From: Thraustochytrium sp. TN22
Lineage: Eukaryota > Sar > Bigyra > Thraustochytrida > Thraustochytriidae
Assembly (NCBI GenBank): GCA_013306675.1
Contig: JABLUY010000042.1
Location: forward strand, 114,595 to 178,594
DNA length: 64,000 nucleotides
Direction of reading: 5' to 3'
Below the pieces are notes generated by a model. It saw only the letters and a program-made list of their open reading frames with translations. It searched no databases and was not told where the DNA came from. The position numbers were made by a program, and so were the translations under genes. Below are positions 1 to 64,000 of the stretch, one piece after another (positions within the stretch are counted from its first letter, which is position 1; every line of letters starts with the position of its first letter).

Positions 1-2205
1 TCGGCCATTCCAGTTGGGAAATGGAAAGTCCTGCACGTAGGCCGGTATCTTGGCACGGTTCTCATAGCAGGGCACGATGGTGTCCGCACTCACGAGCACG
101 GCGAGGTAAAGCTGGCGGCGAATGAGGAAGTGAGTGAGCCTCTCTGGTGATATGAAAAGGGCCCCGAGCCGTGCTAAGAGATACACGTCGAGAGAGAGCA
201 GTAGCACGCCCCACATGGCGAGGTTGTCCTCGATGAGCGAGCTGAAGTGAAAGAAGGAGCCAAAGACGGTACGCGCAGGCGCGGCCCAGATGCGAGCAAA
301 GCGCGAGGTGGTCCTCGACTCGAAGGCCAGGGCGCGCTCGTAATTGCTCATGAGCGTCGATGTACCAGGCAATGACGGGAGTGAGTTGTTGGAGAAAGAC
401 CTGCTGTTGGCCAGGCCGCCTGGGCGACGGGTGGACGGGACGATACTGTTCGTTGACCTGGGCTTGCGGCGTACGTGGAAAGATGTATACAGTGAGAGCA
501 TCCCTTCGGCAAGGATGAAGATCGTCATGGTAAAGCCCACAGGTCTCCAAAAGAGCCACGCGCTCAGCTCAAGCCCGGAGAGGCTCATGGGCCGGAGCAA
601 GAGCCAGGGTGCGTTCAGGCAGCCCGCCGCAGAGCCGCACGAGAGCTCGCAGGTGGTCGGGATTAGCTGGCCCAGCAGTATGCAGCGCTGGTAAACCTCT
701 GTGTAGATTGAGTCCCCTAAGACAGGCACGCTCGGCAGCGCGTAGAGGAAGATCATCACTCCGGAGCTACTGTATCGAACATTGGCAATGGATGCGATCA
801 TGCCCATCACAACAGCGACGACGCAGGCGATAGAGATCGAGGCTGCGGTAATAAACTTTGCCGTCTCCATCTCGCCCAGGAGTACCATCCCGATGTACGC
901 TTGTGCGCTCATGAGCGAAAAGATACACAGGGTATACAGAGACACAGACGGTGCCGTGATGAGGCTGCCCACAATCTCCGCCCGAATGCTGATGTGCTGG
1001 TTGTAGAGCGTGGTTCCGGTGAAGAGCAGCTGCGAGAGGAGGGCGCGCGCCAGCGTATGGACGAAGACGATCGCAGTAGATCCAACGAGGACTACATCTT
1101 GCCAGCGACCCAGCGCCACGCTAGCATTCGATTGCAGGTACGTGGCGATGCGGGTCCCGATTTCTAAAGAAACGGAACTCGGCCCGACTCGCGGCGGCCA
1201 AATCTCGTCCGGGCCCAGCAGAATGTTGGTAAGGACTTCACGGCTGTTGGCGCTGCCAAAGCCGTAGCTATTCTGCGTCTCAATGCCTGCGCCGTAGGAG
1301 TTTTCGCTACGTACGCCGGGGTCCCACTCCCCAAAGCAACCTTCCTCGCAGAATCCATCGTCACCGAAGAGGTCACACCAATAGCCGAGACGTCCCTCCG
1401 AGCTTCCCCCGACGCTTGGCAGGAAGCACTTATGCGGCCCTGCGACTCGGAGCATTCCATTTTCGCTAAGATAACCAACGTATGGTAACGTTGTGGTCAC
1501 GAAGTGCACAGCCATAAGAGCCGCCGACTCGTTGGCTGCAAAGAGAACCAACGAGTGCGGTGCTGCGTCAAGGACCGGAACTCTGGCCACCGCCTCTCCT
1601 TCGCTGCTCATAAAGTCCGTGAGCACGTGCATGGGCAGGGATTGAGCTGTGGAGCTCACGTGCTCGTAGCTGCCGAGGAGGAAGCGAATCAGGTAGCTCA
1701 CCATGGCCATGACGAGAAGCAGCATGCCCACGTTCATGGACCCGACGATCCAGGATATGGTCCGCTTGTAGCGTTTGTGCCAAGGGAGCTTCCGCAGTAT
1801 CTTCCTACGACTCTTGCGTTTGCGCCGCTGCTCGGCTCGCTCGGAAATGCCCGCGTTGAGTGGCTTGTTGCGCGTCGTGCTCGCCTTGCGCGTCGAGTCC
1901 TGCTTGTTCAGCCCTTGAGGACCATCAGGTCTCAGGCTGGGTGTGTCCGAGTTGCTGCGCCCAAAGGGCCACCTCCCTCCAATGCGCATTGCCAGCGTCC
2001 TGCGCTTGGTGGGTGGCTCGATATCCAGCGCCGTGTATAGGTCCTTCCCCTGCAGCCCCTGGCTGCGCAGGTCCGCTAGCTCCCGCTCCCACCCGTTCAC
2101 GCCTGTGCTGCTGCGCCGCTCCTTGGACCTGCGCCTAATCATGGTGTTGCGCAGGTTCGTGCTCTCCGGCACGGGCGCGGTGATCTGCACCAGCGGCCGC
2201 TTCAT
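1..2205 (-). CDS. Multi-pass membrane protein, C-terminus beyond the left edge
   Basis: An uninterrupted minus-strand frame of 735 codons runs from an ATG at 2205 off the window edge, so the protein is partial. The next upstream in-frame stop is at 2341-2343. A second ATG at 2142 is a possible start. Residues 1-150 are hydrophilic and basic (Lys/Arg-rich near 135-148). A first membrane segment lies around 151-180. A likely extracytoplasmic domain of about 190 residues follows (180-370), with several cysteines near 265-300. At least six further hydrophobic segments lie between about 370 and 700. This layout (one helix, outer domain, helical bundle) resembles membrane sensors or channels, but I recognise no family motif. 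The catalytic part, if there is one, would lie beyond the edge. The sequence reads as a real protein, with hydrophobic blocks, few rare residues and no stops over 2.2 kb. Confidence 0.75.
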   Translation of the reverse strand, partial: MKRPLVQITAPVPESTNLRNTMIRRRSKERRSSTGVNGWERELADLRSQGLQGKDLYTALDIEPPTKRRTLAMRIGGRWPFGRSNSDTPSLRPDGPQGLNKQDSTRKASTTRNKPLNAGISERAEQRRKRKSRRKILRKLPWHKRYKRTISWIVGSMNVGMLLLVMAMVSYLIRFLLGSYEHVSSTAQSLPMHVLTDFMSSEGEAVARVPVLDAAPHSLVLFAANESAALMAVHFVTTTLPYVGYLSENGMLRVAGPHKCFLPSVGGSSEGRLGYWCDLFGDDGFCEEGCFGEWDPGVRSENSYGAGIETQNSYGFGSANSREVLTNILLGPDEIWPPRVGPSSVSLEIGTRIATYLQSNASVALGRWQDVVLVGSTAIVFVHTLARALLSQLLFTGTTLYNQHISIRAEIVGSLITAPSVSLYTLCIFSLMSAQAYIGMVLLGEMETAKFITAASISIACVVAVVMGMIASIANVRYSSSGVMIFLYALPSVPVLGDSIYTEVYQRCILLGQLIPTTCELSCGSAAGCLNAPWLLLRPMSLSGLELSAWLFWRPVGFTMTIFILAEGMLSLYTSFHVRRKPRSTNSIVPSTRRPGGLANSRSFSNNSLPSLPGTSTLMSNYERALAFESRTTSRFARIWAAPARTVFGSFFHFSSLIEDNLAMWGVLLLSLDVYLLARLGALFISPERLTHFLIRRQLYLAVLVSADTIVPCYENRAKIPAYVQDFPFPNWNGR

Positions 2206-3385
2206 CTTCTCGCCTCGCACCCCGTTGGGAGGCCCGCAAGCGAGGCCGGCGCGCGCGCAAGCGCGACCAGCGCCGGCCTGGCTCGGTTCTTGCCTGCTCG
2301 GTTCTTGCCTGCCACCGGCAATCGCCGCGGTGACAGCACCTCACTGTCAGGCCAGCGCGGGCGGGGCGGGCAGAGCAGGGCAGCAGTGTACTGTTACGCG
2401 CCTGGCTGTGTGCGCCACGGCCCGGGTGCCACGGCCCCCGTCGCTACAGCGAGTCTTGTGACCAGCCTCAGTGGTGGAGCACTGGCACTACTGATTTGAC
2501 CGGTGGCACGGCACGGCACGACGACGCAGCACTGCGCGATGAACGCTCGTTGAAAGCCACGCTGGAACGCGCCAGCAATGCAGAGCGCGACAACCTGGCT
2601 TGGCTAACGCGCTCCAGTGCAACACGATTTGTGTCGTTTCGCTTCGCTTCGCACAGCTCGGTTGCGGGTGCGGGCCTGTGCAGCAGCTTCAGAGTCGCCC
2701 AAGTGCGGTTGCCTCACCGGCTCTGTTCAGAGGCTCAAGATCAAACGCTCCGTAAGACTTCATGAGTTGCAGGAGCACGAGCGTCGGATTAGTTGTGAAA
2801 TTGGCAGCTCTTGCTTTTGCCCTCGATGCCGTCGATCATGGCCACGCAGCACGAAAACGAAAGAAAGCAGTCTTAGGTTGAGCCGGACTGGTAAGCGGAC
2901 GCCAAGACTCTCGTCCTCCGTTTGGCCGTTCTCGGACCGACTGATGATTAGCAAGCCTTGAGACATGCGTGTGCCGCCGTCTCACAAGTATCAGCCTATG
3001 CACGGCGGGTTTGGGTTTGCTCGATTTCCCCACCACTTCGGAGGACAGTTGAACCAAAACCAAGACCAAAAGGTGGCGTCAAAGCTTGGCGGAGTGTGGT
3101 ACTCTCATGGCGCTCACATGGCTTGGCAAAGGTGGTGGCGCTCACATGACTAGGCGAAGGTCGCAATCACATGTCAATCAAACTTGTTTTGCTATCTGTC
3201 ACCTGCTGCGTGCCAGTGAGCACGTGCTTATGTGCAATGTGTATGTGTGTATGCAGCTTGATTGCTTGGGTCCTCGCAACCACTAGATCAGATGACCGAT
3301 GCGCGGCATGGCGCACACCATAAACGTCAAAGGTCCGAGACGAAGGTTTTTTTTTCGGAGGGAACAGTTTTGCGACTCCTTCTCT
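2206..3385. other. Intergenic, no gene recognised
   Basis: About 1.2 kb between the start of the left-edge membrane protein and the 3' end of the PHAX-like gene. It is less GC-rich than the genes, with several T-rich runs and a T9 run near 3347. A 12-bp motif (ggcgctcacatg) occurs twice, near 3110 and 3139. The open frames here are short and low in protein character. It should hold the promoter of the left gene and the polyadenylation region of the PHAX-like gene. Confidence 0.5.
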
Positions 3386-4012
3386 TCAGGCCTTCTCCTC
3401 CTCAGCCGCCTCCTTGGTAGCCTCCTTCTCCTCGATGGCCTCCTTCTTGTCCTCCTCCGCCGCGGCCTCGGCCTCCTCCTTCTTCTCCTCGGCCTTGTCG
3501 GCGTCAGTCTTGGCCTCAGACTTCTCCTCTTCCTTCTTGTCAGCCTCCGCCTCGGGCTTCTCCGCCTCCTCCTCGGCGTCTTCCTTCTTGTCGGCCTCCG
3601 CCTCGGGCTTGTCCGCCGCCGCCTCGGCCTCGGCCTCGGCCTCCTCCTCCTTCTTGTCGGCCTTCTGCAGCTTGCGCTGCTTGCGCACGCGCGTGGTAAG
3701 GCCGTTGAACTTGGCCGTGCCGAGCTGCTCCCGCGCGAGGTGGAAGAAGACGCCCCCCGGCGTCTTGCGGCGCGCGCCGTCCGCGGTCTTGATGCCCTCC
3801 TCAGTCTTCTCCACCTCGTGCGTCTTCACCAGCAGCTTCTCGGCATCCTCGGCGCCGATCTGCTCCACGATGAGCGAGACCAGCATGTCGTTCTCCTCCT
3901 TGAGCTCCTCGCACACGCGCTTCACCAGCGCCTCGCTGCCCTCGGGCGCGTCGCGCTTGGTGCCGCGCGCCTCCTCGGCCGCGGCCGCGGCCTGGGCCTC
4001 CTCCTGCGCCAT
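3386..4012 (-). CDS. PHAX-type RNA-binding domain protein
   Basis: Predicted 208 aa. Residues about 41-120 match the PHAX RNA-binding domain: a helical stretch, then the hallmark GARRKTPGGVF at 79-89, which in animal PHAX lies in the fold that grips snRNA during nuclear export with CBC and CRM1. A basic segment follows (TTRVRKQRKLQK, 106-117). The last 90 residues are an almost pure Lys/Glu/Ala repeat (KKEEEAEAEA type), probably a charged disordered or single-helix tail. The ATG at 4012 sits in a strong context (gcgccATGgcg). The frame stays open to 4747, but that stretch is CpG-island sequence on the other side of the promoter. Compared with animal PHAX (about 390 aa) it is short and shows no obvious CBC-binding or export-signal N-terminus, so it may be a domain homologue with another role. 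Confidence 0.8.
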   Translation of the reverse strand: MAQEEAQAAAAAEEARGTKRDAPEGSEALVKRVCEELKEENDMLVSLIVEQIGAEDAEKLLVKTHEVEKTEEGIKTADGARRKTPGGVFFHLAREQLGTAKFNGLTTRVRKQRKLQKADKKEEEAEAEAEAAADKPEAEADKKEDAEEEAEKPEAEADKKEEEKSEAKTDADKAEEKKEEAEAAAEEDKKEAIEEKEATKEAAEEEKA

Positions 4013-4385
4013 GGCGCCTAGCGAGCGAGCGCGCGCGCGCGCGGGCGGGCGGGCGGGCTCGGCGCGCGTGTCGCTCGCTCGCTCGCTCCCTCCCTCCCTG
4101 CTCCCTGCTCCGCCGCAGCCGACTCCGCTCTGCGGCCGCGCCGCCCGCCCGCCCGCCCGCCGCCCGCGCGCGCGACCACTGGCGCAGCGGCGCGCGCGCC
4201 GCGTTGCGCGCGCCGCGGCGCGCGTTGCGCCGGCGCCCGCCGCGGCGCGCGTTGCGCAGCTTGGCGGCGGGCAGCAGGCGGGCAGGCAGAGGGAGATCGC
4301 GCGCGCGCGGGCGGCGCGGGCGCGGGCGCGGCGCGGCGCGGCGCGGCGCGGCGCGGCTGGCGAGGGCCGCGGGCGGCGGCGCGGG
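4013..4385. promoter_or_regulatory. Bidirectional CpG-rich promoter
   Basis: 373 bp separate the divergent start codons of the PHAX-like gene and the DUF218 gene. The stretch is extremely rich in CpG, with (gcgc)n, (gcggg)n and ggcgcg runs, and has no TATA-like box. Both genes must be transcribed from here. The exact start sites cannot be seen. Confidence 0.6.
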
Positions 4386-5459
4386 ATGGCGTTCGCGGGC
4401 GGCGGCGGCGAGCTGCGGCTGAACGTGGGCGGGCTGCCCGGGCCGGGGCAGTATGTGGGCGGCGGGGCGCTGGGCGCGCACGGCGGCGGCGCGGCCGCGC
4501 GCAAGCTGAGCAAGGCGAGCGCGAAGGCGGCGCGCAGGCGGCGAGCGGTGTTCGTGGGGATCTTTGGGTGCATGGCGGTGGCGCTGGGCGGCCTGCTGTG
4601 GAGGACGCTGACGCTGCTGGTGTTTGGCGAGGGGGACGCGGCGGATGGCCCGCTGTGGGCCGCGCCGCGCAGCGCGCTCACGGACTTTGACGCCGCCGCC
4701 GCAAAGCAGGCGCGGCACCTCGTACTCGTCGCGTGCCACAGCATCACCGTGGGGGAGTCCCTGGAGGACGCCGACAGCCGCGACGACCGCTGGATGCTCG
4801 TGGACTACCAGCGCAAGGCCGACATGCCGCAGGCCTTTACGATGCACATCCGCAAGGGCATCGAGCTCGCGCTCGAGGACCCGACGGCGCTGCTCATGTT
4901 CAGCGGCGGCCAGACGCGCCTGCACGCAGGCCCCAAGAGCGAGGCGGTCAGCTACTTCTTCGTGGCGGACCACTACGGCTGGTGGTCGCAGGCGGCCGCG
5001 CGCTCCGTGCGGCCGCGCACCGTCGTGGAGGAGTACTCCACTGACTCGCTCGAGAACCTCTCCTTCGCCATCTGCCGCTTCAAGGAGGTCACCGGCGCCT
5101 ACCCGGAGCGCATCACGGTGGTCGGCTACACCTTCAAGCGGGAGCGCTTCGTCGACCTCCACCGCGCCGCGCTGCGCTTTCCGGAGAGCGCCTTCGCGTA
5201 CGTGGGCGTGGACCCGCCTACCAGTCGGTTCGCCGCGCGCCTGTCGCAGCTCGCGCACTTCGAGAGCACTGCGTCCTTGGAGCCCTTCCGCAACGACCCG
5301 TACGGCTGCCACACGCAGGTCCTGCAACACAAGCGCACGGACCGCAATCCGTTCTTTCGCCAGCCTGGCTACAGCCTGAGCTGTCCGGAGATGGCTGACC
5401 TGTATCGTTACTGCGAGCGTGCCCTGTACCCGGCTGGGCAGCTGCCCTGGGACCGATGA
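4386..5459 (+). CDS. DUF218-type single-pass membrane protein
   Basis: Predicted 357 aa. A Gly-rich N-terminus (1-35) and a Lys/Arg cluster (40-54) precede one hydrophobic helix (about 54-80), giving a type II membrane topology. The rest is a soluble domain with features of the DUF218 (YdcF/SanA/ElyC-like) family: a beta strand ending LVLVACHSIT near 105, a FSGGQTR turn near 177 typical of the family's nucleotide-like pocket, a GAYPERITVVGYTFKRERF segment, and a conserved tail with NPFFRQPGYSLSCPEM. Fungal and protist homologues are uncharacterised membrane proteins. The ATG at 4386 begins the protein-like sequence after a CpG island, and the open frame upstream is antisense to the PHAX-like gene. 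Its 3' end faces the adenylate-kinase fusion 91 bp away. Confidence 0.8.
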   Translation: MAFAGGGGELRLNVGGLPGPGQYVGGGALGAHGGGAAARKLSKASAKAARRRRAVFVGIFGCMAVALGGLLWRTLTLLVFGEGDAADGPLWAAPRSALTDFDAAAAKQARHLVLVACHSITVGESLEDADSRDDRWMLVDYQRKADMPQAFTMHIRKGIELALEDPTALLMFSGGQTRLHAGPKSEAVSYFFVADHYGWWSQAAARSVRPRTVVEEYSTDSLENLSFAICRFKEVTGAYPERITVVGYTFKRERFVDLHRAALRFPESAFAYVGVDPPTSRFAARLSQLAHFESTASLEPFRNDPYGCHTQVLQHKRTDRNPFFRQPGYSLSCPEMADLYRYCERALYPAGQLPWDR

Positions 5460-5479
5460 GGAGTAGAAAACTCCAACAT

Positions 5480-5499
5480 GCGCGCGCGCGCGCGCGCGA
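5480..5499. repeat. (CG)n dinucleotide run
   Basis: About 20 bp of alternating c and g lies just after the stop of the DUF218 gene, in the 91-bp gap between two convergent genes. Alternating CG of this length can adopt Z-DNA, but no effect can be inferred here. Confidence 0.8.
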
Positions 5500-5550
5500 C
5501 TTGTTGACTGTGAGATAACTTAGCTTCTTCTTACCACCTAGCCCACCTAG

Positions 5551-7314
5551 CTAGAGCCTGGCCGAAGAGGCGGCGCTGTCCGGGGAGGCAGCGAGGACCT
5601 GGCAGCCGCGGAGGACCACAGTGCTGCGCAGGCGGAGCTCAAAGCCGACGAAAACGAGCTCGCCCTGCATGGAGTCGACAACCGAGGCCGCCGAGGGCCG
5701 CTCCGAGAGCACCCAGGTGCGAGTCTCCACGACGTCGCCAAGACGGGGCGGGGCGATGGTCTCCACCCAGAGGCAGCGCGGGCGAAGCGCCGCGAATGTG
5801 CTCTGGTTGTAGCGCGCCGCGGCACTGAAGCGCGCCGTCTCAATGAGGGAGACGAGCGTGGCCGGGTTGATGTGCGCGTCGATGCCGACGTCGCGCGGCG
5901 TGATGCGGTACGAGGACGAGAAGGCATCCGGTGGGCAGGCCTCCATGTGCAGGCGCGTGGCAGCGAACTCGATCATGGCCGAGCGCGGCGCGGCGCGCGG
6001 GCCCGACCCGAGATGGTGCTGGTGGTGATTCGCGGCTTTGCGCACCAGATTGCGCAGGCGCTGGCGCTGCGGCACCGAGGTGAGCTTGCCGGTCTGGCGG
6101 TCCACGGTGACCAGCACGGTGACACCACGCGCAATCTCCATCTCGCCCTGCGGGCCGAAGCGCCGCGCGAGGCTGTCGCGCAGCGTCTCCAAGTAGTGGC
6201 GCTGCTGGCCCGTGATGAGGAGCAGCTTGAGCGCCTTCTCCACGTCGGCCTGCGTCGTGACGATCGCGTGACCCAACTGCACGGAGCGTTCGCTGACGTG
6301 CTCCAGCCATACGCGGCAGTGCACGTCGAGCCCTGGCACGAGCGCGTGGCAGAGCTCGACGCTGTGGGCGCGCACGGAGAAGTGCACCTGCTGGTTCACG
6401 CGCACCTTGGGGCGGCCGGCGAAGGAGATGGGGCTGCGCACGTCCGCCAGCACGCCTCGCCCCAGCATGAGCCAGATCATGTGCTCGCTATACTGCGTCA
6501 CGGTGATAAAATCGCGCGAGCCGCCCATGTCCGGGCCGGGCGAGCACTCGTAGTTGCGCACGCCCATGGTGCGCTTGATGATGCCGCCCCAGTACAGGTC
6601 GCCCTCGATCACGTCGCGGATGCTGTCGAAGACGCGGTCCGGGTGCGCGTCCGCCGGGATGCCCTGCACGAGCCCCTTGTAGAAGCCCACGATGCTGTCG
6701 ATGTTGTCATGGTACGTGCGCAGGCGCTCGCGCATCTTGTCTCGCGTGTCGTCCGAGCGGATGACCAGGCGCGCCAGCACCTCGGGGTCCGTCGGCGGAC
6801 TCATCTTCATGTTGAAGATCTGGCCCGACACCGGATCGATGCGCCGGCTCTCCACGCGCGAGTAAACCACCTCGTCCGCCACGTCCAGCAGGATCACGTG
6901 CGAGACCGTCACACCCAGGTCGCGCAGCACCTGCGCCTGCCGGTGCGTGCGCGGGAAGCCGTCCAGCAGCACGCCGCGGTCGCGGCAGTCCTTTTGCGCG
7001 AGCCGCTCCTTGACGATGGCGCACACCAGCTCGTCCGGCACCAGGCGCCCGGCGTCGATGTAGGCCGCCAGCTCCGGCATGAGGTTCTGCCGCGCGCGCA
7101 GCAGGTCGCCGGCCGAGATGTGGATGAGCCCGTACTTCTCCACCAGCCGCTTGCACTGCGTCGACTTGCCGCCCGACGGCGGGCCGGCGATCAGGATCGT
7201 GCCCACGCCGCCCTCGCTGGCCAGCTCCTGCGCGTGCTGCTCGCCGCGCTGCACCTCTTCGGCCAGCTCCGCGTCCGCGGCGGCCTTGAGCGGGCCGTCC
7301 TCCGCGTCCTCCAT
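5551..7314 (-). CDS. Adenylate kinase fused to two hotdog thioesterase-like domains
   Basis: Predicted 587 aa. Residues 37-245 are an adenylate/nucleoside-monophosphate kinase: P-loop GPPSGGKST (44-52), HISAGDLLRA (65-74), LLDGFPR (116-122) and a short LID beginning RRIDPVSG (157-164) with the arginines RSDDTRDKMRER (186-197). The sequence around the P-loop and LID is closest in style to plastid-type adenylate kinases. Residues about 268-425 and 450-575 look like two hotdog folds. The first has FAGRPKVRVNQQVHFSV and a VTVDRQTGKL strand; the second has YRITPRDVGIDAHIN (469-483) followed by an ARF helix, as in acyl-CoA/acyl-ACP thioesterases. A kinase that balances AMP, ADP and ATP joined to a double-hotdog thioesterase could couple acyl-CoA synthesis or hydrolysis products with AMP recycling, but that is inference. 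The frame is continuous and no intron or stop separates the parts. Confidence 0.85.
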   Translation of the reverse strand: MEDAEDGPLKAAADAELAEEVQRGEQHAQELASEGGVGTILIAGPPSGGKSTQCKRLVEKYGLIHISAGDLLRARQNLMPELAAYIDAGRLVPDELVCAIVKERLAQKDCRDRGVLLDGFPRTHRQAQVLRDLGVTVSHVILLDVADEVVYSRVESRRIDPVSGQIFNMKMSPPTDPEVLARLVIRSDDTRDKMRERLRTYHDNIDSIVGFYKGLVQGIPADAHPDRVFDSIRDVIEGDLYWGGIIKRTMGVRNYECSPGPDMGGSRDFITVTQYSEHMIWLMLGRGVLADVRSPISFAGRPKVRVNQQVHFSVRAHSVELCHALVPGLDVHCRVWLEHVSERSVQLGHAIVTTQADVEKALKLLLITGQQRHYLETLRDSLARRFGPQGEMEIARGVTVLVTVDRQTGKLTSVPQRQRLRNLVRKAANHHQHHLGSGPRAAPRSAMIEFAATRLHMEACPPDAFSSSYRITPRDVGIDAHINPATLVSLIETARFSAAARYNQSTFAALRPRCLWVETIAPPRLGDVVETRTWVLSERPSAASVVDSMQGELVFVGFELRLRSTVVLRGCQVLAASPDSAASSARL

Positions 7315-8095
7315 CGCGCCGACCTTATCGCAGCGCGCCTCGGCCTTGGGCTCCTCGTCCGAGCTGCCTGCCGCGCTGCACCACGTCGCCGTCCTCGCTG
7401 CTCGCCGAGCTCGGCTCGTAGCCCAGCTGCCGCTGGTACCCCGCCACCGCCGGCGGCTGAGAGCAAGTAATGCCCCCCCGCGCGCCGGGCTCGCGCGCCG
7501 CGCGCGCGCTCACGAGCGCCCCGCCGCGCCGTCCGCCGCCGCCGCCGCCGCCGCCGGGTCCACGCGCGCGCCTCGGGGCCGCGCGGGCGCGGGCATGCGG
7601 GCTTGGAGGTCTGCATGGAGCGGAGGGAGGGAGGGAGGGAGGGAGGGATCGACGCCTCCGGCGCGCTCGTGCGCGCATGTCCGTCCCATCGACTCGACTC
7701 CGCCCGCGAGCCCGGCCGGCCGGCCGAAGCGCGGCGGCGGCGCGCGGCGGCGGCGCCGCGCCGCGCCGAGGCCGGCTGAGCAGCCACGCGCGAGCCGGAG
7801 CCAGACAGGGGCGGAGATGGATCATTGGATCTAAGGACGATGTCCGATGTCAACAGGCGCGCGGAGCCGTTCGACCCGCGCGTTGACAGGACCGCGGAGA
7901 ACACCGGCACGTGCGGACAGCGCCTCAACTTGGAGAAACTTGAAGAGAGAGAGAAGAGAGAGACCGAGGCGGGCCACGCCGTGCGCAAGGCGCGGCGCGA
8001 GGAGGAGGAGGAGGAGGAGGAGGAGGAGGAGGAGCAGACGCGCAATAGCGGAGGCCGAAGGCGCAGGAGCGCTCGCGGCAAGTGGACTGGACGAC
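7315..8095. promoter_or_regulatory. Divergent promoter region with (GGGA)n run
   Basis: This lies between the start codons of the kinase-hotdog gene and the WW-ankyrin gene. It has a GGGA tetranucleotide run at 7621-7649 and a (gag)n/(gaggag)n run at 8000-8033. An alternative open frame from 7825 to 8277 and an upstream ATG at 7847 in the WW-ankyrin frame make the exact 5' end of that gene uncertain. It is also possible that a short first exon lies here. Confidence 0.45.
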
Positions 8096-10402
8096 ATGGA
8101 CGGCCCGGAGCAGGAGGTGCAGGAGGAGGAGCGCGGAGAGGAGGAGCGCGTCGTGCAGCGCGTCGTGGCCGACATCGAGAAGCGGATGGAAACGAGGGCG
8201 AGGCCGGCGCCGGTGGTGACGGCGAGGGACCAGGAGCGCGAGGAGGCGAGCGCGACGGAGGTGGCAGGGCAGGCTGAGGCTGAGGCGACGGCGGCGTGGA
8301 GCTGGGAGAGGCACGAGACGGAGGAGGGCTTCGAGTACTGGTACAACGCGCAGACGGGCCAGTCGCAGTGGGAGAAACCGGAGGATCCGGCGCGGGCGCA
8401 GGCCGCGCGCGCACAGGCGCTCAAGGTGGTCTCCATGGTGCACGACGCGGTCCAGCGCGGTGCCTCCGAGGAAGTGCGCGGCTTCGTCCTTGCGGGCATC
8501 GACATCAACGCACGCGACGCGGAGGGGCGTACGCCGCTCTTCTGCGCTGAGTCCGCCGACATGGTGGAGCTTCTGCTCGAGCTCGGCGCCAAGGTCGACC
8601 TCGCGGACGACAGAACGGGCGCGAGCGCGGTGCACGTATTCGCCCGTCACGGTCGCGTCGAGCCCCTGAAGGTGCTCATCGCATCACTCGCTCCAGGGCC
8701 GAGCGCCGTGTCTCTGTCGCGCGGGCTCCTGGACGCCACAAAGAACACGCCACTGCATGAAGCGGCCCGCCACGGTCATCGAGCCTGTGCCGAGGCGCTC
8801 TTGGGCGTTTCTTGCGTCCTCGAGGACGGCAAGCTGGGCACTCTGCTCGAGGTTGCCAACGCGAACGGCGAGCTTGCGACGGACGTCGTTGCACAGGATG
8901 ACGAGGCGGGCATCGCGGAACTCCTTCAGCAGGTCACCTCCCGCCAGCTCACCGTCCAAGTGGCGCAGCTCGAGGCCCAGCTGGCCGAGAGCCACGAGCA
9001 GCTAGCAAGCGCGCAAGCGGATTGCGATGCCTGGAAAACGGCTGCGGTCGAAGCCATGGCGGCTCGCGACGCGCTGCGACAGGAGATCGACGAGCTGCGT
9101 CAGGCGCTCGAAGCGTACGAATCCTATTACGCGCCAGTTTCCGAGGCTCAGTACGACGCTGCAATTCCAGACCCAGCCTGCGAGGAGGAGGAGGAGGAGG
9201 CAGCATGGTACAGGTCGACCCTCGAGTCGGAAGCGCTGCAGACAGCCTCCTATGCACCCCCGCCATATGAGGCGGGCGCGAGCGGGGCGCGGCCAGAGCA
9301 GAGCATCTCCGAGGAGAGGGTCGGCAAGGTTTGGGCCAAGTTCTTTGAGCGCGCTGCCAAGGCGTCCCTGAGCCGACAGGGCCATCCTCAAGGCGACCGA
9401 CAGCAACACGCGCCGAGCACGGAGCCCCCGACGACGCCGCCGCCGCAGCAAGTCGTCGGCGAGGAGGTCCCGCGTGGCGGCGCGTCTGTGTCATCGCCGG
9501 AGCAATCTCTGCTGGACGCGATTGACGAAATCGACCCTGAAGCCGCGCTGCAGGCGATCATGCAGGGCGCAGACCCGCAGCTCGCGGACCCCCACCTCTT
9601 GCACAGGTGCTGCGGCCGCGATGTGGGCCAGAAGAAGTCGCTGCAGCGCGGCCTGGTCGCGGTGGCGAGCTTGCTCGTCGAATATGGCGCGGACGTGGAG
9701 CAGGCGGACGACCAGGGCGCAACCGCGCTGCACTTGGCGTGCTCTGCGGGCAACGCCGTGGTGGCACACTTTCTGCTGCAGAGCGCCGCCTCGACGCAGG
9801 CTGCCGACGAGAACGGCGACTCGCCCCTCCACTGCGCGGCTGTCGGCGGCACCAAGGGCCACCTCAAGTGCGTGCAGCTCCTCGCGCAATACGGTGCGGA
9901 GCTCAGGCAGAAGAACGCGCAGGCCAACACTGCGCTCAACTGCGCCCGCTTGCAGCTCGTCATGGAAGACGACGAGCGCGCCATCGCCGTTCTGCAGCAG
10001 ACTACGAGTCTCTTGGAGCAGCTCATTCGGGTGGCAGGCGAGGAACCCAACCCTCTGACAGGCCCGCCGTCGAGCAGCGACAATGCAACTCTAGCGAGCA
10101 ACCCGTACCGCGTGGCGAACCTCCGCGCTGCCTACACCAAGGCACTCCAGCCCGAGAGCCGCTGCGAGGATCACCCGAAGGTCGAAGAAGACGGTACGAG
10201 CGAGGCGGGCGAGGGCGGCTGGCTGTCTAGCATCTTTGGCAAGGTGCTGCCCAAGCGCGCCACGGACGGCTGCAATGTAGCGCAGCCGGGGGTGAGTCAG
10301 AATCAGGAGCTGGATGACTCGAAACCACCTTCGGACCAGGAGCTGGACGATTGCAAACCGCCCGCAGACCACGAGCTGCCCTCTTTTAGCTCGGAGTGCT
10401 GA
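8096..10402 (+). CDS. WW domain and split ankyrin-repeat protein
   Basis: Predicted 768 aa from the ATG at 8096. The frame is open to an earlier ATG at 7847, but that stretch is poly-Arg-like and probably untranslated. A WW domain lies at about 66-99 (two Trp, WSWERHET and YWYNAQTGQSQWEKP), which binds proline motifs. A first ankyrin block follows (about 120-270, with TPLHEAARHGHRACAEALL), then a coiled coil (about 282-345), an acidic and Pro-rich linker, and a second ankyrin block (about 475-640, with TALHLACSAGNAVVAHFLL). The C-terminus repeats the motif QELDD-KPP twice. It is likely a cytoplasmic scaffold. No catalytic domain is seen. It converges on the helicase gene with a 256-bp gap. 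Confidence 0.8.
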   Translation: MDGPEQEVQEEERGEEERVVQRVVADIEKRMETRARPAPVVTARDQEREEASATEVAGQAEAEATAAWSWERHETEEGFEYWYNAQTGQSQWEKPEDPARAQAARAQALKVVSMVHDAVQRGASEEVRGFVLAGIDINARDAEGRTPLFCAESADMVELLLELGAKVDLADDRTGASAVHVFARHGRVEPLKVLIASLAPGPSAVSLSRGLLDATKNTPLHEAARHGHRACAEALLGVSCVLEDGKLGTLLEVANANGELATDVVAQDDEAGIAELLQQVTSRQLTVQVAQLEAQLAESHEQLASAQADCDAWKTAAVEAMAARDALRQEIDELRQALEAYESYYAPVSEAQYDAAIPDPACEEEEEEAAWYRSTLESEALQTASYAPPPYEAGASGARPEQSISEERVGKVWAKFFERAAKASLSRQGHPQGDRQQHAPSTEPPTTPPPQQVVGEEVPRGGASVSSPEQSLLDAIDEIDPEAALQAIMQGADPQLADPHLLHRCCGRDVGQKKSLQRGLVAVASLLVEYGADVEQADDQGATALHLACSAGNAVVAHFLLQSAASTQAADENGDSPLHCAAVGGTKGHLKCVQLLAQYGAELRQKNAQANTALNCARLQLVMEDDERAIAVLQQTTSLLEQLIRVAGEEPNPLTGPPSSSDNATLASNPYRVANLRAAYTKALQPESRCEDHPKVEEDGTSEAGEGGWLSSIFGKVLPKRATDGCNVAQPGVSQNQELDDSKPPSDQELDDCKPPADHELPSFSSEC

Positions 10403-10658
10403 CGTCGGTTCGTTGTTGAAGCAGGCCGACGGCGAGGGGAAGGTCGTTGTCACGTCTCCATCCGGTGGTGTGTGAGGTTGCCACTTTCCAGGAAGATAAA
10501 GGCCAGAGACCGACTTTTCGAGCAGGAGCTGTACGAGTGCAAGCTGCGCGCGCAAACGAAAGAGATGCGTGTACTGTCCATCCGCCACTGCAATCCTTTC
10601 GAAATACTGAGAAACAAGGAGCTTGGTGTAGGTAGACACAAATGATTTTCATTCACAG

Positions 10659-13600
10659 TCAGGCGCTCCTGCGACGGCGCTTGTTGCCCTCGGCCCCGGC
10701 ACGCGTCACGCGCCGCTTCGCAGACGCGGGGGCCGGCACGAAGTCACCATCGCTGTCGCCGTCGCCCGCAGCGCTATTGGCCTCGAGGAACTCGTCATCA
10801 TCGTCATCGTCATCTTGCTCATGGATGAAGCCGCCATCGTCGCCGTCGTCATCGTCGCTGCCGTTCACGTCCACAGCCGCGCCGCGCGTCGTCCGGCGCC
10901 GCGCGGAGCCACGGCGCACGGAGACCGCGGTGGCGACCGCGGTGGCGGAGTCCGCCGCGTCCGACGGAGCGGCAGCAGTCGCCGCAACAGCGGATGGCGC
11001 CTCAGCGGGCGCTGCCGGTGCTGCCAGGTCGCCGGCAGCGGCGGTGGCGGCGTAGTGGCGCGCCCTGTCGTACTCGATGGTATCGAGGAAGGCGGCAGAG
11101 GATGGAAGGTCCTTCGTGATGGGGATGAGACGGTTCGCTTCGATCTTAAGCGGCTTGTTGGGCGAGCTGCCAACGCCAATGAGCTTGGAGTCTGAGTTGC
11201 GCATGTAGCGCTCGGGCGTGAAGACGATGAGCTTGCGCTTGTTGCCGTAGCGCACCAGATACGGGCGGTTCAAGTGGACATGGAGGGGCTCCGAGGCAGC
11301 TCCTGCGGGCGCCGAGCTCGAGGACGCGACGCTGCGCGCGTCCGATTGCGCGCCGGCGGAGGAGTGCATGGAAGGGACGGGCGAGGCGCGGCGCGAGGGC
11401 GGGTCCGAGTCAGGCGGCATCGCGCTGGTCACTGCGGCGGTGCTGACCGGGATGGGCGGGGGAGGCATCGTGGGCGAGATGGCACCCGTGTCGGGCTCAA
11501 GGCGCGGCTTGCGCTGCACGCCACTAATGACGTCGCGGAGGCGCTCGAACTCCCGGCGCGGGTTGTCGATCCAGTTGGCGGGCCAAACCTGAAAGTACTC
11601 GTAGCCGAGCTTCTCGAGCATGGCCTTGCGGTAGATGTTCTGGCGCGAGCTGTCGTAGGAGTTGCACTGGATGACGAGCGCACGCTGGTTGGAGAGACGC
11701 ACGAGAATGCCCTGGAGCAGCGACGTGGTGTCGTTGATGCGCTCCACCGTGGTGGTGCGAAAGGAATTTGGGCGCACGAGCTCCTCGTAAATGACCCCCT
11801 CAAGCGAGGCGTTGTTGGAGGCAACATTGGCCAGGGCGGCGGTCTCGTCAATGGCAAACTCGCGCAGGAGCGCCTGCGCGCGCTGACGGTTGTTGGTGCT
11901 GATGGCGTTGGCGTAGGACAGGTAGCCGAAGAGCATGGACTTGCCGCCGAGCACGCCACCCTCGTCGAGCTCGCGCTCTGGCGAGAGGTATTCGACCTCG
12001 GGGATGCTTGTGACAACGTAGACCTTGACCTTGGCGCGCGAGAAGAGCACGTTGAGGTAGCGGTAGCCGACGCCGGAGAAGGCGATGCGGCCGAAGCGGC
12101 GCTCGAAAGTTCCGCGCTGGTTAGGGCCGAAGGTGGTGCCGATGATGAGGACGTCGACCTCGTCGCCCTGGAGGTTCTCGAGGTTCTTGACGAAGAGCGT
12201 CTGGCGGTTCTGCATCGAGCGCACGTCCTGCACGAAGGCACGATCCGGGTGGTTCTTGAGCACCTTGAGGATGTGCTTCTTCTGGACCTCGTTAAAGGTG
12301 GCGACCGCGACAGTCTGCGCCGGGTTGCGCACGAGCGGGCGCAGCAGGGTGGCGATGACCTCGGCCTCGCGCTGATTGTGCTGGTCCTTGTAGATGCCGG
12401 CGGCCGGGATGAGCTGGATGGCGGGCTCGGCGGAGGAGCGGGTGGGGCGCTCTGGAACGAGCGAGAGCGTCGGGTAGATGGCGGCGCAATGGAACTTCAT
12501 GAGGTCCGGATTGAGGCTGCGGTAGTGGAAGCACAGGTCAATGGAGCGGAAGGAGAAAGAGTGCTCCTTGGCGTAGTCGAGGAGCGACTCGGCGTTGGCG
12601 GCATTCCGGCGGCTGCGCAGCGCCTGCATGCGAGACGCGGTCGAGGTGGGCACGCCCGGGTCGGCGTCCTCGTCGTTGTCCTCGTCCGCGAGCGCGTCGA
12701 GGTCCGCGGCGTGCGCGAGCTCGTCGATGACGTGCTCTCCCCCCTCACCTGCGCTGAAGAGCGTCGTGGGCGGCATCTGCTTGTTGTCGCCGGCGATGAC
12801 GACCTTGCGGCCCTTGAGCAGGGCGGCGTAGGAGTCGTGCGGCAGGCTCTGCGAGGCCTCGTCGAAGACGACAAGGTCAAAGGCCTGCGACTTGCCGGCG
12901 AAGAGCGTGCTGGCCACGGCCGGCGTGCAAAAGATGATGGGAAAACAGCCGCAGAAGAGCTCAAAGTCGCCGACGAGCTCGCGCAGCGAGTTGAGCTGGA
13001 TGTTCTTGCCCTTGCGGTTGTAGAACTGCTCAAAGCGCAGGCGGCCCTGGCCCTCGAAGATGCGCACGCTGCGGGCCATGGCCTGGCCCTGGCGCAGGCA
13101 GAAGAGCTTCTGCACCTTGGACTGGATCTGCTTGAGGGCGTCGCTGAGCTGGTCCAGCACGAAGTCGGAGGTAATGAGGCGCTTGCACTTGGTCTCGAGC
13201 TGGCGCGCCAGCACGCAGAGCTTCATACGTGCGCCCCAGGTGAGCTTGTCGACCTTGCCGGCCTCGATGAAGTCATGGAAGAAGCTCTCGTTCTGCACGA
13301 CGCCGAGCTCCACGAGGCACTCGATGGAGTCGGCAGCCTGGCGCCATCGCCCGAGATTCTCGTGGCGGAAGAGCTTGAGCTGCGCCTCGAGGCCCCACTG
13401 CGCCTCCTTGCAGCCGGGGATGTCGAGACAGGGCGCCAAGGCGTCGAGCGCCGTCTTGGTGGAGAAGACCGAGCGCTGCAGCGCCTTGCTCATGTCCTCG
13501 CGCAGCTCGCGCACCTTTGCGAGGCCGCGCTTCTGCACGGCCGGGTTGTGAGTCCAGGCGTCCGCGGGCGACATCTTCTCGAGCGCGACAAGCTCGATGC

Positions 13601-15815
13601 GCACGCGGTCGTGGATGCTCTTGCACCATTTGGCGATGCTGTCGATATTTGACAGCGTGAAGTTGATGGGCATGGCAATGTCGCGGGCCACGCTCTCGGT
13701 GCTGCTGTCCGTGAGCGCCGTGCTGATGGAGGCGGGTGGAGAGGCAGCGGAGTCAGGGTGGTCCGTGGCCCCGGCGGCCTCGGCCCCGCCCGCGGCCATC
13801 TTGTGGCGCTGCTCCATGAGGAGGACGTCGTCCCGGATCCGCGTAAGTGCATCGCGATAGTAGCGCAGGCGCGTTTGCGCGGAATTTGAGGAGCGATTCA
13901 AGAAAGGAAGGTACCTGTCGAGCCAGGAGGGCGAGTCGTAGCGCTGAACCTCCTCGGGCGGGATGCCCGTGATGTTGTCGCGGATGGAGCTGATCTCCTC
14001 GAGGTAGTTCTTCCAGAGGCGCTCGCGCCCGCGCAGGTCCTCGAGCACCTCGCGCTTGGCATCCTGGACGACGCTCTCGCGGTCCTCGAGGCGGCGGCGC
14101 AGCACGGCGATGAGGTCAGAGGCCTTGGCGGAGAGCATATCGGGGTCGAAGTTGGCGGTCTGGTCGAGACGCGCGAAGTTGACAAAGGCGAGCGCCTGGA
14201 GGAGCTCCGGCTTGAGGCTCTCCTGACAGCGGTCCAGGCGCATGAGGTGGTCCGGCGCGAAGATGCACTCCAAGAAGGGCGCGCTGTCGGGCGGCGCCAG
14301 CACCTTGGCGCCATGCAGCTTACGCTGCACGACAAAGGCAACGGCCTCGCGCACCGCGAGGTTGAAGGCCACAACCTCGTTGTTGATCTCGCAGTGGCGA
14401 GCAAACTTGTGCTCCTCGCTGGCGATGACCTTTTCGAGGCGGCGGATCTCCTGCATGAGAATCTCCTCCTCCTTGGCGTAATCCGCCAGAGGGATGGCCT
14501 CGACGTCGGTGCGGTTCTGACGCGCACGGGAGACGAGCGCCTCGCGGTCCTGCACGTTGGTGATGAGCGCGGTGAACTTGTCGCCGGTCCAGTCGCGCCA
14601 GCGCAGCTCGGCGAGCTTGCGCTGGAGGATCTCAAGTGGCGTCTTCTTTTCGCACACTACGAGCACGCGCAGGCCGTTGGCGCCGGCGCACGAGAGCACG
14701 GAGGCGAGCGTCTGCGACTTGCCCGTGCCAGGCGGCCCGTTGATGACAAGGTTGCGGTCCTGCGCGAGCTGACGCACGGCCTCGAACTGGCTCGGGTCCA
14801 GCGCCAGGCCGCCGTGCAGCACGTGCGAGGACTCCGGGGAGGCCGACAGCACGGGCCCACTGCCGAGCGCGAGCCTGCCCTGGCGCTGACACGCGCGCAG
14901 ATCCTTGAGGATGGCGTTGTTGCCCGTCTTGAAGAGCGCGAGCATGGCGGCCCACGCCACGCGCCGCACCACCGGCGCCGCCGCGGAGGCCGCACCGGTC
15001 GTGGATGCCTTGCGGGCGTCACCGCCGGCCCCGCCGCTCCCGAGCCGCGCCTGTTTCTTGCTCAGCGCGCTTGCAGGTACGCGCTCGGGCAGATCCCGCA
15101 CACTCGGGTCCATGACGCGCCGCAGCGCCTCGGTAATCTCGTCTCGCGAAAGCGCCGTGGCCTTGGGCATGGCCTTGGCCAAGATGCCGACCAGGTTCTC
15201 CACGTCCACCTCGTTGATGTAATCCTTGTATCCGGCGTCCTCGGACTTGAGCTTGACGTCGGCCTCGGCCAGAAGAAAGTGAACAAGAGCCGGGTTCAGC
15301 TCCACCGGGTCCTCCGCATCGCGCCGTAGCACGAAGCGCCCGTTGACCAGGTCCAGGCGCACCTTCCAGAGCACGAGCGGCGCCAGGTATGCGCGGTCCG
15401 CGCGGTCCTCATAGCACTCCACGAGGGGAAAGCCCAGTCGCAGGAGGTCCACGCCGAAGTCCTTGCGCTCCTCCTTGCCGCGCTGCACGAGCGCCTCGAG
15501 CTGGCGCGCTGCCTGCGTGGCCGTGGACTGCGCCGACTTACCTGGCGGCTTGGCGCTCAGCTTAACGTGCACCTCGCCGGTGGTCAAGAGCGAGCGCATC
15601 ACGTGGGTAGCTAGGTCCTCGCCGCCCAGGTCGCCGCCGCCGCCGCCGCCCGCTTCATCCGCCTCCAGCGCCACGTCGGGCCACAGGCGCAGCTGGGCCA
15701 GGTCGAACTTGGTCGCGGACTTGCCGTCCGCGAAGCAGCGCATGAAGTTCGACTGCTTCGCATCGCCGCGCAGCTTGGCCACCAGCTCCTCCACGAAGGC
15801 TTCCTCGCCCGCCAT
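10659..15815 (-). CDS. DUF4011-type SF1 helicase with C-terminal MTES_1575/Vsr-like nuclease fold
   Basis: Predicted 1718 aa from the ATG at 15815; the frame is open to 16037, but the sequence before MAGEEAF is low in protein character. The N-terminus carries the DUF4011-like strand YLAPLVLWKVRLD near 140. The SF1 helicase core has Walker A GPPGTGKS (360-367), Walker B FDEAS (984-988), motif III GDNKQMPPT (1009-1017), a YRS motif near 1095, LFVKNLENLQGDE near 1206-1218 and motif VI SRAK (1259-1262). All are characteristic of the large AAA_11/AAA_12 helicases of bacteria, several of which act in phage defence. Residues about 1375-1425 match the REase_MTES_1575 (Vsr-like) fold. The tail has a separate conserved-looking stretch (about 1513-1560), an acidic run (about 1652-1672) and a final KRR/KRRRR cluster suggesting nuclear import. 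It is likely a nuclear nucleic-acid helicase. The gene is intronless. Confidence 0.88.
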   Translation of the reverse strand: MAGEEAFVEELVAKLRGDAKQSNFMRCFADGKSATKFDLAQLRLWPDVALEADEAGGGGGGDLGGEDLATHVMRSLLTTGEVHVKLSAKPPGKSAQSTATQAARQLEALVQRGKEERKDFGVDLLRLGFPLVECYEDRADRAYLAPLVLWKVRLDLVNGRFVLRRDAEDPVELNPALVHFLLAEADVKLKSEDAGYKDYINEVDVENLVGILAKAMPKATALSRDEITEALRRVMDPSVRDLPERVPASALSKKQARLGSGGAGGDARKASTTGAASAAAPVVRRVAWAAMLALFKTGNNAILKDLRACQRQGRLALGSGPVLSASPESSHVLHGGLALDPSQFEAVRQLAQDRNLVINGPPGTGKSQTLASVLSCAGANGLRVLVVCEKKTPLEILQRKLAELRWRDWTGDKFTALITNVQDREALVSRARQNRTDVEAIPLADYAKEEEILMQEIRRLEKVIASEEHKFARHCEINNEVVAFNLAVREAVAFVVQRKLHGAKVLAPPDSAPFLECIFAPDHLMRLDRCQESLKPELLQALAFVNFARLDQTANFDPDMLSAKASDLIAVLRRRLEDRESVVQDAKREVLEDLRGRERLWKNYLEEISSIRDNITGIPPEEVQRYDSPSWLDRYLPFLNRSSNSAQTRLRYYRDALTRIRDDVLLMEQRHKMAAGGAEAAGATDHPDSAASPPASISTALTDSSTESVARDIAMPINFTLSNIDSIAKWCKSIHDRVRIELVALEKMSPADAWTHNPAVQKRGLAKVRELREDMSKALQRSVFSTKTALDALAPCLDIPGCKEAQWGLEAQLKLFRHENLGRWRQAADSIECLVELGVVQNESFFHDFIEAGKVDKLTWGARMKLCVLARQLETKCKRLITSDFVLDQLSDALKQIQSKVQKLFCLRQGQAMARSVRIFEGQGRLRFEQFYNRKGKNIQLNSLRELVGDFELFCGCFPIIFCTPAVASTLFAGKSQAFDLVVFDEASQSLPHDSYAALLKGRKVVIAGDNKQMPPTTLFSAGEGGEHVIDELAHAADLDALADEDNDEDADPGVPTSTASRMQALRSRRNAANAESLLDYAKEHSFSFRSIDLCFHYRSLNPDLMKFHCAAIYPTLSLVPERPTRSSAEPAIQLIPAAGIYKDQHNQREAEVIATLLRPLVRNPAQTVAVATFNEVQKKHILKVLKNHPDRAFVQDVRSMQNRQTLFVKNLENLQGDEVDVLIIGTTFGPNQRGTFERRFGRIAFSGVGYRYLNVLFSRAKVKVYVVTSIPEVEYLSPERELDEGGVLGGKSMLFGYLSYANAISTNNRQRAQALLREFAIDETAALANVASNNASLEGVIYEELVRPNSFRTTTVERINDTTSLLQGILVRLSNQRALVIQCNSYDSSRQNIYRKAMLEKLGYEYFQVWPANWIDNPRREFERLRDVISGVQRKPRLEPDTGAISPTMPPPPIPVSTAAVTSAMPPDSDPPSRRASPVPSMHSSAGAQSDARSVASSSSAPAGAASEPLHVHLNRPYLVRYGNKRKLIVFTPERYMRNSDSKLIGVGSSPNKPLKIEANRLIPITKDLPSSAAFLDTIEYDRARHYAATAAAGDLAAPAAPAEAPSAVAATAAAPSDAADSATAVATAVSVRRGSARRRTTRGAAVDVNGSDDDDGDDGGFIHEQDDDDDDDEFLEANSAAGDGDSDGDFVPAPASAKRRVTRAGAEGNKRRRRSA

Positions 15816-17397
15816 GCTGGCCTGCCTCTCGTCGGCGAGCGCGAGCGCGAGCGACGTGGGGAGGCGAGGCGAGCGCGGCGGGAGCGCAGTTGGCCGAGCA
15901 CGTCGCCGCGTCGACTCGAGTGCCGATTCGGTCAAGACGCCCGCCGGCCGCAGGCGCTGTCGCGCAGTGCGGCCGACGGCGGGCCCCGCGTCGCGGACCG
16001 CCGCCGCTGTCGGCTGTTGCCGCCGCCGCAACTGCACTGCACTGCACTGACGACGACGGCGAGCAAGCTCTGCGCGTCGCGGAACCTGCTCTGCTTTATG
16101 TCGTCAAACGTACCATGGTATAAAACAGAGGCGGTGGTAGGCAATACGCAACAAGCAAATGCCGAAGAAGAAGAAGAACTGATGAGTTACAGAAGTCTCA
16201 AGTGCGCGCTACTGACAAATGAGGACGAGAAGGACCGCGACGCGCAGAGCTTGCTCGCTCACAGCTGTTGAGCGAAAGCTGTGCGCGGTGGTGGAAGACT
16301 TTTCCCAGTGAGGGCGTCGTTGATAGAACAAGGGGGCAAAGGATTTGTTTTTATAAAGCCGCGCACGCAGCCGCAGCCCGGCCCTCGACGCGCGTGTCCC
16401 GTGTACCACGGGCCACGTGCCGCCGTGATCACATACATTCCCACGGTGATGTGTTGAGTCCGACTGACTGTGACGCCATGTGTCTTGCGAGAACAATGTG
16501 GTCTGAGCCGATCGGCAGCCCCGAGCTTGTTGCTTGCGAGCTTGCTGCTTGCGAGCTCTACTAAGCGCTTGCGCACTCACGCCATGCATGTTCGCGGATC
16601 GCTCGGTGTCGCTCTTGGCTTGCCTCCGTCTCGTGACGATCATAATCCGCGAGCTGCCAAGCCAGGGCTGGGCGCCCCGGGTGGCGGGCCGGCCGGCCGG
16701 CCGGTCCGGGTGTGCGATCGACCTCGAGTCGGACCTGTTGTCCGTGCAGTGCAGTGCAGTGCAGTGGTGCCTCCGTGCCTGCTCCAAGTCCACTGCGCCT
16801 CCGCGCGGCGCCCTCCGAGTCGAGCCTCGCTGGGCACCGCAATCTCCGCCGATTCTCCGAAGCACAAGAGCACTGGCTGGCAGTGCGTCCGAGCAGGCAG
16901 CTTCGCGCAGACGCGCAGTTGCCCTCGCCTCGCTGGCCGGCGCCGTGCTGCGTCTGCGCCCTGGCCGCCGCACTGCACTGCACTGCACTGCACGCGCCCG
17001 CATTGTCGGCTTGCTTGGGTTTGCTTGGGTTTGCTTTGCTTTGGTATCTTGGCCTGCAGTGGCTGTCACGGTGCTGGCGCCAGTCCGAGTCGGATCCTGC
17101 GGCAGTGCTCTGGTCGTCTGCAGCGCCGTGCTGGTGGACGGAGCCGCGGAGAGGGCCGGGAGAGCTGACGGCGGCCGCCTCGACGCAACTCGGAGGCGAC
17201 GCGACGCGAGCAGCGGCAGAGCCCGAACGCAGGTAGGTGCGCGGCGGCGCGGCGGCGCGGCGCGGCGCGGCGCGGCGCGGCGGCGGCGGCGGCGGCGGCG
17301 CGGCGCGGGACTGACGGCGAGGCGCGGCGCGACGCAGAGCAGACAGGCAGGCAGCAGCAGCAGCAGCAGGCAGGCAGGCAGCAACCAGGAGGAGAGG
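15816..17397. promoter_or_regulatory. Divergent intergenic region with (GTGCA)n pentamers
   Basis: 1.58 kb between the helicase and aspartate aminotransferase starts. Pentamer runs of the same sequence occur at 16027-16047 and 16974-16992 (ctgca orientation) and at 16745-16765 (tgcag orientation). A (cag)n/(caggcagg)n run at 17341-17385 and a (gcggc)n run at 17240-17300 precede the aminotransferase ATG. Long open frames cross the region on both strands but have the biased composition of GC-rich non-coding DNA. Confidence 0.5.
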
Positions 17398-18633
17398 ATG
17401 GGGCAGACGCAGCAGAGCGGCAAGGGCGGGGCGGTCTCGTTCGAGACGGTGAAGCAGGGCCCGCCCGATGCGATCCTGGGCGTGAAGACGCGGTTCCTGG
17501 CGGACCCGGCGGCGGATCGCGTGAACGTGTCGGTGGGCGCGTACCGCGACGGGAACGGCAAGCCGGTGGTGCTGGAGGTGGTGCGCAAGGCGGAGCAGAT
17601 GATCATCGAGGACAAGTCGCTGAACAAGGAGTACCTGGCCATCGCCGGCGACGCCAAGTTCTGCCAGGCGACGCAGGAGTTCTGCTTCGGCAAGACCGCC
17701 AAGGCGGTGCAGGAGAAGCGCGTGGCCACGGTGCAGGCGCTGTCCGGCACGGGCGCGCTGCGCGTGGGCGCGGAGTTCCTCAGCACGCACTTCCCGGGCC
17801 GCAAGGCGTTCATCCCGAACCCGACGTGGGGCAACCACTTTGCCATTTTCGGCAACGCCGGCGTGGAGACCGCCAAGTACACCTACCTGAACCCGGCCAC
17901 GCGCGGCCTCGACTTTGACGCCATGCTGTCGGACCTCAGCAAGGCGCCGGCCGGCAGCATCGTCGTGCTGCACGTGTGCGCGCACAACCCGACCGGCGTG
18001 GACCCCACGCACGAGCAGTGGCAGAAGGTCGCCGACCTCGTGCAGGAGCGCGATCTGCTGCCCTTCTTCGACTCGGCCTACCAGGGCTTCGCCACGGGCG
18101 ACGTCGACGAGGACGCCTACGCGGTGCGCCTCTTCGAGAGCCGCGGCATGCAGATGCTCGTGGCCCAGTCCTACTCCAAGAACATGGGCCTCTACGGCGA
18201 GCGCATTGGCGCGCTCAACGTCGTCTGCCCCTCGCCCGAGGCCTGCACGCGCGTCATGAGCCAACTCGAGCTCGTCGTGCGCCCCATGTACTCCAACCCG
18301 CCGCGCCACGGCGCCGCCATCGCCGCGCTCATCCTCACGGACGAGAAGCTGCACGCTGAGTGGCGCGTCGAGCTCAAGGCCATTGTCGACCGCATCCTCG
18401 AGATGCGCAAGGGCCTGCGCGCCGCCATCGAGGCCACTGGCGCCCCGGGCGACTGGAGCTTCATCACCGACCAGATCGGCATGTTCACCTACACCGGTCT
18501 CAGCGCCGATCAGGTCGCCTCCATGGAGAAGAACTACCACATCTACATGCCATCAAACGGCCGCATCAGCGTCGCCGGCCTCACCAGCGACAAGCTCGAG
18601 CATGTCGCCAAGGCCATTCGCTCCGTCCTCTAA
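17398..18633 (+). CDS. Aspartate aminotransferase, class I
   Basis: Predicted 411 aa, the usual length of fold-type I aspartate aminotransferases. It transfers the amino group between aspartate/oxaloacetate and glutamate/2-oxoglutarate using PLP. Visible signatures: VSVGAYRDGNGKP near 43, LSGTGALR near 117-124, the PNPTWGNH segment near 141, the AHNPTGVD loop near 196-203, the PLP Schiff-base lysine K261 in SYSKNMGLYGERIG, the phosphate-contacting arginine of that motif, and the C-terminal GRISVAGL with the substrate-carboxylate arginine. The ATG at 17398 directly precedes conserved sequence (MGQTQQS). No mitochondrial or plastid presequence is evident, so the cytosol is the simplest location. 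The frame stays open upstream to 16534, but that portion is promoter-like. Intronless. Confidence 0.95.
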   Translation: MGQTQQSGKGGAVSFETVKQGPPDAILGVKTRFLADPAADRVNVSVGAYRDGNGKPVVLEVVRKAEQMIIEDKSLNKEYLAIAGDAKFCQATQEFCFGKTAKAVQEKRVATVQALSGTGALRVGAEFLSTHFPGRKAFIPNPTWGNHFAIFGNAGVETAKYTYLNPATRGLDFDAMLSDLSKAPAGSIVVLHVCAHNPTGVDPTHEQWQKVADLVQERDLLPFFDSAYQGFATGDVDEDAYAVRLFESRGMQMLVAQSYSKNMGLYGERIGALNVVCPSPEACTRVMSQLELVVRPMYSNPPRHGAAIAALILTDEKLHAEWRVELKAIVDRILEMRKGLRAAIEATGAPGDWSFITDQIGMFTYTGLSADQVASMEKNYHIYMPSNGRISVAGLTSDKLEHVAKAIRSVL

Positions 18634-19375
18634 CTTGGAACTGACCAAGTTCGAAAGAGGCAACATCAAGCTTGACCCGAGGAGCCAGCGATCTCTCGCG
18701 CTCTCTCTCTCGCTCGCTCGCTAAAGCGCATCGAGCGGGCGCTGATTGGAGCGAACGAACATGCCAGCGCGATCGAGATCCACAGGAGAGCAGGCGGCTG
18801 CTCCGTTTGCTGCCATCCCATCATTTCACCTCAATTTCTCAAAGTTGAATTCATTTCTCTGATGCCCATCTTCGCTTGCCGTTGCCGAGGAGCAACACGT
18901 TTTGAGCAGACGCGTGGGCGGCCGATCAAGCGAGCAGATGCGGCGAACGCACGGAGATGAGGTCTCTTCTGGGAGACAGGACATAAATGAACGCGATGAC
19001 AGAGGAGCGATCGCATCGCGCATGTCCGCACGTGAGAGAAGCCAACGCGTGCTCGCATTTCATTTGTGCAGCCCGTCACCCGCAGGACCTTGCGCTTCTT
19101 GCGCACAACACACAGTCCTGCCTTGTGCTTCTTCTTGCGCAAGTCTTTGGCACTTGCCACAGTGCCGTAGTAGTACCCGATGTCACAATGTGGTCGTCTG
19201 TGACCCTTCAACGGATCGGCGTGGCGCCGACCGAGCGACTCGGACCGCGGTACCGCGGTGGCGGTGATGTCGTGTCGCTGACGCTTGGCTCGGCAAGACT
19301 CCGAGTCTGGCCGTGCGCGCGCCTAGGTCGCGTGCAGCGCAGCGCCAGGCGCTCGCACCTGCGTCGGGCCTCGCG
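18634..19375. other. Intergenic, no gene recognised
   Basis: 742 bp between two plus-strand genes. A (ctcg)n/(tctc)n run lies at about 18690-18723. The rest is mixed sequence of lower GC than the genes and carries no protein-like frame. It should contain the polyadenylation region of the aminotransferase and the promoter of the ODAD3-like gene. Confidence 0.5.
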
Positions 19376-19529
19376 ATGGAGGACGCGGGTTCCGCCGTCG
19401 CGGTGTCCGATGAGCAGACCGGCGCGAGCACCGAGGAGCAGGGCGTCGAGGGGGTGAGCAAGAGCCTTGCGATGACCAGGCTCGACGGCGGCTCACCGGT
19501 TCCGGAGGTGAACTCGCCAGCCGCGGTGA

Positions 19530-19581
<52 letters not shown>

Positions 19582-22468
19582 AGCCGCACCCGGCGTGTCG
19601 GTGACGGTGCCGAGTGCGAGCGTGGCAGCCAACAAGCCTGACGGCAGACCTAATGCGCAGCACTTGGCAAGCCCTCGGCACGGAAACAACCTGCGGCCTG
19701 CCGGCGCCTCTGCGGCGCTCATGCGCAAGGTGGCGGCCGAGGGCCCGCTAAGCCAGTGGGATGGCGGCACATCTCCCCAAGAAGGCTCAGTGGCAGAATC
19801 GCAGCAGCCAAACCAACAGGATCAACAAGGACAAAGACATGCGCAACAACAGGCCGAAAGTGGCGCTCAGCAGGCAGCAAAGACATCGCAGGACGACAAG
19901 CGGGCGATGTCGCCCACCCGACGCAAGGTCGAGCTGGAGTTCGCGTTGACGCCAGTCAAACAACAGGAACTGCGACTGCAGCAGCAACACTTGCACGAGC
20001 TGCACCGCGACTTCAACCTGCGCCGAGAGGAGATGGCTCGCAACGCGGAGCACATCAAATCGCTCACGGAGACGCTCGAGGATCTGCACGTCAAGGAGGA
20101 ACAGTCGCGCGAGGTGGAGGGTGTGATGACAGCGAGCGGGCGTGTGAGCCAGAAACAGGCGCACGAGCTGGACCGGCTGAAGCGCGTGGCGGACGACCGG
20201 TTGCGGTACGTCCAGTCCCTGCGACTCATGTGCGAACGCCTGGACCGTAGCAAGCTGGTGCACGACACGCGCATCGAGGAGGCAAAGCGCGCCAACATGG
20301 ACTTGGAGAAGGAGCTGCTGGCGCACAGCATCAGCCTACGCGAGGCGGCGAACAGCGCGCGCGTCGCGGAAGCTGACCTGGACCGCATTCGGCAACAGAG
20401 CGCGCAGGAGGTGGATGACTGGCAGGGCCGCGTCGAGGCGCGGCGCCAGGTGATGCGCGAGACGGAGGAGGTGCTGGCGTTCCGCGAGAAGCAGTTGGCG
20501 CAGAAGACGGCCATCATCGCCGAGGTCAAGGGTGACCTTGACGCGGAGGGCGAGCAGAACCTGCAGCGCAAGATGGTCGCCAACAAGCTGCGGCAGCTGC
20601 GGCTGCAGCACGACATCTCGGAGCGCACCGAGCGCATCGACGAGTACGAGCAGGCCTTTAAGCGCATCGTGGAAGCCACCGGCAACACGAGCATGAGCCA
20701 GATTGTGGAGAAGTTCCTCTCGCAGGCCGACACGGTGTCGAACCTCAAGGAGATGATCGGCGAGGCGGAGGGCAAGATCCTCAAGCTGTCCGAGGACCGG
20801 CACGTGCACAAGAAGGAGTCGGAGAACATCCGCTTCGGCGGCGGAACCCACGCCAGCAAGCAGCGCAAGCTCATCGACGAGAAGGAGGTGGAGATCGAGG
20901 CGGCCACCAAGACGAACAAGCAGCTCGTGGAGCGCACTGCGTTTTTGCAGGACGTGATGCGCGGTATTCGCGATGGCGTTTGCCATATCGTGGCGCAGCT
21001 GGATGCGGCCAACATCCCGTCCAGCGCGGCGCTGAGCTCGGACCCGAGCAGCGGTGCTGGGCTGACCATGATGGGAACGGGCCTTGGCGACGATACGCGC
21101 GGGACCCTCGTCGGGGGCAGGCCGACCTCGAGCAACGTGGCGCGGACGGGCGGCGGCGTGGTGAGTTCGTCGGGCACGGTGAGCGAGGACGAGGGCCGCG
21201 CGGACGGCGGCAACAACCCGACGAACGGGCCGGACGCCGAGGCGGGCGACGCGAACAGTGATGCAGGCGGGATTGCGGGCGGAAGTGGAAGCGGGGAGAG
21301 CGGCGGCGGCAACGGTGGCGGCGCAAACGGCGAAGACGGCAAGAGCACCAAGGCGTCGCCCACCACGGACGTGGCGTGGTATCTGGAGACGCTGTCGCAG
21401 TGCGAGAAGCGCATCCTGAGGGTGATCGAGGGCCTGCCGGACAAGCAGCTGCGCATCGACGCGCTGGAGGAGCAAATCCTGGAGAACGTGTGGAAGACAC
21501 GGCAGGCCAACCCGCGCGGCGCGAGCGGGGCCGAGCGACCGCGCGGGCCGCGCGGGCCGCTAAGCAAGGCGCGCATGAAAAAGCTGCTGCGCATGCAGAA
21601 GCGCGGAAGCGCCGCCGCCGCCACGGACGACGGCGCGTCAACGAGTGGGGCGCACGGGCGGCGCGGCAGCAGCACCAAGGGCGGGGCGCGACGCACGCAA
21701 ATGTCCCCGTCCAAGATGGCCGCAAGGCAGAAGACGCTGACGGGCCAGGTGGACAAGCTGCGCGCCCACGTTCACGAGTCAAACATGCGGGCGCAGGAGG
21801 CGGAGCGCGCGCTGGAGGCGCGCAAGCACGATGTGGCGGCGACGCCCGAGGCGCTACTGGCGTCGGAGGACGCGGCGCAAGTGTCCCGCGCGGATGCGGA
21901 CCGCGCGCAGCGCGCGCTCAACAAGGCGGTGGCGGACCTGGAGCAGCTGGAGCAGACCTTGGCTCGGTCCGCGCACGGTGTGCACGAAGGCAAGGGCGCG
22001 GGTGAGGGGTCCGGGTCGGAGTCGGGCGAGGAGGAGGATGAGGAGGACGAGGACGCCGAGGCGCCCTTCGAGGCGCACATCCCGATCATCGCGGACAAGG
22101 AGGGCCGGGCAATTATCAAGGCGGAGAACAGGCGTATTCTCCGCTTCGCCGAGAAGAAGCGCAAGCGCATGACCAAGTCGCTCTCGCTCAAGGGTTCGCT
22201 CGTGCCGGGCAGCGACTCCGTGCCGCTGCAGCACGAGGAGGTCGTGGAGGCTACCAAGGTGGAGGCGCGCAAGATCTCGGTGCTGCGCCCACAGCACAGC
22301 TCGCGGCTCGCGCTGGCGCGGGCCCAAGCTGGGCTTTCCTTCCACGCGCTCCAGACGCCCGCGCAGCAACGACCGACGCGCCTGCGCTCTCGCGTCAGCT
22401 CGCCAGGCTCCGATGCCGGCAGCCTTGCGGCCGAGAGTGTGCCGGGCGACAGCGGCGAGGAGGAATGA
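19376..22468 (+). CDS. Coiled-coil outer-dynein-arm docking protein (ODAD3/CCDC151-like)
   Basis: Predicted 1030 aa. Residues 1-180 are low-complexity, with a threonine run near 54-69 coded by (acg)n. Residues about 185-545 form a long coiled coil ending in the diagnostic RIDEYEQAFKRI / EATG / QIVEKFLSQ series (about 419-455), which is the signature of CCDC151/ODAD3 and its relatives CCDC114/CCDC63. Those proteins anchor outer dynein arms to axonemal doublets. A Gly/Ser/Asp-rich linker (about 575-660) leads to a second helical region with a basic stretch (about 665-880) and an acidic run (about 880-900). The protein is nearly twice the length of animal ODAD3, so the C-terminal half is lineage-specific. 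It implies that the organism builds a motile cilium at some stage. A close relative of the ODAD1 family remains possible. Start chosen at 19376, where protein-like sequence begins. Confidence 0.78.
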
Positions 22469-22780
22469 AAACCAAGAACGAAGAAAGAAACAGGCAGGCA
22501 GGCAGGCAGTGGGACAGTGATGGTGGTAGTAGTAAACAGGGTTCTAGCAGCTAGCTACTGGCACAATTTCGGAAATGGAACGAGGTGAGGTGAGGTGAGA
22601 GGGAAATGATGTGGTTCGACAATGCGTTTGTGCTCGGAGTGTGCTGGATAAGCTCGCTCTTTCGCTCGCTTGCATTGTGGCCTCTCCCTCTCTCTCTCTC
22701 CCTTCCTCACTCACTTGCTCCACAAGTCAAATCCATTTCCCGCTCGCTCACTCACTCACTCACTCACCCATTCACTCAGC
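22469..22780. other. Gap between convergent genes with short repeats
   Basis: 312 bp. An (aggc)n run at 22490-22509, (gaggt)n at about 22584-22600, and (tctc)n and (ctcact)n runs at 22690-22780 lie between the two stop codons. No gene. Confidence 0.6.
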
Positions 22781-25531
22781 TCACCCAAAGAGGATGAACA
22801 TGGTGAGGCGATCGCGTAGGTCTGCGACGGACATTTGGTTGATGAGATCCTCGTCGTCGCTGCCGAGGCGCACATTGGCCGCTGCCACGTAGAGGTCCCT
22901 CAGCGAAGCGCCGCCGACGAACTCCTTGGTGAACGCGACGGAGCGGCAAAAAGCCTCGCGCGACGGGCCCGAGTACTGGCGCACGCCGCGGAGGAAGCGG
23001 CACTGCTCGCGGGCGCTCCAAGGGCGCGTGATCTCAACGAAGCGATGGCCCTTGCGCAGCGCCCTCTCGAGGGCGGCCTCGAGGTGCTCCTTGCGCGAAA
23101 CGTCGGCCGCGAGGCCGGCATCGTACTCAGCGCGGCGCTCCTGCATGCCTGCGAGCGCCTCGGTCTGGCCGGCGGTGTGCAGCGCCATGGCGACGATCTT
23201 GTCCATAGGGTGGGAGCGCGCCGGGGCGCGCATGACCCTGTGACGGCAGATGGGGCAGTTGAGCGACTTGGCGAGCCAGTGGTTGATGCACGGCTCGCAG
23301 AACATGTGGTTGCAGTCCAGGGTCGACGTGTTGAGTAGCGGGTCTTGGCAAATGGGGCACACCAGCTCGGAGCAGATCTCCGCGATGCCCGAGGAACCGC
23401 GGCGCGTCGTGGCACTACCGGCCTTGGCGTCGGACTTGGAGTCCACCGAGTTGGCGCGCCGTTGCACCGCGGCGGCGGCGGCGGCCAGCGTGGCCTCGGG
23501 CGGTGGAGCCGCGACCGCGCCGGGGGGGGTCGCACCAGAAGCAGCACCAGCAGCAGTCACCGCCGCAAGCATGGGAGGTGGCATGGACCCGTGACTTGCG
23601 GTCGAGGTCGTGGACACCTTGCGCTGCAGCATGGCTTCCGCGGCCGGCGACGCGCACACGTTATCGTCTGTGAGCGGCATGTAGGCAAGCCGCTCGCCAG
23701 ACTGGCTCACCTGCGGCTGCAGCGCGTTCTGTGGCTCAAGCCCCAGCTGCGATTGGACTTGCTGTTGCCGCTGTTGTTGTTGTTGTTGCTGCTGCTGCTG
23801 CAATTGCGAGCTCTCCTCGTACGCTTTTTGCGTTTTAGTGACGGCATCGCAGGCCGCGGTCATGGCAGCCATGACCTCCTGCTGATCGCGGCAGCCGGCC
23901 GCCTTGCAGAGCGCGTTTGCATGGGTCTTGACCATGCGTACAATGCTCGAGAAGGGGCAGTCAGGCGGGCCATCCTGCATCGGCGCGTGCACCTCCTCTG
24001 TGCTGGTCACCTTGGCAGGGACGGCATGCATGACATTTTCCTCCTTGGAAGTGTGCGGATGATGCTGGCCGTGGTGACTGTGGCCGTGGTGGGGGTGGTG
24101 GTGCTTATGGCGATGGCGATGGCCATCGCCGTGATGACCGCCGCTGCCGTGGCTGCCACCGCCGTGGTGGTGGTGGTGGCCGTGATGATGTTGACGGTGA
24201 TGGTGGTCGGCGTGGCGAGATGCTTCGTCGTGGATGGACGCGGCGTGCGCGAGAGGGAGCGGGACACTGTGCGGGTATTCCTCCGGGCAATGCGCCGGCT
24301 TGGAGTCGGCCTTGGAGCACACCGACTCGGATTCGCAGGAGTTGTCACGTGAGCGCAAACGGCAGATCTTGTTGCGCACGGAAGCGAAGGGCGCCCCGCA
24401 GGATTTGTCGGCGCCCGGGGAGCGGCCACGCTTCATACAGGCGCGAAAGGAGCAGCTGCCGCTGGCACCGCTGTTGTCGGTGCACGCTTGAATAGCCTGG
24501 GCGCAGGAGCCCCAGCCGAAGAATTTGACAGTAGAAGGCTGCGAGGGAGAGCTTTCCTTGGGGCACCAGCGCTTGCGAAAGGAGCCGCAACGCGAGGCCG
24601 AGGACGAACAAGACGAAGACGTGGAAGACGGAGCGGCGGGCGCTGGTGCCGGTGCCGGTGGCGGCGGCGTGCAGGACATGGACATGGATTGCGAAGATGA
24701 CGACGACGCGCACGCCGGCCCGTCCGGACCGCAGCAGGCGCCGCAGGAGGCGCCGCACGACGCGCCGCAGTCCGCACCGCACGCGGTACCACAGGGAGCG
24801 CTCGCCCCTGGTGCAGCGGACTCGTTCAGGCTGAGCGAGGCCAGGCTGGGGTCCGAGGTCTTGGGGCCGACGCAGGCGCAGGCGCCAGCGGCCGGGTTGC
24901 TGCAGCAGTCGGGCGCGGATGGCTGCGACTGCGAGACGTGCGCCTGGGTACCCGAGAAATCATAGCCGCGCTCGCCGCGCTCGTCGTCCTCGGACCCGAA
25001 GTCGGCCTCGCTTGCGTCGTCATCCTCGCAGTCCAAGGCCTGGTCGCGGCGGCCGAGCGAGGCGCCGCCCGTGGCGCCGCGCGAGGCCGCTGGCAGCGCG
25101 GCAGGCTGCGCGACGAAGCGGTACTGCAGCATGCCGCCGAGGGAGCGCCGCGCGCCGAAGCTGACGATGTCGTTGTGATCGAGCGGCACGGACTGTCGCG
25201 CTGGGAGGCGGCTCTCGTTGACGTAGGTCCCGTTGGTGCTGCCCTCGTCGCAGATGGTCCACGAGGGCGGCCCAGCGTCGTTGGAGAAGCGCGGCGCGAG
25301 TGTGGCGTGCCTGCGCGAGAGCACCTTGGGCAGCGCCTGGAAGCAGACATCGCTGCGCTCCGGGTGCCTGCCGAGCGAGACGGCGGCCTCGTTGAGCTCG
25401 ATGACCCTGGGAATGTCCGCCGGCTTTCCGTCCGGCAGCGCGGGCACGCCAAGAAGCTCCAGCCTCGCGTGCGCGCCGCGCGCGGCGGCCGCTGGCGCCG
25501 CCCTGGCGCCGCCGGCCGCCTGCGCCTCCAT
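22781..25531 (-). CDS. FHA-RING protein, probable E3 ubiquitin ligase
   Basis: Predicted 916 aa. An FHA domain occupies about 40-135 with the phosphothreonine-binding set GR (54-55), SRRH (72-75) and GSTNGT (97-102). A C3HC4 RING finger lies at C725, C728, C740, H742, C745, C748, C759 and C762. FHA plus RING is the arrangement of CHFR and RNF8, which ubiquitinate targets found through phosphothreonine in mitotic checkpoint and DNA-damage signalling. The order and RING type match, but no other CHFR/RNF8 part is recognised. Between them lie a Cys/Gly/Ala-rich repeat (about 250-285), a striking His/Gly-rich stretch (about 437-490) that could bind metal, and a poly-Gln run (about 580-595). The last 90 residues are conserved-looking and helical, ending LFG. 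A 25582 ATG in the same frame is an alternative start. Confidence 0.85.
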   Translation of the reverse strand: MEAQAAGGARAAPAAAARGAHARLELLGVPALPDGKPADIPRVIELNEAAVSLGRHPERSDVCFQALPKVLSRRHATLAPRFSNDAGPPSWTICDEGSTNGTYVNESRLPARQSVPLDHNDIVSFGARRSLGGMLQYRFVAQPAALPAASRGATGGASLGRRDQALDCEDDDASEADFGSEDDERGERGYDFSGTQAHVSQSQPSAPDCCSNPAAGACACVGPKTSDPSLASLSLNESAAPGASAPCGTACGADCGASCGASCGACCGPDGPACASSSSSQSMSMSCTPPPPAPAPAPAAPSSTSSSCSSSASRCGSFRKRWCPKESSPSQPSTVKFFGWGSCAQAIQACTDNSGASGSCSFRACMKRGRSPGADKSCGAPFASVRNKICRLRSRDNSCESESVCSKADSKPAHCPEEYPHSVPLPLAHAASIHDEASRHADHHHRQHHHGHHHHHGGGSHGSGGHHGDGHRHRHKHHHPHHGHSHHGQHHPHTSKEENVMHAVPAKVTSTEEVHAPMQDGPPDCPFSSIVRMVKTHANALCKAAGCRDQQEVMAAMTAACDAVTKTQKAYEESSQLQQQQQQQQQQRQQQVQSQLGLEPQNALQPQVSQSGERLAYMPLTDDNVCASPAAEAMLQRKVSTTSTASHGSMPPPMLAAVTAAGAASGATPPGAVAAPPPEATLAAAAAAVQRRANSVDSKSDAKAGSATTRRGSSGIAEICSELVCPICQDPLLNTSTLDCNHMFCEPCINHWLAKSLNCPICRHRVMRAPARSHPMDKIVAMALHTAGQTEALAGMQERRAEYDAGLAADVSRKEHLEAALERALRKGHRFVEITRPWSAREQCRFLRGVRQYSGPSREAFCRSVAFTKEFVGGASLRDLYVAAANVRLGSDDEDLINQMSVADLRDRLTMFILFG

Positions 25532-25683
25532 CGCGCGCGCCGGCGGCGTCCCCGCCCGGGCCGGCCGGGGTCCTGCCGCCACGCGCCGCGCTCCTTGCGT
25601 GTCTGCCGAGCGCCTCGCTCCTCGCGCCTCGCCGCTCTCCTCGACCCGATCGATGCCCGCGCGCCTGCCCGCCTGCCCGCCCG

Positions 25684-25719
<36 letters not shown>

Positions 25720-27667
25720 CCGGCGCGCGCGCGGGGTGGCGCCGCCGCGCGCCGCGCGCAGCGATGGGCGAATGGACGAAGCGCCGCGCGCCTGCCCGCC
25801 GCGCCGCTGCGCGATTTTGAACGCGGCGCCGGAGTCCGAGGCGGCGCAGCGGAGGAGAGGAACGAAGAAGGAAACCAACTCCCTTGAACTCCGGCCGAAG
25901 TCAGCCAGCACACTGAGCGCAGCGCCCGTGGCACTGTCTGGCAGTGTCTGGCAACCCAACAACCTGAGCCGCGCAAGTCGGAGTCCGGAGTCCGAGTCAG
26001 GCTGGGCCAGCGGAGCGCGGCGCTCGGGCCGAACAGGGGAAGCGCCGTCGCCCTCGGGCTGCGCGCGCGCGCCGCCTCGCGCCGCGCGCCGCCGCGCAGC
26101 GCCGCGCCGCGCGAGCCAGGCGCCGCCGCCGCAGCGGCGCGGCGAGGAAGTCGCCGGCCGCGCTCCTGTGGAGCGCAGTCCGGCGGGATCCTTGTTCGCT
26201 GGAGAGGCGCGGTGACGCCCGCCGCGCGGACCTCTGCCCTGCAAGCGTACTTACAGTTAACCTGCCACTGCCGGTGCAAGTTAGCCAGTTTTCGAAAACA
26301 GCTGTAAGTTAAGCTAGCCAGGTAGCGGTGAAAGCAAGCAGTTGTGCACGCCTCTGCCCGCACTGGCTGCACGCCACTCCACGCACGGCGGAAGGAGGGG
26401 GCCGACCTCTGACCTCAGCTCGGCGCGACTGCTGGCGCAGCGGCGGCAGCCTGAGACAGGCACGGCAGCGGCGCGCGGCGGCTCGCGGGACGGGGACCTC
26501 GCTCGCCACCGCACCGTGGCACGGCGACTCGCGGGGTTGCCGCCGACGAGGCTCTCCGGCTCAGCGCGGGCTAGCTTCGTTCGAGCAGCGGCGGGCAGCG
26601 GGGCCAGGCTCAGAGGCCGGCTGGACTGTCGATCGCGGGCAAACCGTGGGACGTGCCGGCTGCCTGCCAGCTTGCCAGCCTCCGAGTCAGCACGGCCACT
26701 GGCCAAGGTGGCGGACCTGGCCGGCAGCGGCGGCGCCGAGGCCGGGCGCGCCGAGGACGAGGGAGGAGGCGCCAAGAACTTACTGGCCGAGGCAACTTGA
26801 AGGCGGGACCCGGAAAGCTGCCTCGCGAGGGGCGGCGCGGCCGCTGCTAATGCTTGCGTGTGCAGTGGCTGCCGTGGCCAGAGCTGCCACGGCGGTGCGC
26901 GGAAGCCAGCCGCTCGGCTCCGCACCGAAGACGTGTCGGCGCGGCTGAACTTGAGCTTGAAGTACAACGTGAAGAAGCACCTCGAAAATGTCGGCGTGGG
27001 ACACACACAGCCTGCCCTGCCGCGCGACTTGAAGCCAAGGCGTGGCTTGCGCGCTTGGCGCTTGGCACGGCTTGCGCGCTGGCCGTGGCCACAGGGAGCG
27101 CAATGATCGCCGCCCGCGTCGATGACCGTGCTAGTTGCTGGCATGCAGCCGCTGGCAGTCTGGCAGGACGCCCTCGAACTTGAAGCGCATCGGAGTAGTT
27201 ACGGCTGGCTGGCTTCATGCCATGAGTTACTGTGAGTGCGGAACGTAACGTGCCTGTGCTGAGGTGGCAGTTTGCCTGTTGCGCCGTTGCGGCAAGCTAC
27301 TAGCTAGGCACTGACACAAGGACAAGAACTGTGGCACGTCCCGGCCCAGCGGCCTAGGATTTCTTCTTTCGCCTTTAACTTTGGCCCTTTGCCTCCTTTG
27401 CCTCTTGCCGCTTTTCTATGGACTCTGACGTGAAGAAGGTTTTGGGCACTTGTCAAGGCACACGCGAAGTAACGTCCCTGGTTCGCCTGCGCCTCTTCGT
27501 CAGTCCCGGACTCGCAGTCGATCAGGGACGCGCAGAGCTCGTTCGTTCGCTCGCTCGCTCGCTCGCTCGTGCCGCGCGCCCGCGCGCCCGCGCGCCCGCG
27601 AAGCCGCGTAGCTGCGAAGCCCTGTAGCCGCGCGCGCAGCAAGCCGCGCGCCAGCGTGGGAGCCAAG
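25532..27667. promoter_or_regulatory. Divergent intergenic region, no gene recognised
   Basis: 2.1 kb between the FHA-RING and AIM24 starts. A (gcct)n tetranucleotide run at 25683-25722 would lie in the FHA-RING 5' leader. A (tcgc)n run at about 27545-27570 and a gcgcccgcgc repeat at 27575-27600 lie just before the AIM24 ATG. Open frames of 60-470 codons exist on both strands, but their composition (Arg, Ala, Pro and Ser only) is that of GC-biased non-coding DNA. Confidence 0.5.
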
Positions 27668-28528
27668 ATGGCGAGCGTCTCGCAGGAGATGGCGCGCGAC
27701 GGCGAGGACGACGCGCTGCTGCAGGCGACTGCGGTGGTGGAGCCGTCGTTCTGGGAGGGCGTCAAGGCGATGCCGCCGATTGCGGACGTGGTGGAGAACG
27801 ACCACTTCAACATCGAGGGCGGCGACTTGTCGCAGATTTTGCAGGTGCGCGTGCGGCCCGGCGAGACCATCACGACCGAGCCCGGCACGATGGTGCTCAT
27901 GTCGGACGGCCTGGTTCCGAGCGTGGACACGGGCGGCTGCAGCCAGGGCTGCACGCGCATGTGCTGCGCTGGCGAGAGCCTGTTCCGGCTCAAGCTGCAC
28001 AACGACACGGACTCGACCAAGTTCCTCGGCATCGCGCCTGTCGGGCCGGGTCGCATCATTCCCATCGATCTGCAGCGCTACTCGGGCATCACCTTCAACA
28101 CGGGCGCCTTCTTGGCGGCCGTCGGCACCGACTGGTCCGTGCGCATCCGCTCCGTCGACAACGTGGGCACGGCGCTCTGCGGCGGCCAGGGCATCTTCCT
28201 CAACGAGCTCCACGGCAACGGCATGGCCTTTCTTACCGGCATCGGCCACATCGAGCGTGTCGAGCTCAAGGCCGGCGAGAAGTACATCGTCGCCAGCGAG
28301 TGCGTGCTGGCCTTCGAGAAGACCGTCAAGTTTGACATTCGCGTCTACGGCTGCTCCCTCGTCTGCTGCTGCGGCGGCTTCGGTCTCACGCAGACCGTGC
28401 TCACGGGACCCGGCCTCGCCCTCATTCAGACCCTGCCAATGAGCCGTCTGCGCCGCGCCATTGGCGCAGCTTCGGGCGGCGGCGGCGGCGGCGGCGGCGA
28501 TGGCGGTGGCGGCGGTGGCGGACAATAG
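27668..28528 (+). CDS. AIM24 family protein
   Basis: Predicted 286 aa. The body (about 45-260) is the beta-rich AIM24/TIGR00266 fold: FNIEGGDLSQILQVRVRPGE, TEPGTMVLMSDG, LFRLKLHND, GRIIPIDL, the Gly-rich GQGIFLNELHGNG and LKAGEKYIV. Bacterial members are uncharacterised. The yeast member influences mitochondrial inner-membrane organisation. A short Cys cluster (CSQGCTRMCC, near 95-104) and a second one near 230-240 are unusual. The C-terminus ends in a glycine run of about 20 residues coded by (ggc)n. No clear mitochondrial presequence is seen from the ATG at 27668, which has a strong context (aagATGgcg). Intronless. Confidence 0.88.
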   Translation: MASVSQEMARDGEDDALLQATAVVEPSFWEGVKAMPPIADVVENDHFNIEGGDLSQILQVRVRPGETITTEPGTMVLMSDGLVPSVDTGGCSQGCTRMCCAGESLFRLKLHNDTDSTKFLGIAPVGPGRIIPIDLQRYSGITFNTGAFLAAVGTDWSVRIRSVDNVGTALCGGQGIFLNELHGNGMAFLTGIGHIERVELKAGEKYIVASECVLAFEKTVKFDIRVYGCSLVCCCGGFGLTQTVLTGPGLALIQTLPMSRLRRAIGAASGGGGGGGGDGGGGGGGQ

Positions 28529-28792
28529 ATTTCACTTCTCAACATCGTCGTACAAGTGGGTAATAGTAGTTACCACCAGAAGACGCGCGATCGTCTAGCT
28601 AGCTAGAGCGAGCTTTCCCATGAGACCACGTGCCAAAAGCACATTTGCGGGCAACCGAGGCGGCGATGGCAGCACGTCGCGTTCACCGTCAATTGCAAAG
28701 ACACCCAACTTGGCATGCTGTGTGGTGAGGACGCTGCTTGCGCTTTGGGATCAAAGTCATGCACATCGAGCTCCGTACAGCTGCGTGCCGAT

Positions 28793-29122
28793 CGCAATTC
28801 GACCGCGCGTAGCGCATCGCTGCCCGCCGCCCTACGTATTGCAAAATGGCAGGCCACCGGGTCGCACGTACTTGTCGCTGTGCGGAATGCAACAGGGTAG
28901 GCCGCCACCTTGTACGCTCTTGTAGCAGTTTCGATGCTGACGGCGCCGCCCACCGCCGCAATTTGACCGCGCGTAGCGCATCGCTGCCCGCCGCCCTGCG
29001 TAATGCAGAATGGCAGGCCACCGGGTCGCTCGTACTTGTCGCTGTGCGGAATGCAACAGGGTAGGCCGCCACCTTGCACGCTCTTGTAGCAGTTTCGATG
29101 CCGACAGCGCCGCCCACCACCG
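28793..29122. repeat. 164-bp tandem duplication
   Basis: Two adjacent copies with a period of 164 bp; the first runs from about 28795 to 28958 and the second from about 28959 to 29122. They differ at a small number of positions (for example ctacgtattgcaaaatgg against ctgcgtaatgcagaatgg). The period is not a multiple of three, so any reading frame changes between copies. Confidence 0.85.
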
Positions 29123-30235
29123 TGTCTGGGGCAGTGAGAAGCAGGCCACTTCTTTGCAGCGTCCCTGCGTGATTTCGCCCTCGTAGACGCGTGCGCCTGA
29201 GCAAGCATCGACCGCGGGTGGATCGCACTGAATGTCCAAGATGGTGTCGTCCACGAAGGGGGCTCGGAATGTACCTGGACCCGACCACCAGGCACGGCAG
29301 CGGAGGTGGTGGAGTCTGCAATGAAAGAAAGGAAGCGAGCGGCAGGTCAAGCAGCTCTGCGAACAGGAGCGAAGAGACCCGCCTTGCGCTTTTGCACTGG
29401 AAGGTCGGTAACTTCTGCCGCGTACATCGTCGTCGTCGGCGTAGTCAGCCCAGGCTACGCACGACACAGTCGCACTCCCTTTCGCCTGGCAGGCGCCGCT
29501 GTCAGCATTCCAGACTGTTTTACGTGCAATACGCTAGCTGCAACCCGGCCTGTGCCAACTGCGACAAGAGCATGCAAGCCGGCAACCTTTTCTTCTGCAC
29601 CGCACACGGTGGTGTGATGTGAGGACCTGCAAGCATTCGGCTTGCGAGATGGGCTTCATTGCCGCTGCAAGCGACTGCAAGGCCGGTGGCCGGTCCTCTT
29701 GGCGAGGCGCGCACTTGCGAGCGGCGCTGCCCGCATGCAGACTGCGACAGGCGGCGGACTTCACTTTCGCAAGGCGACAAAGAACCTCACGCTGCCTGTC
29801 GTCTGCTCGTCCCTTCCCTTCAAGCAGCGCGTCTTGAAGACTTGCAGGTCGCCTGGGCCCGAGCCCTTCTTGCGCCATCGCTGGCAGCCTCCTCCTCATT
29901 CCTCGTCTTCACCGTCAGCTTGTTCCATTACGCCGACCGCCCTTGGCCTCGCTGCGGCCGCCGGCGGACTCCCTCTCCCGCCGCCGTGGCCCGCCTCCCC
30001 GCCCGGGCCCCGTCCGGCGTCACAGTCAACGCCGGGCTCTGCAGCGCCGCGAGCGGGCACGAGCAGGCACGAGCAGGGCAGCGAAGGGGTGCCCGTCGGG
30101 GCCGGCGCGCACCGCCGGCCGGGAACGCCGGCACGCGGGGCTCGTGGCGGGGTTTCCGCAACCACCGTAACCGCCGCGCGCAACGCGGCGACCCGGGGGT
30201 TGGCTGCCCGTCGGGAAGCAGGCGGCGCGGCGGCG

Positions 30236-30246
30236 TACCCTAACCC
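30236..30246. promoter_or_regulatory. Telomere-like box upstream of eL21
   Basis: The sequence accctaaccct lies about 230 bp upstream of the eL21 start. Telo-boxes (aaaccctaa) are established promoter elements of plant ribosomal-protein genes. Here only one and a half units are present, so it may be chance. Confidence 0.3.
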
Positions 30247-30474
30247 TGGGGGTTTCGCAGCCAGTGGCGCGGTGGCGCCGGAGGGCAGATAGGGCGCAAG
30301 CAGGGCGGCTGGGTGGCAGGCAGGCAGGCAGCAGGCAGCAGGCGGCAGGCGGCAGGGGGGGCGGCAGAGCGGAGCTGCGCAGAGCCGCGGCAGGCAGAGC
30401 GGAGCGCACGGGCAGGAGCTCGGTGCGAGGGACGGGCAGCGGGGCGAGCAGTCGGGCACCAAGCGCCAGGCAAG

Positions 30475-30963
30475 ATGCCGCACTCCTTCGGTAAGAAGGC
30501 GCGCACGCGCGACATGTTTAGCAAGCCCTTCCGGCGGCAGGGCGAGCCGGCGCTCGCCAAGTACCTCATCACGTACCGCGTGGGCGACATCGTGGACATC
30601 AAGGCGGACTCGTCCATCCACCGTGGCATGCCGCACAAGTACTACCACGGCCGCACCGGTATCGTCTACAACGTGACCAAGTCCTCGGTCGGCGTGGAGG
30701 TGCTCAAGGCGGTCAAGCACCGCCTCATCCGCAAGCGTATTAACGTGCGCATCGAGCACGTCACCCCCTCGCGCTCGCGGGAGAACTTCCTCCAGCGCGT
30801 CAAGGAGAACGACCTCATCAGCAAGCGCGCCAAGGAGAGCGGCGAGTTCGTCGCCTCCACCAAGCGCCTGCCGGCCCAGCCCAAGGCGGGCTACGTCCTC
30901 GAGATCACCGAGGACAACGCGCCGGTCACCATGCGTCCCCTCAAGTTCGACTACTACATCTAA
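30475..30963 (+). CDS. RPL21: 60S ribosomal protein eL21
   Basis: Predicted 162 aa, the normal length for eukaryotic eL21. It is a structural protein of the large subunit. The N-terminus MPHSFGKKARTRDMFSKPF is typical (the family begins with a short Gly/Lys/Arg-rich segment and F-S-K-P/R-F). The core YLITYRVGDIVDIK, HRGMPHKYYHGRTG and VGVEVLK matches the SH3-like fold. The segment RKRINVRIEHVTPSRSRENFLQRVKEN is the most conserved part of the family. The ATG at 30475 (caagATGccg) is the only start that gives the standard N-terminus. The leader has (caggcagg)n runs. Intronless, whereas ribosomal-protein genes are often the intron-containing ones in intron-poor genomes. Confidence 0.97.
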   Translation: MPHSFGKKARTRDMFSKPFRRQGEPALAKYLITYRVGDIVDIKADSSIHRGMPHKYYHGRTGIVYNVTKSSVGVEVLKAVKHRLIRKRINVRIEHVTPSRSRENFLQRVKENDLISKRAKESGEFVASTKRLPAQPKAGYVLEITEDNAPVTMRPLKFDYYI

Positions 30964-31024
30964 TCGGCGTGCCTTTATCCCTGGCATCTTCTTCTCCTTG
31001 ACTATGACCATCACGCTGTGGCGT

Positions 31025-31076
31025 GACGTGCTGCAAGCGACGTGCTGCAAGCGACGTGCTACAAGCGACGTGCTGC
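31025..31076. repeat. 14-bp tandem repeat, 3.7 units
   Basis: The unit gacgtgctgcaagc occurs three times with one change (ctacaagc in the third) plus a partial unit. It begins 62 bp after the eL21 stop codon. Confidence 0.85.
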
Positions 31077-31300
31077 GACTCATTGCATGACAATGCGATG
31101 TTTGCGTGCGAGTCGCTTTGACCTGCTTTGCAAGCTGTACGCGCAAGTTGCAGATGGCAAGCAGCACGAGCAACGTTTGGCGAGCTGGTTGGCCCTTCAG
31201 CAAGCATGTTGGAGCAGTCGCAGACCTTGTGCAGAGGTGGAGTCCTCATCTCGGAGTCTCTGCTTTGCTTTGCTTTGCTCTGCTTTCTACTCAGAGCGTA

Positions 31301-31369
31301 GCGAGGACTTGAGAGCACAGCGAGGACTTGAGAGCACAGCGAAGACTTGAGAGCACAGCGAGGACTTGG
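31301..31369. repeat. 19-bp tandem repeat, 3.6 units
   Basis: The unit gcgaggacttgagagcaca occurs at 31301, 31320 and 31339 (the third with aagac for aggac), with a partial copy at 31358. It lies between eL21 and the HAD hydrolase. Confidence 0.85.
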
Positions 31370-31672
31370 GCAAAGCCGCTGCAGAGAAGGAAAGCCCCTG
31401 GTGCTGCGGCAGCTTCCGCTGGGCCACCTAGTTGTGTCACGACGTCTTTCGCACGTTGCCTGTGCTACGACACCAACTCATTGCCTGGCTTGTCGCTGCG
31501 CTTGCTGACGTGACAACAGTTGAAACAAAACTGCACAGCAAAAATACTATCACTCTCTAACTAAAAGAAGAAGTACGGTTGGTCGCTCTGAATGAGAAAT
31601 CGCCAGCAACGAGAATTCGCAACCAGCAAAGCGAGCCTCACGCAGTCAGACCCGCAAGCTCAAACACAACGC

Positions 31673-32356
31673 TCAAGCAGCGTTGAGCTTAGCCCAGAGG
31701 TCGTCATTGAGGTCGTGCAGGGACTCGAGGACAGCGTCGGTGAAGGCATACTTGACAAGGTTGTGCTCGGGAACGAGACGGCGGTCCGGGATGGAAGCGC
31801 ACATGAAGCGCGCCGCCTTGGCAGCGAGGGAGCCGGTGACAGAGTCCTCGAGCGCGAGGCAGTGCATGGGCTCGATGCCGAGGAGATCAGCGGCGCGCAT
31901 GTAGACTGCCGGGTGGGGCTTGCCGAGCGGGTCGTGCGCGGCGGAGCAGACGTGCGCGAAGCGGCCGTCAATGCCGAGGCCCTTGAGCGCCGCGGTGATG
32001 ACCTCCATGGGCGAGGAGGAGGCCACCGCGATGGGCACGCCCTTGGAGAGCGAGAACTCGATGGCATGCAGCAGCCCGGGCATGGGCCTGGCCTCGCCGC
32101 CCTCGGTGAGCTTCTTGACCATGGTGTCGATCATCTTCTGCGTGACCTCGGCGGCGTCGGCCTGGACCTCGGGCTTGCGGCGCAAGTGCATCTTGGCGAT
32201 CTCGTCGATGCGCAGGCCGTGCGCCTCCATGCAGTCCCCGTCCGTGAGCTCGATGCCGATGCCGGCAAAAACCTCCTTCTCCACCTCGTGCCAGACGGGC
32301 TCGCTGTCGAGCATGAGGCCATCCATGTCGAAGACGACCGCCTTGATCTCCGGCAT
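31673..32356 (-). CDS. HAD-family phosphatase (beta-phosphoglucomutase/YniC-like)
   Basis: Predicted 227 aa, normal for HAD subfamily IA. Motif I is FDMDGLMLDSEP with nucleophile D10 and acid/base D12. Motif II is AVASSSP near 114-120. Motif III is the lysine of GKPHPAVY near 146. Motif IV is LALEDSVTG near 165. The helical cap between motifs I and II (about 20-80) includes GLRIDEIAKMHL. This pattern is that of sugar-phosphate phosphatases such as 2-deoxyglucose-6-phosphatase and beta-phosphoglucomutase. The exact substrate cannot be read from the sequence. The ATG at 32356 begins the conserved strand; the open frame to 32794 is promoter sequence. A cytosolic location is likely because no targeting sequence is seen. 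Confidence 0.92.
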   Translation of the reverse strand: MPEIKAVVFDMDGLMLDSEPVWHEVEKEVFAGIGIELTDGDCMEAHGLRIDEIAKMHLRRKPEVQADAAEVTQKMIDTMVKKLTEGGEARPMPGLLHAIEFSLSKGVPIAVASSSPMEVITAALKGLGIDGRFAHVCSAAHDPLGKPHPAVYMRAADLLGIEPMHCLALEDSVTGSLAAKAARFMCASIPDRRLVPEHNLVKYAFTDAVLESLHDLNDDLWAKLNAA

Positions 32357-33038
32357 CTTGCTCGCTGCTGTGAGTTCGCAACTCGGCCGCCCGCTTGCCC
32401 GCTCGCCCTGCCAGTCCGCGTCCAAGCGCTTTGCCGCGTGCGCTAGTCGAGCTTGTGCCGCCAGCGCCGCCGCATCACCGGGCGCCCGGCGCGTCCCGAC
32501 AGGTCCCCGCCTTAGTCCCAGGGCGCTTGCCCCGCACAAGGGCAGGGGGGGCCCCCTGCGAGTCGGTGCGGGCGCCGCTTCGTCTGAGACGGCGCAGGTT
32601 CCAGGGGTTCCGGCCGGGCCGGAGTTCCAGCGGCTCCAGGAGTTCCGGCCTTTGCCGCGGAGAATGATGCGGAAGCACAAGCGAGAAAAGGCAGCAGACC
32701 TCGAGCGCGGGCGGGAGCGCCGCGGGAGCGCCGCGGGCCCCGCGCGGGCGGCGCGGGCGGCGCGGCGCGGCGCGGAGCAGGCGGCGCGGTGCATCTCCGC
32801 GGCCCGCAGCGGCTCGGCGCGGCGCGGCTCGGCGCGGCGCGGCGTGGTGGTGGCGGCAGCGACAGGGGGAGGAGGGCCGGAGGAACCACTGCAAGGTCCA
32901 AGCAGACAGCGAACTTAACCGTAGGTCGTTAGGCTGCTGCGAGGCGCGAGCGCCGCGCGGCACGGGAGCGCGGCTGGAGCGCGGCGGGAGGGAGGGAGGG
33001 GAGAGCATAGCGAAGCAAAGCGGCGACAGGAGCTGAGC
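32357..33038. promoter_or_regulatory. Divergent promoter region
   Basis: 682 bp between the HAD hydrolase and the following plus-strand orphan. It has (gttccagg)-like repeats near 32595-32650, (ggcgcggc)n near 32750-32845 and a (ggga)n run at about 32985-33000. No protein-like frame. Confidence 0.5.
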
Positions 33039-34613
33039 ATGGCGAAGAGGAGCTCGCTGGAGCGCGCCGGGAGGCGGAGGTCGGCGAAGCGCGCGCTGGG
33101 TGACGACTATCGGCCTCGGGACAATGCGGAGCTCAAGGACTGCTTGAAGAGGCGCGTGCGCTGTGATCAGGGCGGCGGCGAAGTCCTGTACGGCACGGTC
33201 GTCAAGGTGTACCGGGCCAAGGACCCGTCCATGATGGAGGTGGGCGTGCAGTTCGACGGGGAGCAGGACCTGACGCGGTACAGCTGCGCGGACCGCATGC
33301 TGAGGTTTGAAGCGTCGCGCGCCGCGCCGGATCCGCTCGCCAAGGACCCCAAGTCGCAGGTTGAAGCGGAACACCACGCCACGCTGCAAAGCGTGCAGCT
33401 GCTCTTGACGCTGGCGGACGGCGAGCACGAGCCGCAGTGGCGCAAGAGGTCGGCCCAGCTCAAGGCCAAGGCGCCGCCGATGCTGGACCGCGTGGCAGCC
33501 CTGGTCCCCGGCGTGGCGGCCGGTGGCGCACGGGGCGTGCCGGTGGGCGCCAGAGTGGACGACAAGGGGGCGCTGGTGCTGCGCGAGCTGGACGCCTCTA
33601 CGGTGGAGCACGCGCTGGAGAGCATGCAGCCCGGCAAGGAGTCGAGCCCGGTGGAGTTCTCGAGCATGGCGCTCTCGTTGGGCGGATTCCTGAGCTCGGC
33701 GCAGTCCAAGTACGCCGTGCGCGTGCCCCGCGCCGGTCGCGTGCACGAGCAGATGCTCAAGGTGCTCTTCGCGTGTGGCGACGAGGCGCTGGAGCTTTTG
33801 GGCGACGTGCACAGGCGCATTGTACGCGACAAGACGCGCGTGAAACAGCGCAAGTCAGTGCCGAGCCGCAGCGCTCGGCGGCGCAGCCGCAAGTTGTCCC
33901 AGGGCTCAGAGATCTCTGACCTGGTCGGCTCGGATCTGAGCCTGAGCAGCGACATGGAGGACAGCTCAGACGAGGACGAGGACGACGGGGCCGCGGCCGG
34001 CCGCGGCCGGCCACGCGGCGCGGACAAGGCGGGCTCCGGCCCGCGCGCTGGCGTTCTCAAGGGCGCGCAGAGCCTGGTGCGCGCCGAGCTGGCCGCCTTT
34101 TTGCAGGAGCTGCGGTCGGTAGCACCGCGGCGCTGGCTCCCGGACTCGCCCGAGATGCTCACGGTGGGCCTGCGCGCGGCCGTCAAGGCCGTCGCGGCCC
34201 TGCTCTTGGCGCCCCCGGCCGCCTCCGACGACGAGCGCGCCTCCTTTTTGGCGCGCGTGCGCATCGTGGCGCTCGGTCTCGAGCACGTCACCGCGCTCGT
34301 GTACGCGGACGCGTGCTATCAGGTGCGGCCGGGGTCCGGTGGCGGCGGCGGCGGCGGCGGTGCTGATGGTGATGGTGCCACCGAGGACGTCACCCATGGC
34401 GCGTCTGGGCGTGCCCGGTCGGAGAGCGTGGACGCAGACGCGGGGGCGGACGCTGGGGGGCAGGGCCCCGGCACGCCGAGCTTTTGCATCCTGCGGACCT
34501 TGGACAGACCCGAGCACCTGCTGCGGGAGGTCCAGCTGCTGGCACGTGCGGCGGTGAGCCTGTTCGGGCTGACGAGCGATGCAGTGCAGGCCGGCGTTGC
34601 GAAGCTCGCCCGA

Positions 34614-34644
<31 letters not shown>

Positions 34645-35783
34645 ATGTCCCGTCGTCGGTGGAGGACCTTCGCGCCGCGGAGGTCGGCACGGTCCTGGAA
34701 CATCTCTGCTTGACGACGCGGCGCCTCTTTCAGTCGCTCGTGCTGGGCTTGGCCACGCATGCGAGCAGCAAAGCGCCCGACGAAAAGGTCGTGGAGGACT
34801 TCGTTCTGGCTGCCTTTGTCCCGGTACGCCCGGCCAGCCTCCTCCGAGCGCTCGCACTGTCCGTGAATGACCTGGACGAGGAGGCCGCGGAGGTGCAAAA
34901 GGACGCGCTCGTGGCTGCCGCAGACCTGGCCGAGAAGCTCGCCGGTGCCAGCGCCGCCGCCGGCAGCAAGGCCACAACCGCGACCAAGGTGGCCAAGCTG
35001 ATGCGCGCGTGCGTGGCGCAGCGCGGCACGCCGAAGCTGCACCCGATTGGGGGGCTTGACCTGGAGCGCGTGCACCTTTGGGAGCCGCGCCAGGATTGGG
35101 AATGTGTCCTGGAGGCCTGCCTCATCATGTCCAAGCTGGATCCGCTCTGCGCAGATGTTCTGCGCGCCCAGGCCCAGGCGCTGGAAGATGGCGGCGGCGT
35201 CGGTCACGCCACGGTCGCGGCGTCATCGCCTTCGCGCAGAAGCAATGCGGGCATGTTGTCATCTCCTTCGCGCAGAAGCAAGGCGGGCACTCCCAAGTCA
35301 GAAAAGCAAAAGCCCACGCCCAAGGGCCGCCGGGGCGCGCATGAGCGGGCCAGGACCCCGCTCAAGGAGGAGATGACCGAAGAGGCTAAGAAGCCCATGC
35401 CGCGCCTCATGCTCGTACGCTGCCAGGACGAGCCTTGTCCGAAGCTGTGCAGATTCCCACCGGGCCAGGACCGCTTGACCGCGGGCCGTGCCATGGAGTG
35501 CGATTTACGCTTCACGGGCCGCAAGTCTGATGCGCAGCTCATCTCCATCTCACGCGTCTGCGCGGAGCTCATCATGAGTCAGGACCGCCTCGAGTGCACC
35601 CTCAAGTGCATGGCGTCTTTTGGCCTTCGCGTCGAGGATGGCAACAACGAGTCCATTGTGCTCGCCAAGGGCCAGAACATGACTCTCAAGCCCGGCATGC
35701 GCGTTTTCTTTTCCACCCGCAAGGGCGACCGCAAGTTCGAGTACAAGGTCGTGATCGACGATGGCGAGCACGCAGACCCATGA
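33039..35783 (+). CDS. Large orphan with C-terminal FHA-like domain
   Basis: Predicted 914 aa; no whole-length family recognised. The N-terminus is basic (SSLERAGRRRSAKR). At about 48-90 a small beta-rich segment (LYGTVVKVYRA, EVGVQFDGEQDL) resembles a Tudor/SH3-like barrel. A Ser/Arg-rich stretch (about 270-300) is followed by an acidic run (DEDEDD near 313). The middle is helical and Ala/Leu/Asp-rich, with (DADA)n coded by (gacgcc)n near 527-535. Residues about 725-750 contain an in-frame 36-bp repeat giving SSPSRRS twice. The last 125 residues look like a FHA fold, with a GRAMECDLRF strand, ISISRVCAEL and a final KGDRKFEYKV strand, although the usual S-x-x-H and N residues are not clear. 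It may be a nuclear or chromatin protein, but that is inference. Confidence 0.7.
35223..35290 (+). repeat. 36-bp in-frame repeat within the FHA-like orphan
   Basis: Two copies of a 36-bp unit (tcatc-ccttcgcgcagaagcaa-gcgggca) start near 35223 and 35259 and code SSPSRRS followed by a small residue and AG. The frame is kept. Confidence 0.8.
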
Positions 35784-38657
35784 AGTCCGACGAGGACGAA
35801 CCCAAGCGCAGGGTTGCGAAGGAAGTAAGGACGAGTAAGCAACGAGCAAGACCACGGCTTCCTCTACATTTACGCTACATGACAAGGAAATGAAGATGCA
35901 GAAAAAACATGTTGCATGCAGCAAGCAACGAACTTGGTTACGAGCACAGTGCTCGTGCCGCAGGCTGCCGCGCCGCGCAACCAGACTGCGATGCCAGGCT
36001 GCGATGCCAGGCCAGGCTGCGATGCCAGGCCAGGCTGCGATGCCAGGCCAGGCTGCGATGCCAGGCCAGGCTGCGATGCCAGGCCAGGCTGCGATGCCAG
36101 GCCAGGCTGCGATGCCAGGCCAGGCTGCGATGCCAGGCCAGGCTGCGATGCCAGGCCAGGCTGCGATGTGAACGAGTATAACCGAGCGCACAGAGCGCCA
36201 CAGGTCGCTGAGCCTACTGCGTAAGCTAAACCTTGATGAGCGTTTCTTCGAGTTGCATTTGTTTTCATCATGACTTGCACCATCAAAACACACAAACCAA
36301 ACGAGTGTCCGAGCCTAGACCGCCTTCGAGTACGCGACGGCTTCAGAAACACACCGCCTGGGAAGTCACTGGCAGGCCAGCCATACAATTTCTCTCTTGT
36401 ACAGCTGCAGGAGCAGAATTCTGAGCACACGCCGCCGCAGCGCTGCACATGCGCTGCTCGGAGGCCGTCAAGGTCGGCGACGAAGACGCCTGAGAACAAC
36501 CCAATCTGAAGGGTGGGTTCTGCGTGGACTGTACAAGCGCTTAGACGCCGCGTGTCGCACGCGGAGGACGTGTCCAGTCGGTAACTTTGCCAGGCAGACA
36601 TGCATGACATGACTTTCCAGAGAAGATCTTCAGCGGGCCGCATCTCTCTGGCCGAATGACTTCTTTTCGACAGTAAAGATTTCGAGCGAGCATCAGGCCT
36701 CTCAGCGTACTGTTGAGAATGAACGAGCGGCCCTTTTATCTCCTCCTCCCCAAACCCTCCCCACTCAGTCTATCCACTACACTCGAGTCGTGTACTTGCA
36801 CTTGTCCCGCGAGGGTGGGTGCCCGCGGCACCCGACTCGCGAACCGGGCAGGCCCGAACTCGCGTCCGCTCGCACGCCCGACAAGCTAGCAGCCTGCCAG
36901 AAGCTGCCACAGTCACCACTGGCAGTGCCGAGTGCTGGCCCCTCGCCGGCAGTCCTGACTCTTGCGCATCATTACAGCTGGCAGCTGAGCTTGCAGGCTG
37001 CAGTCACTGCAGCGGCAGAAGCGCGCGAACTTTCCACAGCGCTCCCTGTCAATGTCAGCGCAGCGTGCAAGCCAGCGAGAGGACGCAAGGATACTCGCGA
37101 CCGCCTCAGCGGCGGCCGGCCGGCTGTCGGCAGCTCAGCGCCAGACTCGAATGCGGCGACGGTTTTACCAGCCAGCCTGTAGAGGCGTAATCATCATTCA
37201 CAGTCAGCTTTCTGTGATCATCAAGCGAGACTGTTTCGACAGTTTCGCGCTCCTCCCTCTCCGGGCCACTCAGGCTCAGGCTGCAGCAGCCTGCCAGAGA
37301 GATCGTTCAACGCTCCAAGCTCCGCGTGCAGTGGTGCCGCGCCGCAGGGTAAAAGGCGTGCCCGCTCCCGCCTAGCTAGAGTAGGCACGGCAGGCTGCTG
37401 CGCTGGCGGTGCCGAAGACCATGGCGACTCAAGTGACGCAGGTGGCAGTCACGACTCACGATCACTGGCAGCGCGCGCCGCGTGAGCTTTACACTGCACG
37501 TGCCGCTGGGCGGCAATGAGACGGCCGAGGCACGATGGTCGGATGGCAAGCCGAGCTCGCAGGCACGGGCAGCCAGGCTGCAGCTGCGGCTGCTGCGCCG
37601 TGGCCTCTGCGCTACAGCTTGCGTGCGTGCGTGAGTGCGTGAGTGCGTGGGTGTCGTGCAGTGCCGTGCCGTGCGAGCGAGCGCACTGGTGATGGCATAC
37701 AGCGAGAGGCTGCAAGCTGTGCAGGAAGCAGGCCGCGGACGCCCAGGCTGCTCAGGCTGCGCCAGCCGGGCAGGCTGCTGCAGCTGGGCCCGCTCACCGG
37801 GCGCTCGCTCGCTCGTGATCGCTCGCTCGCCTCAGGCTGCCTGCCTACTAGTAGCTAGCTAGCTGGCAGGCTGCTCCCGAGACTGCGAGAGCTCGGCCGG
37901 CCGGAGCGGCTCCGACGTGCAGGCAGGCAGCGCAGGCAGCGCGGGCGCGCAGACCCCGTTCGCGCGCGCCGCCCTGCCTCGCCCCGCAAGACGTCGGCTC
38001 CGAGGCGCCTCGCGCCGTGCCTGAAGCAAGTTTTGGCGTGGCGTGGCGTGGCGCCGTGGCGTGACGTTGCGCTGCGTTGTGCGCGCGCGCGCGTGCCGCA
38101 GGCCGCCGCTGGCAGCAGGCGGGTGAGCAGCGGGCTGCGTGTTGGACGGTGCGAGTCCGGCCGTGGCAGGAGGAGGAGAGAGCAGCAGAGCAGCCTGGCA
38201 CGGTCAAGAGCAGCCAGACCAACATCCTGGTGCTTTCGCACGCGGAGTACTTTCCCGCCTGCCTGCGCTGCCCTGCGCTGCGCTGCCCTGCGCTGCGCTG
38301 CGCCTGCGGCTGCGCCTGCGTGCGTGGAGCGCCTGCCGGAGTCGGTGCCCGCGCCGGCGCGCCCTCGTACAAGCCGCGAGGTGACGGTGACGTTGAGCGA
38401 GAGGCAGGAACGTCGCATCGAGAGCACGGGTGGGCTCGACACGACTCGACACGAGACGACTCGAGACGACTCGAGGTGAGCAGGCTTCTCGCTGGCCAAG
38501 TCCAGAGCGAGGAAGCGAGCAACCAAAGTCTCTTCGCCCTCGGGTCGGTCGGTCGGTCGGTCGGCTGGTTGGTTGGCGGGTCGGCCGCACGCGCGTGCGC
38601 GGCTAGCAGCAGCAGCGGCGGCAGGAGCAGGAGCAGCGAACGGCGTAAGCAAGCAAG
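35784..38657. other. Intergenic 2.9 kb, repeats and no convincing gene
   Basis: It holds the 18-bp array listed separately. Beyond it, 36200-37000 is of lower GC and has short open frames only. From 37500 to 38650 there are simple runs: (gtgc)n at 37620-37665, (gctcgctc)n near 37800, (ctgcgctgcc)n at 38265-38305 and (ggtcggtc)n at 38547-38565. A 662-codon minus-strand frame crosses into the lipase gene but is antisense to it. Confidence 0.5.
35987..36168. repeat. 18-bp tandem array, about 10 units
   Basis: The unit gcgatgccaggccaggct is repeated almost without change; the first unit is shortened. It starts about 200 bp after the stop of the FHA-like orphan. The array is open in several frames because the unit length is a multiple of three, but the flanks are not coding. 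Confidence 0.95.
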
Positions 38658-39905
38658 ATGGTGGTCGGTCCCTTCAGCCTGCTGGGCAACTTCTTGACGC
38701 ACCTGCGGCAGAATGGGCTGGCGGCGGCGTGCCGCGGGCTCATGATGAACGTGATGTACCTGGCGGTGCCTGCGTCGGAGGTGGGTGCGGTGCTGGCAGT
38801 GGCGTACGTGCTGTGGGCGCTGTCGACGCGGGACACGGCGAAAAAGCACTCGGCCATCTTGAACGGCATTGCCGGGCCGGACCGCGAGCCGCCGACGGAC
38901 ATCATGAAGCCGCACTTCTTCCAGAACAAGCAGGGCCTGTGGCTGCACCACGGCCTGATCTGGGACGAGAACAAGTACGGCCCGCCCGTGGCGGTGGCGG
39001 TGCTGCTGCACGGGCACAGCGAGCACTCGCGGCGGTTCATCCACGTGGCGGAGCACCTGAACCAGCAGGGCGTGCCGGTGTTCATCATGGACCACCAGGG
39101 CTTTGGGCGCAGCGAGGGCGACCGCGCGCACGTGGAGGACTTCATGCACTACGTGGACGATGTCATGTACTTCATGCAGCACGTGGTGTACGATGATCAC
39201 CCGGAGTGGCGGTCGCTGGCGCGGTTCCTGGTGGGCCACAGCATGGGCGGCCTGATCGCCATCCACACGGCGCTGCGGTGTCAGGAGAGCGACCACCCGG
39301 GCCACCAGCTGAGCGGCGTGATGCTGTCGGCGCCGGCGGTGCACGTGGACCCGACGCGCAAGACGCCGGTGCTGACGCTTGTGGGCAAGGTGCTGGACGT
39401 GATCGCGCCCAAGCTGCCCATCATCAGCTTCCCTGCGCACCCGAGCACGACGTTTCTGCAGGTGAAGCTGCACGCGACATTTGATCCTCTCAACTACCAC
39501 GGGTGGGTCCGCATCCACCAGGGCCTGGAGCTCGTGCGCGCCACGGAGCTGGCGCTCGAGTACGCGCCGGCGTTCAAGACGCCCATTATTATCGCGCACG
39601 GGACGGAGGACCTGCACTGCGACATTCGCGGCTCGCGCGAGTTCATGAGTCTGATCCAGTCCGAGGAGAAGACGCTCATGGAGCTGCCCAACATGCGGCA
39701 CGAGCCGTGGCAGGAGGTGGCCGCGGTGCGCGACCCGATCCTGCGGAAGTTCTCGACCTGGATGCTGGCGCGCATCAACGAGTCGCCCAAGCCGGACGCT
39801 GTCAAGCGTCTGCACCAGATCAAGATGATGCGTCACCCGACCGACTCGTCCGCCTCGACGGCGTGCAGCAGCACGGACGACCTTGGCCCCGAGCTCAAGG
39901 CATAA
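38658..39905 (+). CDS. Monoacylglycerol lipase-like alpha/beta hydrolase
   Basis: Predicted 415 aa. The N-terminus has a hydrophobic segment (about 27-55), which may anchor it to a membrane. The hydrolase domain begins near 75. It shows the HGHSEHSRRF oxyanion segment near 120, DHQGFGRSEGDR near 146-157, the nucleophile elbow GHSMGG with Ser195, the acid Asp318 in HGTED and the histidine His348 in MRHEPW. The HGxxxHSxR and DxxGxGxSxG spacing is that of monoacylglycerol lipases and related lysophospholipases, which release a fatty acid from a glycerol backbone. The Ser/Thr-rich tail (about 395-410) may be phosphorylated. The ATG at 38658 (aagATGgtg) is preceded by GC-rich non-coding sequence. 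Confidence 0.92.
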   Translation: MVVGPFSLLGNFLTHLRQNGLAAACRGLMMNVMYLAVPASEVGAVLAVAYVLWALSTRDTAKKHSAILNGIAGPDREPPTDIMKPHFFQNKQGLWLHHGLIWDENKYGPPVAVAVLLHGHSEHSRRFIHVAEHLNQQGVPVFIMDHQGFGRSEGDRAHVEDFMHYVDDVMYFMQHVVYDDHPEWRSLARFLVGHSMGGLIAIHTALRCQESDHPGHQLSGVMLSAPAVHVDPTRKTPVLTLVGKVLDVIAPKLPIISFPAHPSTTFLQVKLHATFDPLNYHGWVRIHQGLELVRATELALEYAPAFKTPIIIAHGTEDLHCDIRGSREFMSLIQSEEKTLMELPNMRHEPWQEVAAVRDPILRKFSTWMLARINESPKPDAVKRLHQIKMMRHPTDSSASTACSSTDDLGPELKA

Positions 39906-40461
39906 ACTGTAAATCCGCGAGCTTGCTGGCCCAAGAACAGACCAGACAACGTTGGAAATGATTGGAATTCATTGGAATTCATGTCCACCAACGAAGCCCC
40001 ACCCTGCGTACGATATTAGATCCACGAAGAAAACATCAACCAGCACATGTGTGAAATGAAAAAAAAAGGCAATTGCAGTGAAGGTGTTTATGATACAGGG
40101 AGAGAGCGCGCCGGAGAGGCCGACCTAGTGGCCCATGCGGAGGGGTGGCTCAAAGGTTCGTTCGCGCAGCGGCAACGAGCGTCGTTCACCATGGCGCACA
40201 TGTGTGAAATGAAAAAGGAAGGAAAAAGGCAATTGCAATGAAGGTGTTTATGATACAGGGAGAGAGCGCGCCGGAGAGGCCGACCTAGTGGCCCATGCGG
40301 AGGGGTGGCTCAAAGGTTCGTTCGCGCAGCGGCAACGAGCGTCGTTCACCATGGCAACGAGAAGGAGGCAGAGCGAGTGCAAAAGGCTTGGGTGGGGCAA
40401 GGAGCGTGTAGACTCTACCAGAGCAGCAGCAGCAGCAGCAGCAGCAGCAACGGCAGCAGGC
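39906..40461. other. Gap between convergent genes with a tandem duplication
   Basis: 556 bp between the lipase stop and the 3' end of the basic orphan. It has attggaattc repeated near 39960-39980, the 153/160-bp duplication listed separately, and a (cag)n run at about 40424-40450 just before the orphan's stop. No gene. Confidence 0.6.
40044..40355. repeat. Tandem duplication, units of 153 and 160 bp
   Basis: Two copies, about 40044-40196 and 40197-40355. The second has a 7-nt insertion in the A-rich stretch near its start and otherwise is almost identical, so the event is recent. Each copy includes a short minus-strand frame beginning MVNDARCRCANE, which I do not regard as a gene. Confidence 0.9.
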
Positions 40462-41682
40462 TCAGGCGGCGGGCGACGACGGCTTCTGGTCCTTGTACCA
40501 GCGCTCGACAATGAGCTTGCGGAGATTGCTGCGCGAAATGGAGTAGGAGCCGACATAGAGGGTGATCTCGCTGTGCTTGCCGTCGCCGCGGCGCACAATG
40601 GCGGAGTGGCCAGCCTCGGTGAGGAGCCAGCAAACGCGCACGACGAGGGCGGACCAGATGCAGCCCGGGTCCTCCTGGGCGAGGCTGTGCGTATAGTTTG
40701 CGACGACGAGCTGGCAGGCGTGCGCAACGAGCTCGCGGCAAGGGATGCCGCGGTGCGGGCCGCGCGAGAGCTGGGCGGCGCAGTTGGACCGCAACAGCTG
40801 GACGTCCTCGATGAAGAGCACGGCCTTGCGGTGCTTGCGCTGGCTGCGGAAGCCGGAGGCCTTGAGGCGGGCCTGCTCAGTGGAGTGGAGCTGCTCGACC
40901 TGGAAGGTCTCCATGAGGTCGAGAAGGAAGTCGGCCTCGGACTTGGTGAGCGAGCCGGAGTCGCCGTCGACCTGGTCGAGCGGCAGCGGCGTGAGGTCCT
41001 CGGGGCGCAGCGGCAGCGCTGCCTCGGCTTCGGCCTCGGTGAGCCTGCGCGAAGGCGGTTCGGGCGTCGTGGACCGCACGGGGCGTGCCTTGGGCGAGGA
41101 GGACCGCGAGCGGGACCTGGCCGCGGGCTTGGGCGCCGGCAGCGCGGGCTGCGGTGCGGCGGCCTTGCGCTTCCGGCTCTTGCCGCCGTTGTTGTTGTTG
41201 TCGTTGATGTTGATGTTGCTGCTGTCGTTGTCGTTGTTGGCGGTGACCGCTGAGGGCGAGGCAAAGGCGGAGCGCACGCCGGCCGAGGCCGGAAAGGGCA
41301 CGTGGCGGACCTCGTCGCGGGTGTCGGCGGTCTCCTTGAGCGGGTAGAAGGACTCCAGCGAAGGCCAGGCGGAGATGGGGCCGAGTTGCGGCCAGTGCGG
41401 CGTGAAGGCGTCCTCGGGCGCGAGGATGGGCGCGGCGCCAAAGGCGGGGGCGTGGCGGACAGCGGCGGTCTCGGCGCGCATGCGCTTGGCAGGGCGGGCT
41501 TGGTGCATCGGGTCCCCGGGCTGGGAGGCGGCGGCGTCGGGCGCGTTGGCGCCGGCTGCCGCGTTGGGGGCCATGAAATAGTATGGGTCATCGTAGTCGG
41601 CGCCAAAGATGGGCTGCTGCTGCATGACGCCCCAGAGCGCGGTGCTCGCGCTCGGGACGACCACGTCCGACGCCATCAGCAT
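40462..41682 (-). CDS. Basic orphan protein with conserved-looking C-terminal domain
   Basis: Predicted 406 aa from an ATG at 41682; the frame is open to 41910, so an 482-aa form is possible. Residues 1-115 are Ala/Pro-rich. Near 120-180 there are an Asn/Asp/Ile repeat (coded by gtt/gat trinucleotides) and a KSRKRK basic cluster that could be a nuclear localisation signal. An Arg/Ser/Pro stretch near 180-205 follows. The C-terminal 185 residues look folded: FLLDLMETFQVEQLHS, KAVLFIEDVQLLRSN, ELVAHACQLVVANYTHSLAQ, CIWSALVVRVCWLLTEAGHSAI and SRSNLRKLIVERWYKD. The last segment has an SxSRSNLRKLI pattern, but I recognise no family. It probably acts in the nucleus, judging from the basic centre only. 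Confidence 0.7.
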   Translation of the reverse strand: MLMASDVVVPSASTALWGVMQQQPIFGADYDDPYYFMAPNAAAGANAPDAAASQPGDPMHQARPAKRMRAETAAVRHAPAFGAAPILAPEDAFTPHWPQLGPISAWPSLESFYPLKETADTRDEVRHVPFPASAGVRSAFASPSAVTANNDNDSSNININDNNNNGGKSRKRKAAAPQPALPAPKPAARSRSRSSSPKARPVRSTTPEPPSRRLTEAEAEAALPLRPEDLTPLPLDQVDGDSGSLTKSEADFLLDLMETFQVEQLHSTEQARLKASGFRSQRKHRKAVLFIEDVQLLRSNCAAQLSRGPHRGIPCRELVAHACQLVVANYTHSLAQEDPGCIWSALVVRVCWLLTEAGHSAIVRRGDGKHSEITLYVGSYSISRSNLRKLIVERWYKDQKPSSPAA

Positions 41683-42540
41683 GTGCCGACCGTGAGGGCT
41701 GTGCTGCAGCAGGAGCGCGCGCGGCTCCTGCTGACCGCGGCCGCCGCGCTCTTGCTCCGTGGCGACAGCCAGCTGCGCGTCCCGGGACTTGGGCCAATGC
41801 CGCTCCTGCCCGGCTGGGCCGGGCCGGGCCGGGCCGGAAGGGACCGCGGTTGCCTGACGGAGCCCCCGAGTCACCGCAGTGCCGCCCTGGGAAACCTTCC
41901 ACTTGCGCAACCCCTGGCCGAGGCGCGCGGCGCGCGGCGCGCCGCCGCTGCTGCTGCTGCTGCTGCTGCTGCCGCTGCTGCTCTGCTGCTGCTGCGGCGG
42001 GCTACGCTTCTGCTGCGCGGCGGCTGGCTCGCGCGCTGGTGCAGGCAGGTGGTGCTAGCGCCGCCGCTGCTGCTGCGCTTGCCCCGGTCTGTCGGGGCTC
42101 TAGCTCGCTCGCGAGCGCCTGCTTAGCTGCTGGCTGCACCTACGTTCTGAAGAGCGGCGCTTGAAAAGGGGATTGGATGTCGACCGCGCGGCTCGCGCCC
42201 GTCTCGGCTTGTCTCGGCTCGTCTCGGCTTGTCTCGGCTCGGCTCGGCTCGTCTCGGCTCGGCTCGGCTCGTCTCGGCTCGGCTCGTCTCGTGACGTTGG
42301 CCGGGCGACGTCGCCTCGTGCACGGGCACGGGAGCGAAATGAAATGAAATGAAAGGAAAGGAAAGGAAAGGAAAGGAATGAAAGCGCCGCAGGCACGCAC
42401 GCACGCACGCACCACGCCCGCCCGCACGCACCGCGACTGTTGAGGCGAGCTCGGCCGGCTGCGTCGAGGCCGCGTTTCGGTTCTGGCGGCAGCCGGCGGA
42501 GACTCGGCGCGAGCCCCGGCGGGCGATCGATCGCTCGGGG

Positions 42541-42569
42541 GATCGATCGATCGATCGATCGATCGATCG
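42541..42569. repeat. (GATC)n microsatellite
   Basis: About seven units of the self-complementary tetramer gatc, preceded by shorter gatcgatcg blocks at 42520-42540. The run can fold on itself as a cruciform. Confidence 0.9.
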
Positions 42570-43198
42570 CCTGCCTCCTGTGTGGCTTAGGCCTGCTGCA
42601 TCGACGACGCCGCGCTCCCCGCTCCTCGCTGCGCATTGCGCATCGCCCGCCTTCCTTCCTCGAGCCGCGGCCGGCCTGCCTGCTGCCTGCGGCGCTGCGC
42701 ATCGACGAGTCGCCACGTGGGCCCGCGCGCAGCGGCCGGTGGCGGCGCCCGTGCCGCGGCCGTACCGGCCCGCCGCCCCGCCTCGCCCCGCCCGCCCGCC
42801 TCGCCCGCCTGGCTCGGCTCGCCGCGCTGGCCGGCCGGGTCCGCCAGCCAGCACGCGCCGGCCGCGCCCGCCGGCCGCGCCTGGCGCTGCGCAGCGCGAG
42901 CGAGGCGGCGGCGCGGCCGGCGGGCCTGGGCCGCGCAGCGCGGCGGCGAGCGCCAGGCGGCCGCGGCGCATGGCGCGCCTCTAGAATCGAGGGCTTCCTC
43001 GTCGCGCGGGTGCGCTGCGCTGCGCTGCGCTGCGCTGTGCTGGGCGCTGGGCCGCTGGCGAGAGGCGAGAGTGGCCGGCAGCGGCAAGTCAAGGGCGCCA
43101 GGCAAGTCAAGGGAGCGCGCGGAGTCCCGCGCGGCGGCAGCGCAGGCTGCGCAACTTCGCAGGTCCGCGCGAAGCCGCATGGCTCGCGGGGCGGGGCG

Positions 43199-43242
43199 GG
43201 CGAGGCGAGGCGAGGCGAGGCGAGGCGAGGCGAGGCGAGGCG
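43199..43242. repeat. (GGCGA)n pentamer run
   Basis: About nine units of ggcga in tandem; the unit has the same length as several other simple repeats in the gene-free region. Confidence 0.9.
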
Positions 43243-46200
43243 CGGCGACCGCAACTTGCGGTTCGAGCGGCAGGAGCGTGGCGAGGCTAGCAGGCCTAGG
43301 CGAGCGGGCGGCGAAGGACCGGCCTGCCTGGAAGAAGAGGCGGGCAGGCGCCGCAGGCAGTGCCCGACAGGCGGCGAACGAACTACCGACTCGCGCGGGC
43401 TTCCTCGCAACTTGCAGGCAAGGACTTGTCTCGCGTGTTTCGCTGTCGCGGAAGTCGCGGCCGTAAGTTCCAGGTCGCCAGCGCAGCGACCCAGGCTCGA
43501 CCGCGGCGCGGCGCGGCGAGGCGAGGCGAGACGAGCGAGCGAGGGCACCGAGGCCTTGGCATGCCAGCCTCGCCCGCCCGCCGTCGCGAATGTCGCCTCG
43601 AGGAACCAAGAAGCTCGCTCTGGCTGGCCGGGCTGGCTGGCTCAGCCTGGCTGGCCGGCCACGGCTGGCCGGCTGGCTGGCTGGCGTGAGCAAGCAAGCA
43701 AGCGAGCAAGCAAGCGAGCAAGCAAGCGAGCAAGGCAAGTTGCCCGTAGCCTGGCGGCGGCAAAGATCCTCGTCGGCGGCGTCTCCCCCCAGCCAGCGAA
43801 GCTCCAAGTGCGCGAGCTGACTGCGGCTCCCTCCCGACGAGCGCAGCGCAGCGCAGGCGGAGGCAGTGATGCCACGCCGCGCGAGGCTACACGCACGTGT
43901 TTAGTAGGTCGCGGCTGCCCGAGCCTGAGAGTGAGAGGGCACGAACTGCGCTAGGCGCGAGAAGCTAGGCCGGCGCGAGCAGCAACTTGAGCGAGCGAGC
44001 GAGCGCGCGAGCCTGAGCCAGCGGGCGAGCCGGCTGGCTCAGGGCCCAGGCCGGCGGGCGCAGGCTGTGGTTGGCTGGCAGCGGTGGGGCCGGTCGGCCG
44101 GCGCGTTGGCCGCCGCGGCGAGGCCCGAAAGCGGCTGCGCTGCCTGCGCTGCGCAGCGCGACCCGGAGCGGCCGGGCGCAGCGAGCAGGGCGCGTCGGCG
44201 GCGACCGGCGCGGCCATCTTGGGGAGCTCGGCGGCGATGCAATGCATGCGTGGTCTGGGACGTGGGCATTGCGCCGTGGCTTTTGGCGTGGCGACGGGTC
44301 ATCCATGGGACTTGGTTGGTTCTCACTGTCAAGTCATTTACTTTCCCGGCGCACTTGCAACGCGACACAAGCTGCTGGCTGCGCAAGCTGCCCCGGGCGA
44401 GCCTTCTCATCGATATCTGTCCTGTCTTGTCCTGTGCCTGTGTCCTGTCCTGTCCTGCACCCCGTGCGCCACGCGACGCCGAAGCCAACGTACATACGTA
44501 CGCGCGCAGTAACTTGAGGCCCAACCTGCGCCTTTGAAGGAAGCTGCGCTCGAAGCCAGGGTCAGACCCGGCGCGCGCGCGGCGCAGCCATCGGCGCCGA
44601 GGCCGCTGGCGCAGGCAGAGGCAGCTAGCCTGTGCTCATCGGTGCAGCTCGTGGACGGCTGCCACGCGCCGGCCACGGTGGTGCGGCGCGGTCATCGCAA
44701 AGCGGCGCCGCGCGGTGCGCGCAAAAGCGGCGGCGCGGCGAGCCGGTGCGGCGGACGCCCCGTGCCTCCGCGGCGACGGCCGCGCTGCGTCTCCAGGCGC
44801 GCATGGCGCCACTGGCTGGTGGCCGATCTCTGCCCTCGTTCCCGCGCCTTTCTGAGAGCGTGGAGTCTCCCGAAGGGCTTCCCCGCACCGGATGTCGTGG
44901 GCCTGCCTGCAGTGGTCGGCCAACCTCGGCCAGGCTGGCTGCGCTCCGACGAGCACGAAGCAGAGCGCCTGGCTGGCAGGCAGGCAGGTCCATCATCACG
45001 CGCGCGAGCGAAGAACGAATCAATTCGCAAGGCCGCGAGTGCGCCAGCCCGCTCGTCCAGGCCGCGCGGGCGGATCGATCGTCCGCCGGCCCGGGAGGCC
45101 GATCGACATCTTGGACAATCTCAGGTCGCGGCGCCCACCTTCGCAGGGCTCTTGGAGCTGGCGACGCAGCATGCTGGCGGCGCGACGCAGCTTGCTTCTA
45201 CTAGGCAAGTTAGCGAGCTAGAGCTTGCGCCGGGAACTCAACTTCCTTGCAGCCAGCGCCAGCGGTCAGCGAGCTCGCCTCGCAGGCTAGCTGGCTGGCA
45301 ACAACCACAAGATAAAAGGGGCAAGAGCGTCAAGACTTGGCCTGGCAGCCCCCACGTGACACTCTCCAGGCCTGAGTTTTGTCCTGCCGTGCCTGGAAGG
45401 CCTCTCTGCCTGCGGGGCGGGCGGGTGTGGCGCGTGTCGCATGGCTGGCCGTGGTCTTGGGCGGCGCGCGTGGGCGCACAGGCGAGGCCAAGGCGAGGCC
45501 AAGATGCTCGTGGCGGCGCGAAAGCCAATCGATGCCAGGCAGGACGGCCGGGCCGCCATGCGTGGCGCACGATTCGACCCGGATTCGAGACTCGGTGTGG
45601 TGGCGGCAAGCGAGTGGCCTGAAAGCCGTGTCGTGTGTGTCAGGCGCCATGGGTGACGGGCGAGCGCTTGGCCGAGGCCAAGGCCGAGGCCGAGGCCGAG
45701 GCCGAGCCGAGGCCGAGCCGAGGCCGCGTGCCAGCGGCGGTGTCCGACGGCGTGCCGACGCGGACTTGTCCGGGCAGGTGCGAGTTGCCCTCGTTTTTCA
45801 CTGACTGGAAGGGGATCGTCGCGGCCGCTGCGCGCCAGTGGCGGCCAGCGGGCCCGCCCTCCCGACGCCCCTCACTTGGCACAAGAACACGGCACTTGGA
45901 CGAGCGAGTTGGACTGCGAGCGCTCAGCGCCAGGCTCGGCTCTGCCATGTAAGGCAGTGTCAGCGCCTGCGAGCTGGGCAGCCAGGCGAGCCTGACTGGA
46001 CGGCTGCCGAGCTGTGGCTGTTGCGAATGCGATATCTGCACCGCCTGGCGGCCGCGGCGCCGCCGTGGTGACGCGAGTGAACGGGTGCACAGGAAACTTC
46101 GTGGCGCCTCACACAGCACAGTCATCAGGCTGAGGCTGCCGGTGCTGCATGCAGTGCAGTGGTGAGGGGGCGGGCGGTGGCCGGCAAGGGCGAGCGGCCA

Positions 46201-49023
46201 CGGGCGAGCGGCCACGGGCGAGCGGGCGGGCGAGCGGGCGGGCGGGCGGGCGGGCGGGCGGGCAACCTGCCTGCCGGCCGGCCTCGGACGGCCATCGTTT
46301 CGTCGATTCGATACCGATTCGGTTCGATTCGGTTCGGTTCGTTGCGTGTCCCGATTCACAGGCCAGCGCCTCGCCATCGCCAGCTCGGCAACGGCCGGTC
46401 TCCAACACGTCGCCAGGCTAGTGGCGCGCCGGTCGAAGCGAGCAAGGGCCGTGGCCGTCGGCGAGCAAAGAGGGCCGGCCGCGGCGAGCAAGAGCCACCC
46501 TCGCCACCCGCGCACGCGCCTCGTCCACCCGCCGTCGGCCGACCTTTTCGTGCGAGGCGAGAGCACGGCATGGCATCGCGCGAGAGCGAAAGAGGCGCTA
46601 TCCACGCCGGCGGCGGCTAACCCACCCAGGCTCCGCCGCGGACGCTTCCTTGGCGCTGGCCGGCCACGAGTCGCGGGACGCTTGCTCGCTCGCTTGCTTG
46701 CTTGCTCGCTTGCATGCTTGCTCGCCTGCTTGCATGCTTGCCGATGCGCTTGCTCGCTCGAGTCGGCGCCGGCCACGCAGTTGACGCTCGCCGCCGTCGC
46801 GAGGCGGGGCTCGCAAAGGCGGCCGCGGACGTCGACATGGCGACAGGCCCGCCGACTCGGGACGTGCTCGTGCGGCCGCGCTGGTCGCCGGCCACCACCG
46901 CTCCACGAGCCGCCGTGCAGTGGCGGCGCCACACTGCCAGTGGGAGCGGCCACAGGCCCCGTGGCGCCACCGCGACACCCGCCGCGCCGCCGTATGGCGC
47001 ACAGAGCCTAGCTAGTAGGCGGCTGGCAGGCCCTCGGCAACGTCGCCATCGTTGACAATTCAGGCTGGGACAACCGTGACCGGGTCCGTGCGCCAACTTG
47101 AAGAGTGCAGCGCGGCCTCGGAGGCGCCGCGAGGGCTCCGCTCCATGGCATGGCAAGGTCTCAGCTGGCACTGCGAGCCGCGAGCAGCGCAAGCTGACGC
47201 GAGGCGCCCGCCGGCGAGACACACAGCGCGCAGCCCAAGCCTTGAGCACGAGTCGCGTGAAACGGCGCGTGAGGTACGCCCGGCCTGCGCCGCTCGAGTG
47301 CGCTCGGTCGGTCGTCCCGGTTCCCGCTCTTGCTTCGACGCAACCATCGGCCACGGCCAGCGTGCGTGCGTGCCGCGGCAGCGCTTCGATGCAACCTCGC
47401 AAGAGCGAGCCCTCATGCCATGCAAGGCAGCGCAAGCACCCTTGGTTTCCTCGACCTTTCCTCGACCACTCTTCAAGTTGTAGCAACAGAGCCGAGTGAA
47501 CAAGCTGCTCGGAGGCAGAGCTTCCGTGCGAAGACCTGACTCGCCCTCGACCACGGCAACGACAGTGCCCTAGCCTGGGCTTCTGCACAGGCATGGGTGC
47601 TCTGCCAGCGAGCGCACCCACAAGGCGGTACAGAATGGTTCAATCTTCTTCAAGACTTGCTCGATTGGTTTGCAGTGGTGATGCGGGCCCGAGGGCGGAA
47701 GTTTACCCAAAGCGCGGAGCGTCGCCATGCAGGTCCACCGCACGTGTGCTTGCGCGCGTGTTGGTGTACGTGCGTGCGAAGGTGCGACCAAACTCACCAA
47801 CCTACACTGCAGTGCACGTGCCGAAGGCTCGGAGTGCGGCTGGGCCGAGCCCAGCCTGCCTGCGTCAGGCGCGACGCGCCGCGCCGCGCCGAGCCGAGTC
47901 GAGCCGAGCCTGAGCCGAGTCGAGTCGAGCCGAGCCGACTCACGTCGAGCCGAGCTGAGCCGTCAGCCGCATGACAACCAGCTGCCAGGCCGCACAGGCA
48001 CTTGTGCGCAGCAGAACTCAGCGCGCGAGCTAGGAGCAGCACGCCGGAGACCTAAGTTGGTCATGGCTGGCGAGCTTTGCTCTTGGCACAACGAGTACCG
48101 AACTAGATGCTAGCTCGTGCTACCCGAGCTAGGCCAGAGCAAGCAATCTAGCGCAGGGAGAACTGAGACAAGGCGAACGAGCCGTGAGCAGCCCGGCTGC
48201 AGCCAGGCTGCTGCCGTCCGTGGGACCGCAATGCGATGCAATTTCCGCGTGAAAGACGCTTGCTGGCCTCAACCTGCCTGTGCGTTCGGGGCGCAGCTCA
48301 AATTTGCGCAAGCCATCGCTTCAACGAGCCAGACACGTCGTCGCGCGTTGGTCAAACTCGGTCGGACGATCGAGTAAGCGCGGCCCTTGTTTTGATTGTG
48401 CAATGACTTCGGTAGCAAGCAAGCTTTCAAGCTCCCAACGACTACGCCGTATCGCAAAGCTGCAAAGCTGCTGATGACTTCACAATGCAGCACAGCAGAG
48501 ATTTCGCCAAACATGTGGGCGATGGCCTTGCAGGGACTGTACTTGATCTCGCAAGGTTTTGCAGTGACTCACTTCCACGCAAAGCAGGCGACGGACGACC
48601 TGGCTGGCCAGCTGATCATCTCGCTGGTAGCAAGCACGTGGTCTTGCTCGCGAGCCTGACTGTGAGCATCCCTAATCAGCTGGAGAGGCTTGCGTCCACG
48701 GGCATCAGCCTTTGTTCTTGCGTAGCGTGCCGGCCTTGCTGCCCGCCGGGCGCCGATGATCGCCCGCGTCGCGATGCTCTCGGCAACGGCCTGCCTGCCT
48801 GCCTGCCTCTGGCACCTCCAAGGCAAGGCAGCGCCTCACTCACACCATGACAAGACAAGACAAGATACCAGCCCAAGCAAAGGGAAAAGCGCGCAAGCGC
48901 GGCGAGCGGCGCGGCGCAGCGCGGCGCGGCGCAGCGGCGCGCAGGAGCGCAGCGTAAGGACAGAGCGGCGCCAGAGCGCCCGCAGCGCGGCCAGCACCGC
49001 GCGCGCGCGCGCGGACCGCCGCC

Positions 49024-49794
49024 ATGGCTGAGCCCGAGGAGGAACAACGCGTGCGCCTCGACCATGAAGGCCGCGACGTGTGGCTCGTCCGCGTGCCGCC
49101 GAGCGTGGCGCGCGCGTGGGACAAGGTCAAGGGCGAGGACGCGCAGTTGGGGCGGCTGCGCATCTACCACGCTCAAGAGGGCGAGCGACCGCGCATCACC
49201 TTCCACATGGCGCCCGAGGCGTCCGCCGAGCAGCAAATCACGTCCGACTTCGACCTGCAGTTCATCGAGGGCAAGCCCAACCAGCGCATCTTCTCCAAGG
49301 GCGACGCCGGCGTCGACTTCCAAGGCCTTGTCGAGCACAGCTTCCTCATGCAGCCGATGCGCTCCAAGGCCTACCAGGCCGTCGTGCATAGCCGCTTGCG
49401 CCAGCGCTCGGAGATCATCAAGGGCCGCCACACGCAGGAGCTCGACGGCTGGGAGATCATGCACAAAGAAAAGAAGAACCGCATCGTGCGCATGGACGAC
49501 CCTACCACGCGTAACCTTGAGGCTGGTGCCGACGGCGCCGCTGTCAAGCGCCGCAAGCTCGACTCCGCCGAGGAGTCCACGCTCCGCGAGCGCATCTTCG
49601 AGCTCTTTTCCCGCAAGGACAAGGAGGGCAACGCCCTCACACACTGGACCCTCAAGGACATGTCTCGCGAGCTTGGTTTTGGTGAGGCTGCCGTGCGTAA
49701 CATTTTGCGCAACCTCTGTATTTACCACCGCGACGGCGACTACGCGCGCACCTACGAGCTCAAGCCAGAGTACAAGTCCTCCGTCATTTTCTGA
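49024..49794 (+). CDS. GTF2F2: Transcription factor IIF, beta subunit (RAP30)
   Basis: Predicted 256 aa, similar to animal and plant TFIIF beta. TFIIF joins RNA polymerase II at the pre-initiation complex. The N-terminal dimerisation half shows WLVRVPPSVARAW, LGRLRIY and a central DFDLQFIEGKP strand. The linker has RIFSKGD. The middle GLVEHSFLMQPM and a Lys/Arg-rich segment (RLRQRSEIIKGR; KRRKL) precede the C-terminal winged helix (about 180-240), with RIFELFSRKD, HWTLKDMSRELGF and VRNILRNLCIYH, which is the DNA-binding domain of RAP30. The ATG at 49024 (gccATGgct) has a strong context and follows a CpG-rich leader. Intronless. The 33-bp array follows the stop by 17 bp. Confidence 0.95.
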   Translation: MAEPEEEQRVRLDHEGRDVWLVRVPPSVARAWDKVKGEDAQLGRLRIYHAQEGERPRITFHMAPEASAEQQITSDFDLQFIEGKPNQRIFSKGDAGVDFQGLVEHSFLMQPMRSKAYQAVVHSRLRQRSEIIKGRHTQELDGWEIMHKEKKNRIVRMDDPTTRNLEAGADGAAVKRRKLDSAEESTLRERIFELFSRKDKEGNALTHWTLKDMSRELGFGEAAVRNILRNLCIYHRDGDYARTYELKPEYKSSVIF

Positions 49795-50609
49795 TCTGGA
49801 CAGTACCCGATGCTTCGAGCGCGTCGCGACATCGAGCATGGCTCGCTTCGAGCGCGTCGCGTCGTCGAGCCTGGCTCGCTTCGAGCGCGTCGCCTCGTCG
49901 AGTCTGGCTCGCTTCGAGCGCGTAGCGTCGTCGAGTCTGGCTCGCTTCGAGCGCGTCGCCTCGTCGAGTCTGGCTCGCTCTCGCGGACTCTGAGCGGTCG
50001 CGCGAGTATGACCTCCGTGCCTCTGCGATCTCGCTTCATCACGCCTGGTTTCTCACGCTGCTCAGCGCGTACGTCGTTTGACTCTGGCTCGCACTGACAG
50101 TGAGTCTGAGCGTGAGTGCTGAGCGGACTGCCTCCGTGCCTCTGCGAGCTCGCATCACTACGCCTGGTATCTCACGCTGCTTTCACCTCTCGCTTTCGGT
50201 CAAGCTTAGCTCGCTCTAGAGGCCTAAGCTCTAACTCGGACAGCCCGCCACAGAGAGGAGAAAGCGAGCCCGTGCTAGCACGTTGTTCGGCGTTGTTTGC
50301 TTGTTGTTTGCTCTGCTCGACTCTCCGCCACCCGGGCCGTGAAGCCAGCGACAGCGGCCACAGGCTGCCTCGCGGCGCGCACGCGCCCCCCTCGAGTCCA
50401 GTTGCTCCTAGCAGTCACCGAGTCGGCAGACGGGCCGGCAGGCGGGCCGGCCGGCCGACTGACTGCAGAGGCGAAGCGCGCGCGCGCGGGGGCGGCCTGT
50501 CGTGCGCCGGGCGCGCGGCAGGAGCGCGGCGGCAAGGGCGGGCGCGCAGGCCGCGGAAAGGCAGGCGCTCGCAGCGCGACGAGGGCGGCAGCCCGAGCGG
50601 CCATCAGCC
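49795..50609. other. Intergenic with 33-bp array
   Basis: 815 bp between TFIIF beta and the next plus-strand gene. It holds the 33-bp array listed separately, then about 600 bp with scattered repeats of ctcgct and tcacgctgct. The open frames here are Arg/Ser-only. It should contain the promoter of the acylated orphan. Confidence 0.55.
49812..49976. repeat. 33-bp tandem array, 5 units
   Basis: Units begin at 49812, 49845, 49878, 49911 and 49944 (gcttcgagcgcgtcgcg..tcgag..tggctc), with a few substitutions between units. The array begins 17 bp after the stop of TFIIF beta. The unit length is a multiple of three. Confidence 0.95.
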
Positions 50610-51335
50610 ATGGGCCTGCTCGCCTGCGGACCCTTCGCGGGCTGCCTCGGGCGCAAGCCGCGCGCCGCGAGGTGGGCGGAGCAAGAGCCCGTGCCGCTCA
50701 ACGCCGACCCACTCGCGCAGGAGCCGTCCAGCACCAGCATCGAGGTGGACGGGCGCCCCCTCACGGACAACGCGGAGGCCGTCGAGCTCGCGCTCGAGGA
50801 CCTCAAGCCCGTCGCTACCACGCCCGAGGAGCACGCCGCTGAGTCCGACGCCTTCCCCACGGCATCCAAGGGTGACGTGCCCAGTGATGACGACAGCGGC
50901 CGCGGCGGCAGTGATGACAACGACGACGACGACGACGACAAGATCAGCAACGGCGCATCGGCATCCGCGATGGATGAGGATGCCGTACTCGAACCGCAGG
51001 ACGACAGCCCTGAAGACGAGGTGCCGGAGCTCTGTGTCGCCGAGGAAGAGGCGAATGGGGGCAAAGAGAGTATGAGCGAGGAGCGCAAGCCCGGCTTCCT
51101 CTCGCCCAGCATCGCGGAGCGCATGGCGCTCTTCGGCGGCGGCAGCGGTGGTTCTGGCGGCAAAGCCCACGTGGAGAGCTTCACGTCGGCCGGCGTGCGT
51201 AAAGACCGCGAGGCGCGCATCGACGACCTGACCACGAGCGTGCAGACGCGCAAGCGCAACACGCGTAAGACCGCGCAGCACATGGAGGACCTCATTTGGA
51301 TCCAAAAGAACACCGTCAACATCAAACACTTCTGA
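50610..51335 (+). CDS. Orphan acidic protein with putative N-terminal lipid anchor
   Basis: Predicted 241 aa. The N-terminus MGLLACGPFAGCLGRK has Gly2 for N-myristoylation and Cys6 and Cys12 for palmitoylation, a dual-acylation pattern that tethers soluble proteins to membranes. Residues about 85-150 are very acidic (aspartate run near 105-112 coded by gac repeats) and likely disordered. The C-terminal 75 residues look more ordered: FLSPSIAERMALFGG, FTSAGVRKDREARIDDL and the final HMEDLIWIQKNTVNIKHF. Nothing identifies a family. Start chosen at 50610 because the lipid-anchor motif begins there; the same frame is open to 50502. Confidence 0.7.
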   Translation: MGLLACGPFAGCLGRKPRAARWAEQEPVPLNADPLAQEPSSTSIEVDGRPLTDNAEAVELALEDLKPVATTPEEHAAESDAFPTASKGDVPSDDDSGRGGSDDNDDDDDDKISNGASASAMDEDAVLEPQDDSPEDEVPELCVAEEEANGGKESMSEERKPGFLSPSIAERMALFGGGSGGSGGKAHVESFTSAGVRKDREARIDDLTTSVQTRKRNTRKTAQHMEDLIWIQKNTVNIKHF

Positions 51336-51570
51336 GTGAAATGCCGCTGTACACCCCTCTTTTCGTCTCACGTAACTTTGTCTTCTTCGGGTCATCATCT
51401 CGTAGCATCATCCAAGGCAGAGGCCCCCTTTTTCTGCCTGGCTGAGCTTTTACCGCCTCAGCAACGCGCGGCACAGAGTCTCCCTCTCATGACTTCCTCC
51501 CTACCACACTCACGCTCTTTGCAAAGAACCAACCAAAAGGCCTCTGAAGCTTGATTTGTGTTCGCCAACC
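51336..51570. other. Gap between convergent genes
   Basis: 235 bp of lower GC, with T-rich stretches, between two stop codons. It is expected to hold both polyadenylation regions. Nothing else seen. Confidence 0.5.
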
Positions 51571-52047
51571 TTACTTGGAGTTGATGGCCTGCACGATGGC
51601 GTTACGGAGCTCAGACTCGCGCCAACCGCGCAGAGAATGCAACTCTTGCGCATCGCAGTCAAAGACCTTGAACGTAGGCATGGCCGAGATGCCGTGCGCC
51701 GCCGCTACGTCGCGCGCCTCGTCCACGTTCACCTTGGCAAAAACAATGTCCTCCTCCTTGTACATCTTGGACATCTCGCCGTACACGGGCGCCGCGCTGC
51801 GGCACGGCGGGCACCACGTCGCGTAATAGTCGACCACCAAGAACGCCTTGGTGTTCTTGCACTCCTGCAGGAGCGCCTTAAAGTCAGCCATGCTCTCGAT
51901 CGAGCGCACCTTGGCGCCCTCCACCACCGGGAACGGCCGCGACCGCATGTACATTTGCATCAGCACGTAGGCGACCAGCACCAGCAGGAAAGGGTGCTCC
52001 ATCACCCACGCCATGGCCTTGTCCATGGCGCCCTCCGGCTCCGCCAT
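51571..52047 (-). CDS. Membrane-anchored thioredoxin-like protein
   Basis: Predicted 158 aa. A short polar N-terminus and one hydrophobic helix (about 18-34) precede a thioredoxin fold. The active site is WCPPC (W78, C79, C82), with Pro in place of the usual Gly between the cysteines. The segment DIVFAKVNVDEARDVAAAHG precedes the cis-proline loop SAMPTF (near 127) as in classical thioredoxins. Membrane tethering with the fold facing the lumen or cytosol would place the redox activity at a membrane, but the topology cannot be settled. The start at 52047 is in a good context; the frame extends upstream through (GA/GC)n repeat sequence. No targeting peptide is evident beyond the helix. Confidence 0.88.
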   Translation of the reverse strand: MAEPEGAMDKAMAWVMEHPFLLVLVAYVLMQMYMRSRPFPVVEGAKVRSIESMADFKALLQECKNTKAFLVVDYYATWCPPCRSAAPVYGEMSKMYKEEDIVFAKVNVDEARDVAAAHGISAMPTFKVFDCDAQELHSLRGWRESELRNAIVQAINSK

Positions 52048-52382
52048 GCTCTTTGCCGTGTGTCTCTCCCTTGAGATCCCCCCTTTCCCGGCGCGCGCTC
52101 GCCCTTGCTCTCGCGCTCGCGCTCGCGCTCGCGCTCGCACTCGCACTCGCACTCGCACTCGCTCGCCGAGGGTCTGCAGTGCCGCAGATGCTCCGCGATG
52201 CCGCGCGTGTCCACCCGCCGCCGCCGCCCCCGCCGCCGCTGCCGCCGGGCCGCCTGCGCGCGCGCGCAAACCCAACTTTGGCGGGCCTTTTGCTGTTTGC
52301 TCTGGTCATCATCGTGGCACAGTGAGTGAGTGCGCGGCAGTACTACTACCCCCGTCACCATCGCCTGCAAAGCCAAAGCCGG
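52048..52382. promoter_or_regulatory. Thioredoxin promoter with hexamer run
   Basis: 335 bp between the thioredoxin start and the stop of the helical-repeat gene. About nine hexamers, (ctcgcg)n changing to (ctcgca)n, lie at about 52110-52165 in the thioredoxin leader, and a (gccgccgcc)n run near 52217-52245 follows. Confidence 0.6.
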
Positions 52383-54701
52383 TCACGTCCGCAGCTCGCG
52401 AAGCTGCGCGGCCCAGCCGCGAGGGCTCGTCGTCTCCGGCACCTGCGCCGCCTCCTCTCGAGCAGCGACACTGCGCGGGTCAACGTCGCTGTCAACTCGC
52501 ACGTCCACGTTCTCGTCGCCTTCGTCTTGTTGGGCGTCCAGGACGGCGAGCGCGGCCTTGCGGTCCCCGGCTTGCAGCGCTTGCAGCGCGGCCAACTCCA
52601 CAGGGCGCAAGAGCGGCGGCCACTTGAGCGCCATGTCGCCGCGAAGCGAGGGCCCTAAGAAGTCGCGGTCCTCCAGCAGACGCCAGCCCGCCACGGACGC
52701 CGGCACCGGGTTCTGGGCCAGGGCAATATGCGCGCGCGCCGCCGCGCGCTCCTGCGCAACGCGCTCGTGCAGGCTCGTCGGCCCGCAGCCTGCTGCACTC
52801 GAGCGCTGGAGCAAGGCGTCCACGGCCGGAGATGGTGCGCCCTGCTGCGATGGCGCATACCCGGGCAGCTCCGCGGCGGCCGCGCTCAAGTCAAAGGCCT
52901 CCAAGACGTCCAGCTTCGCCTGCGTGCACACGCGGTCCGGTACGAAGACCTCCCAAGCCGCCTCGGACGTGGCCGGGTCCTCCTCCGCCAGCGCCAAAGC
53001 ATCGCTCGAGTCGTCCGGCGCCAGTGCCAGCGCCGTCCGCAAGGGCTCCGCGCGCGGCGAGAAGACCTGGTCCAAATGCACAACCTTGCACGGCGCCAGC
53101 GCGGTTCGCAGGCGCGCGATCGCCTCGTCGGCATGCACGCTGCGCGCCACGCGCTGCAGATAGGCAAGCAGCGCGTCCGGCGCCACCTCGCCCGTGTTGC
53201 GGACCTTGGCGAAGTGGTCGCGCACGATCTCCTGCAGCGCCTCCAGCGGCACGCCCAGCGCCACCAGCGCCGGCCGCAGCGAGGCGCGCGAGGGCAGCGG
53301 CGGCGGCTGCGGCGCCTCCTCTCGCTCGGCCGCGGCACTCGCCCCTGGCGCCCTTGGACTACTGCTCCTGCCCCGGCGCCCGCTGCGCGACCTGACGCTG
53401 CTGCTGCGCCCAAGGCGCTGCGCCGGCGCTAGCGCCGCGTACGCCTGCACGGTGCGGAGGAAAGCGGCGCGCACGTCCCGCGAAAAGGGCGCCGGGTGCT
53501 GGTTCGCCACCTGAAGCGCCTTCTTGTACCATGTGAGCGGGTCGGCGGCCGCGCCTCCTCGCGCCGACGACGGCTTCTTGCGCCGCCCGCCCTCGGCCCC
53601 TTCGCCGTCCTCCGCGTCCTCGCGCCGCGCGCCACCGCGCGCCGCCTCCAGGTGCTCCAGCTCCGCGCCAACATTGTAGTACGAGATGCCGAGCGAGCGC
53701 ACCACGACGGTGTCGAAGCGCCCCTTGAGCGTGACGCGCGAGGGCAAGATGGTCTCAAGGAAGGCGACGCTGGCGCGCGCGTGCTCGAGAGCCGACGCGT
53801 GGTCACCGCGCCCAGAGGCGATCGTGCACAGGATGAGCGAGCACCTTGCCTGCGCCTCCTGCAGCTTGCGGAAGACGCGCGACTCGCGCGGCGCGCGGCC
53901 CGCCACATCGCCGGCCAGCGCCAGCGCGTGTGCCGCCTTGCCTTCCGCGCGCGCGCGCTCGCCGAGGCGGCGCGCGCAGCCCGCCTCGCACGCCAGCATG
54001 AGCACGCGGTAGTGCTTGCACTCCAGTGCCCAGGCCGCATCCACGTCGCTCACGGCCTCCTCGGCGCAGTCCTGCTGCGCGTGGCCCATCCGCGTCGCGA
54101 GACCCTGAGCCTCCTGCAGCAGATCGAGCGCCAGCCGCACGTCGCTCGCCAGCCCGGATTCCTCGTGACGCTCGCCTAGCTCCACGACGAGCCGAAACGT
54201 CAACTCGCTGCCGCGCCGCAGGCGCCAGTGCGCCTCGGCGCCGCGCAGGTCCTCGGCCATCTCCACCATCTTTTGCGACAGCTTGATGGCCTCCACGAGC
54301 CGGCCCTGCACGACGAGCTCGCGCACCGCGTGCTCCAGGCCGCCGGCACTCCCACTACCGCTCCCGCCGCCGCCGCCGCCGCCGCCGCCATTGCCGCTTC
54401 CATTGCCGTGCGCGCTCCCCGCGCGCCGACCAGAGTACGTCAACGACCGGCTGCTCCCTGCGCTGCCGGGTCGCCTCGCCCTGCCCTTGTCGCTACGCCG
54501 GCTGCGCGCCGACTGCGGCCGCGCGCGCGCCGGCCGTGCGCCCGAAGGCACCTCGATCACCGCGTCATGCCGGAGCTGCTGGTGCTGCTGCACGTCGTCC
54601 TGCAACAGCGGCTGGCCGTCGTCCGGGGCCACTGCTGCCAAGGCCGGCCGCGTGCGCGCGCGTGGCGCCGACTGCGGCCGCACCCGCGCCATGGCGGCCA
54701 C
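52383..54701 (-). CDS. Helical-repeat orphan with basic N-terminus
   Basis: Predicted 772 aa; no family recognised with confidence. Residues 1-100 are basic, with RPQSA motifs (RPQSAP, ARPQSARS) often seen in cytoskeletal and ciliary proteins. A glycine/serine run (about 100-120) is coded by (ggc)n. Residues about 125-430 are helix pairs reminiscent of tetratricopeptide repeats: GRLVEAIKLSQKMVEMAEDL, ALDLLQEAQGLATRMG, HASALEHARASVAFLETILP and PLTWYKKALQVANQ. A second helical block (about 490-640) and a charged tail follow. It could be a scaffold of cilium or cytoskeleton, but the evidence is only the RPQSA composition. A second ATG at codon 4 gives almost the same protein. The gene is divergent from the SYLF gene, with 226 bp between start codons. 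Confidence 0.7.
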   Translation of the reverse strand: MAAMARVRPQSAPRARTRPALAAVAPDDGQPLLQDDVQQHQQLRHDAVIEVPSGARPARARPQSARSRRSDKGRARRPGSAGSSRSLTYSGRRAGSAHGNGSGNGGGGGGGGGSGSGSAGGLEHAVRELVVQGRLVEAIKLSQKMVEMAEDLRGAEAHWRLRRGSELTFRLVVELGERHEESGLASDVRLALDLLQEAQGLATRMGHAQQDCAEEAVSDVDAAWALECKHYRVLMLACEAGCARRLGERARAEGKAAHALALAGDVAGRAPRESRVFRKLQEAQARCSLILCTIASGRGDHASALEHARASVAFLETILPSRVTLKGRFDTVVVRSLGISYYNVGAELEHLEAARGGARREDAEDGEGAEGGRRKKPSSARGGAAADPLTWYKKALQVANQHPAPFSRDVRAAFLRTVQAYAALAPAQRLGRSSSVRSRSGRRGRSSSPRAPGASAAAEREEAPQPPPLPSRASLRPALVALGVPLEALQEIVRDHFAKVRNTGEVAPDALLAYLQRVARSVHADEAIARLRTALAPCKVVHLDQVFSPRAEPLRTALALAPDDSSDALALAEEDPATSEAAWEVFVPDRVCTQAKLDVLEAFDLSAAAAELPGYAPSQQGAPSPAVDALLQRSSAAGCGPTSLHERVAQERAAARAHIALAQNPVPASVAGWRLLEDRDFLGPSLRGDMALKWPPLLRPVELAALQALQAGDRKAALAVLDAQQDEGDENVDVRVDSDVDPRSVAAREEAAQVPETTSPRGWAAQLRELRT

Positions 54702-54927
54702 GTCGCCAAGGCCCTTTGTTGGCCATGGCGCCGCCCTCGACGCCGCCGTGGAACTTCAAGTCCGTCCAAGAAAGTAGCCGTTGATGTGCACGGCTCGCTC
54801 GCGCGCCAGTGCGCGCTGGTCGCCCGTGAGCGAGCGAGCGCTTCCGCGGGTCAGCGAGCGAGCGCTTGATGGCCGAACCCTGGCCCCCACCACTACAGAC
54901 ACAGACACAGAAACCGCGCGCACGGCC

Positions 54928-55917
54928 ATGCGGCGCTACGTGCAGGCCAAGCTGGGCTGGGACGAAAAGCTTAGCCTGCGGAGGGCCGTGGAGGCGCTGG
55001 CCGCCAACGTGGAGGCGCTCAGGACCGATGGTCAGCTCTCGGACGCGGTGCTCGCGGGCTCCATGGCGCTCGTGTACGTGCAACTCCTGCGTGTGGGCGC
55101 CGGCGTGCTCGTGCAGGACGTAGGCTACGGCTGCATCGTCACGCGCCTACCTGCGCCAGAGGACGACAGTCCGGAGAAGGAGGAGGGAGAGACACGAACG
55201 CAGCGGCGGAGGTGGTCGCCGCCGGCGGCCGTCAAGCTCGTCGGCCTCGCGGCCGGCGTGGCGTTTGGCGTGCGCAAGTCGCACGTCCTGGTCGTGCTCA
55301 CCTCCGACAGCGTTGTGCGCGACCTCATGGCCGGCCGCCGTCTTTCGCTGGGCACTTCGCTCAAGGCGGGCGCCGACTCCGCGGGCGCGGCCCACGGGTC
55401 CAACTGGTACTCGCCCTCGGCACTCGTCTTCGACTGCGCCGACGGCGCGGCGCGCGGTGCCTACGCTGGCGTCGGCCTGCACGGCACCTTCTTCCTCAAC
55501 CGCCCCGAAGAAAACCGTCTCTTCTATCAGGACAAGGGCATCACGCCGGCCAACATTTTGCTCGGCCAGGTGGACGCGCCCGCGGCGGCGCGCCCCTTGC
55601 AGGACCTGCTGGAGGCCTTGCCGGCCCAGGCTAGCCCGGTTATCCTTTCGGACGCCACCGCGGAGGCCCTGCTAGCCCCGCCGGCGGCGCCGGCGGACCG
55701 TTCGGGCCCTCGGCATCGCTCAGGCTCGACGCGCCGCAGCCGACCGTCGCGCCGCCTGCCTCTGCGTCGCGCGCCGTCTACGTTGCAAACTTTTCTGCGC
55801 ACCAACCTCTTTGCGCAGTACTTTGCGATGCTGCTCGTGGCTCTCGCGATGCTGCGCGGGGCGCACGCCCTCTTCTGGCTCGCGCTCGATCGCGCTCTGC
55901 AGCCTGAGCCGGCCTGA
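54928..55917 (+). CDS. SYLF (Ysc84-like) lipid-binding protein with C-terminal membrane helix
   Basis: Predicted 329 aa from the ATG at 54928. The frame is open to 54781, but the extra residues are repeats of SERAL. Residues about 55-235 match the SYLF domain: GAGVLVQDVGYGCIVTRLP near 57-75, KLVGLAAGVAFGVRKSHVLVVL, LSLGTSLKAGAD, YSPSALVFDCADG and YAGVGLHGTFFLNRPEENR. SYLF proteins bind acidic phosphoinositides and, in yeast Ysc84 and animal SH3YL1, link membranes to actin. There is no SH3 domain here. Residues about 255-280 are basic (Arg/Ser-rich), and a hydrophobic stretch (about 300-320) suggests a tail anchor, which is not usual in the family. Intronless. Confidence 0.85.
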   Translation: MRRYVQAKLGWDEKLSLRRAVEALAANVEALRTDGQLSDAVLAGSMALVYVQLLRVGAGVLVQDVGYGCIVTRLPAPEDDSPEKEEGETRTQRRRWSPPAAVKLVGLAAGVAFGVRKSHVLVVLTSDSVVRDLMAGRRLSLGTSLKAGADSAGAAHGSNWYSPSALVFDCADGAARGAYAGVGLHGTFFLNRPEENRLFYQDKGITPANILLGQVDAPAAARPLQDLLEALPAQASPVILSDATAEALLAPPAAPADRSGPRHRSGSTRRSRPSRRLPLRRAPSTLQTFLRTNLFAQYFAMLLVALAMLRGAHALFWLALDRALQPEPA

Positions 55918-56090
55918 CGCTCGGACCTAGCGACCACTGCCATTTCCGCGCAAAGGCCGGGCAAGCCGCTCAGCTGCAGTGCACAATTTGAAAATGCACA
56001 AGTGCGCGCGCGGCTTGCGCACATGGCTGGCACGGCAGATCGCAAATCAACCTGAACTTGGAGAAGTACGTCAGCCTGCACCGAACAACC

Positions 56091-57047
56091 ATGACGGCGG
56101 GAGGCGACGAGGACGTGGACGTGGACCAGACGACGGCAACGGCCGCGGCAGCCGCGACGCCCAAGGCCAAGGCCAAGGCCAGGACCAAGACGAACAAGGC
56201 GGAGGCCGCCGCGTCCTTCGAGGTGCCTGCGACGCCGGCGTCAGTGACGGCGTCCGAGACCGCGAGCGTGGGCCAGGCCAGCGAGCACGAGGGCAAGCCG
56301 AAGAAGAAGGCCAAGGGCAAGGCGGCCGACGTGGAAGCGACCGTGCTGGCGTACTTGAGCGCGCAGTGCAGGCCGTACAACTCGACCAAGGTTTTTGAAA
56401 ACCTGCACAAGGCCGTGCCGCACACCGCCATCAAGACAGCGCTCGCGGCGCTCGCTGCGCAGGGTACTCTGCAGGAGAAGGTCGAGGGCCGCGCGGCACT
56501 GTACTGGGTCACCCAGGAAACCGAGATCGGGTCCGCGGAGGACCGCGCCGCCGAGGTCGCCGCCCTGACAGCGTCCGTCTCCGTCGCGCTCGAGGCGCTG
56601 CAGGAGGCCGCGGCGGACCTTGCCGGGCAGCAGGCCGAGGTGGCGCGTCTGCAGCGCGAACCGGCGGACGACGACTTGGACGGCGCCCTGCGCGAGGCGC
56701 AGGAGCTCGCGATGACCCAGCGCGCCGAGATTCAGAGCCTGCGCGCGGCCTGCGCCGCGGCACAAGCAGGCGACGACATTCGCTCCGTGCAGGATCTGAC
56801 AGCGGAGCGCAAGTTCTTTGAGGTAAGATTCGAGCACGCACGCGCGGCGCGGCACAGCACACTGAGCAGAGACACTAACGGGCGACCGCCACCGCAGTCC
56901 TGCGCACGAGACCGCATGCGCATCGTGCAAGCGGTGCTGGAGAACATGGCCGACGGCGAGAACCGGCCCGTTGCCGAGCTCCAGGAGACGGTCGGCCTTG
57001 TCACGGACGAAGCAGCCGCAGCGATGTTGCCCAAGGCCGGCGCGTAG
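56091..57047 (+). CDS. HOP2: Homologous-pairing protein 2 (HOP2/PSMC3IP), with one intron
   Basis: The two exons (56091-56822 and 56898-57047) give 293 aa. HOP2 works with MND1 to load RAD51/DMC1 for strand invasion in meiosis. Residues 1-75 are a Lys/Ala-rich extension, longer than in other HOP2 proteins. The winged-helix TBPIP domain (about 80-140) has VLAYLSAQCRPYNSTKVFENL, then IKTALAALAAQGTL and KVEGRAALYWVTQ, the family pattern. A coiled coil follows (about 145-240). The C-terminal segment MRIVQAVLEN..ENRPVAELQETVGLVTDE fits the conserved end of HOP2 and lies in exon 2. The intron is in frame and has no stop, so an unspliced reading also works. Start at 56091 (accATGacg); another in-frame ATG lies at 56058. 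Confidence 0.85.
   Translation: MTAGGDEDVDVDQTTATAAAAATPKAKAKARTKTNKAEAAASFEVPATPASVTASETASVGQASEHEGKPKKKAKGKAADVEATVLAYLSAQCRPYNSTKVFENLHKAVPHTAIKTALAALAAQGTLQEKVEGRAALYWVTQETEIGSAEDRAAEVAALTASVSVALEALQEAAADLAGQQAEVARLQREPADDDLDGALREAQELAMTQRAEIQSLRAACAAAQAGDDIRSVQDLTAERKFFEVRFEHARAARHSTLSRDTNGRPPPQSCARDRMRIVQAVLENMADGENRPVAELQETVGLVTDEAAAAMLPKAGA
56823..56897 (+). other. Spliceosomal intron in HOP2
   Basis: 75 nt beginning gtaaga and ending accgcag, with a branch-like ctaac about 25 nt before the 3' end. Splicing joins GAG to TCC and restores the usual HOP2 spacing between the coiled coil and the final domain. Its length is 25 codons without stop. Confidence 0.75.
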
Positions 57048-58163
57048 TAGGCTGCGAAGACTTGAATTCAAACTAGCAGCACAGAGATGGCAGCATGTGC
57101 GCACGAGCCTTGCCGGTGGTGCAAACGGCGACATCGACGCGTGCAGTGTACTGGCGCGCCGTCGTGTCAGGGGCAAAGCGATCTTTTGTTTCAAAATTTC
57201 ACAGTGAGTGATGGTAATCGCATGAGCGTGGCGGCGCGTCGCGATGGGAGCGATGCTGGGCCGCGACGCAGGCCGAGACCCAACGCCACGCCGAGGCGCT
57301 GCCAGCGGGTAACTCGTAATGTTTGTGATGTTGGACCGCGCCACGTACATCTTGACCTTTTGCTGTGGTGAAGAGTCGCGGGCCGGCGAGCCAATACTTG
57401 CCTTCTGTGTGTGAGCCTGGATACGCTGCCTTGGCATCGTGGCGTATCGTACCTTTCGTGCTGGACGTTCTTTGGTCCTTTGCAGGGTCGCGAGGTCCTG
57501 CTGTTCAGGTTTCCCGCCTCCACTTATCTGGCGCGCCGCTCCCTTTGCGCAATCATAAGCTGCGAAAGGCAGGCGTCCCGCGTGCCCGACCACTCCCCGA
57601 GACCCCCTTTCCTGTACTACATCGCCAGAGCGTCCGAGCGAGATGTACTGCTGCGTGAGAGGCCGGCACACAAAGGCTGCGCGCACAAAGGAAGGTCCCG
57701 GCGTATGTTTGCATCTGTCGCGTCTCGCGCACGGCTTTCAAGCCAAAGTTGGCGGCCCGGCTTCAGGATGGCAAGCTTGTGCTCTGGGTTTCCCGCGCCG
57801 CACGCGCGGACGCCTGGCGTCCGAGCTGAGTTGTGCAGCGGTCGGCGGCGTTTCGCGACACGACTCGGAGAGCCTTTCCTTCCGTGTCCGCTTCCCCGTC
57901 CGAGCCCGCCGGCCACGGGCAGGGCCGCCAGGCGGCCCCGGCCGGACGGCGAGGGCGACTCGGACGGCCGACAGTCCTGGGTCGGCCGGCACAGTTCCGG
58001 CGGCCGGCCGCTGCCAGCAGTGGCAGGATCTTCGAGGGCAGTGCAGCCTCGGTCTCATCAGAGGCTCGGACGCGCGCGGCGCAGGGCAAAACGAGAACGA
58101 CGTTTGGGAGCGCAAAGCAAAGCCAAAGGCCGAGGCCAAGCAAGTCGACGCAAGCCAGGCACG
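57048..58163. other. Intergenic 1.1 kb, no gene recognised
   Basis: Between HOP2 and the first SDR gene. It is of lower GC to about 57500, then GC-rich. A frame open from 57411 into the SDR gene is not protein-like. The 14-nt sequence ggcaaaacgagaac at 58085, 66 bp before the SDR ATG, recurs upstream of the second SDR gene. Confidence 0.5.
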
Positions 58164-59087
58164 ATGTTGCCGAGCTCGCTGGCCGTGGTGGGGCGCAAGG
58201 TGGCGGCAGTCACGGTGCTCGGCGGCGCGGTCGCGCTGGGACTGGCGACGCTGCGGAAGCACATGACGGAACCCAAGTCGGGACTGTCGGAGCCGGTGGA
58301 CCGCAAGCGCACGATCTTCATTACAGGCGCAGCGAGCGGCATCGGGCTGCAGACGGCCAAGCTGTTCCTGAGCAAGGGCTGGATCGTCGGCGCGTATGAC
58401 GTGAACCGCGCGGGCTTGGCCAAGGAGCTGCCGAGCGGGGACAATGTCATTACGGGCGAGCTGGACGTGTGCGACGCGGCGGCGTGCGAGCGGCAGGTGG
58501 ACGCCTTCACCGAGGCGGCCGGCGGGTCGCTGGACGTCTTGTTCAACTGCGCGGGTATCTTGACGATTGCGGAGTTCGCGGACATCCCCATCGAGCGCCA
58601 GCGGAAGATCGTCGAGGTGAACTGCATCGGCGTCATCAACTCGACGAAGGCGGCGCTGCCTGCGCTCAAGAAGTCCCGCGGCTGCGTGGTGAGCATGTCG
58701 TCCGCCGCCGCCTCCGGCGGCGTCCCGTTCCACGTCACCTACGGCGCCACCAAGGCCTTCATCCATTCCTTCACGGAGTCCCTGCGCCTGGAGCTCGCGC
58801 AGCACGGCGTCCGTGTGTGCGACGTCAGTGTCGGCTACGTGGCCACGCCCATGTGCGACTCGCAGGACTTCAAGAAGGACGGCATTTTCCAGAAAAAGAG
58901 CTCCTTCGTCCAACCCGCGGACGTCGCGGCCACCGCATGGAGGGCGACGCATGAGGCGACACGCTTCCACGTTCACTTCTTCGCGGACGATTCCGAGACC
59001 TCTTTTAAGTTGCACTCCCTCGGCCACCTGCTCGGCATTGACCTGCACGCACGCATGATGGCCAACGCCTTTCAGGTCAAGCTCTGA
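58164..59087 (+). CDS. Membrane-anchored short-chain dehydrogenase/reductase, copy 1
   Basis: Predicted 307 aa. A hydrophobic stretch (about 8-30) is a probable N-terminal membrane anchor or signal. The Rossmann fold has TGAASGIG (54-61), the NCAG motif near 128, the active serine in the SMSSAA segment near 179, and the catalytic YGATK pair Y193 and K197. This is a classical SDR with NAD(P)H binding. The substrate (sterol, retinoid or lipid-derived carbonyl) cannot be read. The C-terminus (about 256-307) is unusually important here because the downstream array is built from it. Its paralogue starts 1.5 kb downstream. The ATG at 58164 begins the conserved sequence. Confidence 0.92.
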   Translation: MLPSSLAVVGRKVAAVTVLGGAVALGLATLRKHMTEPKSGLSEPVDRKRTIFITGAASGIGLQTAKLFLSKGWIVGAYDVNRAGLAKELPSGDNVITGELDVCDAAACERQVDAFTEAAGGSLDVLFNCAGILTIAEFADIPIERQRKIVEVNCIGVINSTKAALPALKKSRGCVVSMSSAAASGGVPFHVTYGATKAFIHSFTESLRLELAQHGVRVCDVSVGYVATPMCDSQDFKKDGIFQKKSSFVQPADVAATAWRATHEATRFHVHFFADDSETSFKLHSLGHLLGIDLHARMMANAFQVKL

Positions 59088-60033
59088 GTCAGTGAGAGGA
59101 CCTCTCTTTGTACGATGAAGTTGATTTTGTGAGTGCCAACAAGCCTTGGGAGGCGTCCTTGCAGTGATGACTTGGAGCACATGGCTCGGCCGTGGAACAA
59201 AACACGGCAAAGACGTTTGTCAAGCATTGCCATGTATGGAGGGCGACGCATGATGCGACACGCTTCCACATTCACTTCTTCGCGGACGATTCCGGCACTC
59301 CCTCGGCTACGTGCTCGGCATTGACCTGCACGCACGCATGATGGCCAATGCCTTTCAGGTCAAGCTCTGAGTCAGTGAGAGGACCTCTCTTTGTACGATG
59401 AAGTTGATTTTGTGAGTGCCAACAAGCCTTGGGAGGCGTCCTTGCAGTGATGACTTGGAGCACATGGCTCGGCCGTGGAACAAAACACGGCAAAGACGTT
59501 TGTCAAGCATTGCCATGTATGGAGGGCGACGCATGATGCGACACGCTTCCACATTCACTTCTTCGCGGACGATTCCGGCACTCCCTCGGCTACGTGCTCG
59601 GCATTGACCTGCACGCACGCATGATGGCCAATGCCTTTCAGGTCAAGCTCTGAGTCAGTGAGAGGACCTCTCTTTGTACGATGAAGTTGATTTTGTGAGT
59701 GCCAACAAGCCTTGGGAGGCGTCCTTGCAGTGATGACTTGGAGCACATGGCTCGGCCGTGGAACAAAACACGGCAAAGACGTTTGTCAAGCATTGCCATG
59801 TATGGAGGGCGACGCATGATGCGACACGCTTCCACATTCACTTCTTCGCGGACGATTCCGGCACTCCCTCGGCTACGTGCTCGGCATTGACCTGCACGCA
59901 CGCATGATGGCCAATGCCTTTCAGGTCAAGCTCTGAGTCAGTGAGAGGACCTCTCTTTGTACGATGAAGTTGATTTTGTGAGTGCCAACAAGCCTTGGGA
60001 GGCGTCCTTGCAGTGATGACTTGGAGCACATGG
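59088..60033. repeat. 283-bp tandem array made from the 3' end of the first SDR gene
   Basis: Three complete units of 283 bp (59088-59370, 59371-59653, 59654-59936) and one partial unit (59937 to about 60033) follow the SDR stop. Each unit contains about 148 bp of the downstream sequence and then about 135 bp corresponding to the last codons of the SDR gene (from the accgcatggagggcgac region to the stop). The SDR-derived part has lost 16 bp relative to the gene (agacctcttttaagtt), so the copied tail is out of frame. The units are nearly identical to each other. Confidence 0.95.
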
Positions 60034-60585
60034 CCCGGCGGCGCGTCTTTTGCGTCGCTGTCAGAAGACGTTTTGTCAAACGTCACCATGTACTACGATC
60101 TCGCTCACAAAGCAGGTCACATTCACAACGAAAACTTGGAAGCACGAGAAGGCACGCGACCGCCAGTTCAAAGGCGAAGCGGCGTTGATTTAGTGCGCAC
60201 TCTTGCCCGTCGCCGCGGTTGGCGGCATGGGTTCGCCACGTGCCTGCGCGCGCCGCGCCCTTAGCGCGTACCCCCCCCCCCAGTGCAGATAGCGCGAGCG
60301 GACGAGTTAAGTCCGCTCGTTGGACAAGTTTACGTATCCGAGTCGAGGCTCGCGCACAAGTCGGCACACCGACCGGCGCCGTCTGGACCGTGACTGGACC
60401 TTGTCTAGCTACTAGTAGCACGTGGCACACTGCAGCTCTCACTGTCAGGCTGGCTGCGCCGCTGCGGGCGCTGGCGCACGGCGGCAGAGGCAGGCAAAAC
60501 GAGAACCTCAAGCTGACGGTGACCGCGAGCAAAGCAGAGAGCCTCGGAGCTTAGCAAAGCAAGGCACTGCAGGAGCAAAGGCAGG
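60034..60585. promoter_or_regulatory. Promoter region of the second SDR gene
   Basis: 552 bp after the array. It has a C-run at 60271-60281, and ggcaaaacgagaac at 60493, 80 bp before the ATG, which matches the leader of copy 1. No gene. Confidence 0.5.
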
Positions 60586-61500
60586 ATGTCGTCGAGCTCG
60601 CTTGGGCGCAAGGTAGCGGCGGCCTCGTTGCTGGGCGGCGCCGCCGCGCTGGGACTGGCGACGCTGCAAAAGCACATGTCGGAACCCAAGTCGGGCCTGT
60701 CGGAGGCGGTGGACCGCAAGCGCACGATCTTCATCACGGGCGCGGCCAGCGGCATCGGACTGCAGACGGCCAAGCTGTTTCTGAGCAAGGGCTGGATCGT
60801 GGGTGCTTATGACGTGAACCAAGTGGCCCTGGACAAGGAGCTGCCGAGCCAGGCGAACGTCATTACGGGCGAGCTGGACGTGTGCGACGCGAAGGCGTGC
60901 GAGCGGCAGGTGAAGGCCTTCGTCGAGGCGGCCGGCGGGTCGTTGGACGTGATCTTCAACTGCGCGGGCATCTTGACGATTGCGGCGTTCGAGGAGATTC
61001 CGATCGAGCGCCAGCAGAAGATTATCGAGGTGAACTGCATCGGCGTCATCAACTCGACCAAGGCGGCGCTGCCGGCGCTCAAGAAGTCGCGCGGCTGCGT
61101 GGTGACCATGGCGTCCGCCTCCGCTTCCGGCGGCATCCCGTTCCATGCCACCTACGGCGCCACCAAGGCCTTTGTCTTTTCGTTCACGGAGGCCCTGCGG
61201 CTGGAGCTCGCGCAGCACGGCGTCCGCGCGTGCGACGTCAGTGTCGGCTATGTGGCCACGCCCATGTGCGAGACGCAGGACTTCAAGGGCGACGGCGTTT
61301 TCCAGAAGAAGAGCACGTTTCTCGACCCCAAGGAGGTGGCGGCCACCGTGTATAAGGCTGTCCATGAGGCGACGCGCTTCCACGTTCACTTCTTCGCCGA
61401 CGATTCCGAGACCACCTTTAAGATGCGCTCCCTCGGCCACGTGCTCGGCATTGACCTGCACGCGCGCATTGTCGCCCACGCCTTTCGGGTCAAGCTTTAA
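60586..61500 (+). CDS. Membrane-anchored short-chain dehydrogenase/reductase, copy 2
   Basis: Predicted 304 aa, clearly a duplicate of the upstream SDR: the same N-terminal hydrophobic stretch, TGAASGIG at 51-58, NCAGILTIA, the serine segment (here TMASASASGG), and the catalytic Y190 and K194 in YGATK. The two proteins are very similar over their full length and differ mainly at scattered positions. Because most differences keep the reading frame and conserved motifs are intact, both copies look functional. The copy-2 tail keeps the segment that is lost in the array units, and its 3' flank has a different (18-bp) array. Confidence 0.93.
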   Translation: MSSSSLGRKVAAASLLGGAAALGLATLQKHMSEPKSGLSEAVDRKRTIFITGAASGIGLQTAKLFLSKGWIVGAYDVNQVALDKELPSQANVITGELDVCDAKACERQVKAFVEAAGGSLDVIFNCAGILTIAAFEEIPIERQQKIIEVNCIGVINSTKAALPALKKSRGCVVTMASASASGGIPFHATYGATKAFVFSFTEALRLELAQHGVRACDVSVGYVATPMCETQDFKGDGVFQKKSTFLDPKEVAATVYKAVHEATRFHVHFFADDSETTFKMRSLGHVLGIDLHARIVAHAFRVKL

Positions 61501-61604
61501 GAGTGGTCTCCACTCTTGTACAATGAAATTGAGCTCCAGGCCGATGAATTTATTGCAACAATGCCTTGGATTTCGGCATTTGATGTGAGGCATCGCATCT
61601 TCAT

Positions 61605-61818
61605 GACGACGCGGAGCGTTTTGACGACGCGGAGCGTTTTGACGACGCGGAGCGTTTTGACGACGCGGAGCGCTTTGACGACGCGGAGCGTTTTAACGAC
61701 GCGGAGCGTTTTGACGACGCGGAGCGTTTGACGACGCGGAGCGTTTTGACGACGCGGAGCGTTTTGACGACGCGGAGCGTTTTGACGACGCGATGCGTTT
61801 TGACGACGCGGAGCTTTT
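61605..61818. repeat. 18-bp tandem array, about 12 units
   Basis: The unit gacgacgcggagcgtttt is repeated with few changes, including one unit of 17 bp that lost a t. The array starts 105 bp after the second SDR stop and ends directly against the stop codon of the IMPACT gene on the opposite strand. Confidence 0.95.
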
Positions 61819-61867
61819 TCACTCGGAGCTCTGCGCGCTTGCCTTGACCTCGCTGACGACGACCACC

Positions 61868-61901
<34 letters not shown>

Positions 61902-62580
61902 TGTCGTCGTCCTTGACTTTGCCGGCTTGCCCTGCGGGCTCCACGCGTCGGCGCTTTTCGCCGCTGTTGCTGCTGCTGGAGACAGATGCGGCCGCCGGCT
62001 CGTTGGCGCGGCGAAGGGCAGCCTCGAGCGCCTTTGCGCGGCGGTCGGCGGCCGCAGCCGCCGCGTTGCGTGGTCTCTTGGTGCCGGAGCTTGCAGAGCT
62101 GGCGGCCGCTACACCCTCGCCGTGGAGCGTGCGGGCTGGACCAGCGAGATCCCACATGGCGTCGGAGAAGGGCCGGTCTGGCACGTGGCCCGCGGCGGCC
62201 AGGAGGTCGTGCAGGCAGTTGGCGAAGTGGTCGAAGCGCACCTTGCCAAGGTTCTGGCCGCCGTACCAGCGCGCCACAACGACAGCGGCGCCGAGGACCT
62301 TTTCCCTGCGCAGCGTGCCGCGCAGCCTGCCGCCGGCGCGGTCCTCGCCGTCGTCATCGCGCCACTCCTCGCGCTGGAGCGTGCGGTAGGCCGCGACGCG
62401 GTGCGTGGCGCCGGCGAAGTCCGGCTGCTCGCGCAGCCAGTGCACGGCGGCGGCCGCCTCGCGCTGCGAGCCGACCGGGAAGACCAGGCCGCCGAAGAAG
62501 ACGCTGCCGCGGTCCTCGCGCCGCCCGCCCAGCACCACGCAGCGCGGCGCGCCCGCGACCTGCACCCTGCGCGGCGCCAT
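61819..62580 (-). CDS. IMPACT/YIH1 family protein (UPF0029)
   Basis: Predicted 253 aa. Residues about 20-130 are the UPF0029/IMPACT fold: RGSVFFGGLVFPVGSQREA, THRVAAYRT, WRDDDGEDRAGG, VVVARWYGGQNLGKVRF and HFANCLHDLL. The ATH-AYR, DDDGE and RWYGGxxLGxxRF motifs are diagnostic. In yeast and mammals YIH1/IMPACT use an N-terminal RWD domain to bind GCN1 and restrain GCN2. Here no RWD domain precedes the fold, as in several simple homologues. The C-terminus (about 165-253) has a KRPRN and KRRR basic cluster and an acidic DDDKDDDDDDDDDD run coded by (gtcgtc)n, and is likely disordered. Start at 62580 (gccATGgcg). The upstream frame is Arg-rich and non-coding in style. Confidence 0.9.
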
Positions 62581-63954
62581 GGCCGGCCGGGTCCGCCTCG
62601 GACTTGCTTCTGCTTCACCTCGGCGTCGCTCGTCCTGCCATGACGATTGCTGGCTCGCCTGCGCTGCGCCGCGCTGCTGCGCTGGCCTGCGCTGGCCTGC
62701 GCTGTGCCTCCGCGCCGGCGGCGCGAGCGTGAGCCTGCCCGTGCTGGTGCCCAAGCCCTCCCGTGCTTGGCTGGCGCAGCGCCGAGCGCGGCTGCACGTG
62801 CTGGGCGCGGCGAGTCGAGGCGTCGAGGCACACTCGCTTCGCGGCGCACGGCGCGCAGCGGCGAGCGAGCCGGGTCGAGACTCGGCTTGGCGACGGCGAG
62901 CTTGATCTGAGAGGCGGGTCCACGCGGCGCAGGCACGGGCGGGCGGAGGCTGCGGCGCAGGCGGGCCAACGGCGCGAGCCGCGAGTGGCTCTCGGACCCC
63001 GCGCGCGCGGCCCGGGTCGGCTCGACGAACGACGGCCTGCCGAGGAGCGAGCGAGCGAGCGAGCGGCGAGCGGCCAAAGGGCTTCTCTCGCGCGCCGTAC
63101 GAGACGAGACGAGCAGCCCAGCCTGAGGCACGCGTCGCGCGGTTGGGCGTGAGCCAAGGCTGCGCTGGTGGCTCGGCGGCGAAAGAGACGTCGTAGTGGC
63201 GCTCGCCGACGCCGCCGTGCGTGCTTTGGGCTGCCGCCCGGGCCTGCTCGTTCGCGCAAGCGCAGGCTCTCAGGCTGGCAGCGCCTGGCAGCGCAGTGTT
63301 GTCGTAGTTATGTCACGAGGACGGTAGCCTAGCTAGCTAGAGGTCCCGCGATCGTTCACGAATCAATCGTTCAGGCAAAGGCACCCTGGCACTGGCAGGC
63401 AGGCATCCTCGTCAATCAATCCAGTCAGCAGCCACAAGCAGGCCGGTGGACCGGCGCCGCGCAAACCCTCGCGGCGCCACCTCGCCTCCGGGCGTGGGCA
63501 GTCTCTCAGCTCAGCCAGCTGGGATCAGCTCAGCCGCAGCGCTGACATCAGCCAGGCAGGCAGGCAGGCTGGCGGCCACGGCGCCGCGGCCGCCGGGCGA
63601 GTTCGTGACTCGCGACGGTGCCGCGACTGCTGGCTGCGAACAGTGCGAAGTGAACTTGAACTTGCTCGCCAGCCAGCACAGCTCAGGCCGAGCCTGGCTG
63701 TGAATGCAGTGGTGAGAGCAGTCTCGGTGGGGTCAGTCACAGCTGGCTGGCTGGCCTAGGCTACTGACTTTAGTTACTGCCACTGCCACTGCAGGCCTGG
63801 CAGCGCAACAGGCCGCGACTCGCACTCGCACTCGGACTCGGACTCGGACTCGGACTGTGCCGGCGCCCTCGCAAGCAGGGCAAACGCGGCCTCGGCGGCC
63901 AGCGCCAGGGCCGCGCGCGCGGAGACGCGAGCAGCGGCGGCGGCGCGCGCGGAG

Positions 63955-63995
<41 letters not shown>

Positions 63996-64000
63996 AGGCG
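62581..64000. other. 1.4 kb at the right edge, no gene recognised
   Basis: It has (gctggcctgc)n near 62675-62705 and (gagc)n at 63044-63060, followed by mixed sequence. From 63819 to 63858 hexamers (ctcgca and ctcgga)n occur, and (ggc)n fills 63958-63995. The hexamers and the final GGC run resemble 5' leaders of genes elsewhere in the window, so a gene may start just beyond the right edge. Nothing else is supported. Confidence 0.4.

What the first reader, a model, noticed from the sequence alone, without database searches (positions are those of the whole stretch)
10659..15815. Bacterial DUF4011-type helicase-nuclease in a eukaryotic nuclear genome
The protein has the architecture of large bacterial SF1 helicases (DUF4011, AAA_11, AAA_12, MTES_1575/Vsr-like fold), several of which belong to anti-phage systems. 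The gene is intronless, has the same GC-rich composition as its neighbours and has gained a eukaryotic-style tail with an acidic run and a terminal basic cluster. That suggests acquisition by transfer followed by nuclear adaptation. It could be a defence factor against DNA viruses or transposons, or a repurposed DNA-processing enzyme.
Basis: partly seen in the sequence, partly recalled or inferred. Interest (0 to 1): 0.82.

Follow-up and report, generated by a model that had tools for sequence, protein, structure and literature searches.

The report
Tamed bacterial helicase-nuclease in a protist
A thraustochytrid-like protist seems to carry in its nuclear genome a large motor protein of bacterial ancestry whose cutting domain has lost its active site and whose end has a chromatin-type domain by prediction, which suggests a bacterial helicase-nuclease re-used as a nuclear motor rather than as a DNA-cutting defence enzyme.

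Summary
Window 10659-15815 (-) is one intronless 1718-codon gene for a DUF4011/AAA_11/AAA_12 SF1 helicase among eukaryotic neighbours; the adjacent aspartate aminotransferase is 84% identical to that of Hondaea, a thraustochytrid. The homologue search listed five near relatives (43-59% identical, 881-1794 bits), then a drop to bacterial-type proteins (326 bits). The six form one clade. One relative and an aminotransferase homologue both list a contig of 111725 bases, so the pair is probably linked there too. This fits one old transfer from bacteria.

(1) The nuclease domain is degenerate in 6 of 6: the key Asp (acidic in 299 of 299 bacterial-type rows) is Gly and the ECDGxxYH segment is broken, while the motor motifs are intact. 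(2) The GreA/GreB domain common in bacterial relatives is absent; a shared C-terminal domain, predicted (weakly) as a Tudor/PWWP-like barrel, and an acidic-basic tail stand there instead. (3) The protein misses the Hhe and ProA anti-phage cut-offs widely.

Best reading: a captured helicase-nuclease reduced to a nuclear, chromatin-associated translocase. A defence role is possible but unsupported.

The parts
10659..15815 (-). whole gene, 1718 aa, intronless DUF4011-type SF1 helicase with degenerate nuclease domain
15273..15527 (-). DUF4011 region (residues 97-181)
   Evidence: Pfam PF13195, 33.0 bits, cut-off 22.2
14715..14738 (-). Walker A / motif I GPPGTGKS (residues 360-367)
   Evidence: glycines and lysine invariant in the 17-row alignment A3
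13026..14495 (-). long insert between motif Ia and motif II (residues 441-930), structure not modelled
   Evidence: mean pairwise identity 0.40 in the six members, against 0.63-0.69 in the motor parts; limits set by eye
11946..13025 (-). motifs II-VI of the motor (residues 931-1290): DEASQ, AGDNKQMPP, HYRS, QGDEVD, LNVLFSRA, with an acidic loop at about 1031-1068
   Evidence: mean pairwise identity 0.67 and 0.63 outside the acidic loop
11511..11810 (-). degenerate MTES_1575/Vsr-like nuclease domain (residues 1336-1435): catalytic Asp position is Gly, ECDGxxYH reduced to QCN
11031..11282 (-). C-terminal domain (about residues 1512-1595), predicted Tudor/PWWP-like barrel plus helix, recognisable in the six members
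10662..11030 (-). low-complexity tail with acidic runs and terminal basic cluster (putative nuclear localisation signal, not tested)
17398..18633 (+). neighbour: aspartate aminotransferase, divergently transcribed; a homologue lists a contig of the same length (111725) as helicase homologue P0005

Best explanation
A bacterial DUF4011-type SF1 helicase-nuclease, of a subfamily found mainly in Bacteroidota, entered the nuclear genome of an ancestor of the thraustochytrid/labyrinthulomycete lineages represented here and was then inherited vertically. In the host the motor was kept, the Vsr-like nuclease lost its catalytic residues but kept its fold, and where many bacterial relatives have a GreA/GreB C-terminal domain this protein has a new domain, predicted to fold like a Tudor/PWWP barrel, plus an acidic/basic (possibly nuclear-targeting) tail. 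It most likely works as an ATP-driven translocase/helicase on nuclear nucleic acid (R-loops, stalled forks or transcription-replication conflicts), with the dead nuclease domain as a binding or docking surface and the C-terminal barrel as a tether to chromatin or a partner, a fate like that of FANCM. Shown: gene, domains, eukaryotic context, clade, loss of catalytic residues, intact motor motifs. Predicted: the barrel fold. Inferred: direction of transfer, ATPase activity, nuclear location, substrate and role.
Confidence: 0.57

Rival explanations
1. An antiviral or anti-transposon factor: the captured motor still recognises foreign or replicating DNA in the nucleus and acts by stripping, stalling or recruiting other nucleases through its C-terminal domain, although it no longer cuts itself.
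For: Related profiles are named for anti-phage proteins (Hhe, ProA) and a candidate system (PDC-S37, 287.5 bits). One bacterial relative (L010) has a MukB-like gene three genes downstream in a set that looks like Wadjet. Transfer of a bacterial immune gene into amoebae is reported (PMC13142454, abstract read). Possible absence from Hondaea.
Against: Nuclease residues lost in 6 of 6; Hhe and ProA cut-offs missed widely; probable linkage to the aminotransferase in a distant relative and conserved motor look like stable function; of ten bacterial neighbour genes scanned, chosen by me from seven loci, one was recognisably of a defence type, though several are of unknown function.
Confidence: 0.2
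2. An RNA or RNA-DNA hybrid helicase of the UPF1/SETX type by function, with the dead Vsr-like fold used to bind RNA.
Against: Nothing decisive; sequence does not separate DNA from RNA substrates in SF1. The anti-phage relatives are thought to act on DNA (recalled).
Confidence: 0.16
3. Contamination or an assembly chimera.
For: The nearest proteins outside the clade are of bacterial type.
Against: Eukaryotic genes on both sides and host-like GC and GC3; five further proteins with the same lost residues, one of them a transcript.
Confidence: 0.02
4. A decaying relic with no function.
For: Catalytic nuclease residues lost.
Against: Open frame of 1718 codons and conserved motor motifs across members only 43-59% identical to it.
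Confidence: 0.03

Closest known systems
Bacteroidota DUF4011-type helicase-nucleases with GreA/GreB C-terminal domain (e.g. P0072 Tenacibaculum, P0092 and L024 Arenibacter)
   Same: SF1 motor with motifs I-VI, acidic loop after motif III, Vsr-like fold in the same place; DUF4011 scored in part of them
   Different: Active-site Asp and ECDGxxYH present in the bacteria, lost here; GreA/GreB domain (listed for 92 of the 115 bacterial-type rows, my count) absent here, with a Tudor/PWWP-like barrel and basic tail in its place
Hhe (NF042953) and ProA (NF058533) anti-phage proteins
   Same: Same wider family and similar domain order
   Different: Only 212 of 2000 and 294 of 1500 bits; not members
FANCM
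   Same: Eukaryotic protein with a motor kept and a nuclease domain gone dead; with FAAP24 it anchors the Fanconi core complex to chromatin (PMC3905867, abstract start and passages)
   Different: Different motor class (SF2, recalled) and XPF-type nuclease; its dead nuclease region does not bind DNA; analogy only
TirBCD of Dictyostelium
   Same: Bacterial immune-type gene captured by a protist (PMC13142454, abstract read)
   Different: There the enzyme stayed active and toxic; here the nuclease residues are lost

Membership tests
DUF4011-type SF1 helicases | PF13195 above cut-off | tested here: met
   33.0 bits, cut-off 22.2, C-terminal half of the profile. Of four other members scanned, P0003 is at exactly 22.2 and P0002, P0004, P0005 are not listed at E <= 0.001; P0006 not scanned
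DUF4011-type SF1 helicases | SF1 motor with motifs I-VI | tested here: met
   AAA_11 and AAA_12 above cut-off; motifs present
MTES_1575 / Vsr-like nucleases | profile score above cut-off | tested here: not met
   23.6 bits against 38.2; P0002-P0005 24.8-31.0; bacterial-type P0122 78.9
MTES_1575 / Vsr-like nucleases | catalytic Asp and Glu-x-Asp | tested here: not met
   Asp position Gly in 6 of 6; window has QCN where bacteria have ECD. Which residues are catalytic is taken from their conservation and from memory of the PD-(D/E)XK fold
MTES_1575 / Vsr-like nucleases | fold | tested here: met
   [not shown]
Anti-phage protein Hhe | NF042953 above its cut-off of 2000 bits | tested here: not met
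   212.2 bits
Anti-phage protein ProA | NF058533 above its cut-off of 1500 bits | tested here: not met
   294.1 bits
IGHMBP2/SMUBP2-type helicases | TIGR00376 above cut-off | tested here: not met
   65.5 bits against 348.9
SETX, UPF1, ZNFX1 | position in a tree with these families | not tested
   no such tree was built; Sen1 and NAM7 match weakly by sequence
Tudor/PWWP (Royal) domains | SH3-like barrel, PWWP-type C-terminal helix | tested here: inconclusive
   [not shown]
Tudor/PWWP (Royal) domains | aromatic cage that binds methylated lysine or arginine | not testable with these tools
   aromatic residues recur at some columns of A4 but model coordinates could not be examined
GreA/GreB C-terminal domain | sequence relation of this C-terminus to the bacterial one | tested here: not met
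   hhalign probability 0.1 with 58 bacterial ends chosen by a motif; structure comparison with GreA not made

The most novel reading that the evidence does not exclude
A new class of eukaryotic nuclear machine: a bacterial phage-defence-type helicase-nuclease turned into a chromatin-tethered, nuclease-dead motor by swapping an RNA-polymerase-type (GreA/GreB-like) anchor for a Tudor/PWWP-type chromatin anchor, used by thraustochytrids to police foreign or conflicting nucleic acid in the nucleus.
Probability: 0.2. Interest if true: 0.85.

Novelty: new variant of a known kind. Interest (0 to 1): 0.6.

Why it matters
It would be a compact, testable case of how a bacterial helicase-nuclease is made safe and useful in a nucleus: one transfer, one broken active site, one exchanged end domain. 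Bacterial relatives with the active site and several descendants without it give a before-and-after comparison. If the protein still restricts viruses or transposons, it would show that a defence enzyme can work in eukaryotes by its motor alone.

Tried and rejected
Known eukaryotic helicase family: unlikely on profile scores and on the listed homologues; no tree with those families was built. Contamination: rejected. Viral route: a scan of IMG/VR with the six-member alignment confirmed 4 of 168 stretches, at 25-28% identity; two phage records matched the bacterial-type query P0122 at 22-28%. No viral carrier was found, and none is excluded. C-terminal domain as a remnant of GreA/GreB: no relation by hhalign. 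C-terminal domain in Pfam: none. PDB by sequence: only chance-level matches, E 0.05 and up. Bacterial donor: not resolved; both trees are quick ones, on rows that I chose (33 of 79 loci and 9 of 224 bacterial-type proteins; 32 rows, without P0006, where the careful search did not finish). One search's regular-expression census was crude and was replaced by the alignment census; the script stopped with an error after printing the counts used here, and one search repeated the main ones.

Paper searches. 'DUF4011' alone gave 3 papers, none on eukaryotes by title and abstract start (passages of PMC10250203). Thraustochytrid + horizontal gene transfer + helicase gave 5 (passages of PMC12221091). 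Searches gave none; others (20 of 36 listed; 1; 12 of 19 listed; passages of PMC13345962; 6 of 30 listed) showed nothing on this gene by title and abstract start. Within these searches I found no description of the gene; papers not held or not listed could hold one.

Not done because the machine did not answer: a search of the window's own genome for paralogues, rRNA and other bacterial genes. Only the DUF4011 search was answered.

Full report
WHAT IS THERE. The frame 10659-16037 on the minus strand is open for 1792 codons, and from the ATG at 15815 it encodes 1718 aa without introns. Pfam finds AAA_11 (69.5 bits), DUF4011 (33.0, cut-off 22.2, C-terminal half of the profile), AAA_12 (30.8, cut-off 27) and, below its cut-off, MTES_1575 (23.6 of 38.2). 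The SF1 motifs are present: GPPGTGKS, DEASQ, AGDNKQMPP, HYRS, QGDEVD, LNVLFSRA (motif names recalled). The protein ends in acidic runs and a basic cluster. GC and GC3 are like those of seven neighbouring frames. One DUF4011 match was found in the 37.9 Mb, 453-contig assembly.

THE HOST. The neighbours are eukaryotic in type: adenylate kinase, a WW-ankyrin protein, aspartate aminotransferase, an ODAD1-type coiled coil, an FHA-RING protein, a Hop2/TBPIP winged helix and a short-chain dehydrogenase (of 20 frames scanned, 13 gave no Pfam family at E <= 0.0001). The aminotransferase (17398-18633, +) is 84% identical to that of Hondaea fermentalgiana (a thraustochytrid, recalled), 80% to an MMETSP transcript and 70% to one from MMETSP0098, which is the clam parasite QPX (PMC6011583, passages). 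In a careful tree of 34 rows (the window and 33 of the 120 listed) it groups with Hondaea and that transcript (96/94), apart from the green-lineage rows. The organism is therefore a thraustochytrid or close kin; the species is not known to me.

RELATIVES. A search of about 5.8 billion proteins with residues 60-1460 gave 3943 matches among 7996 scored candidates, of which 120 are listed. Five are near: P0002 (59%, 1794 bits), P0003 (48%, 1327, filed under Durusdinium trenchii), P0004 (46%, 1247, MMETSP/EukProt transcript), P0005 (44%, 1218) and P0006 (43% over 75%, 881, short at its N-terminus). The next is at 326 bits. Rows P0007-P0121 are of bacterial type; the organism names that appear are Bacteroidota, and 92 of the 115 list a GreA/GreB domain (my count). 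A second search with the alignment of the six put P0002-P0005 at 2429-2621 bits, which is inflated because they are in the profile, then fell to 550; P0006 is not in that listing. I call the six eukaryotic: the window by its genome, P0003 and P0004 by their source, P0005 by the linked aminotransferase, P0002 and P0006 only by their place in the clade. The D. trenchii record probably represents labyrinthulomycete DNA: an aminotransferase filed under the same species falls beside Hondaea and its kin (94/89 with P0234, 89/95 for the six-row group, neither starred). P0005 and the aminotransferase P0246 both list a longest contig of 111725 bases from the same source, and P0246 falls, on a long branch, in the same group of 19 rows (100/100) as the window's aminotransferase. 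I take this as one contig with both genes, although I could not read it.

ORIGIN. Of 79 loci whose frame I could extract and type (four viral loci and one other gave none), 69 are Bacteroidota, 4 Ignavibacteriota, 3 Pseudomonadota and one each Kiritimatiellota, Mycoplasmatota and Roizmaniibacteriota. In a quick tree of 48 rows (6 eukaryotic, 42 bacterial-type) the six are one side of a branch (100%) on a stem of 2.0 changes per site, with the unnamed proteins P0122 and P0123 as nearest (98%). With two DUF4011 or DUF3320 proteins from plasmids as outgroup, five eukaryotic rows (100%), the P0122/P0123 pair and the other bacterial rows form an open fork inside the ingroup (100%). One transfer into an ancestor of the sampled lineages is the simplest reading; the donor is not resolved. 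No viral carrier was found.

MECHANISM. The motor should hydrolyse ATP and move on nucleic acid; the motifs needed are present. Without its nuclease residues the protein should not be a cutter of the MTES_1575 type. The kept fold and the new barrel suggest binding and tethering. FANCM is a precedent for a helicase with a dead nuclease domain that may act mainly as a translocase and, with FAAP24, anchors a complex to chromatin; but there the dead nuclease region does not itself bind DNA (PMC3905867, abstract start and passages). The sequence facts are near certain, the barrel fold is likely, the role is inferred.

DEFENCE. The protein misses Hhe and ProA by a wide margin, though PADLOC's candidate PDC-S37 profile scores 287.5 bits (no cut-off given). 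Ten genes near relatives in seven bacterial loci, chosen by me, were scanned: one MukB-like gene, three genes downstream in L010, stands in a set that looks like Wadjet; the others are DUF4236, DUF2130, BRCT, NA37, a transporter, RtcB, a WYL regulator, DUF6371 and UvrC. So the bacterial subfamily is not plainly tied to defence islands. A defence role in the protist stays open at about 0.2.

LIMITS. Whole-genome searches of the host failed after the first, so paralogues and the rRNA were not examined. No Hondaea protein is among the rows listed; loss, a split gene model and a limit of the search cannot be told apart here.

Noticed in passing
P0235 and P0003 (Durusdinium trenchii records): An aminotransferase filed under the coral symbiont Durusdinium trenchii falls beside Hondaea and its kin, so that assembly probably contains labyrinthulomycete DNA, and the helicase P0003 is probably from it.
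   Followed up: partly
L010:12240-18807: Four genes downstream of a bacterial relative, the third MukB/SbcC-like, arranged like a Wadjet system; only the third was scanned.
   Followed up: partly
window 22781-25582 (-): FHA plus RING protein (domain pair as in RNF8/CHFR, recalled), three genes away from the helicase.
   Followed up: no
window 56058-57047 (+): Frame with a Hop2/TBPIP winged helix, a meiotic protein type, in this thraustochytrid-like genome.
   Followed up: no
[not shown]
   Followed up: no
bacterial-type rows such as L022 (Chryseobacterium) and P0155: 42 of 299 rows have lost the second Asp of ECDG while keeping the first acidic position, a possible separate drift of the nuclease site in bacteria.
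   Followed up: no
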